Assembly (NCBI GenBank): GCA_001281695.1
Contig: LJIE01000001.1
Location: 3,929,521 to 3,993,520, forward strand
From: a bacterium 336/3
GTDB lineage: Bacteria > Bacteroidota > Bacteroidia > Cytophagales > Thermonemataceae
Direction: 5' to 3'
DNA: 64,000 nucleotides
Shown here: positions 1 through 64,000 of the stretch, piece by piece
Layout: each line of letters starts with the position of its first letter
Numbering within the stretch: the first letter of the stretch is position 1
Translations under genes and position numbers: made by a program
The notes under the pieces: model-generated
Databases searched by the model: none
Seen by the model: only the letters and a program-made list of their open reading frames with translations
Told to the model about the DNA's origin: nothing

Positions 1-671
1 GGTGTTTTTGCCAAATGGCAGTGTACAAGTTCAGCTGCATCTTGGGATTCAAATGGTAAATGTCCTGTAACTATTTCATAAAAAGTTATACCCAACGAAT
101 ATAAATCCGAACGGTAATCTACAACACGATTCATTCTTCCTGTTTGTTCAGGAGAAATATAGGCAAGCGTACCTTCTAATGTTTCAGGGCTTTCTAATTT
201 TTGGTTTTTTAAATCCATGTTTACAGCCATTCCAAAATCTATTATACGAATAGATTTCTTGGCTATATCAACAAGTATGTTGTTACTATTGAGATCTTTA
301 TGAATAATATTTTTTTGGTGTATTTCACCCAAAATTTCTGTAATTGCAATAGAAATTTCAAGAAACGACCTTAAATCAAATAATTTTTGCTTAATAGCGT
401 CTTTAATACTACATCCATCAAAATATTCTAACAATAAAGCATGACGATTATTTATCTTTATGTGTTTGTACCCTTTTCTGATTCCAGTAATATCTACTTT
501 AGTTGTATAATCTAATTCATTTTTGAGTTGTACAATTTGTTTAGTACTAGGAAATTCCGATTTAAGTACCTTTATAACAATAGGGAGTTGATATTCACCA
601 CTTTCTGTGTAGTAAATTTGGGAATTTACAGTATTAGCTATTAACTTTGCATTGTTAGGAATATCTTGCAT
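1..671 (-). CDS. Ser/Thr protein kinase, N-terminal part (HstK-like hybrid kinase?), runs off the left edge
   Basis: The reverse strand reads from ATG at 671 through an unbroken kinase domain to the window edge. A lysine in VIKVLK is the likely ATP-binding residue. The catalytic loop reads HKDLNSNN and the magnesium loop reads DFG. After it come GTLAYISPEQTGRMNR and DYRSDLYSLG, a wording typical of the kinase domain that starts very large hybrid proteins (Ser/Thr kinase, AAA ATPase, GAF, histidine kinase) in cyanobacteria and Bacteroidota. Only the kinase is visible, so the hybrid architecture is inferred. The glycine-rich loop is weak. It is divergent from the acetyltransferase at 749, with 77 bases between them that could hold both promoters. 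Confidence 0.85.
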   Translation of the reverse strand, partial: MQDIPNNAKLIANTVNSQIYYTESGEYQLPIVIKVLKSEFPSTKQIVQLKNELDYTTKVDITGIRKGYKHIKINNRHALLLEYFDGCSIKDAIKQKLFDLRSFLEISIAITEILGEIHQKNIIHKDLNSNNILVDIAKKSIRIIDFGMAVNMDLKNQKLESPETLEGTLAYISPEQTGRMNRVVDYRSDLYSLGITFYEIVTGHLPFESQDAAELVHCHLAKT

Positions 672-748
672 AACTATAAAAAGCCTTATACAAATCAGGT
701 TGTTTTAAAGATAATAATTTTTTATAAAAATCAAATAGTAAAAATAAT

Positions 749-1399
749 ATGAATATTGAAAATATTTTGGAACAAGGTATTACTTTTAGCTTGCTTCAAG
801 AAAATCAGATACATCAAGCTACCGAATGTTTTACTTTGTCCTTTCAAAGAGAACCTATGGTAAAGGCTTTAGAAATCCCTTATGAAGACTTTTATAATTT
901 TGCTTTTAATGTATGCAAAAAAGCTTTGGAACAAGATATGGCTTTGGTAGCAATACATGAAGAGAAAGTTGTAGGGATAAGTATTCTTCAAGATGCTTTA
1001 GAAGACGAACTCACTTTTGATAACCTTCATGAAGGTTTAGATATTATATTTTCATTGTTGGGTGGACTACAACAAAAATATATTGATGACTACCATGTTA
1101 CAGAGAAAGGTAAAGTAATTGTGGCATTTACTGTTGGTGTTGATAAAGACTATGAAGGTAAAAATCTTACATTTCCTTTATTTGATATTACTGTCAAACA
1201 AGCTAAAAAACTTCATTATGAAAAAATGATTACAGAAGTAACAGGTATTTATTCCCAAAACTTTGCTAAAAAAAGATTTCAATTTAAGCCTTTGTTTGAG
1301 CTTCGTTACAAGGATTTTGAATACCAAGGAGAAAAAGTATTTGCCAAATTCCCTGAAGGGTCAAATCCAACATGTGTCCTCATGGAAAAAGTATTATAA
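749..1399 (+). CDS. GNAT-family N-acetyltransferase
   Basis: This is a 216-residue single-domain protein with the GNAT fold pattern: VAIHEEKVVGISILQD for the central strands, and a degenerate acetyl-CoA loop (DYEGKNLTFPLF) where the usual form is R/Q-x-x-G-x-G. The layout with an early F..SF..EP motif recalls arylalkylamine-type acetyltransferases, but the substrate is unknown. It has no signal peptide, so it should be cytoplasmic. It is a paralogue of the next gene, 28 bases downstream, and both precede two amino-acid-decarboxylase-like genes on the same strand. An amine made by decarboxylation and then N-acetylated is a reasonable inference, not shown by the sequence. Confidence 0.75.
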   Translation: MNIENILEQGITFSLLQENQIHQATECFTLSFQREPMVKALEIPYEDFYNFAFNVCKKALEQDMALVAIHEEKVVGISILQDALEDELTFDNLHEGLDIIFSLLGGLQQKYIDDYHVTEKGKVIVAFTVGVDKDYEGKNLTFPLFDITVKQAKKLHYEKMITEVTGIYSQNFAKKRFQFKPLFELRYKDFEYQGEKVFAKFPEGSNPTCVLMEKVL

Positions 1400-1427
1400 A
1401 ACCTATTATCACTTAAAAATTGTAACT

Positions 1428-2102
1428 ATGCTTCATTATCAACTACCCTTTGAACATCAAGATATACATTACGATACTATTCAAGAAACTGATAGAGATC
1501 AAGTTATCAGTATTTTGACAAATTATTTTGGTCCTTTTGAGCCCATGAATCATAGTGTGGGTATCACAACACAAGATTTTGCTAAGTTTGCTGAATTAAT
1601 GACAAACTATGTGATAGAAAAAAAGCTTTCTTTAATCGCTAAAGATAAAAAGACTCAAAAAGTGGTATCTGTAACTATTCTAAAAGATTTTGTAGAGGAT
1701 TTACCAATTGATGTCCCAGAAGTTTGTCCTAAACTTTTACCAGTATTTGCTCTTATGGGTGAACTTGTAGGGCGTTATCTTGAAGAAAACCCTAATATAG
1801 AAAAAGGATACATCATGGAGTTATTGGTAGGTATTACTGTTCCTACTTATTGGAATAGAGGAATTTCTACAATTTTATGGGGAGCTAGCGAAAATGTAGC
1901 TTCTAAACATGGTTTTCAGAAAATAGTTTCTTGTGTAACGGGTTTAGCAAGTCAACATATTACTTTACAAAAACTTCATTATCAAGACTTTTTTTCTATC
2001 CCTTACAAAACATTTGTTTTTGAAGAAAAACTCGTTTTTGAGGGAATTAAAGAAATTTCAGCTTGTAAACTAGTTGAAAAGAACATACAGAATGCTTTTT
2101 AA
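1428..2102 (+). CDS. GNAT-family N-acetyltransferase, paralogue of the preceding gene
   Basis: The protein has 224 residues when started at ATG 1428 (MLHYQLPF). The open frame continues upstream to 1263, but that part overlaps the preceding gene and has no matching segment in the paralogue, so the internal start is preferred. The core resembles its neighbour: a VVSVTILKDF strand, then an acetyl-CoA loop (YWNRGISTIL) closer to the GNAT consensus than in the first copy, then an aromatic C-terminal segment (HYQDFFSIPY). It lies 26 bases before the degenerate decarboxylase gene and probably belongs to the same operon. The substrate is not known. Confidence 0.75.
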   Translation: MLHYQLPFEHQDIHYDTIQETDRDQVISILTNYFGPFEPMNHSVGITTQDFAKFAELMTNYVIEKKLSLIAKDKKTQKVVSVTILKDFVEDLPIDVPEVCPKLLPVFALMGELVGRYLEENPNIEKGYIMELLVGITVPTYWNRGISTILWGASENVASKHGFQKIVSCVTGLASQHITLQKLHYQDFFSIPYKTFVFEEKLVFEGIKEISACKLVEKNIQNAF

Positions 2103-2128
2103 TTATCACTTAATTTTATTAATAAATC

Positions 2129-3334
2129 ATGTATTGGACTGCATTCACAGAAGAGGAAATTCAAGAAAAGGTAAAAGATGCATTATCTCAAAATGTTTCT
2201 TATTTGAGAAGTAAAATTATGGGAGTACCAGGTTCTTATCTTGACTCTTCCGTTTTTAACTTAGAAGCTGCAGCTGATTCCCCATTTTTAGAATCAATGG
2301 TTGAAAACCCCAACCATATTGGGTGCCATACATTTGGTGATTCTGAAGGTTTTTTCAAAGGTACACATCAAATTGAAAAAGAGCTGATTAGTATGTGTGC
2401 AGAAGAGATTTTCAAAGCAGAACCCAATAGTTATGATGGCTATGTTGCTCCTATCGATTATGAAGGCAATATCCAAGCTATGTGGGTATATCGTAATTTC
2501 TTTCAAAAAGAATACAAAGCTAAAACAGAAGAAATTGGTGTTTTGTTTAGTCAAGATTCTAATGTATCTGTAGTAAAAGGAGCTGATATTTTAGAAATTC
2601 AGCCAATTATACTAAATGTTGAAACATTTACTAGAGCTATCCAACGCCAAACTTTTATAGATCAATTGCTAAAAGCTCTAAGTCAGGGCATCAAATACTT
2701 CATTTGCATAGTTAATATGGGTAATTTGAAGTTTGGCAAAGTAGATGATATAGAATTATTTGTAGAAGTTTTACAGGAGTTTCAAGTTCCATTCAAAATT
2801 CATGTAGATGCTTCATTTGGTGGATTTATATACCCCATTGCCAATCCTGATAACCCTCTTAATTTTACTCACCCACATATTTCTTCTATTTCTGTTGATG
2901 CTTACAGAATCTTACAAGCTCCTTTTGGAACAGGTATTATACTTATTCGTAAGAATTTATTGCATTATGTCGTAACAGAAGAAGCTAGTTATGTTAGTGG
3001 GAAAGATTATACTCTTTCTGGAAGTCGTTCAGGGGCTAATGCTATTGCCGTATGGATGCTTTTAAAAGCGTATGGTTCTGAAGGTTTAAAACAAAAAATA
3101 AACCACATACTCTACCGAACAGATTTGTTATGTCAAGAGTTAGATAAAAAAAATATTACCTATTTCAGAAATCCATTCTTAAACATTGTTGCCATACACG
3201 ATAAACATATTACACGTAGAATAGAGCAGTTATATGGTTTAACCCCTAATGATAAAGAAAATCCTCAATGGTGGCGTGTGGTAGTAATGGAGCATGTTCG
3301 AGAACATTTGATTGATGAATTTATTGAATATTAA
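2129..3334 (+). CDS. Degenerate PLP-dependent decarboxylase-like protein (likely pseudoenzyme)
   Basis: This 401-residue protein aligns along its full length with the gene at 3403 and has the length and layout of group II decarboxylases such as PLP-type histidine decarboxylase and MfnA. Three cofactor contacts are changed. The Schiff-base lysine is Arg260 (DAYRILQAPFGTG, against DAHKMLQ in the neighbour). The phosphate-binding SGGTEAN motif is APIDYEGN (residues 107-114). The ring-stacking histidine is Asn145 (DSNVS against DTHYS). The aspartate of HVDASFGG and the TLSGSRSG motif remain. The frame is intact, so it is probably expressed. A role as a regulatory or structural partner of the active copy is inference. 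Confidence 0.85.
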   Translation: MYWTAFTEEEIQEKVKDALSQNVSYLRSKIMGVPGSYLDSSVFNLEAAADSPFLESMVENPNHIGCHTFGDSEGFFKGTHQIEKELISMCAEEIFKAEPNSYDGYVAPIDYEGNIQAMWVYRNFFQKEYKAKTEEIGVLFSQDSNVSVVKGADILEIQPIILNVETFTRAIQRQTFIDQLLKALSQGIKYFICIVNMGNLKFGKVDDIELFVEVLQEFQVPFKIHVDASFGGFIYPIANPDNPLNFTHPHISSISVDAYRILQAPFGTGIILIRKNLLHYVVTEEASYVSGKDYTLSGSRSGANAIAVWMLLKAYGSEGLKQKINHILYRTDLLCQELDKKNITYFRNPFLNIVAIHDKHITRRIEQLYGLTPNDKENPQWWRVVVMEHVREHLIDEFIEY

Positions 3335-3402
3335 AGATTAAAAATTTCTCAAAATTATTTCTAGCAAATATACTGTTTATTAATTTTACCTTATTCTTAT
3401 TT

Positions 3403-4614
3403 ATGATGTATTGGGAAAAGCTCTCAAAAGAAGCTATCACTTCTAAAGTGAATCAGGCTCTTAGTAAAAATATTCGTTTTGATAAAAATAAAATCATGGG
3501 GGCATCTATTTCTTTTTTAGATCCCATAGTCTTTGACAAAAAGTACATGCGTAACGCTCCTTTCTTGACTTCCATGATTCATAATCCTGACCATCGGGGT
3601 TGCCATACACTCAATGTCAATGGTGGTTTATTTGAAGGTACAAAAGAGCTTGAATTAGATGTTATTAGAATTTGTGCTGAGGAGCTCCTGAGAGGACAAG
3701 CTGGTATGCAAGATGGCTACATCGCTTCTGGAGGTACAGAAGCTAATATCACAGCCTTGTGGATTTTCAGAAACTTATTTAAAAGACGCTATGAAGCTAA
3801 AAGTAGCGAGATGGTTATTTTCTGCTCTCGTGATACTCATTATTCTATTTATAAAGGAGGCAATCTTTTAGGCATAGATGTTGTTTCCCTTCAAGTAGAT
3901 AACAACACTCGTCAAATTAAACCTCATGTATTAGAAGACAAAATAATCTCCGCCAAAGAAAATGGTAAAAAATATTTCATTTTTGTAGCCAATATGGGTA
4001 CGACTATGTTTGGCTCAGTGGATGATATAGAGATGATTACTTCAATCTTTGATAAAACTGAAGTATTTTATAAAGTGCATGTAGATGCTGCTTTTGGTGG
4101 ATTTATATATCCTTTTACCAATGCTGAAAATGAACTTTCATTTGCCAATAAAAGAATAGCTTCTGTAAGTCTTGATGCTCACAAAATGCTTCAAACGCCT
4201 TATGGGACAGGTATGTTTATTGTACGTAAAGGTTATTTTGAGTATTTAAAACCTGAAGAAAAAGCCTTTCTTACTGAAACAGATTTAACTCTCTCTGGTA
4301 GCCGTTCGGGGGCTAGTGCTATTGCCATTTGGATGGTTTTGATGACTTATGGTTCCAGTGGTTTAAGAGAAAAAGTTTTGAAAATGGTTAATAGAACCAA
4401 ATGGCTTTGTGATGAGCTATCTAAAAAGGGTATAGATTACTACTATAATCCTTACATGAATATTGTATCTATTCGCAATGAGGATATTACAAAAGAGTTA
4501 GTAGAATTGTACAATCTTGTTCCTGATAACCATGACAGCCCTAATTGGTGGAAAGTTGTAACCATGGCTCATGTAGATAAAGTTCTTATGGGAGACTTTT
4601 TGGAAAATGAGTAA
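3403..4614 (+). CDS. Group II PLP-dependent amino-acid decarboxylase (histidine decarboxylase/MfnA-like)
   Basis: This 403-residue protein carries the expected PLP machinery: SGGTEAN (109-115) for the phosphate, His146 in DTHYS for ring stacking, HVDAAFGG for the ring-nitrogen aspartate, and Lys261 in DAHKMLQ for the Schiff base. TLSGSRSG follows. Length and motif order fit the histidine decarboxylase/MfnA branch, which removes CO2 from an amino acid to give an amine. Which amino acid cannot be read from the sequence. ATG 3406 is an equally good start and aligns with the MYW start of the paralogue. The upstream paralogue has lost the same residues. There are 68 bases between the two genes. 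Confidence 0.88.
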   Translation: MMYWEKLSKEAITSKVNQALSKNIRFDKNKIMGASISFLDPIVFDKKYMRNAPFLTSMIHNPDHRGCHTLNVNGGLFEGTKELELDVIRICAEELLRGQAGMQDGYIASGGTEANITALWIFRNLFKRRYEAKSSEMVIFCSRDTHYSIYKGGNLLGIDVVSLQVDNNTRQIKPHVLEDKIISAKENGKKYFIFVANMGTTMFGSVDDIEMITSIFDKTEVFYKVHVDAAFGGFIYPFTNAENELSFANKRIASVSLDAHKMLQTPYGTGMFIVRKGYFEYLKPEEKAFLTETDLTLSGSRSGASAIAIWMVLMTYGSSGLREKVLKMVNRTKWLCDELSKKGIDYYYNPYMNIVSIRNEDITKELVELYNLVPDNHDSPNWWKVVTMAHVDKVLMGDFLENE

Positions 4615-4679
4615 AGAAAGAAGTAAAAATACAAAAAAGTCAATTTTAAAATGATAGAAAATAATGGTTCATCATAAAA

Positions 4680-4708
4680 ATCACGATTGGTGTTATACCA
4701 ACCGTGAT
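4680..4708. terminator. Hairpin between convergent genes
   Basis: ATCACGATTGGT and ACCAACCGTGAT form a 12-bp stem with one mismatch around a 5-nt loop. It sits between the converging ends of the decarboxylase gene (4614) and the M60 peptidase gene (4769). No strong T-run follows on either strand, so the assignment is tentative. Confidence 0.45.
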
Positions 4709-4768
4709 AGAAAATAGATGATTTTGCTTTCATGTACTTCTCAAAATTATCATAGATTTAAGTTATTT

Positions 4769-6841
4769 TCAAAAACCCATAATTTTTTTGGTATTGGCTT
4801 TTGGTAAATTTTTGAGGCTGTTTTTAGCATCCATAGATACAGGGAGATTCCAAATATCAAAGAAATCACTTAAATCTTCCCCTACAACATTTGAATATGT
4901 TTTGAGCCAAGTATCCATTTTGCTCTTATTATCTTTTGGAAGTTCCTTTTCAGGCATATTGCGATAAACTTTGAATACTTTTTTGAGGTTTTCCCAACCA
5001 TAATAATTGATCAGTTGTTGATACATGATCAAAGCAATAAAAGGCTCTTTTTTCCATTTTTCAAAGGATTTTCCTGATTTAGTATATTCATCCCACATTT
5101 TTTTTGTCTCTGTAGGAGTTAAGGCATCTATCATCTCTTCTTGTTTGAGATTCATTACTTTTTCTAAAGCAAACATAGAAAAAAGGTTGCAAGTAACCTC
5201 TACAGTACCATCAAACGTCCAAGCAGATTCTTGATGATTATGCCCCAACTCATGCACAAAGCCCCATTTTTTCGGATTTTTTATATCAATAATACTTGCT
5301 TGCTCATCTGCGTATGCTTTGCCTGTGAGTGCCATAATAGGATAGCCTGAATGCATATAACCTAATGAAATTTGTCTGTCAAATACAAGTCTCATTTTGT
5401 GTGGTTTGTCTGTTTTCCAAGCTACAAGTTCCCTGTTGGCAGCTTGAATTTTATCCCAGAATTGTGCAACTTCTTGTGGATTGTTCAGGTTTCTGATATA
5501 TTCACTTTCTATAGTAAAAGCAAAGTTTTCACCCTCAATTTCTGCCCAAGGAGCAGAAAAATTGCGTATTTTGCTTCTCCAGTCTTCTATGGAAGTTTGC
5601 CCCAGTTTGAAAAAAGGTGCTTCTATTGCCCCTGAAATGCTAATATTTAGTTTTATATTTTCCTGATTTTTTTCAGGAACTTCTATATAAATCATGCCTC
5701 CAAACGGATTAAATACTTGTGTAGTACCTTTTTGTAATGAAAAGGCTAAACTTACCTCTGGTACTCTTTGCCAATTTTCTTTAACCTCATATAGCTTATC
5801 AGTATGCGAACCTATTCTTACTTTATATTTTCCTGTTTTTATGTTATTTTGTGTAATGAGGGTAATCATGGCTCCTGCTGGTGCATATAATCCAGTACAA
5901 TGCCAATAAGGAATTTGTGTGTTTATCGTAACATTTTTTGTAACTGTTGGAGTATTGGCAGGAGCATTCCCTGGGAAATCGGAAGGAATTACAAATGGTT
6001 TTTCATTTTGAATGATTGCAGGTAATACTTGCATTAATTTTTTCAAGGCACTTCCAAATTTTTTCTTATCTGCTTGTGCTAAATTATTAGCCAATACATA
6101 CTTTTTGGCGTCTGTATATGAGAAAATACCTTCAAGCTCTACATCTGCAACGACTTTTTTGGCATAACTTGCCTCTTCTCCCCATTCTATTCCTGCATCA
6201 GCAAGTAAAATATTCCCTTTAAAATCATCTTTAAGGCTTAAATTAGGATTTAATTGTTGCCAACCCCAACCAAGCCCTGCAAATAATCCACCTTTTCCAC
6301 TTTTGAGGGCTTTTTTTAGGATTTCTATTTCATTATTTTCTGTTTTTAATCTATCAGGATTTAATATAATCACATCTACGGTATTCAATAATTCAGCAGA
6401 AAGTACAGTTTCATTATTTATTTTCTGAAGTGAAAAACCTTGTGTTACCAAATAATCTGCCAAAACATCTAAACCTCTTATAAGAATTACAGGTTTGTCT
6501 TTTTTGTTTGCTGTCCAACGAATAGCATTATTGATTAGTTGTTTTGTTTGAGTATTTTTTAAGCCTTCTTTATCAAAAAAGCCATCATGTCCAAAAGCTA
6601 CTACTTTTCCTTTGCCCATCATAGCACCACCTACGATGGCTTCTCTTGCTCCTTGAGCGTTTACTAAAATAGGAAAGCTATTATTAAGCAAGATAAGTTC
6701 GCCCCAAGTACCTATGGCTGGAACTTCTTTAACATTTTGAAGTAAATAACTACGTTCTGTTGCAGGATTCAAAGGAGTATTTTGTGCAAATAATTGATAG
6801 CAGTTTGCATAAAGCAACCACAACATAATTAATTTTTTCAT
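4769..6841 (-). CDS. Secreted M60-family (enhancin/mucinase-like) metallopeptidase
   Basis: The 690-residue protein starts with a signal peptide (residues 1-20, ending LFAQ). The zinc site is HELGH at residues 530-534 with a downstream glutamate (Glu548 in GTVEVT), which matches the HExxH plus distant E arrangement of peptidase M60. M60 enzymes act outside the cytoplasm and often cut mucin-like glycoproteins. The N-terminal third (about 40-220) looks like an alpha/beta domain with AIVGGAMMGKGKVVAFGHDG, of the kind found ahead of M60 domains. Residues 310-410 may be a beta-sandwich. It stands alone, transcribed towards the decarboxylase cluster. The substrate is unknown. Confidence 0.82.
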   Translation of the reverse strand: MKKLIMLWLLYANCYQLFAQNTPLNPATERSYLLQNVKEVPAIGTWGELILLNNSFPILVNAQGAREAIVGGAMMGKGKVVAFGHDGFFDKEGLKNTQTKQLINNAIRWTANKKDKPVILIRGLDVLADYLVTQGFSLQKINNETVLSAELLNTVDVIILNPDRLKTENNEIEILKKALKSGKGGLFAGLGWGWQQLNPNLSLKDDFKGNILLADAGIEWGEEASYAKKVVADVELEGIFSYTDAKKYVLANNLAQADKKKFGSALKKLMQVLPAIIQNEKPFVIPSDFPGNAPANTPTVTKNVTINTQIPYWHCTGLYAPAGAMITLITQNNIKTGKYKVRIGSHTDKLYEVKENWQRVPEVSLAFSLQKGTTQVFNPFGGMIYIEVPEKNQENIKLNISISGAIEAPFFKLGQTSIEDWRSKIRNFSAPWAEIEGENFAFTIESEYIRNLNNPQEVAQFWDKIQAANRELVAWKTDKPHKMRLVFDRQISLGYMHSGYPIMALTGKAYADEQASIIDIKNPKKWGFVHELGHNHQESAWTFDGTVEVTCNLFSMFALEKVMNLKQEEMIDALTPTETKKMWDEYTKSGKSFEKWKKEPFIALIMYQQLINYYGWENLKKVFKVYRNMPEKELPKDNKSKMDTWLKTYSNVVGEDLSDFFDIWNLPVSMDAKNSLKNLPKANTKKIMGF

Positions 6842-7100
6842 ATCAGAAAATGTTTTTGGGGTTAAAAAATAATGTTCATTGTTTTGTTATACAATTATAT
6901 TTTTTTGGCTTTGGAAAGTATGATAAAGCCGAAAAGGGGTTTTGTAGTTTATGTGAAAGTAATTAAAAACAAGTTACAAAAAACTAAAATTTAGATTTTT
7001 TTTATGCAAAATTTGTAAAGAAAATCCCTTATCGAGATTTAGGCTCTAAAGCAAATATCCTCAAGAAAGATAGAGGCAGATAAAACTGCAAGGTGTAAGT

Positions 7101-7997
7101 TTAAATAAAGCCTAAATCTTCAGCTATATCATGAGTAAGTTTGGATAGTGGACGTTTATGAAAGTTTTCTTCAGAAACATAGTTACCTCCAATATGTCTT
7201 AACACATCTTCTCTATTCTTAAAAAGTGTACCTTCATAACGTTTGAATAAATCGTCTATGTAATCATCAGAATATGTCACTTGTTTCTGGATAAGTTCTA
7301 GAATGATATCTTTATGTTGATTATAGAGGTTTTCTATTTCAAAAACTGTAAAATTTTCTTGAAGTTTATTTTTAACTTCTGTAAAATCTAACTCAAACCC
7401 CTGTTTTGAATCATGATAGAAACTTGCTTTCTTAATTTTTAGTTTGAAACTGAATTTTTCCTCAAAAAAATCTGTATCATAAGGGTTTATAGAAATTTCT
7501 TTTGAGCCTTTCAATGTCTGATTACAAGTTTTACAACTAGGTATTAGGTTGTAAAAGGACATTGCTAAAAATGGGTATGCTTCCTTTGGATAAAAATGGT
7601 CAAATTCGCAAGTACGTTTTTCTTGCAGATTTCTGATGTAATTTCGATTGCAGTATGGACAAACTTGCATACCAAGTTCCTTTACAAGTTCATAAGCATT
7701 ATATTTATCTCCTCCTTTCACATTCCAGTTACTTGAAAATTTAGCAAAGTCTTTATACAAATCTATTAATTTAGAGATATGTACATGATATTGCTTTTGT
7801 TGTAATTTGGATGCTATTTCATCCAATTCATGAGGCTTTGCTTTTACTACGTTTTCAAAAGTATAACCTTTGTTCAAAAACCAGTTTTCTACATTTTGAA
7901 AGTCTTTTTTAGAAAAAGCAGTTATATCTCTGTTTTTTATCGCCTCCCAATGTTTTTGAGCTAATTCATTGAGATTTGGGTGTCTAATAGGTATCAT
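7101..7997 (-). CDS. ptuB: HNH endonuclease, PtuB-like effector of a Septu-type anti-phage system
   Basis: The 298-residue protein has a central HNH/zinc-finger nuclease core: Cys113 and Cys116 (CPYC), Asp133-His134 (EFDHFYP), and Cys155 and Cys158 (CKTC) followed by Asn159. The regions on both sides are helical and unassigned. Its ATG overlaps the stop of the upstream ATPase gene by 4 bases (7994-7997), so the two are translationally coupled. This ATPase-then-HNH order is the Septu (PtuA-PtuB) arrangement, in which the complex restricts phage by nucleic-acid cleavage. The symbol is assigned by architecture and gene order. A retron-linked version was considered, but no reverse transcriptase is present. 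Confidence 0.78.
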   Translation of the reverse strand: MIPIRHPNLNELAQKHWEAIKNRDITAFSKKDFQNVENWFLNKGYTFENVVKAKPHELDEIASKLQQKQYHVHISKLIDLYKDFAKFSSNWNVKGGDKYNAYELVKELGMQVCPYCNRNYIRNLQEKRTCEFDHFYPKEAYPFLAMSFYNLIPSCKTCNQTLKGSKEISINPYDTDFFEEKFSFKLKIKKASFYHDSKQGFELDFTEVKNKLQENFTVFEIENLYNQHKDIILELIQKQVTYSDDYIDDLFKRYEGTLFKNREDVLRHIGGNYVSEENFHKRPLSKLTHDIAEDLGFI

Positions 7998-9826
7998 TTT
8001 TTGTCTTTTTTTAGTTTTTCCAACTCTTCTTCTAATTTCTGTATTCGTTCCTCATGGCTTTCTACTTTTTCGAGGCGTTTGGTGTTGAGTTGTTTTTGGA
8101 GCATATTTTTAATAATAGGCTCTCCTATCATAGAAATGTATTTTTGAGCTAAATCTTGCTGGTCTTTTTGTGTTCTCCCCTTAAAAAGTGAACCCTCTAA
8201 CTCTTCACTGTTTAAATAAGCAATTACTTCATCTATTCTTTTTTGGGCAAAAGTTCCCATCAGTCCGCCTTTCATAAAAAAGGAATCTGTGAACAATGTA
8301 TGAATATTAGCTCCAAAAGTCTCTTTACGGTCTTGAAGTTTAGAAACCATACACTCACCTTTTTCATTTTTGCTCAAGAATATGATATTTTCTTTGGGTA
8401 AATTGGATACCAAAAACGGCGAATGAGAAGTAATAATAATTTGGATTTTCTTATCTGGAAATATCTGAGGCAAAAAATCTATCAAAATCTTTAAATACTC
8501 TTTTTGCCATTGTGGGTTGAAACCTGTTTCCCCCTCGTCTACTAAAATTATTAATTCATTAGGCTTAAGCTCTTTTTTATCTTCAACAGCACTATAAAAT
8601 CTTGAATATAAGTTTAATAGAGCTTTTTCTCCTGAACTTAAACTACGCCAATCCATAATAAAGAAAAATGTTCCTTTTTTATTATTTCTGATTAATTGAT
8701 AGTTTTTTAAAATTTTCTTTACGTTCTGTCGATTTGAAATATCACCAATATCATATATAATAGAAAAACCTTGATGTTTTTTGGGCTGGATTTTACCACT
8801 TTTTTCATCATTCTCTAAAATATCTATTATTTCAAACATTGCATCTATTTCCTTATTTAAGGGGCTATTATCATAATTTAATTTATATTTTTTCAAGATT
8901 GCTTTTGTAACTTCTCCTAAATTTCCTTTGAGGATTTGTTCTTGGAATTCTTTTAATATCTGTATTAATGTCTCTTGCCAAAAACTGCCAGAATTTTCAA
9001 ATAAGTCTATAAAGATTATGAGCAAAGATTGACATAATCTATCTGTTAAGCTTTTAGAAATATAATTAGAAAGTATTGTGTGATAATTTTCTATAATATT
9101 TCCCTTATCAAGTGCCATTCTTACCTTTATAAATATTGGATTAAAATCAATTACTAACTCCTTAGGCAAACTAAATTTTATATTTATATTAGGGTTTTCT
9201 TCAATAAATAGAAGTTGTCTTAGAATATCCTGAGAACGTATGACTTCATTCTCTATCAAATAATTAGTAGAAATAGATACAATATGAGAACTAAGATAAG
9301 ACTCTCTTTTCCCATCATAAATATTAGAGTAAAATAAAACTGGTGGATTATAATCTTTTACCACTTTAGTTTTTGCAAAAGGAAGACTAAATCCTCCACC
9401 TTTAGTTTTATCATGAAAATACTTTTCAAATAAGGTTTCTTGTTTACTTATTAGTATTACACTTTCTAATAACTCTTCATAACCTTCTATTTTATATTTT
9501 TCATCTGTTTGATTACGTTTTGTAACACAAATTATTCCATCAGGTTTTCCGTCAAAAATAGAATTCACGAAAATATTTATTGTAAATTCTATCAACGTAC
9601 TCTTCCCCGTTCCATTTTCGCCGATAATGGCGGTAATATTGGTGATGTTTTCACCAAAAAAGTTTTCGATATGGTTGGGGTTGTTTTCGTGGTGGAGTTC
9701 GCCTCCTATTATTTTACCATCTTTATCTTTTTCAGGGATAAACTCAAAACGGTGTTTGGAGCTAAAATTAAAGCCTTGCTCTTTGATATTTTTGTATTCT
9801 TCTATCCAGATATAAAGCAATTCCAT
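7994..9826 (-). CDS. ptuA: AAA/ABC-type ATPase, PtuA-like sensor of a Septu-type anti-phage system
   Basis: The 610-residue protein has a SMC/OLD-like ATPase split over its ends: Walker A ENGTGKST (70-77), ABC signature LSSGE (396-400), Walker B with catalytic acid LIILVDEGE (about 425-432), and a switch histidine in TSHSPFL. The C-terminus (about 585-610) is a charged coiled coil. In Septu the ATPase holds and controls the HNH nuclease encoded next to it, and the 4-base overlap with that gene fits. It is the first gene of the pair and is preceded by a 357-base non-coding stretch and ssrA. It is longer than many PtuA proteins, mainly in the middle region. Confidence 0.8.
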   Translation of the reverse strand: MELLYIWIEEYKNIKEQGFNFSSKHRFEFIPEKDKDGKIIGGELHHENNPNHIENFFGENITNITAIIGENGTGKSTLIEFTINIFVNSIFDGKPDGIICVTKRNQTDEKYKIEGYEELLESVILISKQETLFEKYFHDKTKGGGFSLPFAKTKVVKDYNPPVLFYSNIYDGKRESYLSSHIVSISTNYLIENEVIRSQDILRQLLFIEENPNINIKFSLPKELVIDFNPIFIKVRMALDKGNIIENYHTILSNYISKSLTDRLCQSLLIIFIDLFENSGSFWQETLIQILKEFQEQILKGNLGEVTKAILKKYKLNYDNSPLNKEIDAMFEIIDILENDEKSGKIQPKKHQGFSIIYDIGDISNRQNVKKILKNYQLIRNNKKGTFFFIMDWRSLSSGEKALLNLYSRFYSAVEDKKELKPNELIILVDEGETGFNPQWQKEYLKILIDFLPQIFPDKKIQIIITSHSPFLVSNLPKENIIFLSKNEKGECMVSKLQDRKETFGANIHTLFTDSFFMKGGLMGTFAQKRIDEVIAYLNSEELEGSLFKGRTQKDQQDLAQKYISMIGEPIIKNMLQKQLNTKRLEKVESHEERIQKLEEELEKLKKDKK

Positions 9827-10183
9827 AGATTTTTTTTCTTGTTAATCTAAGCAATAAAAAACTTCCACGCATCAGGGAATCCCTGATTTTTAGGGAGTGT
9901 AAGAAAAAGTATAAGATTGTATTTTTTAAATCTTGAAGAGTAATCCTAAGGGCTTTTTATGTATTTTTAGGATTGCTAAAAAGGTGTAAGATTTTTATCT
10001 TTTTTTCACTTTTTTCTAAATCCGTAAGTGATTAGCTGGTAACTTTTTCTAAAATTTCCTTTTTACCAGTTTCAAAACTTTATAAAATTTAGGTGCAAAT
10101 AAAACTTATTTGGAAATGCATGAAACGGCTATTTTTAAATACTTGTTGGCAATTGTATTGCCTGAATTTAGGGGTTCATATCA
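9827..10183. other. Non-coding region between the Septu pair and ssrA, with two inverted repeats
   Basis: No gene is seen here. Two symmetrical elements stand out: a perfect ATCAGGGA/TCCCTGAT repeat with a 1-nt centre (9871-9887), about 45-60 bases before the ATPase start, and AATCCTAA/TTAGGATT (9942-9949 and 9967-9974). The first could be an operator for the Septu genes. The second could form a weak hairpin in a leader. No reverse transcriptase or retron-like RNA partner was found. Confidence 0.5.
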
Positions 10184-10219
10184 ATAAAAAAGCCCTTAAA
10201 TATAGTTTTAAGGGCTTTT
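10184..10219 (-). terminator. Rho-independent terminator of ssrA
   Basis: On the reverse strand AAAGCCCTTAAA and TTTAAGGGCTTTT pair in a long stem around a short loop and end in a T-run, immediately after the tmRNA 3' end. Confidence 0.85.
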
Positions 10220-10221
10220 AG

Positions 10222-10588
10222 TGGAGACGGAGAGATTCGAACTCTCGTCCAGAGAAGGTTTTCAAATGCCTTCTACACGCTTAGTTTTGTTCAATTGTCG
10301 GAAATAAAAAAGGTACAAAACAAACGACTCCTTATTTCTTAGTTGCTTGGGTTTCGCAAGTAATCCGCAACAAATCACTCACTAACTCTGTAAGTTTGAC
10401 ACCTCTATTACTTGCAGGACAGAGTAAAGTGCAAGTGAGATGCAATGCTGTTAACTAACTTAATTAAGCAGCAAGGGCGTAGTTAGACTCGCCTATTATG
10501 GTTTGGAAGGAATTTTGACGAGAATACTCCCATTTCTCGGCGTGCTTATACATTTAAAGAACTCAGCCTGTCAAGACCGGTCGTCCCC
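10222..10588 (-). ncRNA. ssrA: Transfer-messenger RNA (tmRNA)
   Basis: tmRNA rescues stalled ribosomes and adds a degradation tag. The 5' end GGGGACG pairs with CGTCTCC near the 3' end to form the 7-bp acceptor stem (one G-U pair), and GAGAG-TTCGAAT-CTCTC forms the T arm. The discriminator base is A and CCA is not encoded. The tag frame near 10460-10495 reads GGC GAG TCT AAC TAC GCC CTT GCT GCT then TAA, giving GESNYALAA, a Bacteroidota-like tag. The single-piece (not permuted) form is complete. A forward-strand open frame across this RNA is not a gene. Confidence 0.95.
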
Positions 10589-10639
10589 AAGTATAAAGTG
10601 TAAACTAAAGCTTTTCAAAAAAAGTTCAAAAAGGTGTAA

Positions 10640-11092
10640 TTATTTTTTAAAAAAAATATCTCCAAAGAAATTCACTCCAAAAGTCATTACCAAAGCCCAA
10701 AAAACAGCACTTACAAACATGGTCAGTAAAATTTTATTTCTCTTCACACCAAACGAAACAGCAATAATACATCCTACAATAGGGCTAAATAGTATAGGAG
10801 TAAGCAAAGCTATTCCCCAAATACTAAATTTTTGCCATATTTTTACAATCATGCGTTTTCTGGGCGTAAAAACTTTGATAGGTTTTCCTTTCTTTAAACG
10901 TCTATTTCGCAAATAGATAATAAGTTTTTGCCCCAAAACAGGTACGATAGTAGCTGTTGTCATCATGCCCGCTATGGTGCATATAATTATTTCAATGGGT
11001 GAAAGTTTTAAACCATAACCCATAGGAGGAGCGAGTGCAAATTTTACACTTGCCATCAAATAAACACTCAAATAACTGATTAGTTTTTGCAT
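10640..11092 (-). CDS. Small multi-spanning membrane protein
   Basis: This 150-residue protein has about four hydrophobic segments: roughly 1-18, 30-55 (with SPIEIIICTIAGMMTTATIVPV), 90-110, and 120-145. A basic loop (RNRRLKKGK, RKR) should face the cytoplasm. The pattern resembles small membrane proteins of the Sm_multidrug_ex type, but the match is from memory and weak. Transport activity is not shown. Its start is 3 bases after the stop of the TPR-PP2C gene, so they form an operon with the phosphatase gene first. Confidence 0.6.
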   Translation of the reverse strand: MQKLISYLSVYLMASVKFALAPPMGYGLKLSPIEIIICTIAGMMTTATIVPVLGQKLIIYLRNRRLKKGKPIKVFTPRKRMIVKIWQKFSIWGIALLTPILFSPIVGCIIAVSFGVKRNKILLTMFVSAVFWALVMTFGVNFFGDIFFKK

Positions 11093-11095
11093 AAT

Positions 11096-13315
11096 TTATA
11101 CTCTTACCCCCACTAAAATCATATCATCTGTTTGAGAAAGCTCTCCTTTCCAAATAGTAAGTGTTTTACCCAATTGTGTTTTTTGTTCAGCAAGTGGCAA
11201 ATGAATATTTTGTAAGAGTGTTTGTTCCAATCGATTTGTTTTAAACTTCTTGTTCGTTTCTTCTCCAAATTGGTCTATGATTCCATCAGAATGCATATAA
11301 CATAATATAGAATCTGTATATTCTAATGTTTCTTGTGTAAATTGTTTATTTTCAGAAACTAAACCACTGATAGCATATCTGTTGGCTTTGATTTGCTTCA
11401 TTACTCCATCTTGGTAATATAGTAATCCCATTTTTGCTCCAGCAAATACAATTTCTTTTTTATGTTTATTTACACACAATATAGCCAAATCCATTCCATC
11501 TGCACCATATCTATCTGATTTATAAAGCTTTATTTTTTCATCCATCATATTAAGCACTTTAGCAGGCTCATAGATTTGATGAGCTAATATAATTTCATTG
11601 AGTAAAGCTGTTGCCATCATAGTCATCATGGCTCCTGGTACACCATGCCCAGTACAGTCACCACATACAAGTATTCTATAATCTTGGGTTTGTGTTATCC
11701 AGTAAAAATCACCACTCAACATAGATTTAGGACGATAATAAAGCATCATGTCTTCAAAAACCAGATTGAGTTGCTCTTGTGTAGGCAAAATAGTTTGTTG
11801 AATACTCTTTGCATACACAATACTATCTTGGAGAGCTTGATTTTTTTCAGCTAACTTCCCAAAGTTCTCTTGTAAAGCTCTACTTTTTTCTTCTATTTCT
11901 TTGTTTTTGTCTTCAATAGCCTGTTTTTGCTGATTCAACTCTAAACTTTGTTTCTTGATTTCGGTGTTTTTATCCTGTAATTCATGGTTTACCTTTTCCA
12001 ATTTTTTATTATGATTTTCTTTCAATTGGTTTTGGCGATATAAAAATACTGCTACCAAGCCTATCATTACAAATAAAAAAGCTAAGAAACCCCATAAAAT
12101 TTGATCTTCTTGTCTTTTGATTTCAGCTTCGTATCGTAACTTATTATTCTCTTTTTGATATTTTTCTATCTCATATTTACTGGTCAAGCTTGTAATTGCA
12201 CGTAAATTTTCAACTTCATCCAATTGATTTTTAAGAGCATTGGAAGCTAATAAATCTGAATATGCTTCTGAGAACATATTTTTCTCTGCATAAACCAGAG
12301 AACGTTCTTTGAGTGTAATGTATAGTTCAAATTTAGATTCTGATTCATCCGCTGTTTCTAAGGCTTTTTCGTAAAATCTAAGAGCTTTGTCTAAATCATT
12401 TTGTTCTTTATAAACTTTAGCAATATTGTTATAAGTACTGGCAAGCCCTTGTTTGTCTTCAACACTCAAAGAAACTTCAACGGATTTTTCATAAAACATC
12501 AGAGCTTTTTCGTAGTTTTTTTGACTTTGGGCTAAAACACCGAGATTATTAAAGATTCTTGCTATTCCTGCCTTATCATTTATCTCTTCACTAATTTTTA
12601 GAGAGCGATTATAATAATCTACAATTTGAGAATAATCTATATTTCCTTCTTCTGAAGTTTCTATTTGTAATTTTAAAGAAGCAGCCAAATTATTTAAAAT
12701 ACCTGCAATTTCTCTTTTCTTTTTAAGTTTTTCATAAATATTAAGAGCTTTGGTATATTCAAGTGTTGCCTTCTTATAGTCGCCTAAAGCATCATAAATT
12801 ATACCACTTGTAGTATAGCATCTTGCCTTTCCAAATTCATCATTGTATTTCTCTCTAATTTTTAAAGAAGTAATATTTAGTGCTGTAGCTTCTTTATACT
12901 CACCCCATTGATAATATACATTGGCAAGTCCACTCATAGCTTTTGCTTTTTCAGTTTCTTCTTTTTCAGTTTTAGTACTTGTCAAAACATCTAAAGTTCT
13001 ACTGTATGCTTTATGAGCTTCTTTTATATCTCCTTCTTTAGCTCGTAACAAATAAGCATTACCCAAAGCATTGTATGCTCCTGCCTCTCCTGCTTTATAT
13101 TTGATAGTTTGAGCTTTTTGTAATGACATGTATGCATACTTAAACGCATTTTCTTGATTTTTAAATAGCCATTCTTGACTCAAGGCTAATAAGGTTTCAA
13201 TTTCTTTTTCTCTTGTATTATTTTGAAGAACCTTTTGTAAGCTATCTATTTTATCTTGAGCTGATATAGTAGAGGATAGAAATAAATAGAGGATAGAAAT
13301 AAAAATATACTTCAT
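11096..13315 (-). CDS. TPR-repeat, membrane-anchored SpoIIE/PP2C-type serine phosphatase
   Basis: The 739-residue protein has a signal peptide, about seven TPR units (residues 40-390, with repeated A..YNN.A...Y..A..FYEKAL patterns), a transmembrane helix near 415-432 (ILWGFLAFLFVMIGLVAVFLY), a coiled coil (about 435-505), and a C-terminal SpoIIE-like phosphatase domain with VCGDCTGHGVPGAMMT and a later DGMDLA. The architecture is common in Bacteroidota: the periplasmic repeats sense something and the cytoplasmic phosphatase dephosphorylates a partner, often an anti-sigma-type protein. No partner is encoded nearby. It is the first gene of a two-gene operon. Confidence 0.88.
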   Translation of the reverse strand: MKYIFISILYLFLSSTISAQDKIDSLQKVLQNNTREKEIETLLALSQEWLFKNQENAFKYAYMSLQKAQTIKYKAGEAGAYNALGNAYLLRAKEGDIKEAHKAYSRTLDVLTSTKTEKEETEKAKAMSGLANVYYQWGEYKEATALNITSLKIREKYNDEFGKARCYTTSGIIYDALGDYKKATLEYTKALNIYEKLKKKREIAGILNNLAASLKLQIETSEEGNIDYSQIVDYYNRSLKISEEINDKAGIARIFNNLGVLAQSQKNYEKALMFYEKSVEVSLSVEDKQGLASTYNNIAKVYKEQNDLDKALRFYEKALETADESESKFELYITLKERSLVYAEKNMFSEAYSDLLASNALKNQLDEVENLRAITSLTSKYEIEKYQKENNKLRYEAEIKRQEDQILWGFLAFLFVMIGLVAVFLYRQNQLKENHNKKLEKVNHELQDKNTEIKKQSLELNQQKQAIEDKNKEIEEKSRALQENFGKLAEKNQALQDSIVYAKSIQQTILPTQEQLNLVFEDMMLYYRPKSMLSGDFYWITQTQDYRILVCGDCTGHGVPGAMMTMMATALLNEIILAHQIYEPAKVLNMMDEKIKLYKSDRYGADGMDLAILCVNKHKKEIVFAGAKMGLLYYQDGVMKQIKANRYAISGLVSENKQFTQETLEYTDSILCYMHSDGIIDQFGEETNKKFKTNRLEQTLLQNIHLPLAEQKTQLGKTLTIWKGELSQTDDMILVGVRV

Positions 13316-13363
13316 AGATTTTAAGCTAAAAAGCCAAAAATAAAGAAAAATGCTTTAACAAAA

Positions 13364-13393
13364 AAGAAAAGTACCCAACTGGGTACTTTTCTT
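13364..13393 (-). terminator. Rho-independent terminator after the DUF4397 lipoprotein gene
   Basis: The arms AAGAAAAGTACCC and GGGTACTTTTCTT pair perfectly around AACT. On the reverse strand the stem runs into TTTTCTTTTTT. It ends the receptor/lipoprotein operon and lies before the PP2C operon. Confidence 0.85.
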
Positions 13394-13417
13394 ATCATAA
13401 TACTTTTAAATGAGCTA

Positions 13418-14626
13418 TTAGTTCATTCTGATAATATCACATTTGTAACCCTCTTGTGCAGAGCCATGCAATACAATAGTATATACACCACCTGCAACAA
13501 AGTTAAAACCAATATTTTTAGCTACAATGGCTGCTGTATGTCTTCTATTCAAATTATAAAAGTTAAATAAGAAAGTTCCAGCAGGGATATTTGTATAATT
13601 GCTAAATGTTAATGCTTGAGTATAACCTGGTATAGCTGTTCCATCAGATGTTCTTTCTACACTTATTTGTCTTGCAGAAGTAGCTGCTATAGTATTAGTC
13701 AAAACATTATATCTTCTACGAGAAGCCAAAGAATCTCTAGTTGCTCTTAAAGAATCTTGTTGAAGTGCTGTTTTTCCTTGGTCTAACGAATAACGAGTAT
13801 TTGTAGGAGCATTAGGGAAAACAATCATAGGTCTTCTACTGATATTAAATGGAGCAGGACTACTTGCATCTGCTGTAAGTAACTGTACTTCACCCAAATC
13901 TGAAGCTAAATTAAGAAAACGAATAGCAGCACCTGTAGGTGTTGGGATAGTTTCTGTAATTGTGGTTGAACCTTGTGCATCTGTACCAGATGTTGTTCCT
14001 AATTTACCTCTTAAAAATATGGTAGTTAAACTTCCTGCATTTAAGTTGGTATTTACTCTCAAAGCATTTAAAGAAACACCTTCAACATCTAAGAATGAAA
14101 TATCTCTTCTACCTGCTGAAATAAACATACCTCTTTCTGGTTGTGCAGGAGTAATCTCTATACTATTTAAAATAGAAGCAGGCACAGCAGCTGCAAAATT
14201 GGTAAATGCTGTATTAGCGGCTGTAAAACCAGGGTTTGCTGCTGCTGGTACATATTGACTTGATTGCTCTAAAGCACCTGCAAGACCGATGGGGGTTGTT
14301 ACAGCACTTGGATATTTTCTCATCAAAGGTACCACTGTGGCTCCATCCAAACGAAACTGATTACTAAATACAACGGCTGGTGTTCCATCAAAGTTTGTTA
14401 GTGGCGTACCATCTAAAGCTATTTGAAAACGAGATTGAGGATTGTTTTCATCTGGGCTCAAATCTACCAATGCATTGAATACCATGATTCTAGCATTATT
14501 GGCATTTGTTTTTGCTAAAGGAGCAACTAATGCTTTATTTACTTGAGGCTCAGGATAATCCGGGCTACAAGAAAATACTAAAGTTGCTAAAGCTCCAGCA
14601 GTAAATATATATTTTAAATTCTTCAT
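13418..14626 (-). CDS. DUF4397-containing lipoprotein
   Basis: The 402-residue protein has a lipoprotein signal peptide with cysteine at residue 20 (LVFSC), so it is anchored in an outer or inner membrane leaflet. The DUF4397-like pattern appears as ARIMVFNALVDLSP with IALDGTPLTNF, and again around AAIRFLNLASDLGEVQLL. These are immunoglobulin-like beta domains of unknown function. It is downstream of the Oar-like receptor gene, separated by 70 bases containing a stable hairpin, and is followed by a strong terminator. The pairing suggests a surface lipoprotein working with the receptor, which is inference. Confidence 0.78.
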   Translation of the reverse strand: MKNLKYIFTAGALATLVFSCSPDYPEPQVNKALVAPLAKTNANNARIMVFNALVDLSPDENNPQSRFQIALDGTPLTNFDGTPAVVFSNQFRLDGATVVPLMRKYPSAVTTPIGLAGALEQSSQYVPAAANPGFTAANTAFTNFAAAVPASILNSIEITPAQPERGMFISAGRRDISFLDVEGVSLNALRVNTNLNAGSLTTIFLRGKLGTTSGTDAQGSTTITETIPTPTGAAIRFLNLASDLGEVQLLTADASSPAPFNISRRPMIVFPNAPTNTRYSLDQGKTALQQDSLRATRDSLASRRRYNVLTNTIAATSARQISVERTSDGTAIPGYTQALTFSNYTNIPAGTFLFNFYNLNRRHTAAIVAKNIGFNFVAGGVYTIVLHGSAQEGYKCDIIRMN

Positions 14627-14655
14627 ATACTTGCTTTTTTTTGGTTGTAAAATTC

Positions 14656-14682
14656 GGGTATAGAAATTAGAATTCTATACCC
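14656..14682 (-). promoter_or_regulatory. Stable hairpin between receptor and lipoprotein genes
   Basis: GGGTATAGAA and TTCTATACCC form a perfect 10-bp stem around a 7-nt loop in the 70-base gap. The following reverse-strand bases (GAATTTTAC) are not a clean T-run, so it may be a leaky terminator or an mRNA-stabilising stem that sets different levels of the two products. Confidence 0.5.
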
Positions 14683-14696
14683 TTATTTTTGATAGA

Positions 14697-17600
14697 TTAT
14701 TCAAAAATATAACGAATACCAAACTGCATTTGCCATTGAGAAGCAAAATTATTGATATTGTTTTGGAATGTTACATTACTTCTACCTGTCAAGCCATCTA
14801 CTACAGGTGCAAAAGTATAAACTGGTCTTCCACTTGGCGATTCGTAACCAATAAAGTTAAGCAATTGGGTTCTGATAGGTGATTTAACAACACCCCAAGA
14901 AGAAGAAATAGCATTGGTAAAGTTGAATATATCAAACGTAAGTTGCAATGTATTTTTCTTGAATTTAAAATCTTGCGTGATACGCAAATCTGATTTGAAT
15001 ACCCAAGGAGAAGCTGCACCATTACGCTCTGCAAAATTACCTCTATTATTGTTCAAATACTTATCTTGATTGATATATGCATCTAATTCATTCCAGATTT
15101 GTTCAGGAGTTCTTGTATCTGAAGCATTGGTAGGAGCTAAAATAATTTCATCTCTACTTCTAGGAATGTAAATTAGTTCGTTAGCATTTACACCATCACC
15201 ATTCATATCTCCACCACTTACATAAGAGAATGTACCACCAGAACGAGCTTCTATGAAAACAGAGATACCAGTTGCAAAATATTTAGCATATTCTTTTTTC
15301 CAAGATGCACCACCCACAATTCTATGTAATTGTTGGTTAGAAGAGAACGAAAGTTCAGGTTTATTTGGGTTATTTACTATCTGGTTTCCTGTAAAGAAAC
15401 TAAATGCTGTACTAGCTTGAGCAGCATTAATATCCCAAGAAGGTCCATAGTTATAAGCCAATGATGTAAACCACCCACCATCAAATTGTTTTTGAATTTG
15501 AGCTGTTACTGCACCAGACCAACCTTGGCTATTATTATCCAAAACAAATGCATTTGTAATATTAGCATTGATACGATTTGCATTACCTGTATTACCCGCA
15601 TAACGAGGTCTTCCATCACCAGGAATGACACCAATAGGAGCTGCCAAGTTAGCATTTCTTACATAGATTGCATTGATATCTTTGGTAAAAGAAAGGTCTA
15701 AAGACGCTGTTAAACCTTCACCAAATGTAAAGTCTGTACCTAAATTAGACCTCCAAACCTGAGGGAAACGGAATTTATTAGTTGTTACGTTAATTTCGTA
15801 ACTTGCAGGAACTTGACCAATTGTATTGGCAGGTTTATAAGCAAAAGGACTTCCATCTGCAGGGAAAGGTCTATTTACACCTGTAGCACTTTGTTCATCT
15901 ATTGTTCCAAATAAAGCACCTGTATTACTTGCTTGATTACTCATCCAAACAAAAGGAACACGTCCTGTAAATACACCAGTACCACCACGTACTTGGAAAG
16001 TTCTATCACCTTTTACATCCCAGTTAAATCCAACTCTTGGTGACCATAATACCTGAGCATCAGGGAATTTACCAACATTAAATTGTTCTTGGTTTTCAAA
16101 GAATAAATCTTTTACGGCAGCATTGTCAATAGGATCTTTAGGGAAGAAAGGCATATCAGCTCTTACACCCAAAGTAACTTTAATTCTATCATTGGGTTTC
16201 CACTCATCTTGTACATATAAACCCACTTGAGCTGCCTCAAATCTTGCAAAAGGAACTTCCTCTTCTACTGCAGAATATCTATAACCAAACAAAGTAGGTC
16301 TGCCTGCACCTGTACTCAAACCTGTTTGGTTTACCATAGCAGTACCTGTAATATCAGCTCCCGTAGGAATAGCTGTGCCAGCAGGTAAACTGTTATAGAA
16401 CGACTCTAAATTAGCAAAACGGTAACGGCTGTAGAAATTAGGCATGAATCCGTTACGGAATTTGTAGTATTCATTAGCAGTACCAATTGTAAAAGTATGC
16501 TTTCCTTTATAGATATTAAAGTTATCAGACAATTGAAAAACATCTGAATCTAAAAGGTTATTAGCTGTAAATAATTCATAACCAAAAGAAGTTGCAGTTT
16601 GATTACTTCCATTTTCTATATCAACAAATGGGAAGATACCACCTTTAGAACCACGAAAATCTCTGAAGCCTGTCCAACCTATAATTAAATTATTTGAATA
16701 TTTATTACCAACTGTACTGTTTACTTCACCAACAATAGAGTTATAATTGTTATTGATATTATAATTACCATTTTGGAAAGGTAATGATAAAGCACTATTG
16801 TTTCTACCGCCTTGTGAGCCAGAACCACTCATGGGCACATCTCTATAAGATTTAAGATAAGTATAACGTAAACTTGCTCTTGTGCTTTTGGTTACGTTCC
16901 AATCCAAACGAGCTAAGATTTTTTGACTTTCTGTTTCTAAATCATACCCATCAATACCTCCTGTATTATATCCAAATTGATTTGCTAAGAACTGACTTAA
17001 TCCATCAGCAGCTTCACCACTAACATTAGATACATTAGAGCCTGTAGCTCCACGATTTGCTACAAACTGACCTACTGGGTCGTTACGTTTTTCTAATTCA
17101 GCATTTACGAAAAAGAATAATTTATTCTTAATGATAGGACCTCCTAAACGGAAACCAGCTTGATAATAATCGAAGTTAGCGATATTTAGTTTGTTATCGC
17201 CTACTTTATCAGCTACTAAATTGTTGTTGCGGAAGAAGTAATAAGCAGAACCTTTCACGTCATTTGTACCACTACGAGTTACAGCATTGATACCAGCACC
17301 TGTAAAACCACCTTGACGTACATCGTAAGGAGCAAGGTTTACTTGAATTTCGTCAAGAGCATCTAAACTGATAGGTTGTGAGTTTGTCTGACCACCAGGC
17401 AATGAAGCAAGTCCAAAAGAGTTATTGAAAATAGAACCATCAATAGATAAGTTATTGAATAGGTTATTTCTACCTCCAAAACTACTTCCTGAACTTTGAG
17501 GTACAAGACGAGTCATGTCTGTAAAACTACGTGAGATAGTAGGCATGCTCATTAGTTGAGTATTTGTGATGTTGGTTGCAGCACCTGTACGGTCTGCATT

Positions 17601-17996
17601 AAATACAGCATCTTTTTTACTCACAATCTGAATTCCTACAATTTCACTGTTTTCTTCTTTCATTTCATAGTTTACTGACACATTTTGTCCTAAACTTAAA
17701 GTTGCAATTTGTTCTTTTATAGTGTTGTACCCTACTGCAGATACTTCTACTGTGTAAGGACCACCAATACGCAGGTTGGGTAAATTGAAACTTCCATTTT
17801 CTTGAGTGGACGTTCCGTATTTAGACCCTGAAGGCTGATGTATCACTACAACTGTGGCACCCGGCACAGCTTGTTTTTTGTTGTCTAGGATTCTTCCACT
17901 CATGCTGGCTGTTGTAACACCTTGAGAAAAAGCAAAGTGAGATAAAAGCACAAAGCAGAAAATCCATAGTTTCTTTAGATGTTTGGTTTGCTTCAT
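14697..17996 (-). CDS. Oar-like TonB-dependent outer-membrane receptor
   Basis: The 1099-residue protein has a signal peptide (about 1-25), a carboxypeptidase-regulatory-like beta domain (about 28-115, MSGRILDNKKQAVPGATVVV), a plug domain (about 140-260, with DALDEIQVNLAPYDVRQGGFTG) and a large 22-strand-type barrel ending in FGIRYIFE with a terminal aromatic-containing strand. This is the Oar branch of TonB-dependent transporters, common in Bacteroidota. It is not SusC, since no SusD-like partner follows and the next gene is a DUF4397 lipoprotein. The transported ligand is unknown. A TAAATTTG motif lies upstream. Confidence 0.9.
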   Translation of the reverse strand: MKQTKHLKKLWIFCFVLLSHFAFSQGVTTASMSGRILDNKKQAVPGATVVVIHQPSGSKYGTSTQENGSFNLPNLRIGGPYTVEVSAVGYNTIKEQIATLSLGQNVSVNYEMKEENSEIVGIQIVSKKDAVFNADRTGAATNITNTQLMSMPTISRSFTDMTRLVPQSSGSSFGGRNNLFNNLSIDGSIFNNSFGLASLPGGQTNSQPISLDALDEIQVNLAPYDVRQGGFTGAGINAVTRSGTNDVKGSAYYFFRNNNLVADKVGDNKLNIANFDYYQAGFRLGGPIIKNKLFFFVNAELEKRNDPVGQFVANRGATGSNVSNVSGEAADGLSQFLANQFGYNTGGIDGYDLETESQKILARLDWNVTKSTRASLRYTYLKSYRDVPMSGSGSQGGRNNSALSLPFQNGNYNINNNYNSIVGEVNSTVGNKYSNNLIIGWTGFRDFRGSKGGIFPFVDIENGSNQTATSFGYELFTANNLLDSDVFQLSDNFNIYKGKHTFTIGTANEYYKFRNGFMPNFYSRYRFANLESFYNSLPAGTAIPTGADITGTAMVNQTGLSTGAGRPTLFGYRYSAVEEEVPFARFEAAQVGLYVQDEWKPNDRIKVTLGVRADMPFFPKDPIDNAAVKDLFFENQEQFNVGKFPDAQVLWSPRVGFNWDVKGDRTFQVRGGTGVFTGRVPFVWMSNQASNTGALFGTIDEQSATGVNRPFPADGSPFAYKPANTIGQVPASYEINVTTNKFRFPQVWRSNLGTDFTFGEGLTASLDLSFTKDINAIYVRNANLAAPIGVIPGDGRPRYAGNTGNANRINANITNAFVLDNNSQGWSGAVTAQIQKQFDGGWFTSLAYNYGPSWDINAAQASTAFSFFTGNQIVNNPNKPELSFSSNQQLHRIVGGASWKKEYAKYFATGISVFIEARSGGTFSYVSGGDMNGDGVNANELIYIPRSRDEIILAPTNASDTRTPEQIWNELDAYINQDKYLNNNRGNFAERNGAASPWVFKSDLRITQDFKFKKNTLQLTFDIFNFTNAISSSWGVVKSPIRTQLLNFIGYESPSGRPVYTFAPVVDGLTGRSNVTFQNNINNFASQWQMQFGIRYIFE

Positions 17997-18018
17997 ATTG
18001 TTATTTGGTTTGATGGGG

Positions 18019-18026
18019 CAAATTTA
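18019..18026 (-). promoter_or_regulatory. Candidate -7 box before the Oar-like receptor gene
   Basis: On the reverse strand the bases read TAAATTTG, matching the Bacteroidota -7 consensus TAnnTTTG, 22 bases before the start codon. No clear -33 TTTG lies at the expected distance, so this is weak. Confidence 0.3.
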
Positions 18027-18098
18027 TATATTCTTTTTAGTATAGGTTTGTAGTTTATGTTAAGATTTTGTTACGATTTTTACAAAAAGAAAAATAAA

Positions 18099-18130
18099 TT
18101 TGGAATTTCCAACTGCATATTCTATATTTG
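18099..18130 (+). promoter_or_regulatory. Bacteroidota-type housekeeping promoter of rpmH
   Basis: A -33 TTTG (18099-18102), a 20-nt spacer and TATATTTG (18123-18130) match the known Bacteroidota sigma factor consensus in both boxes and spacing. The rpmH start codon follows 41 bases later. Confidence 0.8.
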
Positions 18131-18171
18131 CAGGCTCAAAATCAGTTAGTAACAATTAAAATATTCATATT

Positions 18172-18330
18172 ATGAAAAGGACGTATCAGCCCTCGAATAG
18201 AAAACGCCGCAATAAGCATGGATTCCGTGATAGAATGGCTTCTGCAAATGGCAGACGTGTATTGGCTAGCCGTAGAGCTAAAGGCAGAAAAAAATTGACT
18301 GTTTCTGACGAAAAAAGACATAAAGGATAA
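18172..18330 (+). CDS. rpmH: 50S ribosomal protein L34
   Basis: The 52-residue protein begins [18 protein letters not shown] and continues [22 protein letters not shown], which is the L34 signature almost throughout. L34 sits in the large ribosomal subunit near the start of 23S rRNA domain I. The gene has the expected rnpA neighbour 80 bases downstream and a consensus promoter upstream. It is a little longer than the 44-46 residues of enterobacterial L34 owing to a C-terminal basic tail. Confidence 0.97.
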
Positions 18331-18410
18331 TCTTTAATGTACAAATACACGAAATGTAAATATAGTAACTTTTTTATAAATTACTAATTTAATTTCAGTT
18401 GTGTACTTTT

Positions 18411-18779
18411 ATGAATCAATCCCTTCCTAAATCAGAAATTCTGAGAAGCAAAAAAATCATTCAAGAACTATTCCGTAAGAGTAGTTCTTCTTTGTATTTA
18501 TACCCTTTTCAAATTAGATTTCAAAAAAAAAGCACAGAAACTGTTGATTCCTCATTTCCTCATGTTCTTTTTGTAGTATCCAAAAGACATTTTAAAAAAG
18601 CAGTAGATAGAAATCTTGTACGAAGAAGAATTAAAGAAGCTTATCGCCTCAACAAAGAACCTTTACAAAGTCATTTATTTCCTCTTTCTTCTTTAGCTAT
18701 TATGTATATTGCTAAAGAACCTTTAGATTTTGCCCCTATTCAAAAAAAATTGATTAAAATTATCAACATGCTTGATTAA
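18411..18779 (+). CDS. rnpA: Ribonuclease P protein component
   Basis: The protein has 122 residues from ATG 18411. The frame can be extended by four codons to a TTG, but the ATG start (MNQSLPKSEIL) is the normal family beginning. The RNR signature is clear as AVDRNLVRRRIKEAYRLN, preceded by FVVSKRHFKKA. It binds the RNase P RNA and helps remove tRNA 5' leaders (and here presumably the tmRNA leader). It follows rpmH as in most bacteria, but yidD and yidC do not follow. Confidence 0.95.
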   Translation: MNQSLPKSEILRSKKIIQELFRKSSSSLYLYPFQIRFQKKSTETVDSSFPHVLFVVSKRHFKKAVDRNLVRRRIKEAYRLNKEPLQSHLFPLSSLAIMYIAKEPLDFAPIQKKLIKIINMLD

Positions 18780-18827
18780 ACCTTTTGAGTCTTTTTTAGT
18801 CTATAAGTTTATAGATATTTAAAACTT

Positions 18828-20150
18828 ATGGCAAGATTTCTACTTTCTATTATTCTTTATTTTTGGGGTTTATCCCTTCTACACTCACAAAATCTATATT
18901 TTCCTCCCAATACTTCAAATGTTTGGGAGACAACTACACCTAATAGTCTTGGTTGGTGTGAGTCAAATCTTGACTCTTTAAAAACTTATCTTTCTGCTCA
19001 AAATACAAAAGCTTTTATCATATTAAAAGATGGCAAAATTGTTGTCGAATGGTATTTTGGAAGCTTTACAGCTGATAATAGTTGGTATTGGGCTTCTGCT
19101 GGCAAAACACTTACCTCTTTCTTAATAGGAAAAGCTCAAGAAGATGGTCTGTTATCTATCAATCATAAAGCTTCTCAATATTTAGGAGCAGGCTGGACAA
19201 GCTGTACAACAGCTCAAGAAAATGCTATCACTATTAAAAATCAGCTTTCTATGAGTTCTGGGTTGAATGACGCTGGTGACAGTTTTTGTACATTACCTAG
19301 TTGTTTAACTTATCTTGCTCCACCCAATACTCGTTGGGCTTATCATAACGGACCTTATACTTTGTTGGATGGTGTAATTGAAGGAGCAACAGGGCAGACT
19401 TTACAAGCTTATACCACAAATATACTTCAAAGTAAAACAGGAATTACAGGTTTATGGTTTAAATCTGGATATAACAACGTTTTTTATAGCAAGCCCAGAA
19501 TAATGGCTCGTTTTGGAATTCTGATGCAAAATAATGGAGTTTGGAATGGTCAAACTATTTTAGGAGATTTAAACTACCTTAATCAAGCAAGAAATACATC
19601 TCAAACCATGAATCCTTCTTATGGCTATTTATGGTGGCTCAATGGAAAAAGCAGTTATATGCTCCCTCAAAGTCAACTAACTTTTCAAGGGGCTTTATTT
19701 CCTAATGCTCCTGCTGATATTTATGCAGCTTTGGGTAAAGATGGACAAATTTTAAGTATTTCGCCTAGTACAGGACTTATTGTTATCAGAATGGGGGAAA
19801 GCCCTACCAATAACGGAAATGATGGATTGGTTGCTGTGGGCTTATGCAATGAAATATGGAAAAGAGTCAATTTAGTAAGAAATCCTTGTAATATCACCTC
19901 AATCAATGATTTAAAAGATGATTCTTTCAAGGTTTATCCAAATCCAAGTATTCAAAATTTCACCCTAGAGACTGATTTATCTGATTACGATATTAAGATT
20001 ACAGATATTATGGGCAAAGTTGTATTTGAAGAATCTCATGTTCTTAGCTCTTTATATAATCCCAATATTGTTTTAAAGTCTGGAATGTATCATGTTCATA
20101 TCCAGAAAAATCAGTCTGTATGGGTAAAAAAAATAGTTATTTCAAAATAA
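18828..20150 (+). CDS. Type IX-secreted beta-lactamase-fold serine hydrolase
   Basis: The 440-residue protein has a signal peptide (1-20, ending LLHSQ), a class C beta-lactamase/penicillin-binding-fold domain (about 40-345) with the nucleophile motif SAGK in WYWASAGKTLTSF and the second motif YHN in WAYHNGPYTLL, and a C-terminal type IX secretion domain (about 365-440) starting KVYPNPS and ending VWVKKIVISK. It should therefore be exported across the outer membrane and attached or released. The family includes esterases and D-amino-acid peptidases. Antibiotic hydrolysis should not be assumed. Its stop lies 3 bases from the converging phhB stop. Confidence 0.85.
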   Translation: MARFLLSIILYFWGLSLLHSQNLYFPPNTSNVWETTTPNSLGWCESNLDSLKTYLSAQNTKAFIILKDGKIVVEWYFGSFTADNSWYWASAGKTLTSFLIGKAQEDGLLSINHKASQYLGAGWTSCTTAQENAITIKNQLSMSSGLNDAGDSFCTLPSCLTYLAPPNTRWAYHNGPYTLLDGVIEGATGQTLQAYTTNILQSKTGITGLWFKSGYNNVFYSKPRIMARFGILMQNNGVWNGQTILGDLNYLNQARNTSQTMNPSYGYLWWLNGKSSYMLPQSQLTFQGALFPNAPADIYAALGKDGQILSISPSTGLIVIRMGESPTNNGNDGLVAVGLCNEIWKRVNLVRNPCNITSINDLKDDSFKVYPNPSIQNFTLETDLSDYDIKITDIMGKVVFEESHVLSSLYNPNIVLKSGMYHVHIQKNQSVWVKKIVISK

Positions 20151-20153
20151 TGG

Positions 20154-20399
20154 CTATTGATATAGTTTATAAATTTCGTCAATAGCTTGTGCAAGCTTTC
20201 TGTCTTTTTCAGTAACAATATTGCCCGCATCGTGGGTGGTTAAAGCAATTTCTACTTGGTTATATACGTTTGCCCACCAAGGATGATGGTCGTGTTTTTC
20301 AGCAACAAGTGCCACTTGCGTCATAAAGCCAAAAGCATGTACAAAATCTTTGAATAAGAATTTCATTTTTAACTGATTATCAATTTCTTGCCAAGCCAT
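20154..20399 (-). CDS. phhB: Pterin-4a-carbinolamine dehydratase
   Basis: This 81-residue protein is a compact form of the family: [19 protein letters not shown], the active-site cluster HDHHPWW, and a [11 protein letters not shown] ending segment. It dehydrates 4a-hydroxytetrahydrobiopterin or acts as a DCoH-like protein. The frame continues to 20468, but the extra part (MERKFSLHF) is simply the translated arm of the terminator hairpin of the upstream gene, so ATG 20399 (MAWQEI) is the start. No aromatic amino-acid hydroxylase is in the window. Confidence 0.9.
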
Positions 20400-20441
20400 A
20401 TTGATTGAGTTTTGAGTTTGTTTTACAAATATATCAGGTAA

Positions 20442-20468
20442 AAAATGGAGAGAAAATTTTCTCTCCAT
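20442..20468 (-). terminator. Rho-independent terminator of the RNA-repair operon
   Basis: ATGGAGAGAAAA and TTTTCTCTCCAT form a perfect palindrome directly after the HD-Pnk stop codon and are followed on the reverse strand by a T-run. Confidence 0.85.
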
Positions 20469-20470
20469 TT

Positions 20471-21577
20471 TTATTTTACTTCATAAATTAACTCATGAAC
20501 CTCTGAAAGTGTTGGAATTTCCAGTTTCTGAATAAGTTTATGCATTACATTTTCTGGAACAATATGCTCTCTATCTGCATTTTGGCTCATTAGTTTATTA
20601 TAAGGAACTTCTAAATAAATAATTTTCACTTTAGCACCATACGAAGCGAAAAGATCAATGAGAGGCATACGCAAAGATTTTGTAATATTGGTAGCATTCC
20701 AAATGAAGGATGTTTTCTCTCTCAAATATACTTTAGCTCGCTCTTTGGCCACCTGAATTACTTTTCCATTACCACTAGAATCGGTAGGTGAAATTTTCAT
20801 TTCTCTACGAATAGCATCTAAACTCACTATTTTCCAATCTTTGAGATTATTTTTGATATATGTGTCTTTACCAGCCCCTGGTAGCCCAGAAAGCATAATC
20901 ACCTCATTATTCGTATTATCAAATGGTTGATAATCAGGAAAACTATCTTCTTTTTGAAAATATTCAAATTTAGCCAAATTTGATGGAAAAGCTTTCGCTT
21001 TATCCCAACAATCTTGTTCTTTGGCTAATTCCCTAAACATTTCTATTCTATAAAGTAAATCTTCTTTGTCTTCACAAATTCGCCCTTTTACATCAGCTTC
21101 TGCAATACATGCCAGTAAAGGTAATTCTACTTCCAAACTTGCCTGTATAATAGCCTTTATTGGGTTCGGTTTATGAAATACCCATAAAGGTAAACCATGA
21201 TACCTAACTATTTTGGCAATTTTCTCCCGAGTATCAAATGGTGTTTGAATGTCTTTATACAAGATTTGTCTGGTTGTCATTTCTCCTTTTTTAGCATGAT
21301 TAGGTGAACCTATTCGCCCATCTGCTTCTATAACTGTGGTTGAACGTTTTTCTATATCATGCATCAAAGCAGATGTCCAGAGAATTTCTTGTGTTTGTTT
21401 ATCTGTATTCTGATAAAATTCTGTTTTTAAAAGCTCTGCAATTACCATTTGTGTATGAATTGCTACATTTCCTTCAGCGTGATGGTGTGGATCTTGAGGC
21501 ACACCATGCATATCTTCTACCCAATTGAATCTCTCAGTCAGGTATTGCCATTCTTTATTTTCTGATAATTTCCACAT
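20471..21577 (-). CDS. HD-Pnk: HD phosphoesterase fused to polynucleotide 5' kinase (RNA end healing)
   Basis: The 368-residue protein has an N-terminal HD domain (about 25-165) with HHHAEG, the HD pair in [24 protein letters not shown] and EADVKGR, and a C-terminal P-loop kinase (about 225-368) with GLPGAGKDT and SLDAIRRE. This is the architecture of the HD-Pnk enzyme known from Runella slithyformis, whose HD part removes 2',3'-phosphates and whose kinase part phosphorylates 5'-OH ends. Together with the RNA ligase 12 bases upstream it makes a complete end-healing and sealing set. It lies in the cytoplasm. The biological trigger is unknown. Confidence 0.88.
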
Positions 21578-21589
21578 AGTTATTTTAAT

Positions 21590-22279
21590 TTATTTTTCCC
21601 ATACCAAACTCGCTCTTTTCCAATTACGAGTCCAATGCTCATCTGTTTTTACATGATTTTTACGCACATACTTAAATACATTATGCTCAAAATCAGAAAC
21701 TTCATATTCCTCTATATTTCTTGTAACAATTCCCTCCATACTACAAGGCTTTTGAGTATGTATATCATAAGATTCAAAAATGCTTGGTTGCTCTACTATT
21801 TGAAGAATATCTTGAGTATAAATTTCCTCATCACGAGGCTTTTCTATAATTTTTATTTCAGGTACAGTTGGAAAATCAAAGCAATTTGCATAAAACTTAG
21901 TTTCTTCCCAAGAAAGCCACACATTATATAACCGAACAGCAAAAACATAAAAATAAGACTCAAGTTTTTGATATTCAATAGAATGAATTGCATACAGATT
22001 TTCTCCAAAGATTTCCAAATCTCCCAAATCGTTTTTGAGTGAAGACCATTGTTGTCTAAGTTGGGTAGTCCATGCTGATGTGGTTGGAGCCACATGTGAA
22101 CGAGCAAATACACCATATTTACTCAGACAGTTATTTTCTCCATCTAATTTTTCAGTATGTACGACTGAGTTTATTTTTTGTAAATCTTGCCAATATTGAT
22201 AATTAAAACGGTCATCTGAAGTTGTCCCTAGTGAAAATGGATAGTGATAAGTACGACCGTACTTAGTTGAAATAGACAT
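21590..22279 (-). CDS. ATP-dependent RNA ligase
   Basis: The 229-residue protein is a minimal nucleotidyltransferase: motif I KLDGEN (adenylated lysine in VVHTEKLDGENN), then FARSH, motif III-like LEIFGENLYAIHSI, FYVFAVR, motif IV EGIVTR, and motif V KYVRKNH. There is no added C-terminal domain of the DNA-ligase type, so RNA sealing is more likely. It is the first gene of a two-gene operon with HD-Pnk, which would supply the 3'-OH and 5'-phosphate ends it needs. The start at MSISTKYGRTYHYPF fits homologue-like spacing of about 40 residues before motif I. Confidence 0.87.
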   Translation of the reverse strand: MSISTKYGRTYHYPFSLGTTSDDRFNYQYWQDLQKINSVVHTEKLDGENNCLSKYGVFARSHVAPTTSAWTTQLRQQWSSLKNDLGDLEIFGENLYAIHSIEYQKLESYFYVFAVRLYNVWLSWEETKFYANCFDFPTVPEIKIIEKPRDEEIYTQDILQIVEQPSIFESYDIHTQKPCSMEGIVTRNIEEYEVSDFEHNVFKYVRKNHVKTDEHWTRNWKRASLVWEK

Positions 22280-22423
22280 AGTTGTAATTTTTAGATAATA
22301 CCATGGCAGCCTATACTTTTATATAGGTTTATTAAGATTGAATGGTATTAGCGATTACATAACTATGCACTTTAGAGGGTTTTATGAATGCAAAATTAGT
22401 GTAAACTTTTCAAATACAAAAAT

Positions 22424-22714
22424 TTATCTTTTAGAAATATAGTTTGATGAGATGGATTTTTGGCGAGAGCATTTAAAACGATTTACCTCCTCATTACGTT
22501 TGGCTATATGTTTTGTACCTCGTGTATTCGTTCTTTTTCGCCACATTTTCCAAGATGAAAGTTTCATTTCCTGTCTCATCAGTTCTATTACTTCTTTTTC
22601 TTTGATACCAAACTGTAATTCTATGGCTTCGAAAGGTGTTCTATCTTCCCATGCCATTTCAATGATTCTATCTATATCTTGTTCTGATAAAGTATATTTT
22701 TCAGATATTTTCAT
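22424..22714 (-). CDS. TIGR03643/DUF2805 family protein
   Basis: The 96-residue protein shows the family pattern: a helix-turn-helix-like N-terminal half (LSEQDIDRIIEMAWEDRTPFEAIELQ, broken here only for description), then KEKEVIELMR and the basic WKMWRKRTNTRGTKH segment. The function is unknown. A small nucleic-acid-binding role is suggested by the basic tail and HTH-like layout. It is divergent from the flavin-reductase-like gene (72 bases apart), with which this family commonly travels in Bacteroidota as far as I recall. Confidence 0.8.
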   Translation of the reverse strand: MKISEKYTLSEQDIDRIIEMAWEDRTPFEAIELQFGIKEKEVIELMRQEMKLSSWKMWRKRTNTRGTKHIAKRNEEVNRFKCSRQKSISSNYISKR

Positions 22715-22786
22715 ACTTGTCTTAGTTTTTCTTTTCGAAACTATTATTTAAACTCTTTGTTTAAATATTCAAGTAAAAAATAGCTT

Positions 22787-23257
22787 ATGAAACGCCCTTG
22801 GAATATTCCTGATATGCCTGTTTATAGTTTGGCAACCTATAAGAATATGTTAAACATGAATATCTGTACGTATGTTACAGCTCTGAGCATGAAACCTAAA
22901 CTGTATGGGGTGGCTGTCTATCATCATACACAAACTCTTGAAAACGTTCAAGAATCGGAGTATGCCATTCTTCAATTATTACATCCTTCACAATATGCCT
23001 TAGTTAATGTTTTGGGTAAAAAGAGTGGAAAAAACTATGATAAACAAGCCTATCTTTCTAAAAAAGATTTATTACAATTATGGAATGACTATGAAATATT
23101 AAAAAATATATCCGCTTGTCTTTTACTGAAAAAAATCAGTTTTCAGCAAACTGGTGACCATGTACTATATGTTTGGGAGGTAGAAAAGTATGTTTCTTTT
23201 CATTCTGAAGTACTTACTACATCAATCCTTTCAGAGAAAAAGATTATTCGTATATAA
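22787..23257 (+). CDS. Flavin reductase-like (FMN split-barrel) protein
   Basis: The 156-residue protein begins MKRPWNIPDMPVYSLATY and continues NMNICTYVTALSMKPKLYGV and VNVLGKKSGKNYDK, the pattern of short flavoredoxin/flavin-reductase-like proteins that bind FMN in a split barrel. It probably reduces flavin or carries FMN in the cytoplasm, with a partner oxidoreductase not seen here. It is a single gene with its own hairpin terminator after the stop. Confidence 0.72.
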   Translation: MKRPWNIPDMPVYSLATYKNMLNMNICTYVTALSMKPKLYGVAVYHHTQTLENVQESEYAILQLLHPSQYALVNVLGKKSGKNYDKQAYLSKKDLLQLWNDYEILKNISACLLLKKISFQQTGDHVLYVWEVEKYVSFHSEVLTTSILSEKKIIRI

Positions 23258-23292
23258 AAATGATTAGCCTAAAATTTTTATGCTAATCATTT
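23258..23292. terminator. Bidirectional hairpin between convergent genes
   Basis: AAATGATTAGC and GCTAATCATTT form an 11-bp stem with a 13-nt loop between the ends of the flavin-reductase-like gene and the glycosyltransferase gene. Confidence 0.6.
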
Positions 23293-23300
23293 AATGTAAA

Positions 23301-24383
23301 TTATTTTTTTACAAGCTTTTCAAGTTCCTCAACAAACATACTTGGAGCCTTCATTACCCACTCTTTTGGATTTCCTTTGGGTTGATGATTTTTTATGTAA
23401 TCGAGAAGTTTTGTAATATTGAAATCATTACTTGCGATACCTGCCCCTGCTCTTTCACCATCCAAAGCATTACACATTTGTTCAAATTGCCCTTCTACAG
23501 GCATCATCATGGTTGGCTTTTCTAGACACATTGCCTCACAAACAGATTCAAAACCTGCTGTACTCACAAAAGCTTTACAAGTACGCATTTTCTCTAAAAA
23601 TTTCACGTCACTGATTTGATGGAATATAAGCGTATCATCAAATTTTTCTTCTGCTGGTGCATCTTTTCTATCCCAAAAACATTCTATTTTAGTTTCAGGA
23701 TTCTTTTTATGCCAATCCATGATATCTTCTCCATAACCGTCATTATTGACATAAGCTAGTATAAAATCTTGTTTTTCAGGCTCTAACTTGAGTACTTCTT
23801 TGCGTAAAAGAGGTGGAACAACTTTTATTTTACCCTCATTTTGGAGATATGGAGCAAATGAAAGAGCTAACTTCGTTTTTGCTCCCCAAGCTGTTATTTT
23901 GGTATTTTGAGCAAGTAAAAATTTATCTATTTGATGTCCTTTTGGGTACTCAAACTGCGAATGTTCTAAAAAATACTGATGCCCTACCACAGCCATTGGA
24001 ATTCGATTTCTATAAAAAATATTATAGAAACCTCCTAAAAAATCATAAAAATTAATGATTACATCAGGCTGATATTGTTTATACCAAGTATTGAGTTCTT
24101 TCAAGCTTTTAATAAAAGTTCTTATTTTCAACGTATTATATTTGATAGTTGCTCCAATAAGAATTTTACGATTATCTTTATCTTTTACAAAGTTGGGACT
24201 TTCGAAGTAATGAATAGGAGCTTTGATTTGCTCTTCAAAAAAAGTTGGAATTTTTCGGTGGCTTTTGCCTACCAAAACTGCCACTAACTCATGTCCTGCA
24301 TCATGCAGGATAGTTCGTAAGGAAATAGCTTGAGTAAGATGTCCTCTGCCCTCTCCTTGTACCACAAATATAAATTTTGCCAT
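23301..24383 (-). CDS. Glycosyltransferase of the GT-B (MurG-like, MJ1255/VC2487-type) fold
   Basis: The 360-residue protein starts MAKFIFVVQGEGRGHLTQA, with a glycine-rich first loop, and has a second Rossmann half with AFVSTAGFESVCEAMCLEKPTMMMPVEGQFEQMCNA-like donor-site wording (shown here in part), including the E..C..P pattern of nucleotide-sugar binding. It should transfer a sugar from a nucleotide donor in the cytoplasm; the acceptor is unknown. ATG 24383 was chosen over an 8-residue extension because the beta strand starts at once after it. It is a single-gene unit divergent from the TonB-like gene. Confidence 0.78.
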   Translation of the reverse strand: MAKFIFVVQGEGRGHLTQAISLRTILHDAGHELVAVLVGKSHRKIPTFFEEQIKAPIHYFESPNFVKDKDNRKILIGATIKYNTLKIRTFIKSLKELNTWYKQYQPDVIINFYDFLGGFYNIFYRNRIPMAVVGHQYFLEHSQFEYPKGHQIDKFLLAQNTKITAWGAKTKLALSFAPYLQNEGKIKVVPPLLRKEVLKLEPEKQDFILAYVNNDGYGEDIMDWHKKNPETKIECFWDRKDAPAEEKFDDTLIFHQISDVKFLEKMRTCKAFVSTAGFESVCEAMCLEKPTMMMPVEGQFEQMCNALDGERAGAGIASNDFNITKLLDYIKNHQPKGNPKEWVMKAPSMFVEELEKLVKK

Positions 24384-24508
24384 ATTATTTTTTTGAAATT
24401 TTGACAAATACTCGGTAACTCAAAAAGAGCAATTTTATTTTTTCCTAAACTAAAAAATTTGGAAAGAATTTTGCTATATTTCTGACAGAACAAAACTATT
24501 CTTTCAAA

Positions 24509-24883
24509 ATGGCAAAGTCAATATTTTTACTGTTTTTTTCTTTTTTTCTTTTTTCATCTGCATATTCCCAAGATGTATTGAAGTCTGCTGAACAAATGCC
24601 CGAGCCCGTTGGTGGTTTAAAAGCATTCTATGATTATATTAGTGCTAACCTTAAATACCCTGAAGATGCCAAAGCAAAAAAAATTGAAGGTAGGGTACAT
24701 GTTACATTCATTGTAGAAGCTGATGGTTCTTTGAGTAATGTACAAGTAAGCAAAGGTTTAGGAAGTGGATGTGATGAAGAAGCTATTAGACTTATTAAGA
24801 GTGCTCCTAAATGGAGTGCAGGAAAACAAGGAGGTTCGCCTGTAAGAGTTGAAGTTACACGACCTATTACATTTAAGCTATAA
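24509..24883 (+). CDS. Secreted TonB C-terminal-domain protein
   Basis: The 124-residue protein has a cleavable signal peptide (MAKSIFLLFFSFFLFSSAYSQ, about 1-21) and then a TonB C-terminal domain: ISANLKYPEDAKAKKIEGRVHV, FIVEADGSLSNVQVSKG, and SAPKWSAGKQGG. It lacks the inner-membrane anchor and proline-rich spacer of true TonB, so it would be free in the periplasm. It may bind receptor TonB boxes without transmitting force. It is alone between two terminators. Confidence 0.85.
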   Translation: MAKSIFLLFFSFFLFSSAYSQDVLKSAEQMPEPVGGLKAFYDYISANLKYPEDAKAKKIEGRVHVTFIVEADGSLSNVQVSKGLGSGCDEEAIRLIKSAPKWSAGKQGGSPVRVEVTRPITFKL

Positions 24884-24901
24884 AGCAACCTTTGTTATCA
24901 T

Positions 24902-24935
24902 AAAAAAAGCCTGATTAATCAGGCTTTTTATTTTT
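24902..24935. terminator. Bidirectional terminator
   Basis: AAAAAGCCTGATTAATCAGG and its complement form a perfect stem with A-runs and T-runs on both sides, shared by the TonB-like gene (+) and the response regulator gene (-). Confidence 0.88.
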
Positions 24936-24945
24936 AATTGTCTTT

Positions 24946-25386
24946 TTAGCTTTGTTGATTTAATGCTGAGAGTAAATTTTTTACTTCATTCAAAGCATTG
25001 TCTGTCAATGGTTTAGTAATAAACTTGATTACATATTCATTATCAACTATTTTCTCAATATCTCGTTTATTATCTGAACTGGAAAGGATGACAACCTTGC
25101 ACTTATTTTTAAGTTCATCAGGAAACATTTCAAATTCAAATAAGAATACGAATCCATCCACGATTGGCATATTGATATCCAGAAATATCAAATCAGGTAG
25201 ATTTTCTACATTACCCTGATTATCTTGTAGATATTGTAAAGCACTTTTACCTGAATTTTTAATTTCTACTCGTTTAGCGAATTTTGTAATTTCAATGATA
25301 CGTTTACTGATAAAATTGTCAGTATCATTATCATCTACAAGCATTACAAGGTCAATCATATCGTCTGCGGGCTTAGAGTCTGTCAT
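24946..25386 (-). CDS. Single-domain response regulator
   Basis: The 146-residue protein is a receiver domain alone: acidic pair in MLVDDND, phospho-acceptor Asp in IFLDINMP, SSS in the threonine/serine position (VILSSSDN), and the conserved lysine in FITKPL. It should act by binding a partner when phosphorylated. It is separated from the TolC gene by 114 bases, so it may have its own promoter. The histidine kinase at 30806 lacks a receiver and is a candidate partner (inference from distance only). Confidence 0.88.
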   Translation of the reverse strand: MTDSKPADDMIDLVMLVDDNDTDNFISKRIIEITKFAKRVEIKNSGKSALQYLQDNQGNVENLPDLIFLDINMPIVDGFVFLFEFEMFPDELKNKCKVVILSSSDNKRDIEKIVDNEYVIKFITKPLTDNALNEVKNLLSALNQQS

Positions 25387-25500
25387 GTTATTTTCAAGAA
25401 AACAAATATGCTATATATTTTTTATTTTTGCAAACGCAAAACTATAAAATGTTTTCGTAGCATTTTGTGCAATGTAACCAATAATCTTGCTTACATCAAA

Positions 25501-26907
25501 TTATTCCCAAAATCTTTCTCCAGCAGCCCAACGAAGCATCACTTTTGATTTCTCATATTTACTTTGTAAAGACACCAATTTTATCTGTAATTCAATGAGT
25601 TTACTCTCTCTAGTATTGATTAAGAATACTGAACTTTCTCCGTTAGTAAAACGCTGATATTCAGCACTTCTTAATAATTCTTGATTACTTACAATATCTT
25701 GCTGACGAACTATATTTTGCTGTAAAAGAAGTGTTTCGTTGTAAGTAGCTTTGATTTCTGTGATAATTTCTCTTGCTGTCTGATTTTGATCAAGTCTATT
25801 TTGATCTAATTTAAAACGTGTTTGGAATAATTTTCCTCTTTCTTTTCGTAAAAGTACAGGAAAACTTACATCAAAACCTATTTTATAATTGTTAGAAAAA
25901 TACTCTCCACTTACTTCAAGCTTATTAGGATTATACCCTGCAAGCAAATTATAATTTAAGTTGATTCTTGGTTTTAGTCTATCTTGCTGAAACTTTCTTT
26001 CAATTTCTAATTGTGTGATTTTGAATCGTATTTTTTGGAGTTCAGGATGATTTTCTTGAGCAAATGCAAGCAGTTGGTTCAAACGAGCTTCTGTCAAGTT
26101 TTCCGTGATATCTAAATTTTGAGGAATTGCATTAGTTGGAAGTTCAACAGGTTGATCTTCAAGCCATAAATGATTAGATAACACCAAAGTTGCATTTTTG
26201 AAGTCAATTTCAGCTTGCCTGAGTTGTATTGTACGTTCTTGAAAAGTAATTTTAGCCTCTACAGAATCTATCCCTGGTGATTCTCCAAAAGAAATGCGTT
26301 GTTTTACAAATTTGAATCGGTCTTCTGCCAATTGATAACCTCTTTGAATAAATGCAAGTTCATTGTAGGCAAAAAACCATTCCCAATAATCTTTACTCGC
26401 TGAATAAAACAATTTATTTAATATTTTTATTCTTTCAGCTCCAGCTATTTTTTGAGCTACCTGAGCTTGTCTGAGTGTTGCTCTTCTGGCATCTATGAGT
26501 AAATTTTGACCTAAAGGAATACTAATACCAGCATACATAAGTCCTTGTTGTGGCGATTTTTCATCTTCACCAAGTAAGGAACCTTCATTGAGTTCATATC
26601 CAGCTTTGAGTTCTCCTATCCAAATGGGAGCTTTTAGACGACTGTCCCAATAACTATAATAAAACTTATCTTTTAAAGTTTTTTGTGCATAATCTACTTC
26701 TATTTTTGGGTCAAAATTCCCCCTAGAAATTCTGATTTCTTCCTGAGCTATACGAGGCAAATAATCAGTTGCCTTTACCATTGGATGATTTTTTAGCATT
26801 TGAGCGTACAAATCTTTAATGCTAAATACCTTCTTGCCAGCAGTATCAATTTGAGCAAGGGTAGTAAATGAAACTAAAAAAATAAATAAAAAATATATAA
26901 AATGCAT
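25501..26907 (-). CDS. TolC-family outer-membrane efflux protein
   Basis: The 468-residue protein has a signal peptide (MHFIYFLFIFLVSFTTLAQ), and two long helical repeats with TolC/OEP character: ARRATLRQAQVAQKIAGAER, FVKQRISFGESPGIDSVEA and TNGESSVFLINTRESKLIEL. TolC trimers make the outer-membrane channel of tripartite exporters. It is the last gene of an operon ABC, HlyD, TolC, separated from hlyD by 76 bases with a perfect 10-bp hairpin. Confidence 0.9.
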   Translation of the reverse strand: MHFIYFLFIFLVSFTTLAQIDTAGKKVFSIKDLYAQMLKNHPMVKATDYLPRIAQEEIRISRGNFDPKIEVDYAQKTLKDKFYYSYWDSRLKAPIWIGELKAGYELNEGSLLGEDEKSPQQGLMYAGISIPLGQNLLIDARRATLRQAQVAQKIAGAERIKILNKLFYSASKDYWEWFFAYNELAFIQRGYQLAEDRFKFVKQRISFGESPGIDSVEAKITFQERTIQLRQAEIDFKNATLVLSNHLWLEDQPVELPTNAIPQNLDITENLTEARLNQLLAFAQENHPELQKIRFKITQLEIERKFQQDRLKPRINLNYNLLAGYNPNKLEVSGEYFSNNYKIGFDVSFPVLLRKERGKLFQTRFKLDQNRLDQNQTAREIITEIKATYNETLLLQQNIVRQQDIVSNQELLRSAEYQRFTNGESSVFLINTRESKLIELQIKLVSLQSKYEKSKVMLRWAAGERFWE

Positions 26908-26946
26908 AAAATTACCATCTAAGCCTTCAAAGAATATAACAATGAA

Positions 26947-26970
26947 TAGGGCAAATATACATTTGCCCTA
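26947..26970 (-). promoter_or_regulatory. Hairpin between hlyD-like and tolC-like genes
   Basis: TAGGGCAAAT and ATTTGCCCTA form a perfect 10-bp stem with a 4-nt loop. No T-run follows on the reverse strand, so an mRNA processing or stabilising element is more likely than a terminator. Confidence 0.5.
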
Positions 26971-26983
26971 AGATATTAAAATA

Positions 26984-28366
26984 TTATTTTTTATCTTTCT
27001 TTTGTTCTTTTAGATTAGGAGGAAGCTTCTCATCTTTGATACGAGGCTCTTCATCTAAACTAGGAGGGAAACCATTGAGTTGTCGCCAGATTTCATACCA
27101 AATGGGAACATCTCTGAGCATAAACCAACCATAAGTTCCTGTACCTATACGCAGTTGAGTAGGCCAAGGTTTTTCTTTTTCGTCTGGAGCTATCAGTACC
27201 CTATATTTGTTATCTTTGGTATTGACATAATCAATGACGATTACCTCGCCTCCAAATGTACCAATATTTACAGCAGGCCAACCAGAAAATTGTAATGCGG
27301 GGAAACCATCAAATTCCAAACGAACTTTTGTACCTTTTGAAATCAGTGGCAAATCCATTGCTTTTACATACAATTCAATTGCCTTTTTGGGTTGAGCAGG
27401 TTGAATGGTAACCACAGCATCCCCTTCTTTTACAGTTTCTCCAATACCAGCTTTTAAGGCTTTTATCACATAACCAGCTTGCGGAGCTAATATAAAATAC
27501 TGATTATTACGGATTTGAATATTTGAGAATTTGTTTTGTTTTTCGGAGAGTTCTCCTTTGGAAGTAGCCAAATAAGACTGATAATAACTTTTTTCCGATT
27601 CAGCTTTGGCTATTTTATCCATATAATCGGCTCTTGTAGAATTATAGTCAGCCAAACTTTGATAAAGCTCTTGTTTTGCTCCTAAATATTTATTTTCGGA
27701 AGAATTGTATTTGGCAAATTTGTCTTGGAATGTACCTTGTCTTTTCAAAAACTCATTCAACGAAATTAAACCTGCTTCATGTTGTTTTTTAGAGTTATCA
27801 AATTGTGTTTTTTCTAGCTCATATTGCAATTTAGCATTTTGAAAATCCATACTATCAGCAGAGAGTTTATTACGATTTTGTGCTATTTTCGCCCTTGATT
27901 TCTCTAAACCAAATATTTGCCCTTCTTGCAAAGCTGCTAAACGATTATCAATAGCATTAATATTTCTCATGGTCGCTTCTATACTTTCTCCTTTTGCAAG
28001 AACCTGTTCTTCTATTCTTTTGAGTTGTTCTGGGTCAAAATAATCTGTCTTAACTTCTGACAAAATAAGAATTGTATCGTTTTGAGCTACAAATTGTCCT
28101 TCTTGAACATGCCATTCTTTTATTTGTCCAGCAATAACGGCTGTAACATCTTGGGGACGGTCTTGTGGTGCAAAAGCCGTTATTCTTCCATTTCCTCTAA
28201 CGTTTTGTTGCCAAGGCAAAAATAAACAGAAAAAGCCAAACACCATAATTCCTGTTATCCAATATGTTAGAATTCTTGCTGAACGAGGTGTTTGCAAAAG
28301 CCTTAAAGAATAAACCTTTTTTTCTACTTCTTGGGCATTGATATGTTCATTCGATATTTTCAACAT
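26984..28366 (-). CDS. HlyD-family periplasmic adaptor protein
   Basis: The 460-residue protein has one transmembrane helix near the N-terminus (about 33-53, TYWITGIMVFGFFCLFLPW), a lipoyl-like half motif (VIAGQIKEWHVQEGQFV), a long coiled-coil hairpin (about 120-285), the second lipoyl half (ILAPQAGYVIKALKAGIGETVKEGD), and beta-barrel and membrane-proximal parts. It would link the ABC protein to the TolC channel. It is 27 bases after the ABC gene. The C-terminus is lysine-rich and longer than in HlyD itself. Confidence 0.9.
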   Translation of the reverse strand: MLKISNEHINAQEVEKKVYSLRLLQTPRSARILTYWITGIMVFGFFCLFLPWQQNVRGNGRITAFAPQDRPQDVTAVIAGQIKEWHVQEGQFVAQNDTILILSEVKTDYFDPEQLKRIEEQVLAKGESIEATMRNINAIDNRLAALQEGQIFGLEKSRAKIAQNRNKLSADSMDFQNAKLQYELEKTQFDNSKKQHEAGLISLNEFLKRQGTFQDKFAKYNSSENKYLGAKQELYQSLADYNSTRADYMDKIAKAESEKSYYQSYLATSKGELSEKQNKFSNIQIRNNQYFILAPQAGYVIKALKAGIGETVKEGDAVVTIQPAQPKKAIELYVKAMDLPLISKGTKVRLEFDGFPALQFSGWPAVNIGTFGGEVIVIDYVNTKDNKYRVLIAPDEKEKPWPTQLRIGTGTYGWFMLRDVPIWYEIWRQLNGFPPSLDEEPRIKDEKLPPNLKEQKKDKK

Positions 28367-28393
28367 ATATTATATTTTTATTTATCAAGGTTA

Positions 28394-30640
28394 TTATCTT
28401 TCTGTACGTTTGGGAGCTACATTACGTAAAATGTCTAATACTACATTTTGCTGTGAAATCAATTCTCTAAAATCTTCATTGGTAAGCATTTCATTATAAT
28501 CTCCTATTTTAGCAATTGTTCGATTTTGCATTAAAACTATGCGTGGACAATTGGCTAAAATGGTAATATCATTAGATATTAAAATAAGTGTCCATTCATT
28601 CTCAGGGTTCATTAAGAAGTTAATAATTTTATTTTTCTCATTTATAGAAAAGTCCTTCAAAAAGTCATTGATAATAAGCATTTTAGGTTTAGAAGCTATA
28701 CATCTTGCTAAAACCAGCTTACGTCTTTGTACTGATGAGAGTTCTTTCCCTCCTGCAGTCATTTCAGTATGTAAACCATCAGGCAAAGCATTTATTTGCT
28801 CCAATAAGCCTACATTCTCTAAAGCCCAAACAATATCGCTATAGGTTACTTTACCTTTACCCATTGAAATATTATCGAGAATTGTTCCTGCAAAAATCTC
28901 ATCTTCAGAGAAATTATCTTCTGTTACAGCCTGATAACTATAAATATTAATGTCTCTTAAAGAACAATTTGCTATGGTTGCTACTCCATCAAATTCATCA
29001 AAACTACCTAAAATCATTTTAATCAAGGAATTTTTTCCTGCTCCATCCCCTCCAGAAATACAGACTCTTTCATTAGAAGAAATATCCAAATTAATGTTCT
29101 TAAGCATATATTTATCCCCATAATGTACAGATAAATCTTTAAGATGTAATGATAAGCCCCCATGTACTTTTGTCAAATCTACTTTAATACCATGTTCTTT
29201 GTTTAAGGGTACATCTGTAACATTTCCTATTTTCTCTGCAGAAGTCATCAAATCATAAATAATATCCATACTCACAACCAATTTTTCTACTGAACCCACT
29301 ACCAAGATAATCACGACTTCAGAGGCTACAAACTGCCCCAACGTGATTTGTCCATCTACTACCAAAAAAGTACCGACTATCAATAAACCAGCTGTAACAG
29401 CAATTTTAAATATGGTAATGCTTAAATAATGCCCAATAAGTACTTTAAAGTGTTTTTTTCTGTAATAAAGATAATTATTTACATAATTATCCATTTTTTG
29501 TAAAGGCAAATTAGAATTACTTGCTAGTCTAAACGAATTCACCGTTCTTGCTACTTCCTCAAGCCAATGAGCAATTTTATATTTATATTTTGACTCCATC
29601 ATACTTGCTTCTAAACCTTTCGCTCCAGCAAAGTAAAAAGTTGCTATCAATGAACCAATCGTTATGATTGAAAATGCCATGAAAGATGGATGATAAAAGG
29701 CAAGTAATAACAAACCCGCAAGAATTTGGATAATTGCCCCCAAGATATCAATCAAGAGTTTTGGTAAACCTTTTTGGATTGTTAAAATATCAAAAAATCG
29801 GTTCATTAACTCAGGAGGATAATATTTGCTCAATTTTTCGGGCTTCATACGTGGCAACCTATAAATAAACTCAAAGGCTGTCTTTGCAAAAACACGTTGT
29901 TGTAAAATTTCCACAACTGTCATCTGCATAATTTGTAAACCTCCTGTAATCATTACCCCAACTATAATAAGTACCATCAAAACTACCGTAGAACTTACAA
30001 CAGAACCTGCTGAAATAAGCGTAATAATAGCCTGAATACCAAGAGGTAACGAAAGTGATAAAAGTCCAATTACTATGGAATAAATATAGATATAAGCTAT
30101 ATCTTTTCGTTCTGAACGCAGTAATCTGAATACTCTTTGAGCAGGTGTTGGTATTTTACCTTTATTATAATAGTCATCCTCCAAATATTCCATTGGAAAG
30201 CATGTAACGATAATAATTTGCCCATTTAACTCTTGATGAGGGTTATTCTGATAAACCACCAAACTATTCACATCCAAGCGAGAATCATAATACTCTTTTT
30301 CTGATTGTGTATGAAAGTTATAAACAACTGTCCTACCTTTTTTATCTTTTTTAAGAAGTAAGGGCTCTGCCTTTTGCTCATCTTTTTTCAAAAAAACCAA
30401 CATGGGAAATTCTGCTTGCTCTACAAACAAATCAAAATCTTGCAGAGGCATGTTGTTTTTAAGAATATTCAAATTAATCTTTCTTGCTGTATCACCCAAG
30501 TCATCCACAAAATGATATATTTCATCAATTGTATAATCTCGTTTATCTGAATAAGATTCTTTGATATCAAACTCGTTGAAATTGTGTTCGATACCTAATG
30601 CAAGTTTCCGTACTATTTGGTCTATGTGGTGGCTATTCAT
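28394..30640 (-). CDS. ABC exporter subunit (type I secretion type) with a degenerate nucleotide-binding domain
   Basis: From ATG 30640 the protein has 748 residues: an N-terminal domain (1-150) without a recognisable C39 catalytic site, an ABC type-1 transmembrane domain (about 170-450), and a nucleotide-binding domain whose motifs are altered. Walker A is GDGAGK followed by Asn537 instead of Ser/Thr. The signature is LSSVQ (634-638) instead of LSGGQ. Walker B ends Asn658-Asp659 instead of Asp-Glu. The switch histidine is Asn690. The Q-loop is also changed. The fold is retained. ATP hydrolysis is doubtful. The longer frame to 30796 adds 52 residues not expected in the family. First gene of the export operon. 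Confidence 0.82.
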   Translation of the reverse strand: MNSHHIDQIVRKLALGIEHNFNEFDIKESYSDKRDYTIDEIYHFVDDLGDTARKINLNILKNNMPLQDFDLFVEQAEFPMLVFLKKDEQKAEPLLLKKDKKGRTVVYNFHTQSEKEYYDSRLDVNSLVVYQNNPHQELNGQIIIVTCFPMEYLEDDYYNKGKIPTPAQRVFRLLRSERKDIAYIYIYSIVIGLLSLSLPLGIQAIITLISAGSVVSSTVVLMVLIIVGVMITGGLQIMQMTVVEILQQRVFAKTAFEFIYRLPRMKPEKLSKYYPPELMNRFFDILTIQKGLPKLLIDILGAIIQILAGLLLLAFYHPSFMAFSIITIGSLIATFYFAGAKGLEASMMESKYKYKIAHWLEEVARTVNSFRLASNSNLPLQKMDNYVNNYLYYRKKHFKVLIGHYLSITIFKIAVTAGLLIVGTFLVVDGQITLGQFVASEVVIILVVGSVEKLVVSMDIIYDLMTSAEKIGNVTDVPLNKEHGIKVDLTKVHGGLSLHLKDLSVHYGDKYMLKNINLDISSNERVCISGGDGAGKNSLIKMILGSFDEFDGVATIANCSLRDINIYSYQAVTEDNFSEDEIFAGTILDNISMGKGKVTYSDIVWALENVGLLEQINALPDGLHTEMTAGGKELSSVQRRKLVLARCIASKPKMLIINDFLKDFSINEKNKIINFLMNPENEWTLILISNDITILANCPRIVLMQNRTIAKIGDYNEMLTNEDFRELISQQNVVLDILRNVAPKRTER

Positions 30641-30805
30641 GCTACTAATAGTTTTACTATTAAACCCATAAAAAATTAAAAAGTTTCTTTTTTTGTATAA
30701 TTTTGTGTTAAATTTGAAATAATATGTATTTTTCAGTTTGTCAATAACGCAAAAAAAAGAGATATAAAAAAACTTTAAATTTAAGAACTTAAACAACTGT
30801 GCATA

Positions 30806-32335
30806 ATGGCATACAATCCTTATAAAAGATTAACACTTACCTATTCGATTGCGTTAAGTATTATTGCATTAATGACCATTCTCAGCTATTTTTTTGTAAG
30901 TGAATATCTTGTAACTGACCCTGAAAATCCTTCTGATAGACGTTCTCATATAGGTAGGATGATCAATTTTAATGGAGCTTGTGCCACCTATAGTCAAGAA
31001 ATAGCTTTACTTTCTATGCTTGCTTGCAATGCCCCTACCAAAGATTCAGCAGCTACTCTGATAGAACAAATGGAATTCAAGTGGGAACTTTTAGATAAAG
31101 CCTATAAAGGTTTAAAGCAAGGTGATGATGATTATGGTTTGAATGCCCGTTTTAATACCCCAGATATTTTAGCTGACTTCAAAAATACAGATTTGTACTA
31201 TAATCCAATGGTTACGCAAGTCAAAGACATATTAAGCCTAAAAAACGAAGTTTTACCCAAAGATAGCCTTTTATTTTTTACCAGTATCAGAGGTATTCAA
31301 CCAAAACTTACAGAAGCAGCCAGCGATTTTTCCAATAAAATGCTTGATTTGAGCTTTTCTTACGACCAAAAAGCTGCTGATGAGCTTGCTTATTGGGGTA
31401 GAGTAGAATTTTGGCTTACTATTTTTACATTATTGGTGCTATTATTAGAAGCTATTATTATTTTCAGACCTGCTGCCAATACTATCAAGAGCTATATTGA
31501 AGAAGTAAATAAGAAAAATCAGGATTTACAACTTGCTTACGACCAAATCAAAGCAAACGAATCTCAACTAAAATTAAATGCAGAAAATTTAGCCCGAACC
31601 AATGGTGAGCTTGTAAAGTCGCAACATGAGTTAAAAGATAGTAATTTGATGAAAGACAAGTTCTTTTCAATTATTGTTCATGATTTAAAAAGCCCTCTCA
31701 ATTCACTCAAAGCTCTTACGGGTCTATTATATCGTTTTACAGATAAAATAACCAAAGAGGAAATTCAACAAACAGCTGAAGATTTGAACCAATCCATTGA
31801 TAACCTTTTTGAGTTTATCAATAATTTACTCACATGGGCAAAAATACAAATGCAAGAAGTTGGTTTCCAATCACAACATTTTGACTTAAAAGATCTTGTA
31901 GAAAAACAGCTACAATTGTTTAAAGTATATGCTCAATCCAAAAATATTACATTGAAATATATTGCATCTAAAAATCTTACTGTATATGCAGATCCCAATT
32001 ATACAGATATGGTAATTAGAAATTTAGTTTCCAATGCCATGAAATTTACTCCTAATGGTGGTGAAGTAAAAGTAACAGCCAAGACTAAAAATGGTTATGT
32101 AGAAATTTCTGTTTCTGATACAGGTGTTGGTATTGACCCACAAATGCTTAAATCTATTTTCCGTTGGGATAACAAACATGTTACTCCTGGTACATTAGGC
32201 GAAAAAGGAACAGGTTTGGGGCTTATGCTTTCTAAAGATTTTGTAGAAAAAAGTGGAGGAACAATTTCCGTAATCAGCGAACTCAATAAAGGGTCTATTT
32301 TTACTTTTACTTTACCCACAGAAAAGAGCAATTAA
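30806..32335 (+). CDS. Membrane sensor histidine kinase
   Basis: The 509-residue protein has transmembrane helices at about 12-33 and 195-220 enclosing a helical periplasmic domain that resembles the PilJ/NIT type. A coiled coil (about 225-285) leads to HisKA with the phospho-acceptor in IVHDLKSPLNSLK, then the HATPase domain with NLVSNAMKFTP (N-box), DTGVGI, and GTGLGL. No receiver domain is attached. It is divergent from the degenerate ABC export operon, and trpF follows 3 bases later, so they are co-transcribed. The signal is unknown. Confidence 0.9.
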   Translation: MAYNPYKRLTLTYSIALSIIALMTILSYFFVSEYLVTDPENPSDRRSHIGRMINFNGACATYSQEIALLSMLACNAPTKDSAATLIEQMEFKWELLDKAYKGLKQGDDDYGLNARFNTPDILADFKNTDLYYNPMVTQVKDILSLKNEVLPKDSLLFFTSIRGIQPKLTEAASDFSNKMLDLSFSYDQKAADELAYWGRVEFWLTIFTLLVLLLEAIIIFRPAANTIKSYIEEVNKKNQDLQLAYDQIKANESQLKLNAENLARTNGELVKSQHELKDSNLMKDKFFSIIVHDLKSPLNSLKALTGLLYRFTDKITKEEIQQTAEDLNQSIDNLFEFINNLLTWAKIQMQEVGFQSQHFDLKDLVEKQLQLFKVYAQSKNITLKYIASKNLTVYADPNYTDMVIRNLVSNAMKFTPNGGEVKVTAKTKNGYVEISVSDTGVGIDPQMLKSIFRWDNKHVTPGTLGEKGTGLGLMLSKDFVEKSGGTISVISELNKGSIFTFTLPTEKSN

Positions 32336-32338
32336 ACA

Positions 32339-33004
32339 ATGAATATTTCTTGGAAAATTTGTGGGATGCGAGATACTCACAACATCGAATTGATTTCCCA
32401 TTTAAAGCCCAATTATATGGGCTTTATTTTCTATCCAGCTTCCAAACGTTTTGTAGGTGAAAATTTCAGTATACCTTCTCTGCCTATATCTATCCACAAA
32501 GTAGGTGTATTTGTCAATGAAAATGTGTATAATATCCTTGAAAAAACAAAGAAATATGGGTTATCCACAATTCAGTTGCACGGAGAAGAAACTATGGATT
32601 TTTGTGAAGAATTGGCTTCAAAAACTTCTCTAAATATCATAAAAGCATTTGGAGTTTCTGAAGATTTTGATTTCTCCATTTTAGAGTCTTATTCTACTTA
32701 TGTAAATGCCTTCCTTTTTGATACCAAAGGTCAGGAAAGAGGTGGAAATGGCGTTTCTTTTGACTGGAATATTTTAAAAAACTACAATTTGAATGTTCCA
32801 TTGTGGATAAGTGGCGGAATAAGCTTGGAAAACATTCAAGAGTTATTCACATTTTTAGAAAGTCATCCACAATTACTGATTGAGGTAATAGATCTCAATA
32901 GCCGTTTTGAGGACTCTCCTGCTCTCAAAAATCTTGAAAAATTAAAAGCCTTCCAAAGCATTTTAGAACAACAAAAAAATAACTATTCACAAAACAACAT
33001 ATAA
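32339..33004 (+). CDS. trpF: Phosphoribosylanthranilate isomerase
   Basis: The 221-residue protein shows the TrpF beginning WKICGMRD, then MGFIFYPASKRFVGE, STIQLHGEE, FDTKG and LWISGGI. It isomerises N-(5-phosphoribosyl)anthranilate in tryptophan synthesis. Cys in the first strand (KICGM) and Asp in LFDTK are the expected catalytic residues. It is not next to other trp genes: it follows the histidine kinase gene by 3 bases and precedes outer-membrane protein genes, which is an unusual position. Confidence 0.92.
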   Translation: MNISWKICGMRDTHNIELISHLKPNYMGFIFYPASKRFVGENFSIPSLPISIHKVGVFVNENVYNILEKTKKYGLSTIQLHGEETMDFCEELASKTSLNIIKAFGVSEDFDFSILESYSTYVNAFLFDTKGQERGGNGVSFDWNILKNYNLNVPLWISGGISLENIQELFTFLESHPQLLIEVIDLNSRFEDSPALKNLEKLKAFQSILEQQKNNYSQNNI

Positions 33005-33070
33005 AATTAACATTGTTTTTTTGTTTTGTAGGAGTTAAAGTCCTATTTTTAGGCTAAATATGAGGATATT

Positions 33071-33934
33071 ATGCAAAAATTCTACTTTGCTTATTTGTTA
33101 TTTTTTATTTCTCTTTGTGCTTTTTCACAAAATAAAACCCTTTCGGGTACAAGTGGAAGTGTGAGTGGTGGTATGTCAGGAATTAGTACAGCACTTGCTG
33201 ATGAATGGGCTGTTTTTAATAACATTGGAGCATTATCAGCTACCAAAGACCTCTCACTCAATGCTATGATGGCTTTTGAGAATCGTTTTAATGTAAAAGC
33301 TCTCAATTCTTACCATTTCGGTGTAATCAATCCCTTTTCGTTTGGTGGTGTTGGTGGCTTGACTATCAATAGGTTTGGAGATAAATATTACAACGAAACA
33401 CAAGTAGGTTTGGGTTATAGTCATCAAGTTAGTTTGGTAAGCGTTGGGGCAAAAGTCAATTATTATCAAGTTGCTGTAAACGACCAAATAGGGCTTACTC
33501 AAAGTACAAGAAGCACTTTACTTGTAGAATTGGGTGGTTTGGCAAAACTTTCTGAAAAATGGGCAGTAGGGATTTATGGATATAATTTTACACAATCAAA
33601 ACTCAAAGCTGCTGAAGGAGAAGACAGAATACCTGTCATTTTGAAAGCTGGTGTGAGTTATAAACCTTATAAAAAGCTCTTTTTAAGTTTGGAAACTGAA
33701 AAAGATATAGATTATGATGCAACTGTAAGAGCTGGTATCAATTACCAAATTCATCAGAATTTCTTTGTAAGAACAGGTATTTCTACAAAACCTTTCAATT
33801 CGTCTTTTGGAATAGGTTTTCAACCTAAAAATTTAAGTTTTGATTATGCTTTGAGCAATAACAATGCTTTGGGTTGGATTCACCAGCTTTCTTTACGTTA
33901 TGTTTTCAAAAAGAAAGTGGTTACTGTTGATTAA
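33071..33934 (+). CDS. PorV/PorQ-like outer-membrane beta-barrel protein
   Basis: The 287-residue protein has a signal peptide (1-19, ending LCAFSQ), then GTSGSVSGGMSGISTALADEWAVFNN, typical of UPF0164/PorV-like barrels, alternating beta strands and an aromatic C-terminal strand (HQLSLRYVF). PorV and PorQ serve type IX secretion in Bacteroidota. Whether this copy does is not clear from sequence alone. It is 21 bases before the HhH-barrel gene, so the two are likely co-expressed. Confidence 0.72.
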   Translation: MQKFYFAYLLFFISLCAFSQNKTLSGTSGSVSGGMSGISTALADEWAVFNNIGALSATKDLSLNAMMAFENRFNVKALNSYHFGVINPFSFGGVGGLTINRFGDKYYNETQVGLGYSHQVSLVSVGAKVNYYQVAVNDQIGLTQSTRSTLLVELGGLAKLSEKWAVGIYGYNFTQSKLKAAEGEDRIPVILKAGVSYKPYKKLFLSLETEKDIDYDATVRAGINYQIHQNFFVRTGISTKPFNSSFGIGFQPKNLSFDYALSNNNALGWIHQLSLRYVFKKKVVTVD

Positions 33935-33955
33935 TTTATGCAAAAAAAATAACTT

Positions 33956-36067
33956 ATGCAGATTGTTAAAACCTCTTTCATTAGCATATTTTTTATTTTA
34001 GTAATTTTTGGAGCAAATGCCCAAACTTATCCACGTAAAGAAATTGATATCAAGCAATTTGTTGAAGATTTGTTTGCTGTTCAAGACCAAGACTCTGATA
34101 CCAATTACGAAGATTTGTATGAAGCTCTGTATCAGTTATATCTCGAACCTTTGAATCTCAATAAAGCCACAAGAGAAGATCTAGCACAGCTTTTTATTTT
34201 AAAGGAATCTCAAATTACCAATTTACTTAATCATATTCAAAAAAACGGAAAACTGCTTTCTCTTTACGAATTGCAGTCCATTGATGGCTTTGATTTAGAT
34301 ATTATTTATAAAATTCTTCCCTTTGTAACTGTTGAAACTAACGGAAATACTGATAACAAGCCTCTTTTAAAACGTATTTTTGAGGAAGAAAACCGATATT
34401 TATTATTGCGTTATCAGTCACAAATACAAAAAGAGGCAGGCTTTACTGTCCCAGATTCACTTAGTTCTCGATATTTAGGTTCTCGTCCTCGTTTATATAC
34501 TCGTTTTCGTACCAGCCACAGCAAAGATTTCAGTTTAGGCTTTACGATGGAAAAAGATGAAGGAGAACAATTAAAATGGCAACCTTCTAAAAATCATTAT
34601 GGAGCAGATTTCTTCTCTTATCATGCATTTTTTGAGAATAAAGGGCGTTTTAAGCAAATTGTAATTGGTGATTATCAGGTACAAGTAGGACAAAGTCTCT
34701 TACTTGCAGCAGGCTTCAATGTAGGAAAAGGAGCTGAAACTGTACAAAGTATCCGAAGAGCCAATACAGGCATTCGTCCATTTACTTCACTTTTAGAAGC
34801 TGGTTTTTTGAGAGGTGGGGCTGTTAATTACAATTTGCTCAAAAATAAGCATGGAGAATTGGATATTTTAGCATTTGGTTCACTTACTAAAAGAGATGGT
34901 AACATCAATACCCCAGATTCTACAGATAATGATGATACTGGCAGTGAATTATTTGTGAGCAGTATTCAAAGAACTGGTTTTCATAGGACTCAAAATGAAT
35001 TAGATAACAGAGCAACCATCAAAGAAGGTACTTTTGGTGGAAATTTAAGTTTTAAAAATACATCTGAAACTTTACAAATCGGTACAACTTTTATTTACAA
35101 TCAGTTTAGTGTGCCTCTACAAAGAACGCCCACTACCTACAATCAATTTGAATTTAGTGGAAAAACAAATTATAATGCAGGTTTTAATTATAGTTATGTG
35201 TTTCAAAATTTTAATTTCTTTGGAGAATGGGCTATTTCTAAAAGTGGTGGAATGGGTTACAACAGTGGTGTAATAGCTTCCTTATCTCCACAAATTTCGT
35301 TTGCCATGCAATACAGAAATTTCGATAAGGATTTTCATAGTTTTTATGGTGCTGCTCTCAACGAAGGAAGCCGAGATATTAATGAACAAGGTATCTATTG
35401 GGGTATCAAAGTACAACCCAATCGTAAAATTGCTTTTGCTGCTTATTACGATAAATTTCGTTTTCCTTGGCTGAGATTCCAAACAGACGCCCCATCCGAC
35501 GGATATGAGTATTTAGTTCGTTTGAGTTATGCCTTTAGTAAAAAAATAAGCGTTTTTGGGCAAATCAGAGAAGAATTGAAACAACAAAACGCTCCCAACA
35601 GCACATCTCCTATAGATTTTATTACTGATAGAAAACGTAGAAATTATGTATTGAATATAGATTATAAAGCTGAAAAGTTTATTGGTTTTAGAAGCAGAGT
35701 ACAATATAGCAATCTTAATTTTGGTGGCGAGTTTTCACAAGGTATAGCACTCATGCAAGATGTTGATTTTAATATTGGTAAATGGGAGCTCAAAACTCGT
35801 TGGGCTTTGTTTGACACAGACGATTTTAACAACAGACAATATGCCTTTGAAGATGATGTATTGTATAGTTTCTCTTTTCCTGCATATGCTGGTAAGGGCA
35901 TCAGGCAGTATGGTGTTTTGGAGTATAAATTTTCTAAAAAACTAACTTTTTGGTTTCGTTATGCCCGTACACGCTTGTTGGGTGTGGATAGCATTGGCTC
36001 AGGTTCTACTGAAATTCAAGGCAATGTATCTTCCGAAATTCGTGTACAGGCAAGAGTGAAGTTTTAA
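33956..36067 (+). CDS. Helix-hairpin-helix protein fused to an outer-membrane beta-barrel
   Basis: The 703-residue protein has a signal peptide (ending FGANAQ), HhH-like repeats at about 58-120 (LNLNKATREDLAQLFIL, then KNGKLLSLYELQSIDGFDLDIIYKI, here cited in part), and a large beta-barrel region (about 145-703) ending FVRVQARVKF-like strands. ComEA-type HhH motifs bind DNA non-specifically. A family of such HhH-barrel proteins is widespread in Bacteroidota with no settled function. DNA binding at the periplasmic side and uptake or export is speculative. The co-encoded barrel at 33071 may be a partner. Confidence 0.72.
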   Translation: MQIVKTSFISIFFILVIFGANAQTYPRKEIDIKQFVEDLFAVQDQDSDTNYEDLYEALYQLYLEPLNLNKATREDLAQLFILKESQITNLLNHIQKNGKLLSLYELQSIDGFDLDIIYKILPFVTVETNGNTDNKPLLKRIFEEENRYLLLRYQSQIQKEAGFTVPDSLSSRYLGSRPRLYTRFRTSHSKDFSLGFTMEKDEGEQLKWQPSKNHYGADFFSYHAFFENKGRFKQIVIGDYQVQVGQSLLLAAGFNVGKGAETVQSIRRANTGIRPFTSLLEAGFLRGGAVNYNLLKNKHGELDILAFGSLTKRDGNINTPDSTDNDDTGSELFVSSIQRTGFHRTQNELDNRATIKEGTFGGNLSFKNTSETLQIGTTFIYNQFSVPLQRTPTTYNQFEFSGKTNYNAGFNYSYVFQNFNFFGEWAISKSGGMGYNSGVIASLSPQISFAMQYRNFDKDFHSFYGAALNEGSRDINEQGIYWGIKVQPNRKIAFAAYYDKFRFPWLRFQTDAPSDGYEYLVRLSYAFSKKISVFGQIREELKQQNAPNSTSPIDFITDRKRRNYVLNIDYKAEKFIGFRSRVQYSNLNFGGEFSQGIALMQDVDFNIGKWELKTRWALFDTDDFNNRQYAFEDDVLYSFSFPAYAGKGIRQYGVLEYKFSKKLTFWFRYARTRLLGVDSIGSGSTEIQGNVSSEIRVQARVKF

Positions 36068-36087
36068 AGATTAAAATTTATATATTT

Positions 36088-37059
36088 TTATTTTTCACAT
36101 TCAGCACTTTCTAAATATTCTTTAAGTTGCTTTTTTTTGATTTTTGAATTATAAGTTATTAAACTGGTACCTTGTATTCCAAATGCTACTGTAGGCACTA
36201 CATAACCCAAAATTCTCCCTGTTTGTGTTTCGTGAATTATATGGGCATTTACATTACCTTTACCTACTTGTAAACTTACTATTTGAACAATAGCATAATT
36301 AGGATCTAAATTGATGATAGCTTTTTCAATTTCTGCACTTGTAACTATTTTAAAGTTATATTTATAAATAGCTTTGATTTCAGACCAATTTAAATCACTA
36401 TCTACATCGTTTTTATCTAAGAGTAGAGTTTTCCCCTTCAATATTTTGCTATTACATTCCTTAACAATGTCCCGAAAATCTAGTTTATCATCTTCACTTT
36501 CATTTAAACGAGTTAGAATATATTGCATTTGCATCACACCATATACTGCATCAGAATTAGAGACATACAGATTAGGTAGATTAACCATAAGAGCTGTTGA
36601 AGGTATATCCAAGTTTAAAGTCATTATTTCATTTGCTATTTCTTTATAACGAACACCCCAGTCATATTCTAAAACACCATTGATTTTATTCCAACCTGCT
36701 CCAGATCTACTTCTCCAATAATCAGTATATTTATTATATCTTATCAAAAAATACTTTTCTGGTTGTTTTTTTACTAATTCCTTAGCTTCATCAAAAGGAA
36801 TGTATTGAATATCTGAACTAAATTTCCAATACTTTTCTATAGCCCTCTTTAAAGCATTGTTATTGCCTTCTATTTGATTTTTATACATTTCTAAATCTTT
36901 GGCTTTAAGACCTTTAGATCTTTTTTCATCAATTTCTTCCAAACCAACCAATAAAGTTTTATTTTTTAATTCTTTAACTTTTTTACTATTTAACTTTTGG
37001 CTAAAACCTTGAAAGTGAATACATGATAAAAAAACAATTATAACTAATCTTGTGTACAT
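36088..37059 (-). CDS. Secreted protein of unknown function
   Basis: I do not recognise this 323-residue protein. It has a signal peptide (MYTRLVIIVFLSCIHFQGFSQ, about 1-21) and no further membrane segment. The rest is mixed helical and beta with many charged residues, and the C-terminus has a conserved-looking beta segment (NYAIVQIVSLQVGKG, HIIHETQTGRILGYVVP). One cysteine lies near the C-terminus. It converges on the HhH-barrel gene (21 bases between stops) and is downstream of the GH25-like gene. Confidence 0.55.
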   Translation of the reverse strand: MYTRLVIIVFLSCIHFQGFSQKLNSKKVKELKNKTLLVGLEEIDEKRSKGLKAKDLEMYKNQIEGNNNALKRAIEKYWKFSSDIQYIPFDEAKELVKKQPEKYFLIRYNKYTDYWRSRSGAGWNKINGVLEYDWGVRYKEIANEIMTLNLDIPSTALMVNLPNLYVSNSDAVYGVMQMQYILTRLNESEDDKLDFRDIVKECNSKILKGKTLLLDKNDVDSDLNWSEIKAIYKYNFKIVTSAEIEKAIINLDPNYAIVQIVSLQVGKGNVNAHIIHETQTGRILGYVVPTVAFGIQGTSLITYNSKIKKKQLKEYLESAECEK

Positions 37060-37143
37060 AAGAATACTGGATTTATATGAATAAATAATCTGATATACAA
37101 AACAAGATTTACAATAAAAAGTTCATTCCAATTAGATGTTAAT

Positions 37144-37869
37144 TTACTCACATAGTTCCTCTTTAGCACCATAAAATACATCATAATCCATTTCATCAGA
37201 AAGAATATCATATTTGGCACTTTTTCCCCATACTTTACATCCCTTTTCTTGCCATATTTTTGGTAAAAAAGGCTTTGTAATGCCTTCGTATTCTATCAAC
37301 CATAAAGGATATTTTGCAAAATATGGATTTGTCAAATAGGCTTCTGCAAAATTATAATTTGTATAAATAATGGGCGTTCTTTTGCTTTTATTTTGAATTA
37401 TTTCTAAAAAATTAACAAGATTTATTTGTAATTTTTCTACACAATCCTGATAGGTATTGTCTTCACTTTCTTCTATATTTATAATAGGTGCTATATTCAA
37501 AGAGTCTAACTTTTCAATTGCAGACCAAAAATGGTGAGCTTGTTTATCGGGATTGCTACCAATCTGATAAACATGATATGTTCCTTTTATAAAACCTTTT
37601 TGCTTGATAAATAACCAATTTTTATGAAAAAGAGTATCCATGCCATTTTCTCCTATAGTTGCTCTGCAAATCATAAAAGAGATATTGTCAAGCATTTCTG
37701 CTTCTTTAAAAATATTTCCATTCCATTTTGTTATATTGATTCCATAATAAATTTTTGCCTGTTTTTTATGTTTTTTTACAGGTTCAGTAAAATGAGAAAC
37801 AATCATGGAAATAATAGAAAGTGTACACCATATCAAAAATATGGCAAATTTTACATTCTGATTTTTCAT
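37144..37869 (-). CDS. GH25 (muramidase)-like membrane-anchored protein lacking two catalytic aspartates
   Basis: The 241-residue protein has an N-terminal anchor helix (about 7-25) and a GH25 fold: YYGINITKWNG, FMICRATIGENGMD, GTYHVYQIG, IINIEE and a C-terminal DYDVFYG. In active GH25 lysozymes the first strand carries Asp (xxDVS) and the fourth carries D-x-E. Here these are Asn45 and Asn131-Ile-Glu133. The glutamate stays. Reduced or no muramidase activity is therefore expected, perhaps with sugar binding retained. It is separated from the S8 protease gene by a terminator. Confidence 0.75.
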   Translation of the reverse strand: MKNQNVKFAIFLIWCTLSIISMIVSHFTEPVKKHKKQAKIYYGINITKWNGNIFKEAEMLDNISFMICRATIGENGMDTLFHKNWLFIKQKGFIKGTYHVYQIGSNPDKQAHHFWSAIEKLDSLNIAPIINIEESEDNTYQDCVEKLQINLVNFLEIIQNKSKRTPIIYTNYNFAEAYLTNPYFAKYPLWLIEYEGITKPFLPKIWQEKGCKVWGKSAKYDILSDEMDYDVFYGAKEELCE

Positions 37870-37891
37870 AGTTTAAGAGATAAGTTTTAAG

Positions 37892-37922
37892 AACCTCATG
37901 GACTTAATCATCCATGAGGTTT
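37892..37922 (-). terminator. Terminator after the subtilase gene
   Basis: AACCTCATGGA and TCCATGAGGTT form a perfect 11-bp stem 54 bases beyond the subtilase stop on the reverse strand. The T-run is short. Confidence 0.6.
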
Positions 37923-37975
37923 GAGATAAAATTTAAGTTGTTTAATTGTTTTCAGAGTTATTTTGGTTTAAAAAA

Positions 37976-39271
37976 CTATTTTGTTGCCTTATCACAATCA
38001 ATGATACCACTTCCATAAGCCTCTGGATTTGGATTAGAATTGGGTAAACAATTATTCATAATCAATGATTTTATCATATCAGGAGTATAATTGGAGTTTT
38101 TCTGATATAATAAAGCTACTAAACCAGCAACATGTGGGCATGCCATACTTGTTCCACTCAATTCTTGGTAGGTATTATTCAAAGATGTGGATAATACATT
38201 TACCCCTGGTGCTGATACAGACACTTGATTCCAAGCAATATTTGGCATACCTCCTCTCGAAGAAAATATAGATATTATTTTATTAACATCTACAGCACCT
38301 ACAGCCAATGGACTTGCATTTTTTGATTTACTATCAATAGAATTAGCAGGAGCATTTACCCACTTAAACTCTTTTTCGTATGAATTTCCTGAAGCAGCCA
38401 CTACACTAATTTTGGCATCTTGGCACTTTTGCACACTTTGATTATACGCAACTAAAGGCTTATCGTAACTTGCTAAACTCATGCTAATTACTTTGATGTT
38501 ATTTTTAATGCACCACTCCATACCTGCAATAATATTTAAAATATCGCCTTTACCATCATTAGAAAGCACTTTTACAGCATATAAATTACATGCAGGAGCT
38601 ACTCCATACATACTGAATCCATCATACACTGCTCCCAAACCTGCAATAATTCCTGCACAATGAGTTCCATGTCCATTTATATCATTATAGCTACCACCAT
38701 CTACAAATGAAACACCTCCTTTAATTGCCAAATTTGGATGCTTTGCAATTCCAGTATCCAAAACTGCAACATTTACTCCTGTTCCATTGATGTTTCTGTC
38801 CCATGCAAGAGGAGCATTAATCATTTTCATATTCCAAGTAAAATTAATCCCTGAGAAATCATCTTTTATTTCTTTTTCTACGATTTTCTGCTTGGTACGA
38901 TTATTCTCACTGTAAGTATCCAACATAGCTCCAAAAATATCCAAATAAGCTTGTTTATAACCATCTTCAAACTCATCAAAGTGAGCACTATCTTTATCTT
39001 CCACTACAAAAACTTCAGAGTTCTCTTCAATAGCTTTGATACCACTTACTTTTGAAATACGTTCAACTTCTTGTAATGTTAATGTTGCTGACACTATTCC
39101 CAAATTTTGAAAATAAAGAGCATCATCATTGCTCAGTGGTATTCCAGAAGCCATCATTTCCACACCTTCTTTCAGTTGTATAGATGGGCTTGTGAGTATT
39201 TTACTTGCCAATACTTTAATATCCATACTCTTTTCTAAAGTAATGAGATATCTTTTTTTTATTTGTTCCAT
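37976..39271 (-). CDS. Subtilisin-like S8 serine protease without a signal peptide
   Basis: The 431-residue protein has an I9-like propeptide (about 5-90, KRYLITLEKS onward) and a catalytic domain (about 160-431) with Asp172 (VLDTGI), His201 (HGTHCAG), Asn296 (ASGNSY) and Ser375 (LSGTSMACPHVAG). All four are intact, so an active protease is expected. The N-terminus MEQIKKRYLI has no signal peptide, unlike most subtilases, so it may act in the cytoplasm or leave the cell by another route. The linker 95-145 is acidic. The 205-residue unknown gene lies 69 bases upstream, separated by a terminator. Confidence 0.88.
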   Translation of the reverse strand: MEQIKKRYLITLEKSMDIKVLASKILTSPSIQLKEGVEMMASGIPLSNDDALYFQNLGIVSATLTLQEVERISKVSGIKAIEENSEVFVVEDKDSAHFDEFEDGYKQAYLDIFGAMLDTYSENNRTKQKIVEKEIKDDFSGINFTWNMKMINAPLAWDRNINGTGVNVAVLDTGIAKHPNLAIKGGVSFVDGGSYNDINGHGTHCAGIIAGLGAVYDGFSMYGVAPACNLYAVKVLSNDGKGDILNIIAGMEWCIKNNIKVISMSLASYDKPLVAYNQSVQKCQDAKISVVAASGNSYEKEFKWVNAPANSIDSKSKNASPLAVGAVDVNKIISIFSSRGGMPNIAWNQVSVSAPGVNVLSTSLNNTYQELSGTSMACPHVAGLVALLYQKNSNYTPDMIKSLIMNNCLPNSNPNPEAYGSGIIDCDKATK

Positions 39272-39301
39272 TGTTTTAAAGATTTAAAAAGTTTTCATTT
39301 T

Positions 39302-39337
39302 TAAAACAAGCCCTTTTATAAAAAAGGGCTTGTTTTA
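39302..39337 (-). terminator. Terminator after the 205-residue protein gene
   Basis: TAAAACAAGCCCTTTT and AAAAGGGCTTGTTTTA form a 16-bp stem around a 4-nt loop, directly after the stop at 39341. Confidence 0.85.
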
Positions 39338-39340
39338 GAT

Positions 39341-39958
39341 TTATTGTTGGATGAATAATCCACTATGAGAATCATACTTTACAGTAATTTCTGTAACATC
39401 TCCACCAAAAGTCAAGGTACTTGATGGGCTAGAAACCTCTGTAATGACCATTCCTGATGATATTTTACTATCCAAAAAAATAACTACTTCAGTGAGGGGA
39501 ATAAAAGTAGCTTCATGCTCTCTTGGTACAATTGTGGCATTGATAGGTTTATTGGGGAATGCCGTTCCATTTACTTGTACCCCCTGAGCCAAACCAAAAG
39601 TGAGTATAGCCTCATCTTGATAGCTATTTACTATTTTATACTGTCCTTTTTTAATGCTAGAGTCTTGTATAGGTGCTCCAAAAGCTCCATAATCTTCAAA
39701 AGGATAACATACCATAGGATTTGCATCTACATCTGATAGTTTATAAATAGTTGCTCCACTTTGAGTAGCTACTTTAGAAGCATACAATGCATATTCCTCT
39801 TCCCATGCTACTGTATTTTTTTGAAATGGTAAGAAAGCAACCCAAGCCAATGGTGTACCATTGTTTGTTTTTTTCATAAGGGTTACTTTCTCTCCAGCAG
39901 CTTTAACTGTCTGTAAATCAAAAGAATCAAAAACGATATTTAATTGATAATTGGGCAT
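39341..39958 (-). CDS. Protein of unknown function, beta-rich, no signal peptide
   Basis: I do not recognise this 205-residue protein. It begins MPNYQLNIVFDSFDLQTVKAAGEKVTLMKK without a signal peptide, has a short aromatic motif (WVAFLPFQKNTVAWEEEYALYAS) and is mostly predicted beta strands with serine/threonine-rich turns. One cysteine is present. The beta-sandwich look recalls soluble pore-forming or lectin-like proteins, but no motif proves it. It is upstream of the signal-less subtilase. The two could form a toxin/protease-like module, which is conjecture. Confidence 0.55.
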   Translation of the reverse strand: MPNYQLNIVFDSFDLQTVKAAGEKVTLMKKTNNGTPLAWVAFLPFQKNTVAWEEEYALYASKVATQSGATIYKLSDVDANPMVCYPFEDYGAFGAPIQDSSIKKGQYKIVNSYQDEAILTFGLAQGVQVNGTAFPNKPINATIVPREHEATFIPLTEVVIFLDSKISSGMVITEVSSPSSTLTFGGDVTEITVKYDSHSGLFIQQ

Positions 39959-40228
39959 AATTGTGTATAGTTATAGATTTTTCTTACTCTTGAGGCTTTT
40001 CAGATTTCTCCCCATATTTATCTGCTATGGTCAGTTCTGTTTTTGGGATTTTTTCTTAATCCATTTTTCATGTTTTCATAGTTTTAAGTGTTTAATATAA
40101 AGCCTCCTTTTTGGGTTTTTGGCATCTCCCACCTGAGTATTTGAAGGAACTTCGGTGTGACCTAAAGCTTTTTAAAAATTTTCTTGGCAATGTTTCAATG
40201 TTTGTTTAAATTGCTGTTACAAAGTAAA

Positions 40229-40250
40229 GCAATTTTCAATTGCAATGCAA
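40229..40250 (+). promoter_or_regulatory. Palindromic operator candidate before the S24 repressor gene
   Basis: GCAATT-TTC-AATTGC (40229-40243) is a perfect inverted repeat, overlapped by the perfect TTGCA-A-TGCAA (40240-40250). Another TTGCAA half-site follows at about 40258. The cluster lies 36-57 bases before the start codon and is a good site for autorepression. Confidence 0.5.
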
Positions 40251-40285
40251 ATAAAAATTGCAAAATATTAGCAAAAATAATTACT

Positions 40286-41068
40286 ATGAAAAATATTCAT
40301 TTGAAAATAAAGTACTTACGTGAGCAAAAAAGTTTAACACAACAAGATTTTGCTCTCAAAATTGGTGTTAGCCGCTCCACTCTTTCGCAAATAGAAATTG
40401 CAAAAATCACCCCAACCTTAGAGGTTGTTCAAAAAATTGCAAGTGTATTTAGCATTAGTTTTGATTGGCTATTGTCCGAAGACGAAACAGAAGCTATTCT
40501 TACATATAAAGAACCCTCTGTTCCCACAGAATATCAAAAAGATATTTCTAAAACACAAGCTCTGCAAGCTCTTGAAAGTGAAGGACTTCGTGGTATTAAA
40601 GTTTATATTAGCCCAGAACCCGCTATGGCAAGTTATCCTACTCATTATATTACAGAAGAAGAAGAACCTCATTTAGAGTGGTTTTTTATGCCTTTTCTAC
40701 GTCATAAAGGCATTTATGCTGCTTTTCCTGTAGTGGGACAATCCATGCAGGGTTGTGTAAATAATGGAAGCTGGGTTATTTGTCGTTTGCTTGAGCAAAA
40801 CTATCAAATACGCAGTGGAAATATTCACCTCATAGCTACTAAAACAGAAGGTTTAGTTTTAAAAAGAGTTGAAATCAATAGTAAATTAAAAAAGGGTATT
40901 ATTTGTTATTCTGATAATCATATCTATGGTCCTTTTATCCTTCCCTATGATGAAATCGTAAAAGTTTGGGCAGTCGAGGCATGTCTAGAGCAGAGTTTTG
41001 TATTTTCAAGTGAAAAAGCTACAATTAAACTTCAAGAGTTTATTGATGAAATCAATGCAAATTTGTAA
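40286..41068 (+). CDS. XRE-family transcriptional repressor with S24 (LexA-like) domain
   Basis: The 260-residue protein (from ATG 40286, MKNIHLKIKYLREQKSLTQQ) has an N-terminal HTH_3 domain (about 5-60, SRSTLSQIEIAKITPTLEV) and a C-terminal S24 peptidase-like domain with Ser in VVGQSMQG and Lys in LVLKRVE. These are the Ser-Lys dyad of LexA/CI proteins, but no clear Ala-Gly cleavage site was noticed between the domains. The longer frame to the TTG at 40184 would overlap the operator candidate and is rejected. Targets may include itself. No phage genes follow. Confidence 0.82.
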   Translation: MKNIHLKIKYLREQKSLTQQDFALKIGVSRSTLSQIEIAKITPTLEVVQKIASVFSISFDWLLSEDETEAILTYKEPSVPTEYQKDISKTQALQALESEGLRGIKVYISPEPAMASYPTHYITEEEEPHLEWFFMPFLRHKGIYAAFPVVGQSMQGCVNNGSWVICRLLEQNYQIRSGNIHLIATKTEGLVLKRVEINSKLKKGIICYSDNHIYGPFILPYDEIVKVWAVEACLEQSFVFSSEKATIKLQEFIDEINANL

Positions 41069-41192
41069 TATTTAGAATTTTTCTAAATAAGACCTATATG
41101 CTATAAAAAACCTTGTGCTATTTCATTTTTTTTTAAATTTGTTTGTTTTGTTAATATAGTATTATTATAAATAATTTTTAAAAGACTTCATT

Positions 41193-43448
41193 ATGGCTTT
41201 TGATTTTGAAATGATTAAGTCGGTATATGCTCGTATGCCTGAGCGTGTAGAGGCAGCCCGCAAAGTATTAGGTCGCCCAATGACTTTAGCGGAGAAAATT
41301 TTGTATGCCCATCTGCATGAAAATCCAGTAAAAGAGGTTTTTGAAAGAGGAAAATCGTATGTGGACTTCGCTCCTGACCGTGTAGCTATGCAAGATGCAA
41401 CTGCTCAAATGGCTTTGTTACAATTTATGACCGCAGGTAAAACGAAAGTAGCTGTACCTTCTTCTGTACATTGCGATCACTTAATTCAGGCGAAAGAAGG
41501 TGCTGCAAAAGATTTGAACAGAGCAAACAAGGAAAGTGAAGAAGTTTTTGATTTCCTTTCTTCTGTTTCTAATAAATATGGCATTGGTTTTTGGAAACCT
41601 GGTGCTGGTATTATTCACCAAATTGTATTGGAAAATTATGCTTTTCCTGGTGGAATGATGATTGGTACAGACTCTCATACTGTAAATGCAGGCGGTTTGG
41701 GTATGATAGCCATTGGTGTGGGTGGTGCTGATGCTTGTGATGTAATGGCTGGTTTACCTTGGGAGCTTAAAATGCCTAAACTCATTGGTGTAAAGCTTAC
41801 AGGTAAATTAAATGGTTGGACTTCAGCGAAAGATGTGATTTTGAAAGTAGCTGGCATCTTGACTGTGAAAGGTGGTACAGATAAAATTATTGAATATTTT
41901 GGTGAAGGAGCTATCAGTCTTTCTGCAACTGGTAAAGGTACAATTTGTAATATGGGTGCAGAAGTAGGTGCTACTACTTCTACTTTCGGTTATGATGATA
42001 GCATGAGCCGTTATTTAAAGGCTACAGGCAGAGCAGAAGTTGCAACTTTAGCTGATGTCATCAAAGAACATTTGACTGGTGATCCTGAAGTATATGCTGA
42101 CCCTAAAAAATATTTTGATGAAGTTATCGAAATCAATTTGTCAGAATTAGAGCCACATGTAAATGGTCCTTTTACTCCAGATTTGGCAACACCTATTTCT
42201 AAATTAAAAGAAGAAGCTATCAAAAATGGTTGGCCTCTTAAAATAGAAGCAGGTTTGATAGGTTCTTGTACCAACTCTTCTTACGAAGATATTGCTCGTG
42301 CTGTGTCTTTGGCAAAGCAAGTTTCTGCAAAAGGATTAAAAGCAAAAGCAGAATTTATGATTAACCCAGGTTCAGAACAAATTCGTTATACAATAGAGCG
42401 TGATGGTTTCTTAAAGGTATTTGATGAAGTAGGTGCTATTGTATTTACAAATGCTTGTGGTCCTTGTATTGGTATGTGGGACAGAGTAGGTGCTGAAAAA
42501 CAAGAGAAAAATACGATTGTTCACTCTTTCAATCGTAATTTTGCTAAACGAGCTGATGGAAACCCCAATACTTATGCTTTTGTAACTTCCCCTGAACTTG
42601 TAACTGCACTTGCTATTGCAGGTGATTTAGGTTTCAACCCCTTGACTGATACACTTATCAATGAAAAAGGTGAAGCTGTAAAACTTGACCCACCAACAGG
42701 TGATGAATTGCCAAGCAAAGGCTTTGCAGTAGAAGATGCTGGTTATCAAGCTCCTGCCGAAGATGGTAGCAAAGTTGAAGTTTTAGTTTCTCCTACTTCT
42801 AAGCGTTTACAACTTTTAGAACCCTTTATAAAATGGGATGGAGCAGATTTTAAAGGCTTGAAATTACTTATCAAGGCAAAAGGCAAGTGTACCACTGACC
42901 ATATTTCTATGGCAGGACCTTGGTTAAAGTTCCGTGGACATTTAGATAATATTTCTAATAACTTACTCATTGGAGCTGTTAATGCTTTCAATGACAAAAC
43001 TGATTCTGTGAAAAACCAGCTTACTGGTGCTTATGAGGGTGTACCTGTAGTACAACGTCAATACAAAGCTCAAGGTGTTGGTTCTATTGTTGTTGGAGAT
43101 GAAAACTATGGAGAAGGTTCTTCTCGTGAGCATGCAGCTATGGAGCCTCGTCATTTGGGCGTAAAGGTGGTACTTGTGAAATCATTTGCTCGTATTCATG
43201 AAACCAACTTGAAAAAACAAGGTATGTTGGCTCTTACTTTTGCAAACCCTTCAGATTATGACAAGATTCAAGAAGATGATAACATTGATGTATTAGGTTT
43301 AACTACCTTTGCACCAGGTGTACAACTGACAATAGCTCTTACACACAAAGATGGTAGCAAAGAAGAATTTAAAGTAAACCATAGTTACAATGCTCCTCAA
43401 ATAGAATGGTTCAAAGCTGGTTCAGCTTTGAATTTGATGGGTAAATAA
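41193..43448 (+). CDS. acnA: Aconitate hydratase
   Basis: The 751-residue protein is a mitochondrial-type aconitase. The [4Fe-4S] cysteines are in [11 protein letters not shown] and the pair [12 protein letters not shown]. The active-site Ser/Arg segment appears as [17 protein letters not shown]. It converts citrate to isocitrate in the TCA cycle. The whole length matches the mitochondrial form (about 750) better than AcnB or the iron-regulatory form. A terminator follows, so it is a single-gene transcript. Confidence 0.95.
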
Positions 43449-43472
43449 TTTTGTATTTTCTATAATTTTTTA

Positions 43473-43506
43473 ATAGGCTTCATAGAGTTTTATGAAGCCT
43501 ATTTTT
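43473..43506 (+). terminator. Rho-independent terminator of aconitase gene
   Basis: ATAGGCTTCATA and TTATGAAGCCTAT make a 12-bp stem followed by TTTT. Confidence 0.85.
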
Positions 43507-43531
43507 ATAAATATCCTCAAGACAATAAATT

Positions 43532-44317
43532 ATGTTATTTCATTTTAAAAACCTTTCAGAATTTTCAAATATTCGTCATTTTATTTCTACAAGGAAAAAT
43601 GGAGTAAGTATTGCTCCTTATGAGGGTTTAAATTTGGGTTTTGGGACAGATGACAACCCAGAAAATATAGTCCAAAACAGAAAAATATTGGCAGAAGAAG
43701 CCCAAATACCTTTAGAAAATTGGTGTGTACCTCAACAAACCCACAGCATCAATATACTTTCTGTAAATATTTCAGATAAAGGGAAAGGCGTTTTTTCAAA
43801 AGACACTGCCATTCAAGATACAGATGCCCTCATTACCAATCAAAAAGGGCTTGCTTTGCTTGTTCAGTCTGCTGATTGTGTATGTTCTGTTTATTATGAC
43901 CCTATAAAACAAGTCATTGGAGCTTGTCACGCAGGTTGGCGAGGAACTGTGGGGAAATTGCCTCAAAAAGTTGTTTTAGAAATGCAAAAAGAATATGGTT
44001 CAGAACCAAAAAATATTTTGGTAGGCATAGGGGCTTGTATCAGTCCTAAAATGTACGAAGTGGGGCAAGATGTAGTAGATGCAGTAGAAAGTATATTTAA
44101 AACAAAAGAAAATCTTCTCACATGGAATGATGTTACACAAAAATATCATTTTCATTTACATGAAGCTCATAAATATCAACTTTTGCAAGTAGGTATTCAA
44201 GAAACTCATTTAGAATTTCTTGACAAATGTACTTATGAGCATCCTGAACTTTTCTTTTCAGCACGAAGAGATAAAAATAAAACTGGCAGATTTGGAGCAG
44301 GCATTATGCTAATCTAA
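43532..44317 (+). CDS. pgeF: PgeF/YfiH (multicopper-oxidase-like laccase-domain) purine nucleoside phosphorylase
   Basis: The 261-residue protein carries the zinc site of the YfiH family: QQTHSINI, ADCVCSVYYDP and CHAGWRGTVGKL. It begins in the usual way with FISTRKNGVS and GLNLGFGTDDNPENIVQNR. Members phosphorolyse or deaminate purine nucleosides, and the old name polyphenol oxidase is likely misleading. Its 3' end overlaps the converging tatC end by 9 bases. Confidence 0.88.
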   Translation: MLFHFKNLSEFSNIRHFISTRKNGVSIAPYEGLNLGFGTDDNPENIVQNRKILAEEAQIPLENWCVPQQTHSINILSVNISDKGKGVFSKDTAIQDTDALITNQKGLALLVQSADCVCSVYYDPIKQVIGACHAGWRGTVGKLPQKVVLEMQKEYGSEPKNILVGIGACISPKMYEVGQDVVDAVESIFKTKENLLTWNDVTQKYHFHLHEAHKYQLLQVGIQETHLEFLDKCTYEHPELFFSARRDKNKTGRFGAGIMLI

Positions 44318-45208
44318 ATCTTCATCTGTCATTTGGTCTAAACGAGGAGGTTCTTTGATAATGATTTTCACAGGAATTTCCTCTTCTTGTTTTTCCAAAA
44401 CTTCCAATTTAGCTTCTCTTCGTTCTATATAAGCTACAATAAATATACTCATTTCATAGAGTATATATAAAGGAAGGGCTACAATCAGTTGTGAAAATAT
44501 ATCAGCAGAAGGCGTAATAATAGCAGAAGCTATTAAAATAACTACAATGCTGTGTCTTCTATAGCTTCTCATGAATGAAGCTGAAAGAATTCCTGCTTTG
44601 GCTAAAAAATAGGCAACAATAGGTAACTGAAACATCAAAGCACTGATAAGCGTTAGCCAAGAAACCATTGAAATATAACTATGTAAATCAAATTGGTTAT
44701 CTGGATTGATACGTGGAGTAATCTTATAAGTAGCCAAAAAATTCACAGAAATGGGAGTAATAATAAAATAACCAAATGAAATGCCTATTACAAAAAGCAC
44801 AACGATATAAAATATAATACCTTTTGATGCTCGTATTTCCTTATCCAACAAAGCAGGACGAACAAAACGCCAAACTTCCCAAACAATATATGGAAAAGCC
44901 ATTACCAAACCCAAAATAATAGAAGAAGTAAGGTGAGTCATGAATTGCCCTGTAATTGTAAAGTTCACTAATTTCAAATCTACTCCTACACAAAGTCCTT
45001 TTGTACCCAACCAATTACCCAATTCACACATTTTGTTGTAAGTCCAGAAATCCGCTTTTGCAGGACCAAACAAGATTTCTTCAAAAATAAATTCAGTAAA
45101 AGCAAATGCAACAATCATAAAAACAACTACGACAATAACTGAACGCATGAGATGTTTTCGTAGTTCGTCCAAATGTTCTATAAAAGTCATTTCTTTATGC
45201 TCTGCCAT
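44309..45208 (-). CDS. tatC: Sec-independent protein translocase TatC
   Basis: The 299-residue protein has six membrane segments and the TatC signature: the N-terminal MTFIEHLDELRKHLMRS, FTEFIFEEILFGP, and FVRPALLDKEIRASKG. It is the receptor for twin-arginine signal peptides in the inner membrane. The region after the first helix (KADFWTYNKMCELGNWLGTKG) is an insertion typical of Bacteroidota TatC. No tatA is in the window. The C-terminal 40 residues are acidic. It is divergent from the DUF4199 gene. Confidence 0.95.
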   Translation of the reverse strand: MAEHKEMTFIEHLDELRKHLMRSVIVVVVFMIVAFAFTEFIFEEILFGPAKADFWTYNKMCELGNWLGTKGLCVGVDLKLVNFTITGQFMTHLTSSIILGLVMAFPYIVWEVWRFVRPALLDKEIRASKGIIFYIVVLFVIGISFGYFIITPISVNFLATYKITPRINPDNQFDLHSYISMVSWLTLISALMFQLPIVAYFLAKAGILSASFMRSYRRHSIVVILIASAIITPSADIFSQLIVALPLYILYEMSIFIVAYIERREAKLEVLEKQEEEIPVKIIIKEPPRLDQMTDEDLD

Positions 45209-45326
45209 AACTGAATAAATCTGTGTTTTCTGAATTGGCTTGCAAGTTATAGATTTTTATGAAGCTACTCAACTCTATCATTAAAATATTTGTATATTGG
45301 TGGCATCAATTAAAACTGATAAAATT

Positions 45327-45842
45327 ATGACTGACACCAAAACACCTATTCAAACAGCCTTAAAATGGGGACTTATTTGTTTAATTTGCTCTATTATTTT
45401 AAACCTAGTAAATTTTAATGCAGGTTTTAGCATATTTTTGCCTATGCTTATCCTTCTTGTTGGAATGATTATCACCATTGTTTGTATGGTTATTCCTATC
45501 AGGGAGTTTAGAAACCAGCAAGAAGGCTTTATTTCATTTCAAGATGCTTTTATTATTGGTATTGCTGTAATTGGCATTTCATCTATCTTAACGGCAGTTT
45601 TTTCATCTGTTTATGTCAATTATATTGACGCAACCTATTTTGAAAGAATGGCTGATGGCATGCAAGAATGGGCAGACAAGCAAGGTTTGGGTAGCAATCC
45701 AGAAATGGAAAAAGGGATAGAAGAACTTAAAAATGGCAAAAACAAAGGTTTTTTAAGCTCAATTTTATGGTCTCTTGTAGTAGGAGCTATCGTATCTCTG
45801 ATAGTTGCAGCCATTATGCAAAAGAAAAAACCTGCATTTTAA
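45327..45842 (+). CDS. DUF4199 membrane protein
   Basis: The 171-residue protein has four hydrophobic helices (ALKWGLICLICSIILNLV, FLPMLILLVGMIITIVCMV, FIIGIAVIGISSILTAVF, and SSILWSLVVGAIVSLIVAAIM) and the DUF4199 motif FRNQQEGFISFQDAF. The role is unknown. ATG 45327 (MTDTKTPIQTALK) was taken because the preceding ten codons carry no family-like residues. The last codons are followed by 50 bases before the DUF4836 gene. Confidence 0.85.
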   Translation: MTDTKTPIQTALKWGLICLICSIILNLVNFNAGFSIFLPMLILLVGMIITIVCMVIPIREFRNQQEGFISFQDAFIIGIAVIGISSILTAVFSSVYVNYIDATYFERMADGMQEWADKQGLGSNPEMEKGIEELKNGKNKGFLSSILWSLVVGAIVSLIVAAIMQKKKPAF

Positions 45843-45892
45843 ATTTTACAATCTTAATTTTATTACCTTGCATATTCAAAATTGAATATAAA

Positions 45893-47731
45893 ATGATGAA
45901 ATCTATTTTTATAGCCTGTTTTACTTTGCTTTCTGGCTTAGTAATGGCTCAAAGTCTTGAAAGCAGACTTTCCACAAATAAAACAGCTTTCTTAGTTTCG
46001 CTCAATGCAGAAAACTATAAAACCAAAGGGAAATTCCAAACATTGTTAGAGTTAGATTTTATCAAGAAATTAGATGAAAATTTCAAAAGAGATAAATCTA
46101 AACAATACAAAATCATTTCTTCTATTTACAAAAACCCTGAAGATGCGGGTATCAATGCATTTCCCAAATCTTATATTTTTGTAAATACTTTAGATAGCAA
46201 CGCCATCATGGGTGGCTTAATTTTCAACATTACTGATGCCAAAAAATTTGAAACTTGGGTAAAAACAGCTTGGGAAGGTGACGGTGAATACCAACAAATA
46301 CAAGTGGAAGGTTTCAATACTTTTATAAGAAATGATGAAGCTGTGGCTTGGAGTGGTAATTGTGGTGTCATTACTTTTATTAATAGCACTACCAACCCTT
46401 ACCGTAATATCAACTATGATGATCCCAATTATGAAACAAAAGTAGAAGAATTAGAAAAAGCAAATAAGGTAAAAAAATTAGACCTGATTAAAAAAGAAAT
46501 CGCTGAGATGTTGAAAGGTAATACTTCTAACCCTATCAATAACAACGAAAATTTCAAATTATTTTCTTCTAAGGCTCATGATGTGGGTATTTGGATAAAC
46601 TATGAACAGTTCAATAATTCTATGAATGGTATATTAAAAAATATTCCAGAATTGAGTTATGGAGCTACTGAACGTTTTGCTACTCGTTTAAAATCTTTCT
46701 ATAAAGACTATTACGATCATATTATCTTCACTGTCAATAAAGGAGATGCAAAAGTTACTTATCAGACTTACTTGAGTGAAAAAATTTATCAAATCTTTGG
46801 TAATGCCTTCAATACTCGTATTAATCCTGATTTTTATAAATATGTAGAAGGAGAAAAATTGCTTGGCATGTATGCTGCATCAGGCGATTTGAAAGTTTTA
46901 GGAAATGGATTGATAGAGCTTTATAAAAACTTTAGTGAAGATTTAAGTAAAGAAGGTAGAATAGTTGCTGCTTCCATGGATGTGGCAAGTATATTCTTAG
47001 ATGAAAATGATATTTTAAGCGTCATGAAAGGTGATTTCATGATTGCTTTTACAAGTGTAAAAGAGTTGGAAGTTCAATATACAGATTATCAGTATGATGG
47101 TGATGTATATTTAGGCCCAGTAAAGAAAACTCGCAAGGAGATAACTCCTATGTATGTGATGGCAATGACAATTGGAAATGCTGAAAACTTTCAGAAGTTT
47201 ATAAAACTTGGTAATGTTTTGGGAGGTTTTAAGCAATTGGATGGTTATTATGAAGTTCAGGAAGCTGGAAAAGTTAGAAACTTTTTTGCAATAGATAACA
47301 ACGTCTTGATTGTATCTAATGATGAGGAACTTATTTCTAAAAACTTACAAAAAGCAAGAAAGAAATCAGTAGATAGTCGTATTCAAAAGCTAACACAAGA
47401 TAATCCTATGCTTGTGTATATCAACACTCAAAATGTAGTAGATGCTATTCTTTCTAATTCAAAAGAATTAAGTGCTGAAGAGAAAAAAGATTTATTGGAA
47501 ATGAAAAAAGACCTTGGTGAATTCCAAATGACAGGTCCACTTCTACAAGGAAAAACTTTTAATTCAGAAGGTACTCTTTTATTAAATAATAAAAAAGAAA
47601 ATGCTTTGCCTGCTTTAGTTCGCTTATTTAACAGATTTGTAAAAGAAAGACGTACTGAATATGCGAAAACTGAGGCTGTGGTAGAAAAACCTGAAACTGG
47701 TAAAAAGAAAAAGAAGAAAAAAGAACATTAA
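45893..47731 (+). CDS. DUF4836-like secreted protein
   Basis: The 612-residue protein starts at ATG 45893 (MMKSIF) or the next codon, with a signal peptide (ending SGLVMAQS). The longer frame to 45767 overlaps the end of the DUF4199 gene and is rejected. The body is mixed alpha/beta with a DUF4836 look: VSLNAENYKTKGKFQTLLELDF, FPKSYIFVNTL, and a second half with EKLLGMYAASGDLKVLGN. The C-terminus is a lysine cluster (GKKKKKKKEH). The function is unknown; the protein is probably periplasmic or attached to the envelope. Confidence 0.72.
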   Translation: MMKSIFIACFTLLSGLVMAQSLESRLSTNKTAFLVSLNAENYKTKGKFQTLLELDFIKKLDENFKRDKSKQYKIISSIYKNPEDAGINAFPKSYIFVNTLDSNAIMGGLIFNITDAKKFETWVKTAWEGDGEYQQIQVEGFNTFIRNDEAVAWSGNCGVITFINSTTNPYRNINYDDPNYETKVEELEKANKVKKLDLIKKEIAEMLKGNTSNPINNNENFKLFSSKAHDVGIWINYEQFNNSMNGILKNIPELSYGATERFATRLKSFYKDYYDHIIFTVNKGDAKVTYQTYLSEKIYQIFGNAFNTRINPDFYKYVEGEKLLGMYAASGDLKVLGNGLIELYKNFSEDLSKEGRIVAASMDVASIFLDENDILSVMKGDFMIAFTSVKELEVQYTDYQYDGDVYLGPVKKTRKEITPMYVMAMTIGNAENFQKFIKLGNVLGGFKQLDGYYEVQEAGKVRNFFAIDNNVLIVSNDEELISKNLQKARKKSVDSRIQKLTQDNPMLVYINTQNVVDAILSNSKELSAEEKKDLLEMKKDLGEFQMTGPLLQGKTFNSEGTLLLNNKKENALPALVRLFNRFVKERRTEYAKTEAVVEKPETGKKKKKKKEH

Positions 47732-47754
47732 TAAAACATAAATAACCTTTAAAG

Positions 47755-47783
47755 AACTTGGCAAGGAAAAACCTTGCCAAGTT
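47755..47783 (+). terminator. Rho-independent terminator after DUF4836-like gene
   Basis: AACTTGGCAAGG and CCTTGCCAAGTT form a perfect 12-bp stem around AAAAA, followed by a short T-run. It separates this gene from the lipid A operon. Confidence 0.82.
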
Positions 47784-47812
47784 TGTATTGTTTATAGTAT
47801 TGATTCAATTTT

Positions 47813-48862
47813 ATGAAGTTTAGTATACAACAAATAGCTCTGATGCTGAATGGGAAAATACAAGGCAATCCCGATTTAGAAATCAGTAATTTGGGGAAAA
47901 TTCAAGATGCCAAACAAGGTGACATTGCTTTTTTGGCAAATCCTAAGTATGAGCCTTATATTTATACAACCCAAGCAACTGCTGTTATTGTTGGTAAAGA
48001 TTTTGAGGCTAGACAAGCCATTCATGCTACTTTAATTATTGTTGATGATGCATATAGTGCCTTTTCAAAATTATTAGAAGAATATGAAAAACTTGTATCT
48101 TTTTCAAAAAAAGGCATTGAAAACCCTTCATTTATCAGCGAATCAGCAAAAACAGGAAAAGACTTATATTTAGGAGCTTTTGCATATATTGGTTCAAATG
48201 TACAAATTGGAGATAACTGTAAGATTTATCCTAATAGTTATATAGGTGATAATGTAAAAATTGGCGATAATACAATTATTTATGCAGGTGTAAAAATCTA
48301 TAAAGATTGTATGATTGGCAATAATTGTGTGTTGCATGCTGGGGTTGTCATAGGTAGTGATGGATTTGGTTTTGCTCCACAAACTGATGGTACTTACAAA
48401 ACTGTACCTCAAATTGGAAATGTTGTGATTGAAGACTACGTAAGTATTGGAGCAAACACAACCATTGATAGAGCTACCATGGGTTCAACAATTATCAGAC
48501 AAGGTGCGAAAATAGATAATTTGGTACAAATTGCTCACAATGCAATTGTAGGCAAAAATACTGTTGTTGCTGCTCAGGTTGGTATAGCAGGTTCTTCAGA
48601 AATTGGTGATAATTGTATGTTGGGAGGACAAGTTGGAATTGCAGGACATTTAAAAATTGCCTCTAAAACAAATATTGGAGCTCAGTCAGGTTTAGGTAGT
48701 AATATCACAGAAGAAGGAACAAATTGGCAAGGTTCTCCTGCATTTGAGTTAAAATCTTTTTATAGAGCTACTGCTATTTTCAAAAAATTACCTGAAATTT
48801 TTAGGCAACTCAATGAACTTGAGAAAAAAGTTTTAAATTTGCTCACAAAAGATAAGGAATAA
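47813..48862 (+). CDS. lpxD: UDP-3-O-acylglucosamine N-acyltransferase
   Basis: The 349-residue protein has the N-terminal uridine-binding domain (LGKIQDAKQGDIAFLANPKYEPYI), many hexapeptide repeats of the left-handed beta helix (about 110-270), HAGVVIGSDGFGFAPQ with the catalytic His region, and QIAHNAIVG. It adds the second acyl chain in lipid A synthesis. It is the first gene of the lpxD, lpxC/fabZ, lpxA operon, 7 bases before the next. Confidence 0.95.
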   Translation: MKFSIQQIALMLNGKIQGNPDLEISNLGKIQDAKQGDIAFLANPKYEPYIYTTQATAVIVGKDFEARQAIHATLIIVDDAYSAFSKLLEEYEKLVSFSKKGIENPSFISESAKTGKDLYLGAFAYIGSNVQIGDNCKIYPNSYIGDNVKIGDNTIIYAGVKIYKDCMIGNNCVLHAGVVIGSDGFGFAPQTDGTYKTVPQIGNVVIEDYVSIGANTTIDRATMGSTIIRQGAKIDNLVQIAHNAIVGKNTVVAAQVGIAGSSEIGDNCMLGGQVGIAGHLKIASKTNIGAQSGLGSNITEEGTNWQGSPAFELKSFYRATAIFKKLPEIFRQLNELEKKVLNLLTKDKE

Positions 48863-48869
48863 ACGCTCC

Positions 48870-50264
48870 ATGTATTATAAACAACATACTATCCAAAAAT
48901 CTGTTACTGTATCAGGTGTTGGTCTGCATACAGGCAAAATATCAACCATGAATTTTTTACCCGCTCCTATTGGACATGGTATTCGATTCCAAAGAATTGA
49001 TTTAGAAGGAAGACCTACTATTTTAGCTGACGCAGATTTAGTAGTCGATGTTTCAAGAGGTACGACCATTGAGCAAAATGGAGCAAGAGTTTATACAGTA
49101 GAACATACTTTAGCTGCTCTTACAGGTTTAGAAATAGATAATGTATTAATTGAAATTGATGGACCTGAACCTCCTATTTTGGATGGTAGCTCCATACAAT
49201 TTTTGAATACACTTAAGGAAGCTGGCTTACAAGAACAAGATGCTCGTAGAAATTTTTTCTATATTTCTGAAAATATCTCATATCAAGATACAAAAAGAGG
49301 TGTAGAACTTGTAGCAAAACCTGGTTACTCTTATGAGTTATCTGTCACCGTTGATTATAATTCGTCTGTATTAGGAGTACAGGAAGCTTCTTTAAAAAAA
49401 CTTTCTAATTTTGAAAGAGAAATAGCTTCTTGCCGTACATTCTGTTTTTTACATGAATTAGAAATGCTTTATAAAGGTGGGCTTATTAAAGGAGGAGATT
49501 TGAGTAATGCTATTGTTATTGTGGATAAAGTGATGCCTCCTGAAGAGCTTAATGAATTAGCCAAACTTTTAGGTAAGCCTTCCGTAGAAGTAAAAGCTGA
49601 AGGTATCTTAGATAATATAGAGTTGCGTTATACAAATGAGCCTGCTCGTCATAAATTATTAGATTTGGTAGGAGATTTAGCATTAGTAGGAAGACCTCTT
49701 ATTGGACATATCAAAGGTTTACGCCCAGGACATGCTGCCAATGTAGAACTAGCTAAGAAGATAAAGTCCTACATGAATAAAAAAGAAAAACAAGGTATGA
49801 TTTACAATCCAGATGCTCCTGTAGTTATGGATGCAATGCAAATAGAAGCAACGCTTCCTCATAGATTCCCGTTTTTATTAATAGATAAGATTGCTCACTT
49901 AGATGAACATTCTGTGGTTGCAATTAAGAATGTTTCTATGAATGAATGGTATTTTCAAGGGCATTTCCCTAAAAATCCAGTCATGCCAGGTGTATTGCAA
50001 GTAGAAGGTTTGGCTCAAGCAGGAGGTATTTTTGCATTGAGTACTGTTCCTGATCCTGAAAACTACTGGACATATTTTTTACGAATAGATGAATGTCGTT
50101 TTCATCAAAAAGTTGTTCCCGGTGATATAGTTTTGTATCATTGTATGCTTACAACACCCATCAGAAGAAGTATTGTAAAAATGGAAGGACAAGCTTTTGT
50201 TAATGGTAAATTAGTTTGTGAAGCAAAACTCACTGCAAGTATTACGAAGAAAGATGGTAAGTAA
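48870..50264 (+). CDS. lpxC/fabZ: Bifunctional UDP-3-O-acyl-N-acetylglucosamine deacetylase / 3-hydroxyacyl-ACP dehydratase
   Basis: The 464-residue protein is a natural fusion. Residues 1-300 are LpxC: SVTVSGVGLHTGK, zinc ligands in VEHTLAALTGLEIDNV and HKLLDLVGDLAL, and DGSS. Residues about 320-464 are FabZ: LPHRFPFLLIDKI, then the hotdog active-site helix FQGHFPKNPVMPGVLQVEGLAQ (His and Glu). LpxC removes acetyl in the first committed step of lipid A, and FabZ dehydrates acyl-ACP in fatty acid synthesis. The fusion is a known Bacteroidota feature. It overlaps lpxA by 11 bases. Confidence 0.95.
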   Translation: MYYKQHTIQKSVTVSGVGLHTGKISTMNFLPAPIGHGIRFQRIDLEGRPTILADADLVVDVSRGTTIEQNGARVYTVEHTLAALTGLEIDNVLIEIDGPEPPILDGSSIQFLNTLKEAGLQEQDARRNFFYISENISYQDTKRGVELVAKPGYSYELSVTVDYNSSVLGVQEASLKKLSNFEREIASCRTFCFLHELEMLYKGGLIKGGDLSNAIVIVDKVMPPEELNELAKLLGKPSVEVKAEGILDNIELRYTNEPARHKLLDLVGDLALVGRPLIGHIKGLRPGHAANVELAKKIKSYMNKKEKQGMIYNPDAPVVMDAMQIEATLPHRFPFLLIDKIAHLDEHSVVAIKNVSMNEWYFQGHFPKNPVMPGVLQVEGLAQAGGIFALSTVPDPENYWTYFLRIDECRFHQKVVPGDIVLYHCMLTTPIRRSIVKMEGQAFVNGKLVCEAKLTASITKKDGK

Positions 50265-51057
50265 TTTAGCATACGTACACCCCAAAGCCAAAATAGGTAA
50301 CAATGTAACCATTGAGCCTTTTGCTACTATTTATGAAGATGTTGTTATTGGAGACAATACATGGATAGGACCTAATACTACCATTATGAATGGTGCTAGA
50401 ATTGGCAAAAATTGTAGAATTTTTCCAGGAGCAGTGATTGCTGCAATTCCTCAAGATTTAAAGTTTAATGGTGAACATACCACAGCCGAAATAGGTGATG
50501 ATACTACTATCAGAGAGTGTGTTACCTTAAACAGAGGAACATCACATACAGGTAAAACAGTGGTAGGAAGCAATACTTTGATTATGGCTTATGTTCATAT
50601 AGCACATGATTGTGTAATTGGAGACTATTGTATTTTAGTAAACTCTGTACAAATGGCTGGGCATGTTATAATGGATGATTTTGCCATTATTGGAGGAACT
50701 AGTGCTTTGCATCAATTTACTCGTGTAGGTGCTCATGCTATGGTGGCTGGGGGTTCATTGGTTCGTAAAGATGTTCCACCATTTGTTAAAGCAGGCAGAG
50801 AACCTGTAAGTTATGCTGGTGTAAATTCTTTAGGATTAAGAAGACGTGGCTTTACAAATGAGCAAATAGTCTTGATACAAGATATATTTAGAATTGTTTT
50901 TCAAAAAGGTTACAATACCTCAGACGCTCTTAAACATATTAAAGAAGATTTTATACCTTCAGTAGAAAGGGATTTGATTATTAATTTTATAGAAACATCT
51001 GAGAGAGGTATTATTAAGGGTAGCAGTAATAGCGATAAGTATTCTTTTGAATTGTAA
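50254..51057 (+). CDS. lpxA: Acyl-ACP:UDP-N-acetylglucosamine O-acyltransferase
   Basis: The 267-residue protein has hexapeptide repeats (VHPKAKIGNNVTIEPF and on), the catalytic His region MAYVHIAHDCVIGD, GGTSALHQFTRVG, and a helical C-terminal part. It adds the first acyl chain to UDP-GlcNAc. ATG 50254 starts MVSNLAYVHPKAKI, as the family does. The frame extends further upstream only within the lpxC/fabZ gene, so the short overlap form is used. A response regulator gene starts 3 bases after its stop. Confidence 0.95.
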   Translation: MVSNLAYVHPKAKIGNNVTIEPFATIYEDVVIGDNTWIGPNTTIMNGARIGKNCRIFPGAVIAAIPQDLKFNGEHTTAEIGDDTTIRECVTLNRGTSHTGKTVVGSNTLIMAYVHIAHDCVIGDYCILVNSVQMAGHVIMDDFAIIGGTSALHQFTRVGAHAMVAGGSLVRKDVPPFVKAGREPVSYAGVNSLGLRRRGFTNEQIVLIQDIFRIVFQKGYNTSDALKHIKEDFIPSVERDLIINFIETSERGIIKGSSNSDKYSFEL

Positions 51058-51060
51058 TCT

Positions 51061-51537
51061 ATGACAGAAAAATATAAAATCTTATACGTAGATGACGAAG
51101 AAAGTAATCTACGTATTTTCAAAATGACTTTTAAACGAGATTATGATATCTTTACAGCAATATCAGGCTTAGAAGCTATTGAAGTCTTAAAGCATAATCC
51201 CATTCAACTTATTGTTACAGACCAGAAGATGCCTGAAATGACAGGTACAGAGTTTTTAGAAAAAACACTACCTGACCATCCAGATGTAATTAGAATTATT
51301 TTGACGGGATTCTCTGATATTGAAGCTATTGTCAGAGCTGTTAATAAAGCTAATATCTATAAATATGTAACAAAGCCTTGGAATAGAGAAGACTTTAAAA
51401 TAATTATAGACGAAGCTTTGACTTTGTTTCAATATAGAGCCAATAAAGACATTAAAATTGCTTTTTTAGAAAAAGAAAATGAGGATTTAAAAAATCAAAT
51501 AGTTTTACTCAACGAGGAACTTGATAAACGCAAATAA
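51061..51537 (+). CDS. Response regulator with C-terminal coiled coil
   Basis: The 158-residue protein is a CheY-like domain: acidic pair in YVDDEES, Asp in IVTDQKMPEM, Thr in IILTGFSD and Lys in YVTKPWNRED. The last 35 residues (FLEKENEDLKNQIVLLNEELDKRK) are a heptad coiled coil with no output domain. This front part is typical of response regulators that bind another protein. It is the last gene of the lipid A operon (3 bases after lpxA), a strange neighbour that may coordinate envelope synthesis with a signal. Confidence 0.88.
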   Translation: MTEKYKILYVDDEESNLRIFKMTFKRDYDIFTAISGLEAIEVLKHNPIQLIVTDQKMPEMTGTEFLEKTLPDHPDVIRIILTGFSDIEAIVRAVNKANIYKYVTKPWNREDFKIIIDEALTLFQYRANKDIKIAFLEKENEDLKNQIVLLNEELDKRK

Positions 51538-53868
51538 TCATTCATATTCTATTTTAATTTCTATACTGCTACTTCTCCCCTTTTCATCAATGCAAGTAAT
51601 TTTTGTTTTTCCTAAAGAAGGCTTAAAGAAAGCGTTTTCTTGAGGAGAAACTTCTTTGTAGAGTTTATCATCTAAATACCAGTAGATCTTTTTAGAATCG
51701 TTGTAAATATATGCTTTAAGTAGCAAATCGGGTATATTTTTCTCTGGAACGATGTATGTTTTTTTATCTAATGGCGATATAATTTGAGGAGCATTAGTAC
51801 CTCCATTTTCGATATATTGCTCACATTCAGGATGTATATTAGGTGTTTTTTCGTAAGGCATTTTTTCAGCCTCATAATAAGTTAGAAGATTGGCTGATAA
51901 ATTAGGAAACATTTTCTTTTTGTAGCCACTTTGAGGCAGACAATCAGGTAGATACATAAATTTCTCATCTGCCGAAATATAGTATTCTTTCATGTGTTGG
52001 CAAGTTTGTGAAGGAGAGATCAAAGGTATATAATAATCTGTTACTTGATTTTTACAAAACTCATTAGGGGGCAAACCTGATTCTACACATACCAATCTAA
52101 ATTGAATATCTTTGGGAGAAACTAATAATTTAGTATTTGTATTGGGTAAATTATTGAATACATCAAACAAAAGTGGGGTAGCTATCTCGCTACCTGTTAG
52201 TTCAGGAACTCCCTCTCCTGTAAAATTTCCAACCCAAACAGCTACAGTATAATCTTGATTGAAGCCAACGCTCCAAGCATCTCGTCTTCCATAAGAAGTT
52301 CCTGTTTTCCATGCAATTGAAGGTTTTTGCAAAGACTGCTCATAGGCTTTGGGCAAGTCGGGACGAGTGGCAAGTGTGAGTGTTTGAGCAATGCTATAGG
52401 CAGATATTGGTGATACAATGGTTGTTTTAATTTTAGTTGTATCATTTTTAAGAAAACGCAAAGGCTGATAATCACCTTCATGTGAAAAAATAGTGTATAA
52501 GCCAGCTATCTCCTCCAAATTCACTCCACAGCCTCCCAAAATCATAGAAAGACCCATATCTTTTTTCTTTTTAGAGATACTCTTAAATCCAGCTTTTGAG
52601 AGTTTTTCTACAAAAACAGGAACAGTTATTTGATTAAGTATGTCAACAGCAGGGATATTTAATGAATGTGATAGAGCTTCTTCAATACTTATTTTTCCTC
52701 TAAATTTTTTATCAAAATTGTCAGGGGCATAACCTTGCCAATTGGTAGGTATATCAGCAACAGTTGTTTTGGGTGTTAGCTTTCCTAAGTCCATTCCTAA
52801 AGCATATACCAAAGGTTTGAGCGTACTACCTGGGGAGCGAATGGCTGTGATACCATCTACTTGTCCCTGATGAGCTTTATCATTAAAATCTTGAGAACCT
52901 ACATAAGCTTCAACTTCCAAAGTACTATTTTTTACAACCAAAACAGCTACATTATAAATATTCAGTTTGCTTATCCTTTTGCTATAATTAGAAGCCAAAT
53001 TTTGAATTTTTATTTGTGTATTGGCTTGTATAGTTGTATATATATTTTCTTTTTGTGGATAGCTTTTGATAATCCGTTGTGATAAGTGTGGGGCCATTTT
53101 AGGTATATCCTGTCTTTTTACTCCAAGGGGTTCTATTAAGGCACTTTCTAGTTCTTCTTTACTAAAAACATCTGCTTTACCAAGTCTTTTAAGCCATTTA
53201 TTTCGTTCTTTTAATATTTCAGGATTATCTTTACCTAAAGCCAAAGTAGTAGGTCTATTAGGTATAAGAGCTAAAGTTGTGATTTGAGCTGGACTTAATT
53301 TTTGTGGTAACGAACCAAAATAAATTACAGAAGCAGATTTTACGCCCTCAATATTACCTCCATAAGGAACTAAATTGATATACATTTGGAGTATTTCATC
53401 TTTAGAATAATGCAACTCCAATTGAAAAGCTCTAAAAACTTCTATAAGTTTATTAAAGTATGTCCTTTTTTTAGGTTCTAAAAGCCTTGCTACCTGCATG
53501 GTAATGGTAGAAGCTCCTGATGTTCGTTTACCAGATACAATATTATTAAATAAGGCTCTTGTAAGTGAAATAGGATTCACTCCAAAATGATAATGAAAGT
53601 ATTTATCTTCTTTTTCTAAAAATGCACTTTTCAATTCAGGACTAATTTCAGAGAGTTCTGTTTTCATTCTCCATTTGTCATCTCTGCTCAAAAATGCTCC
53701 TAAAACCTTTCCATCTTTATCTAATATGAGTTGTGAATATGATGTATTTATTTTGAAAGGAAATATTATATCTAAAAAAATGAATAAAATAATTATGGCA
53801 ATCAAAATAATACTACTTTTTTTAAATATTTTTTTTACTTTTTCCTTATTCAATTTTATAGTTTTCAT
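51538..53868 (-). CDS. pbpC: Penicillin-binding protein 1C
   Basis: The 776-residue protein has an N-terminal membrane anchor (about 14-34), a GT51 transglycosylase domain (EDKYFHYHFGVNPISLTRA, GASTITMQVAR), a transpeptidase domain with SPGSTLKPLVYA (Ser nucleophile and Lys), SLN in SHSLNIPAVD, and WKTGTSYGRRDAWSVGF (KTG), then a PBP1C C-terminal region (about 690-776, BiPBP_C). It polymerises and crosslinks peptidoglycan at the inner membrane. It begins on the overlap ATGA with rsmE and ends beside the converging response regulator. Confidence 0.93.
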   Translation of the reverse strand: MKTIKLNKEKVKKIFKKSSIILIAIIILFIFLDIIFPFKINTSYSQLILDKDGKVLGAFLSRDDKWRMKTELSEISPELKSAFLEKEDKYFHYHFGVNPISLTRALFNNIVSGKRTSGASTITMQVARLLEPKKRTYFNKLIEVFRAFQLELHYSKDEILQMYINLVPYGGNIEGVKSASVIYFGSLPQKLSPAQITTLALIPNRPTTLALGKDNPEILKERNKWLKRLGKADVFSKEELESALIEPLGVKRQDIPKMAPHLSQRIIKSYPQKENIYTTIQANTQIKIQNLASNYSKRISKLNIYNVAVLVVKNSTLEVEAYVGSQDFNDKAHQGQVDGITAIRSPGSTLKPLVYALGMDLGKLTPKTTVADIPTNWQGYAPDNFDKKFRGKISIEEALSHSLNIPAVDILNQITVPVFVEKLSKAGFKSISKKKKDMGLSMILGGCGVNLEEIAGLYTIFSHEGDYQPLRFLKNDTTKIKTTIVSPISAYSIAQTLTLATRPDLPKAYEQSLQKPSIAWKTGTSYGRRDAWSVGFNQDYTVAVWVGNFTGEGVPELTGSEIATPLLFDVFNNLPNTNTKLLVSPKDIQFRLVCVESGLPPNEFCKNQVTDYYIPLISPSQTCQHMKEYYISADEKFMYLPDCLPQSGYKKKMFPNLSANLLTYYEAEKMPYEKTPNIHPECEQYIENGGTNAPQIISPLDKKTYIVPEKNIPDLLLKAYIYNDSKKIYWYLDDKLYKEVSPQENAFFKPSLGKTKITCIDEKGRSSSIEIKIEYE

Positions 53869-54581
53869 GATTCTATATTTTTGATAGCAACATTACAACA
53901 AGCCATGATGCCTGCTGTTTCTGTACGCAAAATAGATTTTCCTAATGTAACGGGCAGAAATTCTTTTTGAATAGCTATAGCTACTTCCTTTGCATCAAAA
54001 TCGCCTTCTGGACCAATTAAAATACAATATTTTGATTTAGATTCTAAAACAGAATTCAATTCTTTTCTATCTTCATCAACCAAGTGAGCTATCAATTTCT
54101 GGGAGTAATCCTTCAAATTTTGCTCCAAAAATTTCGAAAAAGATACAATAGGATTTATTTTTGGAAGTAGAGCTTTTTGAGATTGTTTAATAGCTTGAAT
54201 ACAAATTTTCTCAAGTCTATCTATTTTTATTTCTTTTCTTTCTGAACGATTACATTGAATAAAACTAATTTCATCAATACCTATTTCTGTACATTTTTCG
54301 AGTAACCACTCTACCCTATCAATATTTTTGGTGGGAGCTATTGCCAAATGCAAGTAGTAATTTCTTTGGCTATTTATATCTTTTACTTTCTTTAGAATGT
54401 TTATTTCACACTTTTTAGCATTATCTGTTAATATTTGTCCTTCAAAAAAGCATCCTTTACCATCAATAATTGTAATAACATCATTTTTTTGATGTCTTAA
54501 AACCTGTAAACAATGACGAGCTTCATCTTCAGGCAATAACTTATTTTTTTCTAGATCAGGAGCATAAAAGAGTTGAGCCAT
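53865..54581 (-). CDS. rsmE: 16S rRNA (uracil(1498)-N(3))-methyltransferase
   Basis: The 238-residue protein has an N-terminal PUA-like domain (MAQLFYAPDLEKNKLLPEDEARHCLQVLRH, given in part), and a SPOUT knot with IGPEGDFDAKEVAIA and LGKSILRTETAGIMA. It methylates U1498 of 16S rRNA. ATG 54581 is used; the five-residue extension runs into the neighbour's terminator. It overlaps pbpC by 4 bases, so it leads that operon. Confidence 0.92.
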   Translation of the reverse strand: MAQLFYAPDLEKNKLLPEDEARHCLQVLRHQKNDVITIIDGKGCFFEGQILTDNAKKCEINILKKVKDINSQRNYYLHLAIAPTKNIDRVEWLLEKCTEIGIDEISFIQCNRSERKEIKIDRLEKICIQAIKQSQKALLPKINPIVSFSKFLEQNLKDYSQKLIAHLVDEDRKELNSVLESKSKYCILIGPEGDFDAKEVAIAIQKEFLPVTLGKSILRTETAGIMACCNVAIKNIES

Positions 54582-54595
54582 AACTTTTTTGCACA

Positions 54596-54621
54596 AAAAA
54601 AGGGCTTTTTAGCCCTTTTTT
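54596..54621 (-). terminator. Terminator of the first small secreted protein gene
   Basis: AAAAAAGGGCT and AGCCCTTTTTT form an 11-bp stem around TTTT and end in a T-run on the reverse strand, just after the stop at 54643. Confidence 0.85.
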
Positions 54622-54642
54622 CAAATTTTTCAATATTTTTTA

Positions 54643-55011
54643 TTATTGGGAGCTTTCTAAATTGTATGTCCACTGTCCCCCATTACTGTTGCTTACAATA
54701 ACGCTTCTTGTATAAGTACTTATTTCATAAATACTTCCATTACTTGTTTTAACTTTGTATGATGTACCTGCACCAGCCTCATCTTCTTCTGGCTCTCTCT
54801 TTTCCAAGATGGTGACTAATCCCCATTTATTATTCTGAGAATCATACATTTGAATTGTAACTGTACTTCCATAGTGGATATATACTTTATAAGTTACCCC
54901 ACCCGATTGCATAGCGTATGTAAATTTAGTTTGTGCAGAAACACTACCTAAGCCTACTAATAAAAAGACAATTGCAAATAGTCCAAAAATTTTGTTTATC
55001 ATTTTTTTCAT
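54643..55011 (-). CDS. Small secreted protein, tandem paralogue A (unknown family)
   Basis: The 122-residue protein has a signal peptide (about 1-26, FLLVGLGSVSAQ) and a mature part of about 95 residues made of short beta strands: FTYAMQSGGVTYKVYIHYG, VTIQMYDSQNNKWGLVTILE, SYKVKTSNGSIYEIS, and SNGGQWTYNLES. I do not recognise the family. It is very like the next gene and each has its own terminator. No cysteines are in the mature part. It should be a small beta-barrel or beta-sandwich in the periplasm or outside the cell. Confidence 0.68.
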   Translation of the reverse strand: MKKMINKIFGLFAIVFLLVGLGSVSAQTKFTYAMQSGGVTYKVYIHYGSTVTIQMYDSQNNKWGLVTILEKREPEEDEAGAGTSYKVKTSNGSIYEISTYTRSVIVSNSNGGQWTYNLESSQ

Positions 55012-55044
55012 ATAATATTTTTTGTGAAGAATCTAAACTTTTTT

Positions 55045-55080
55045 AAACATAAAAAGGGCTCAAAAGCCCTTTTTATGTTT
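55045..55080 (-). terminator. Terminator of the second small secreted protein gene
   Basis: AAACATAAAAAGGGCT and AGCCCTTTTTATGTTT form a perfect 16-bp stem around CAAA in the gap between the two paralogues, after the stop at 55093. Confidence 0.85.
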
Positions 55081-55092
55081 CTTAGTTTTTTA

Positions 55093-55446
55093 TTATTCTA
55101 AAGAATAAGTCCACTGACCTCCATTCGTTTTTACAACAATGCTGCTACTTGAAGCATAAGTCCATATCTCATAAATATTACCATTACCCGCTTTAATTTT
55201 GTAGTATCCACCATCCCCATCAGAAGGTTTTTGCTCTAAGATTGTAGCAAATCCCCATTTGTTACTTTTAGAATCATACAATTGAATTGTAAGAGTTCCT
55301 CTTTCCTGTTGGAAATGCACTTTATAAGTTGCTCCACCAGACTGCATAGAGTATGTCCATTTGTCTTGTGCAGAAGCACTACCTAAGCCTACTAATAAGA
55401 AAGCGACTACGAATAGACCGAGAATTTTGTTCATGATTTTTTGCAT
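55093..55446 (-). CDS. Small secreted protein, tandem paralogue B (unknown family)
   Basis: The 117-residue protein (from ATG 55446, MQKIMNKILGLF) has a signal peptide ending GLGSASAQ and a mature part parallel to paralogue A: KWTYSMQSGGATYKV, TLTIQLYDSKSNKWGFATILE, YYKIKAGNGNIYEI and TNGGQWTYSLE. The frame to 55500 adds a hydrophobic stretch with no counterpart in A. The duplication is recent in look. The function is unknown. Confidence 0.66.
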   Translation of the reverse strand: MQKIMNKILGLFVVAFLLVGLGSASAQDKWTYSMQSGGATYKVHFQQERGTLTIQLYDSKSNKWGFATILEQKPSDGDGGYYKIKAGNGNIYEIWTYASSSSIVVKTNGGQWTYSLE

Positions 55447-55685
55447 GTGATTTGAATTTTTAAAGGTTTGTAAAATTATTTTAAGCAATAACAGTGCCAA
55501 TATATAGTTTGTGAATAATTGACTTTCAATTTTTTATATTTTTTTTTAAAAAAATATTTTAAAAGTTTTACTATTATTTTAGATAGTTTTTAAAACTTTT
55601 TTTATTGTTTATTGTTTACTATAATAGAAACGACTATTTAAAGAATAGTTTCTATTAGAAGTTGTTTTTTCATAATTTTGGTTAT

Positions 55686-55718
55686 AGAAAAGCCCTGCAA
55701 TATTTGCAGGGCTTTTCT
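55686..55718 (-). terminator. Terminator of the DUF3575-like gene
   Basis: AGAAAAGCCCTGCAA and TTGCAGGGCTTTTCT form a perfect 15-bp stem around TAT beyond the stop at 55727. Confidence 0.88.
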
Positions 55719-55726
55719 TATTTAGC

Positions 55727-56290
55727 CTAGAAGGCTACACCAACTGTTGCACCAAATCTGAATCCAAAACCACTTCCTACACCAGATGTATTAAAATTAT
55801 CTTCTGTACCAGATTCTACTTTGATGGTAGAAGAGTTAAATGATGGTCCACCATATATTTCAAAAGACACAATATCACCAAATATCCATTGTCCTCCTAA
55901 TACCAAACCAGCACCTATTGAAGATAATGTTGCTTTGTCTGTAACTGTATTACCATTGAAATCTGTTGTTTGTGATTCTAGTTTAAAGCTTTGATATCTT
56001 GGAGAAAGTCCTAAGAAGAAACCCTCCAAAGCTGTTCCTTTGGGGTATAATCTTACTTCAGGTGTTATTGCAAAGCCATTGAATTTGGTATCATTTCTAT
56101 CAAGACCTGCAAAATACATCAATCCTAATTGTCCACTTACCTTTTCAGTAAACGCTCTTTCGTAATTTAAATGAAACGTTCTAAATAAAGGGCTTAATAC
56201 ATTTGTTTTCACAATGTTCTTCTTTTCGCTTTGAGCAAAAATGATGTTCGTTAGCATGAAAAATGCCATTAATAAAGATAATTTTTTCAT
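55727..56290 (-). CDS. Outer-membrane beta-barrel protein, DUF3575-like
   Basis: The 187-residue protein has a signal peptide (1-19, ending IIFAQ), then KTNVLSPLFRTFHLNYERAFTEKVSGQLG, which is the start of DUF3575-type barrels, followed by eight alternating beta strands and a final aromatic strand (FGATVGVAF). It should be an eight-stranded outer-membrane barrel. The role is unknown. Single-gene unit with its own terminator. Confidence 0.8.
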   Translation of the reverse strand: MKKLSLLMAFFMLTNIIFAQSEKKNIVKTNVLSPLFRTFHLNYERAFTEKVSGQLGLMYFAGLDRNDTKFNGFAITPEVRLYPKGTALEGFFLGLSPRYQSFKLESQTTDFNGNTVTDKATLSSIGAGLVLGGQWIFGDIVSFEIYGGPSFNSSTIKVESGTEDNFNTSGVGSGFGFRFGATVGVAF

Positions 56291-56355
56291 ATATTAATTT
56301 GTGTTTAGTTTATGAATTCAATATAAAACAATATATGAAAAAATAAAAAAAAATC

Positions 56356-56991
56356 TTACTTTTTTTCAAGATAGTAATAATATCCTAATAGAGAACATAA
56401 TGTTCCTATTATAGACCCTGCAAAGGTATCTATAAAAAAGTGTTGTTGAAGATACATTCTTGACATAGCCACAGAAAGACATGCTATAAAACCGATAAAT
56501 TGCCAAAGAGGGTGTTTATGAAAAAATACAATCCAACTAAATGCTGAAAATGCTGTTGCTGTATGTCCAGACGGAAAGCTCAGATATCCATGTACATCCA
56601 CTCCTTCTACAAAATTAAGTTTGGCAATTCCTTCAAAAAAAGTTTTAGGTCTTGGTTGGCTTGGGAAAACAAAATGTTTAATACCTTGTACAATAATTAT
56701 TTGCAATAAAACTATTATAGCAGTAGCTATCAATTCTCTATATTTTTTTTTGTAGATAAAGATACCTGCTACAACTAAATACACCCACTCTTCTCCAAGA
56801 TGAGTAAGCCAAGGAAATACCAAGTCTCCAAAAGTTGTGTGCAATTCGTTTAAGGTTAAATGAATCTCTTTTTTAGAAAAAATTGTAAGTAAAATACCAC
56901 CAAATAACCAGTAGATAAGAAGTAAAACAAAAAAATAGGGTTTATTTTTTATCTCTTCCCAGAGGGTGCGTTTTGAAAGGTTTTCTTCCAT
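56356..56991 (-). CDS. PAP2-family membrane phosphatase
   Basis: The 211-residue protein (from ATG 56991, MEENLSKRT) has about five membrane helices and the three PAP2 motifs: [11 protein letters not shown] (K..RP), PSGHT, and [12 protein letters not shown] (SR...H). It dephosphorylates a lipid phosphate or pyrophosphate at the membrane, for example undecaprenyl pyrophosphate or a lipid A phosphate; which one is not clear. It is divergent from bioB. Confidence 0.9.
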
Positions 56992-57048
56992 TTGAATTTG
57001 TTTTTTTGCGAAAGTATTAGCAATTTGCCCGTCCAAATTTACAATATT

Positions 57049-58020
57049 ATGATAAGAAACAATTGGACTCGCGAGGAAATTGCTAAAATTTATCATCAGC
57101 CTGTTTTAGAACTCATCTATCAAGCAGCAACTGTACACCGTCAATATAATGACCCTAATGAGGTACAAGTATGTACTTTATTGTCTATTAAAACTGGTGG
57201 TTGTCCAGAAGATTGTGCTTATTGCCCTCAAGCTGCTCGTTATCAGACTGATGTAAAAGTAGAAAAGCTTATGAGCTCTCAAGAGGTACTTCAGAAGGCT
57301 TTAGAAGCTAAAGAAGCTGGTAGTACACGCTTTTGTATGGGAGCAGCATGGCGAGAAGTAAGAGACAACAAAGACTTTGACAGAGTTTTAGAAATGGTAA
57401 AAGGGGTTTCTACAATGGGTTTAGAAGTTTGCTGTACATTGGGTATGCTTACTGAAGACCAAGCCCAAAAACTCAAAGACGCTGGTTTATATGCTTATAA
57501 CCATAATTTAGATACGAGCGAAGAATTTTACGATGATATTATCAGTACCAGAACTTATAAAGACAGATTAGATACCTTAGAGAATGTGAGTAAGGCTAAA
57601 ATTTCTGTTTGTTCTGGTGGTATTATTGGTATGGGTGAAAAAGTTGAAGATAGAATTGGAATGCTTTATACACTTGCTACGCTACCTCAACATCCTGAAT
57701 CTGTACCTGTAAATGCTTTAGTGCCTGTAGAAGGTACTCCTCTTGAAGACCAAGAAAAAGTATCAGTTTGGGAAATGGTTCGTATGATTGCCACAGCGAG
57801 AATATTGATGCCTAAAGCTATGGTAAGACTTTCGGCAGGTAGAGTCAGAATGACTATTGAAGAACAAGCTTTGTGTTTCATGGCAGGAGCTAACTCTATT
57901 TTTGCAGGAGATAAGTTACTAACTACGCCTAACCCTGCGTATGTAGCAGATAAAGAAATGTTCCAGATATTAAATATTGTACCAAGACAAGCTTACAAAA
58001 ACGAATTGGAAACAGTATAA
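57049..58020 (+). CDS. bioB: Biotin synthase
   Basis: The 323-residue protein starts at ATG 57049 ([15 protein letters not shown]). The radical-SAM cluster is [10 protein letters not shown], followed by LCS-type ARY, then [22 protein letters not shown] and [11 protein letters not shown]-like segments (here [12 protein letters not shown]) that bind the second cluster. It inserts sulphur into dethiobiotin. No other bio genes are beside it. The longer frame to 56992 overlaps the start of the divergent PAP2 gene and is rejected. Confidence 0.95.
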
Positions 58021-58022
58021 CA

Positions 58023-58052
58023 AAAAAAGTCTTCGTAAATGAAGACTTTTTT
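58023..58052 (+). terminator. Rho-independent terminator of bioB
   Basis: AAAAAAGTCTTC and GAAGACTTTTTT pair around GTAAAT, ending in a T-run, directly after the bioB stop. Confidence 0.88.
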
Positions 58053-58076
58053 GTTTCAGTTTTAGATATTAACTTT

Positions 58077-58844
58077 ATGGAAATTCTTCATCATTCTATT
58101 GTTGGTTCAGGTAATCCTGTTGTTCTAATTCATGGTTTTTGTGAAAACGAGACTGTTTGGAATGACTTTATACCTGAGTTAGCTAAAAAAAATCAGGTTA
58201 TTAGTTTGGATTTGGGAGGTTTTGGGAAAAGTTCTCATTTATTGCCCAATCCTTGCAGTATAGAAGCTTTGGCAGAGCAAGTCAAGAATCTTTTAGATTT
58301 TCTAAAGATAGAAAAAGCTATTTTTGTAGGACATTCGTTGGGTGGTTATGTAAGTCTTGCATTGGCAGAAAAGTACTCTTCTATTGTAAGTAAAATGTGT
58401 TTGTTTCATTCAACAGTTTTGGCAGATACTCCAGAAAAAAAAGATATAAGAAACAAAGTGATTGAGTTCGTACAAAAAGTTGGTGTAGAGCGTTATATTG
58501 ACTCTTTTGTAAGTCCACTTTTTTATCAACCTCGCCTTGAGGAACTCAAAGAAAGTATTTTAGTTGTAGAAAAAGTGGGTAAAACTACTCCATTACAAAC
58601 CATTACGAGTGTAGTAGCAGCTATGCGAGATAGAAAAAATCGTTTGGATATTATACAAAATGCAAATTTCCCAATTTTGTATATTATCGGCAAAAATGAT
58701 GGTGCAGTTACTTTTGAGAGTTATCAAGAACAAATACAGTGTAATCCTTTGATACAAACTCTAATTTTAGAAGAAACAGCACACATGGGTATGTTTGAAC
58801 GTCCTCAAGAAACATTAGAAGCATTATTATTATTTTGTAGATAG
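58077..58844 (+). CDS. Alpha/beta-fold hydrolase
   Basis: The 255-residue protein shows the alpha/beta hydrolase fold: VVLIHGFCENETVW (oxyanion HG), the nucleophile elbow GHSLGG with Ser, the acid in ILYIIGKNDGAV, and His in ETAHMGMFERP. No signal peptide is present, so it is cytoplasmic. The substrate is unknown. The PAS kinase gene starts 5 bases after its stop, so they are co-transcribed. Confidence 0.88.
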   Translation: MEILHHSIVGSGNPVVLIHGFCENETVWNDFIPELAKKNQVISLDLGGFGKSSHLLPNPCSIEALAEQVKNLLDFLKIEKAIFVGHSLGGYVSLALAEKYSSIVSKMCLFHSTVLADTPEKKDIRNKVIEFVQKVGVERYIDSFVSPLFYQPRLEELKESILVVEKVGKTTPLQTITSVVAAMRDRKNRLDIIQNANFPILYIIGKNDGAVTFESYQEQIQCNPLIQTLILEETAHMGMFERPQETLEALLLFCR

Positions 58845-58849
58845 TATGT

Positions 58850-60103
58850 ATGGGAAAGTATATTGAAAAAGTTTCTAATTCTTCAGAAAAAGATATTTTT
58901 ATCTCGATTTTCGACTTTGCTGCTATTGGAATTATTGTTTCCAATCAGAGTGGAAAGATACTTTTAGCTAATCAGTATGCTGAAAAGCTTTTTGGATATG
59001 GAATTCAAGAATTAGAAGGCAATGATATTGAAGTTCTCATTCCTCAAGAAGTTAGAAATAAACATATCCAACATAGAAAAAAATTTAATGAAGACCCTCA
59101 TGTACGAACAATGGGGAATAACTTGGATTTACAAGGTGTAAAAAAAGATGGGAGTAAGTTTTATATAGAGGTTAGTCTTGGTTTTTTCAAAACTCAAGAT
59201 AATACCTACGTTATGGCTTTTGTTTATGATGTAAGTAATCAGAAATATGCAGAATTAGAAATTTTAGAAAGAAATAAAGCCATTGAACAATACTCTGCTG
59301 AAATCAAGGCTTTGAACGAAAACTTAGAAGAGCAAATCAAAAACAGAACCAAAGCTCTTTTAGAAACCCTACAACACTTAGAAACCTCCAAGAAAGAATT
59401 AGAAAAAGCTTTATCCAAAGAAAAAGAATTAGGAGAATTGAAATCTCGTTTTGTTTCAGTGGCATCTCACGAATTTAGAACACCTCTAAGTACTATTCTT
59501 TCTTCTATACAACTCATTTCCAAATATAATTTGACTGAACAACAAGAGAAAAGAGAGAAACATATTCAGAGAATTATTGGCTCTGTAAATCATTTGAATG
59601 ACATTTTAGAGGAGTTTTTATCTGTTGGCAGGCTTGAAGAAGGAAAAATTAAAGCTAATTTTGCTCAACACGATTTAGAGATTTGCTTCAATGAAGTTAC
59701 CAATGAAATGCAAAATATTGCACAGCAGGGACAAAAAATTATATTTTCTCATACAGGTGATAAAATTGTAGTAACTGATTGCTCTATTTTGAAAAAAGTG
59801 CTTATCAATCTTTTATCCAATGCTATTAAGTTTTCTCCCGAAAACAGCAATATTCATATAAAAAGTATATTAGATGAGCAAGGCTTAATAATTCAGGTAT
59901 CTGATGAAGGCATAGGTATTTCTGAGAAAGACCAAAAACATCTTTTTGAAAGATTTTTTAGAGCCGAAAATGCTATTAATATCAAAGGTACAGGTCTAGG
60001 ATTACATATTGTGGCCAAATTTGTAGAAATGTTACATGGAGATATTTTTATTGATAGTGAGCTTGGAAAAGGTACTAGAGTAACTTTACATTTTAATAAA
60101 TAA
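58850..60103 (+). CDS. PAS-domain histidine kinase (cytoplasmic)
   Basis: The 417-residue protein has no membrane helix. It has a PAS domain (about 15-135, [20 protein letters not shown]), a coiled coil (about 140-200), HisKA with [16 protein letters not shown] and a HATPase domain ([25 protein letters not shown]). No receiver domain is attached. It is co-transcribed with the hydrolase gene. The signal and partner regulator are not clear; the response regulators at 24946 and 51061 are distant. Confidence 0.9.
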
Positions 60104-60144
60104 AATTTCCTCTGGTTCACATTCAGAGATTTATACAATTCTAT

Positions 60145-60152
60145 TATATTTG
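60145..60152 (+). promoter_or_regulatory. Candidate -7 box of the aldolase gene
   Basis: TATATTTG matches the Bacteroidota -7 consensus TAnnTTTG and the rpmH box exactly. It lies 33 bases before the start codon. No TTTG sits at the usual upstream distance. Confidence 0.42.
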
Positions 60153-60185
60153 TGCCAGTTTTATTTTCATCAAACCCTCATTACG

Positions 60186-61244
60186 ATGTCTTACAATAAA
60201 ATTGTTGAATTACTTGGTTCTGAAGCTGATAATTTACTCAAGTACCAATCAAAAACTATTGACAAAAGTCTTTTACATGCTCCAAGTTCATCTTTTGTAG
60301 ATGATATTTATGCAAAATCGAACAGAAACATTCCTGTTTTGCGTAGTTTACAAACAATGTTTGGAAATGGTAGATTGGCAAACACAGGTTTTTTATCTAT
60401 TTTACCCGTTGACCAAGGTATTGAACATACAGCAGGTGCTTCTTTTGCTCCAAATCCTATTTACTTTGACCCTGAAAATATTATCAAATTGGCTATTGAG
60501 GGTGGTTGCAGTGCAGTGGCTACTACTTTCGGCAATTTGGCTATCATGTCAAGAAAGTATGCTCACAAAATTCCTTTCTTGGTAAAAATCAATCATAATG
60601 AGCTTTTAACTTATCCCAACAAATTTGACCAAATTATGTTTGGTTCAGTTCGTGAGGCTTGGAACTTAGGAGCTGTGGCAGTAGGAGCAACTATTTATTT
60701 TGGTTCTGAAGAATCTTCAAGACAAATTATAGAAGTAGCTGCTGCATTTGAGGAAGCTCATCAGTTGGGTATGGCTACTGTACTTTGGTGCTATGCTCGT
60801 AACAATGCTTTCAAAAAAGATGGTGTTGACTACCATGTAGCTGCTGATATTACAGGACAAGCAAACCACTTGGGTGTAACAATCCAAGCAGATATTATCA
60901 AGCAAAAACTTCCTGAAAACAATGGTGGTTTTACAGCTATAAATTTTGCAAAATCACACAAGAAAATGTATGAGCAATTAAGCTCTGAACACCCTATTGA
61001 TTTGTGCCGTTACCAAGTAGCAAACTGCTATATGGGTAGAATTGGTCTTATCAATTCTGGTGGTGAGTCGAAAGGTGCTTCAGATATGGCAGAAGCTGTA
61101 AGAACATCTGTTATCAATAAGAGAGCTGGTGGTACAGGCTTAATTATGGGACGTAAAGCTTTCCAAAGACCTATGAATGAAGGTGTTGAATTATTAAATG
61201 CAGTACAAGATGTATATTTAGCTAAAGAAATTGATTTAGCTTAA
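60186..61244 (+). CDS. fbaB: Class I fructose-bisphosphate aldolase
   Basis: The 352-residue protein is of the DhnA/FbaB type: [62 protein letters not shown] and a C-terminal [24 protein letters not shown] that binds phosphate. It cleaves fructose 1,6-bisphosphate through a Schiff base. ATG 60186 ([11 protein letters not shown]) is chosen; the 12-residue extension lies across the promoter-like motif. A strong terminator follows. Confidence 0.92.
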
Positions 61245-61268
61245 TTCATTATACACATATTATTATGT

Positions 61269-61300
61269 CAAAGCCCCGAATATTCGGGGCTTTGTTTTTT
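61269..61300 (+). terminator. Rho-independent terminator of fbaB
   Basis: CAAAGCCCCGAAT and ATTCGGGGCTTTG form a perfect palindrome followed by TTTTTT. Confidence 0.92.
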
Positions 61301-61334
61301 ACATCATTTTCAAGTATATTAGCTTTATTTTCTG

Positions 61335-62162
61335 ATGAATATGTTTGCTTTCAGTCCAGACCATAAATTTTTAAATATAAAGTTTATCACAATTTTTGTG
61401 ATTCTAATTGTGTGTTTGCATGTTCTACAAGATTTTATTCATGCTTATCATTATCAACATAGTTTCTACTTTTCTGAATCCTTATTATTTAAGTCTTCTT
61501 GGATACTTTTTATTCTCTTTATTCCCTTGTTTCTGAAGCTATTACATTTTTTAGAAAATAGAATACTTTTCATCATCCTGAGTATATTTTTGATTTCAGT
61601 TGCTCACATTTTTAGTTTTGCTTTCGCTGTTTTTGCAAATTCTTGGCTATTTTTTGACCATACCTATGGCTTACAAGTTATTTTTAAAGAAACTTTTACA
61701 GAACATTTTTATTTATACTTGATTATATACACCTTTTTTACAGTTGTTTACAAATATTTAAAACAAAAAAACAGCAAAGAAAATCGAACTCAGAATCTCA
61801 ATACATTGCCATCTTCACCCACCTATTTAGATACTCTAAGTGTAAGTTTAGGCAGAAAAAACGTAGTAATTAAAACTCAAGATATTTTATGTATTTGTGC
61901 TTCAAGCCCTTATGTAAATATTCAAACATCTGATAATCAATATTTGTATAATTCTTCGTTGAAAGAGATTCATTCTAAACTGAATCCTGATACTTTTTTA
62001 CGCATTCATAAATCAACCATTCTGAATGTAAAAAAAATTTTATCATACCAGTCTAGACTCAATGGTGACTATGACATCACTCTGCAAAACCATGAAGTTC
62101 TCAGAATGAGTAGAAATTATGCAGAACCTTTCAAGAAGTATTTTTCAAAGTCCTCATCTTGA
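61335..62162 (+). CDS. Membrane-bound LytTR-family transcriptional regulator
   Basis: The 275-residue protein has four membrane helices in the first 150 residues (IKFITIFVILIVCLHVL, ILFILFIPLFLKLLHFL, LFIILSIFLISVAHIFSFAFAVFA, and FYLYLIIYTFFTVVYKYL) and a C-terminal LytTR DNA-binding domain (about 175-270, DTLSVSLGRKNVVIKTQDI, TFLRIHKSTILNVKKI, EVLRMSRNYAEPF). It should bind DNA while sitting in the inner membrane, without a receiver domain. It is followed by the dioxygenase-fusion lipoprotein gene 86 bases later, a possible target. Confidence 0.85.
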   Translation: MNMFAFSPDHKFLNIKFITIFVILIVCLHVLQDFIHAYHYQHSFYFSESLLFKSSWILFILFIPLFLKLLHFLENRILFIILSIFLISVAHIFSFAFAVFANSWLFFDHTYGLQVIFKETFTEHFYLYLIIYTFFTVVYKYLKQKNSKENRTQNLNTLPSSPTYLDTLSVSLGRKNVVIKTQDILCICASSPYVNIQTSDNQYLYNSSLKEIHSKLNPDTFLRIHKSTILNVKKILSYQSRLNGDYDITLQNHEVLRMSRNYAEPFKKYFSKSSS

Positions 62163-62248
62163 TATATTTTATCCTCAGCTTAACATATAAAACATTGATT
62201 ATAAAAGCATAACTCTTGAGATTTGGGACAAACCAAATTTTAAGTCTT

Positions 62249-63457
62249 ATGAACTCTTCTAAGTTTTTGTGTTTATTTTTGTTATGTTTTTGGAGCTGTC
62301 AAGGTCAAAAACATCAGACTTCTTTTTCAAATTCCGAACCACCCAAGAAAGAAACTCCCAAAATTGTGGGTGGTGGCTGTGATGGTTGTGAACTGATGTA
62401 TGTAGGTATGCCTAAATATATCAATGCCATAGACACCAGTATGGGTTGGCATGCTTCAAATGCTCAAAAATTGCTTATTAGAGGAAAAGTATTTCAACTG
62501 GATGGCACAACTCCTGCCCCTAATGTGGTTCTATATTATTGGCATACAGATGTTAATGGGTATTATTCTAATTGGAATGGTACAACCAAAAGGCATGGGA
62601 ATCTAAGAGGCTGGATAAAAACAGATGAGCAAGGTAATTATACCATTTATACCAACCGACCAACTGCATACCCTGATAAGTCAGAGCCACAACATATTCA
62701 CATTTCTATCAAAGAGCCTGATATACAGCAAGAATATTACATTGACGATTTGGTATTTGATGATGACCCTATTTTATATAAGAAAAACAAAGCAGGCAAA
62801 AAGCCTGAAAATAGAGGAGGAAGTGGTGTACTTCGAGTGCTTATTTCTAAAGATGTTCAAATTGCTGAACACAATATTATTTTGGGGCTTCATATTCCAA
62901 ATTATCCAAAAAAAGTTGAGCAGAAAGTTAGTTCAGGTCTTTCTATAGGCGAAGATAGCCCTTCTTTTATTCCATTTCATGCATGGGGAGCCGATAAAGC
63001 CACAAGAACTTGTCCTGTATGCAAATATGATCGTTATCAGGGTATTCTTCTATTTGTAGGTGAAAGCCCTGATTGGCTGGATATAAAAAAATGGCTCACA
63101 TTTTTAGAAAAAGAAAGTGAAAAAAGAGCTAAGGAATTAAAAGTATATTTTGTCTATGGAAATAGTAAAAATTATCATGCTCAAAATCGTAGAAAAGAGC
63201 TTGAAAATTTGGGTTTGGAGTTAAGTTTAAGACATATAGCTCTTACTTTTGTGCCTTCTCTGCAAGACGCAGAAAGCGAAGTAAATCTGAATAAAATCAA
63301 TCCTGATGTAAAAAATACTTTTATCATATATCACCACCGAAAAATTATTCAAAAGTTCATTAATTTTGAAGCTACTCAAAAAAACTTTCAGAGCCTATCT
63401 GACTTTTTAGATAAAAATAAAAGTCCTTACAATCATCTTTTAGGAGTAAATTATTGA
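62249..63457 (+). CDS. Lipoprotein with intradiol-dioxygenase domain fused to a thioredoxin-like domain
   Basis: The 402-residue protein starts at ATG 62249 (MNSSKFLCLFLLCFWSC) with a lipoprotein signal peptide (Cys17). Residues about 45-215 are an intradiol-dioxygenase-like beta sandwich: VVLYYWHTDVNGYYS, GWIKTDEQGNYTIYTNRPTAYP and PQHIHISI, which hold the Tyr/Tyr/His/His iron ligands of catechol and protocatechuate 3,4-dioxygenases. Residues about 230-400 form a thioredoxin-like domain with CPVC in ATRTCPVCKYDRYQGI. The fusion is unusual. It is secreted and membrane attached. The substrate and the redox role are unknown. The frame to 62216 is rejected because the signal peptide starts at 62249. 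Confidence 0.78.
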   Translation: MNSSKFLCLFLLCFWSCQGQKHQTSFSNSEPPKKETPKIVGGGCDGCELMYVGMPKYINAIDTSMGWHASNAQKLLIRGKVFQLDGTTPAPNVVLYYWHTDVNGYYSNWNGTTKRHGNLRGWIKTDEQGNYTIYTNRPTAYPDKSEPQHIHISIKEPDIQQEYYIDDLVFDDDPILYKKNKAGKKPENRGGSGVLRVLISKDVQIAEHNIILGLHIPNYPKKVEQKVSSGLSIGEDSPSFIPFHAWGADKATRTCPVCKYDRYQGILLFVGESPDWLDIKKWLTFLEKESEKRAKELKVYFVYGNSKNYHAQNRRKELENLGLELSLRHIALTFVPSLQDAESEVNLNKINPDVKNTFIIYHHRKIIQKFINFEATQKNFQSLSDFLDKNKSPYNHLLGVNY

Positions 63458-63506
63458 TTTTTAAGCATTTTATTGATATATTCGGGTATTAAAATCATTT
63501 AAGATT

Positions 63507-63749
63507 ATGGAAATTTATTGTCCTAAATGTGAATGGAAACCTGATGCTCATTCTTTGTGGGGATGTACCTGTGGATGTATTTGGAATACTTTTGATACGC
63601 AAGGTGTTTGTCCAAAGTGTAAGCATGTATGGCATGATACTCAATGTCTTGCTTGCAATAAATGGTCAAAACACCATGATTGGTATCATGATTTTCCATC
63701 TATAGATGAATTTATTGAAGAATTAGAAACTAAGAAAGAAACTGTTTAA
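63507..63749 (+). CDS. Small zinc-ribbon-like protein
   Basis: The 80-residue protein is cysteine-rich: CPKC at 5-8, CTCGC near 20, CPKC at about 35 and CLAC at about 48, which is two zinc ribbons or one double ribbon. It has tryptophan/histidine-rich spacers (HVWHDTQ, KWSKHHDWYHDF) and an acidic tail. I do not recognise the family. It has no signal peptide, so a cytoplasmic metal-binding or nucleic-acid-binding role is likely. Confidence 0.72.
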   Translation: MEIYCPKCEWKPDAHSLWGCTCGCIWNTFDTQGVCPKCKHVWHDTQCLACNKWSKHHDWYHDFPSIDEFIEELETKKETV

Positions 63750-63815
63750 TAATTTTTCAATACACATACTATAAATTGGTTTTGTACGTATTGAACGAAA
63801 CCAAAATTATCATGT

Positions 63816-64000
63816 ATGAAAAAACTATTACTACTGTCTTTTGCTTTTTTAGCAAGTATGGTTGCTTTTGCTCAAAAAACACCTGAATTGTTTTTATCAA
63901 ACCATGTTTCTACTCATTTGTATGAACGAGATATGGCTATTTCCCCTGATGGAAAAACCATGTATTTTACCCTACAATTATCTTCTGGTTTTCAAAGTAT
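63816..64000 (+). CDS. PD40/TolB-like beta-propeller protein, N-terminal part, runs off the right edge
   Basis: The reading frame starts MKKLLLLSFAFLASMVAFAQ (signal peptide), then KTPELFLSNHVSTHLYERDMAISPDGKTMYFT (in part), with the DMAISPDGKTMYF strand of a WD40-like PD40 repeat. About 61 residues are visible. The upstream ATG at 63812 is out of frame. It is likely periplasmic or outer-membrane associated. The full domain layout is outside the window. Confidence 0.75.
   Translation, partial: MKKLLLLSFAFLASMVAFAQKTPELFLSNHVSTHLYERDMAISPDGKTMYFTLQLSSGFQS

Follow-up and report, generated by a model that had tools for sequence, protein, structure and literature searches.

Complementary active-site changes in a tandem pair of group II decarboxylases point to a probable composite enzyme in a Bacteroidota bacterium

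PLP heterodimers of a dead and a live subunit are already known. The glycine decarboxylase of some bacteria is split into GcvPA and GcvPB, one subunit lacking the PLP Lys and the other bearing it, as in the decarboxylases A and B described here; it belongs to a family distant from A/B and has another chemistry. Trypanosomatid AdoMetDC and deoxyhypusine synthase are not PLP enzymes. In both, as far as the accessible text of the sources goes, the live enzyme needs a dead paralogue, as we propose for A and B, and the AdoMetDC prozyme works by relieving autoinhibition (PMC5201418, PMC3663545). Like the proposed A:B enzyme, the eukaryotic serine palmitoyltransferase SPT1/SPT2 (LCB1/LCB2) is a PLP heterodimer with one subunit without the PLP Lys and presumably one site; unlike the case of B, the available part of the source states no complementary loss in the Lys-bearing subunit (PMC6148460). 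SPT1/SPT2 also differs in belonging to another PLP family, the alpha-oxoamine synthases. What sets A/B apart is the complementary change in the supposedly live subunit.

In fold and sequence, A and B resemble the branch of MfnA, bacterial histidine decarboxylase (HDC) and the plant alanine and serine decarboxylases, and their best PDB matches include 3f9t, 8jij and 7erv. According to the accessible part of PMC11407765, the stacking His, the O3 Thr, Asp, Ala, the phosphate Gly-Thr, His and Lys of CsAlaDC and AtSerDC act in cis; the partner subunit contributes Ser347*/352* and the loop that carries Tyr336/341. Changing this Tyr to Phe leaves both enzymes inactive. The PLP contacts of S1PL2021 are split between subunits in the same manner in what could be consulted of PMC5234717. 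In the branch structures, as far as these sources describe them, both parts of the site belong to one homodimer chain, whereas in A/B the loop Tyr and the residues that act on PLP in cis are divided between two chains.

The pair was found in a stretch of 64,000 nucleotides (the window) from contig LJIE01000001.1 of the bacterium 336/3. The features are collected in Table 1.

Table 1. Genes and active-site codons of the locus, in window positions
Feature	Position	Strand	Remarks
Kinase, N-terminal part (Pkinase-AAA_16, then GAF-HisKA-HATPase)	1..671	-	runs on beyond the window
GNAT1, arylalkylamine N-acetyltransferase-like	749..1399	+	open ORF, 216 aa
GNAT2, more distant arylalkylamine N-acetyltransferase-like protein	1428..2102	+	open ORF, 224 aa from ATG
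Decarboxylase A, without cis PLP site, catalytic loop kept	2129..3334	+	open, 401 aa
A Asn145 codon, replacing the PLP-stacking His	2561..2563	+	
A Tyr259-Arg260 codons, at the places of the phosphate His and Schiff-base Lys	2903..2908	+	
A Tyr288 codon, kept catalytic-loop Tyr	2990..2992	+	equivalent of CsAlaDC Tyr336
Decarboxylase B, full cis PLP site, changed catalytic loop	3403..4614	+	open, 403 aa
B His146 codon, PLP-stacking His	3838..3840	+	
B His260-Lys261 codons	4180..4185	+	
B Phe289 codon, replacing the catalytic-loop Tyr	4267..4269	+	

The arrangement proposed in a sequence-only reading of this DNA, a GNAT pair followed by a decarboxylase pair, was confirmed as four open ORFs. The mechanical ORF of GNAT2 begins further upstream, at a TTG. 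GNAT1 and GNAT2 are 28% identical over 211 residues; A and B are 44% identical over 400 residues without a gap. Both decarboxylases score above the Pfam Pyridoxal_deC (PF00282) cut-off of 27 (A 57.4, B 105.4 bits), and their structure models (pLDDT 90.0 and 91.6) speak for the fold only. Neither reached the NCBIfam cut-offs for MfnA tyrosine decarboxylase (299.4; B 206.1, A 167.1 bits) or for PRK02769 histidine decarboxylase (305; B 181.7, A 151.7 bits). The divergently transcribed multi-domain Ser/Thr-His kinase consists of two overlapping ORFs here; five other genomes have it next to the same genes as a single ORF of 1759-1760 aa. Regulatory signals were not in excess: a scan of the window found 18 sigma-70 sites against 24.2 expected and 7 copies of TTTG-N-TANNTTTG, the consensus of the Bacteroidota-type promoter, against 7.1. 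The one terminator-like site in the window (2.2 expected) lies on the minus strand and was therefore not counted as the end of the decarboxylase-GNAT operon.

To place the active-site residues, we used a profile alignment to 8jij, counted by hand, with the chain taken to lack its first 60 residues as given in the accessible part of PMC11407765. Family positions T201, K261, Y289 and S300 align to 8jij 187, 249, 276 and 287, that is, Thr247, Lys309, Tyr336 and Ser347.

As the sequence-only reading had noted, A carries APIDYEGN, Asn145 and Arg260 and is otherwise of full length. It has no self-sufficient cis set: Arg260 stands for the Lys, Asn145 for the stacking His, Leu200 for the O3 Thr and Tyr259 for the phosphate His. 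Stacking His, O3 Thr, phosphate His and Ala are lost from all six A copies, and the five copies of the other lineage share Ser, Ile, Glu, Gly and Tyr at positions 146, 147, 201, 230 and 260 (B numbering). The PLP Lys and phosphate loop are missing solely from the A of the source genome. The catalytic-loop Tyr (Tyr288) is kept, as it is in 6/6 A copies. That the losses in A are a trait of the whole family was ruled out, as His and Lys are present in 94/94 unpaired relatives.

In B, the SGGTEAN motif, His146 and Lys261 are retained, again as read earlier, and all five complete B copies have the Schiff-base Lys, stacking His, O3 Thr and phosphate His. The loop Tyr, however, is replaced by Phe289 in 5/5 complete B copies and in that of G830 (with a run of N), at a position that is Tyr in 94/94 unpaired relatives and in 6/6 A copies. 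The view of an active and a dead copy is thus not supported: B has also lost a catalytic residue, and A keeps it. Region 61-68 of B, which may act in cis or in trans, is changed as well.

A comparison by column gave the same picture. The conserved set comprised 87 columns with at least 97% conservation among the 94 unpaired relatives. Seven of them (146, 147, 201, 202, 230, 260 and 384, B numbering) are gone from 6/6 A and kept in 5/5 complete B copies, and four (65, 287, 289 and 292) are gone from 5/5 complete B and kept in 6/6 A copies. Two conserved columns are lost in both; the remainder of the 33 listed altered columns show loss in only part of the copies. Within the loop region 276-295, A retains 8/8 strongly conserved residues in both lineages and B 3/8; beyond 289, positions 287 and 292 are altered in all complete B copies and 294 in 4/5. 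A Fisher test of cis against loop columns (p 0.0013) is given no weight because the columns were chosen after the result was seen.

Since A lost the cis residues and B the Tyr that is supplied in trans, the two are reciprocally degenerate, and an A:B dimer would therefore hold one complete composite site, with B's PLP and A's Tyr, and the homodimers none. We consider it likely that A and B form an obligate heterodimeric decarboxylase with one such site, whose amine product one or both GNATs would acetylate, and that the kinase regulates or reads out the pathway. B would bind PLP through Lys261, His146, Thr201, Asp228, Ala230, His260 and the phosphate loop; the catalytic loop of A would cross the dimer interface, bringing Tyr288 as proton donor, and Ser299 of A would be supplied for the phosphate. 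The losses in sequence and their conservation in two lineages, the history of the duplication, the linkage of the genes and, in the other lineage, purifying selection on A are observed; the pairing, catalysis, substrate, acetylation and role of the kinase are inferred.

Several findings count against this heterodimer. Decay is incomplete in both copies: Ser300 and Arg301, residues that would act in the dead site of A, are retained in B, and A still has the N1 Asp and, outside the source genome, the Lys and a Gly-Gly-Thr/Ser loop. The pair is found in only two lineages, and in the source genome a gap of 68 bases separates the two genes.

It is unlikely that B alone acts as an aldehyde synthase, performing decarboxylation and oxidative deamination, with A as a regulator or accessory. 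Phe at the position of the loop Tyr is the sequence mark of aromatic acetaldehyde synthases, it is present in all 6 B copies, and in decarboxylases of plants and mammals a single such change is enough to give an acetaldehyde synthase, as reported in the accessible part of PMC11308512. However, the loop of B is altered beyond Phe289, the same change inactivated the nearer homologues CsAlaDC and AtSerDC (PMC11407765, available text), the adjoining GNAT would require an amine, and A retains the entire loop. A switch by composition, in which B:B would yield aldehyde and A:B amine and the kinase or the A:B ratio would pick the product, seems rather improbable.

The sequence-only reading took A for a non-catalytic partner, such as a scaffold or an allosteric subunit. 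This part stands insofar as A has lost its own PLP site, has stayed in frame and most likely acts with B as a non-autonomous partner; a mere scaffold or allosteric role is less likely. In known structures the loop Tyr serves the other subunit; since B lost it and A keeps it, A more probably contributes catalytic residues. We give a low probability to a purely allosteric, prozyme-like A with B competent through another proton donor. Dead trypanosomatid paralogues do activate live ones in the accessible text of PMC5201418 and PMC3663545, but this would not explain how the catalytic loop came to be lost in B and kept in A.

A survey of genomes for the same pairing found A/B in five further genomes, all of one other lineage, and A lies beside B in 6/6 genomes with A, at a distance of 1-3 bases in the five. 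It is therefore very improbable that A was recruited, independently of B, to a different, perhaps PLP-independent reaction or to ligand sensing; the catalytic loop it retains also argues against this, even though the A copies of the other lineage have conserved pocket residues of their own (5/5).

In the tree (midpoint root), A and B each form one clade (forks 100/98 and 99/99) and the two are sisters (96/87), which indicates that the pair stems from one duplication. The proposed heterodimer would have arisen from this single tandem event, after which each copy lost what the other supplies. In the other lineage, where A retains Lys, omega is 0.013-0.026 for A (6/10 pairs; 4 saturated) and 0.011-0.028 for B (4/6 pairs; 2 saturated); these values do not bear on selection acting on the source-genome A. 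Identity between the lineages is 55% for A against 52% for B, so that evolution has been no faster in A; S6 identity is 52%, a rough figure (L173 gave a wrong ORF and G781 was without an S6 match). For the A of the source genome, the open frame and the 55% identity to other A copies suggest selection.

That A is a decaying relic can be practically dismissed: its loss is stepwise, with Lys and phosphate loop gone only in the source genome, and the omega figures lie outside that genome's own A branch, but the frame is open in 6/6 genomes, omega is about 0.02 in the other lineage and A is no faster than B. One refuting sign named in the earlier reading combined an intact Lys with random decay; Lys was found intact in 5/6 A copies, but random decay was absent.

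Searches of the literature for decarboxylase, arylalkylamine NAT, Bacteroidetes and gene cluster combined found none, and a search by title for dead/live or composite-site PLP decarboxylase pairs found none among the matches listed. The two lineages and the intact unpaired relatives record the route of the change, and A/B offers a clear test of how splitting a shared active site can make an obligate heterodimer out of a homodimer. It is also a warning that an intact Lys is insufficient for calling a group II decarboxylase active.

The GNATs are below threshold in Pfam, yet their profile clearly matches solved acetyltransferases. Built from 7 sequences only, it matches the arylalkylamine NAT2 4fd5 (E 1.1e-18), other insect NATs, the Ebony GNAT domain and A654L. 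The acetyl-CoA loop of GNATs has the consensus R/Q-x-x-G-x-G/A; by eye, its place is taken by NRGIS in GNAT2 and by EGKNL in GNAT1. The proteins described here are thus like the insect-type arylalkylamine/dopamine N-acetyltransferases in profile, and differ in being bacterial and, for GNAT1, in this unusual loop. The other lineage, for which the search covered the locus only, has one GNAT there rather than two; it is 42-45% identical to GNAT1.

An operon of a decarboxylase and an amine N-acetyltransferase, as suggested earlier for the four genes, is a well-supported prediction, and its product would be an N-acetylated amine. The locus suggests a type of small bacterial operon that joins a decarboxylase with an arylalkylamine-NAT-like acetyltransferase. 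Single-sequence surveys, weak in reach, matched GNAT1 in 5/390 genomes of the order, including the source, and the GNAT in 2/395 of the phylum (the source and G544). In the 4 non-source genomes of the 390, the GNAT adjoins a protein of ~470-510 aa. This protein is a group II decarboxylase of a different type, identified by Pfam in 3/4 and in the fourth by its likeness, judged by eye, to one of these three.

Four genes, two for GNAT acetyltransferases (GNAT1 and GNAT2) followed by two for decarboxylases (A, then B), had been recognized in the sequence-only reading, and we found all four frames open at the same positions. The residues named for B (SGGTEAN, His146 and Lys261) and for A (APIDYEGN, Asn145 and Arg260) are also correct. 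A and B align end to end without gaps at 44% identity, and Pfam places both among the group II PLP decarboxylases. In sequence and structure searches, their closest PDB entries were MfnA, plant alanine/serine decarboxylase and bacterial histidine decarboxylase. Judged by sequence, both are group II decarboxylases, and neither alone has the active site that defines them.

According to the excerpts of PMC11407765 used here, the PLP ring of CsAlaDC and AtSerDC is sandwiched by His and Ala, N1 is bound by Asp and O3 by Thr, and the phosphate is held by Gly, Thr, His and Lys. The His, Ala, Asp, Thr, Gly and Lys contacts all come from one chain; the other gives one Ser plus the Tyr-bearing catalytic loop, and a change of this Tyr to Phe yields an inactive enzyme (PMC11407765). 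Parts of two further papers describe contacts divided between chains likewise in bacterial S1P lyase (PMC5234717) and a loop Tyr entering the other subunit's site in human AADC (PMC10382914). Our profile alignment matched family Thr201, Lys261, Tyr289 and Ser300 (B numbering, as for all columns here) to residues 187, 249, 276 and 287 of the alanine decarboxylase 8jij. Shifted by the 60-residue truncation given in PMC11407765, these are Thr247, Lys309, Tyr336 and Ser347, the residues named in its text. By these roles, A has lost the cis part of the site and B the trans-acting proton donor.

The two genes had been described as an active and a dead copy. This holds for A, which has lost its own PLP site, but not for B, which has Phe at the catalytic-loop Tyr; B, for all its intact appearance, is not the intact member of the pair. 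We compared both with 94 unpaired relatives (79 loci from a species-wide scan and 15 from relatives of the source genome), unpaired meaning alone within the locus DNA compared, so that some may have a second copy elsewhere in the genome. The scan searched A against one genome per species (84,980 species), and the best 80 of 203 relatives were taken. The stacking His and the Lys are present in all 94. The loop position is Tyr in 94 of 94 relatives and 6 of 6 A copies, and Phe in all 5 complete B copies as well as in a sixth (G830) with a run of N elsewhere in the gene.

Among 87 conserved columns (same residue in at least 97% of the 94 relatives), 17 are lost in the source A and 13 in the A of G770, a Cytophagales MAG, as against 10 and 12 in the respective B copies. 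Change in B is thus nearly as great as in A, at other places. Seven columns (146, 147, 201, 202, 230, 260 and 384) are lost by all A and kept by all B, four (65, 287, 289 and 292) are lost by all B and kept by all A, and two (49 and 328) are lost by both; for the other 20 in the list of 33, the loss affects some copies only. Of the conserved residues in the catalytic loop (276-295), A keeps 8 of 8 and B 3 of 8; in region 61-75, A keeps 11 of 11 and B 7. In the regions of the His loop, O3 Thr and Lys, B keeps 80-100% and A 60-80%. Since B still has Ser300 and Arg301, and A the N1 Asp, decay is complete in neither part. Residues 61-68 of B (window 3583-3606) form a second stretch altered in B and conserved in A and the relatives.

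A and B probably act as a composite heterodimer, and we infer that such a dimer forms. One site would be complete, with the PLP of B and the Tyr of A; the second, with the pocket of A and the Phe of B, would be dead, and neither homodimer would have a complete site. This mode of action would be similar to that of GcvPA/GcvPB. It would also be like that of the SPT1/SPT2 heterodimer, as described in part of PMC6148460. No such divided pair in the group II decarboxylase family appeared among the titles and abstract openings listed. Against the heterodimer count the incomplete decay of both parts and the restriction of the pair to two lineages. The strongest rival, that B by itself is an aldehyde synthase, draws on other family members in which Tyr-to-Phe confers this activity (excerpts of PMC11308512). 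We consider it unlikely, because the loop of B is altered beyond the Phe, the same change inactivates the nearer homologues CsAlaDC and AtSerDC (PMC11407765, in part), and an acetyltransferase gene adjoins the pair. The boldest remaining reading, that A:B versus B:B composition decides the product, is improbable.

The tree gathers all A copies in one clade (100/98) and all B copies in another (99/99). The two are sisters at 96/87 under midpoint rooting, separate from 66 other rows, which points to one duplication older than the split of the source and G770 lineages. Between lineages, identity is 55% for A, 52% for B, 42-45% for GNAT1 and 51-52% for ribosomal S6. Within the other lineage (G770, G781, G820, G826 and G830), A gave pairwise NG86 dN/dS values of 0.013-0.026 in 6 of 10 pairs, the other 4 being saturated; the range was 0.011-0.028 in B (4 of 6 pairs) and 0.035-0.074 in the GNAT (9 of 10). 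Such low values show that A is maintained there; in the source genome, the signs of upkeep are the open frame and the identity to the other lineage's A. The loss was stepwise: positions 146, 201, 230 and 260 are altered in every A, and only the source genome has also lost the Lys and, within the phosphate loop, the Gly-Gly. The earlier emphasis on the missing Lys is therefore right for the source genome and does not apply in general, and the other lineage's A might still bind PLP.

The A/B pair is rare. The survey for the same pairing suggested earlier found it in G770 (L001), in the window's order of GNAT, diverged A and B, and, among 193 relatives of G770 that were searched, in G781, G820, G826 and G830, where A adjoins B in each. 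Matches at E 0.001 or better occur in 42 of 118 relatives of the source genome, many of them weak and to other decarboxylases. The source genome and G770 seem to share one order. The family was present at E 1e-60 or better in 71 of 389 genomes sampled from G770's order, and only G770 among the 71 has two such copies; the other five pair-bearing genomes are absent from the 71, so the sample did not contain them.

Searched against the PDB, a profile of seven GNATs matched arylalkylamine and dopamine N-acetyltransferases of insects, with a best E of 1.1e-18, where a single-sequence search gave only a hint of arylalkylamine N-acetyltransferase likeness. GNAT1 had matches in 4 of 390 genomes besides the source, each adjoining a protein of 467-511 aa. 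Three of these neighbours are, by scan, decarboxylases of another group II type, and the fourth resembles one of them by eye, which links GNAT and decarboxylase in two settings. GNAT1 and GNAT2 are possibly a second divided pair.

Features of the window and of compared loci
Feature	Position	Strand	Remarks
Kinase	1-671 and beyond (L134:531-5692)	-	in the source genome, two ORFs of 1291 and 446 aa that overlap
GNAT1	749-1399
GNAT2	1428-2102
Decarboxylase A	2129-3334
Decarboxylase B	3403-4614
M60 (enhancin-like) peptidase	4769-6841	-	M60-like N-terminal domain
HNH protein and ATPase	7101-9826	-	PADLOC PDC-M62B (E 1.5e-76) / PDC-M62A (E 7.1e-120)
Arylalkylamine-NAT-like GNAT	L123, L124, L125, L126		adjoins group II decarboxylase of ~500 aa

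The gap between A and B is 1-3 bases in the other lineage and 68 in the source genome. In both lineages a large kinase (Pkinase, AAA_16, GAF, HisKA and HATPase) lies divergent from GNAT1. When the source genome and G770 were searched with it, only the locus itself matched most of the kinase's length; the remainder were pieces, either kinase domain or histidine kinase. It is a single frame of 1759-1760 aa in five other genomes, and its two-ORF form may reflect fission or a frameshift.

The acetyl-CoA loop, by eye, is atypical in GNAT1 and its other-lineage relatives (EGKNL / QGTKV) and reads NRGIS in GNAT2. Near the GNATs of L123 and L125 is a small gene that is weakly SpoIIAA-like, below the cut-off, and L124 and L126 have one that, by eye, is similar. 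The HNH protein and ATPase are a candidate Septu-like defence pair; PDC-M62B and PDC-M62A are related to PtuB and PtuA. A terminator-like repeat (4680-4708) lies on the same strand as the M60 peptidase.
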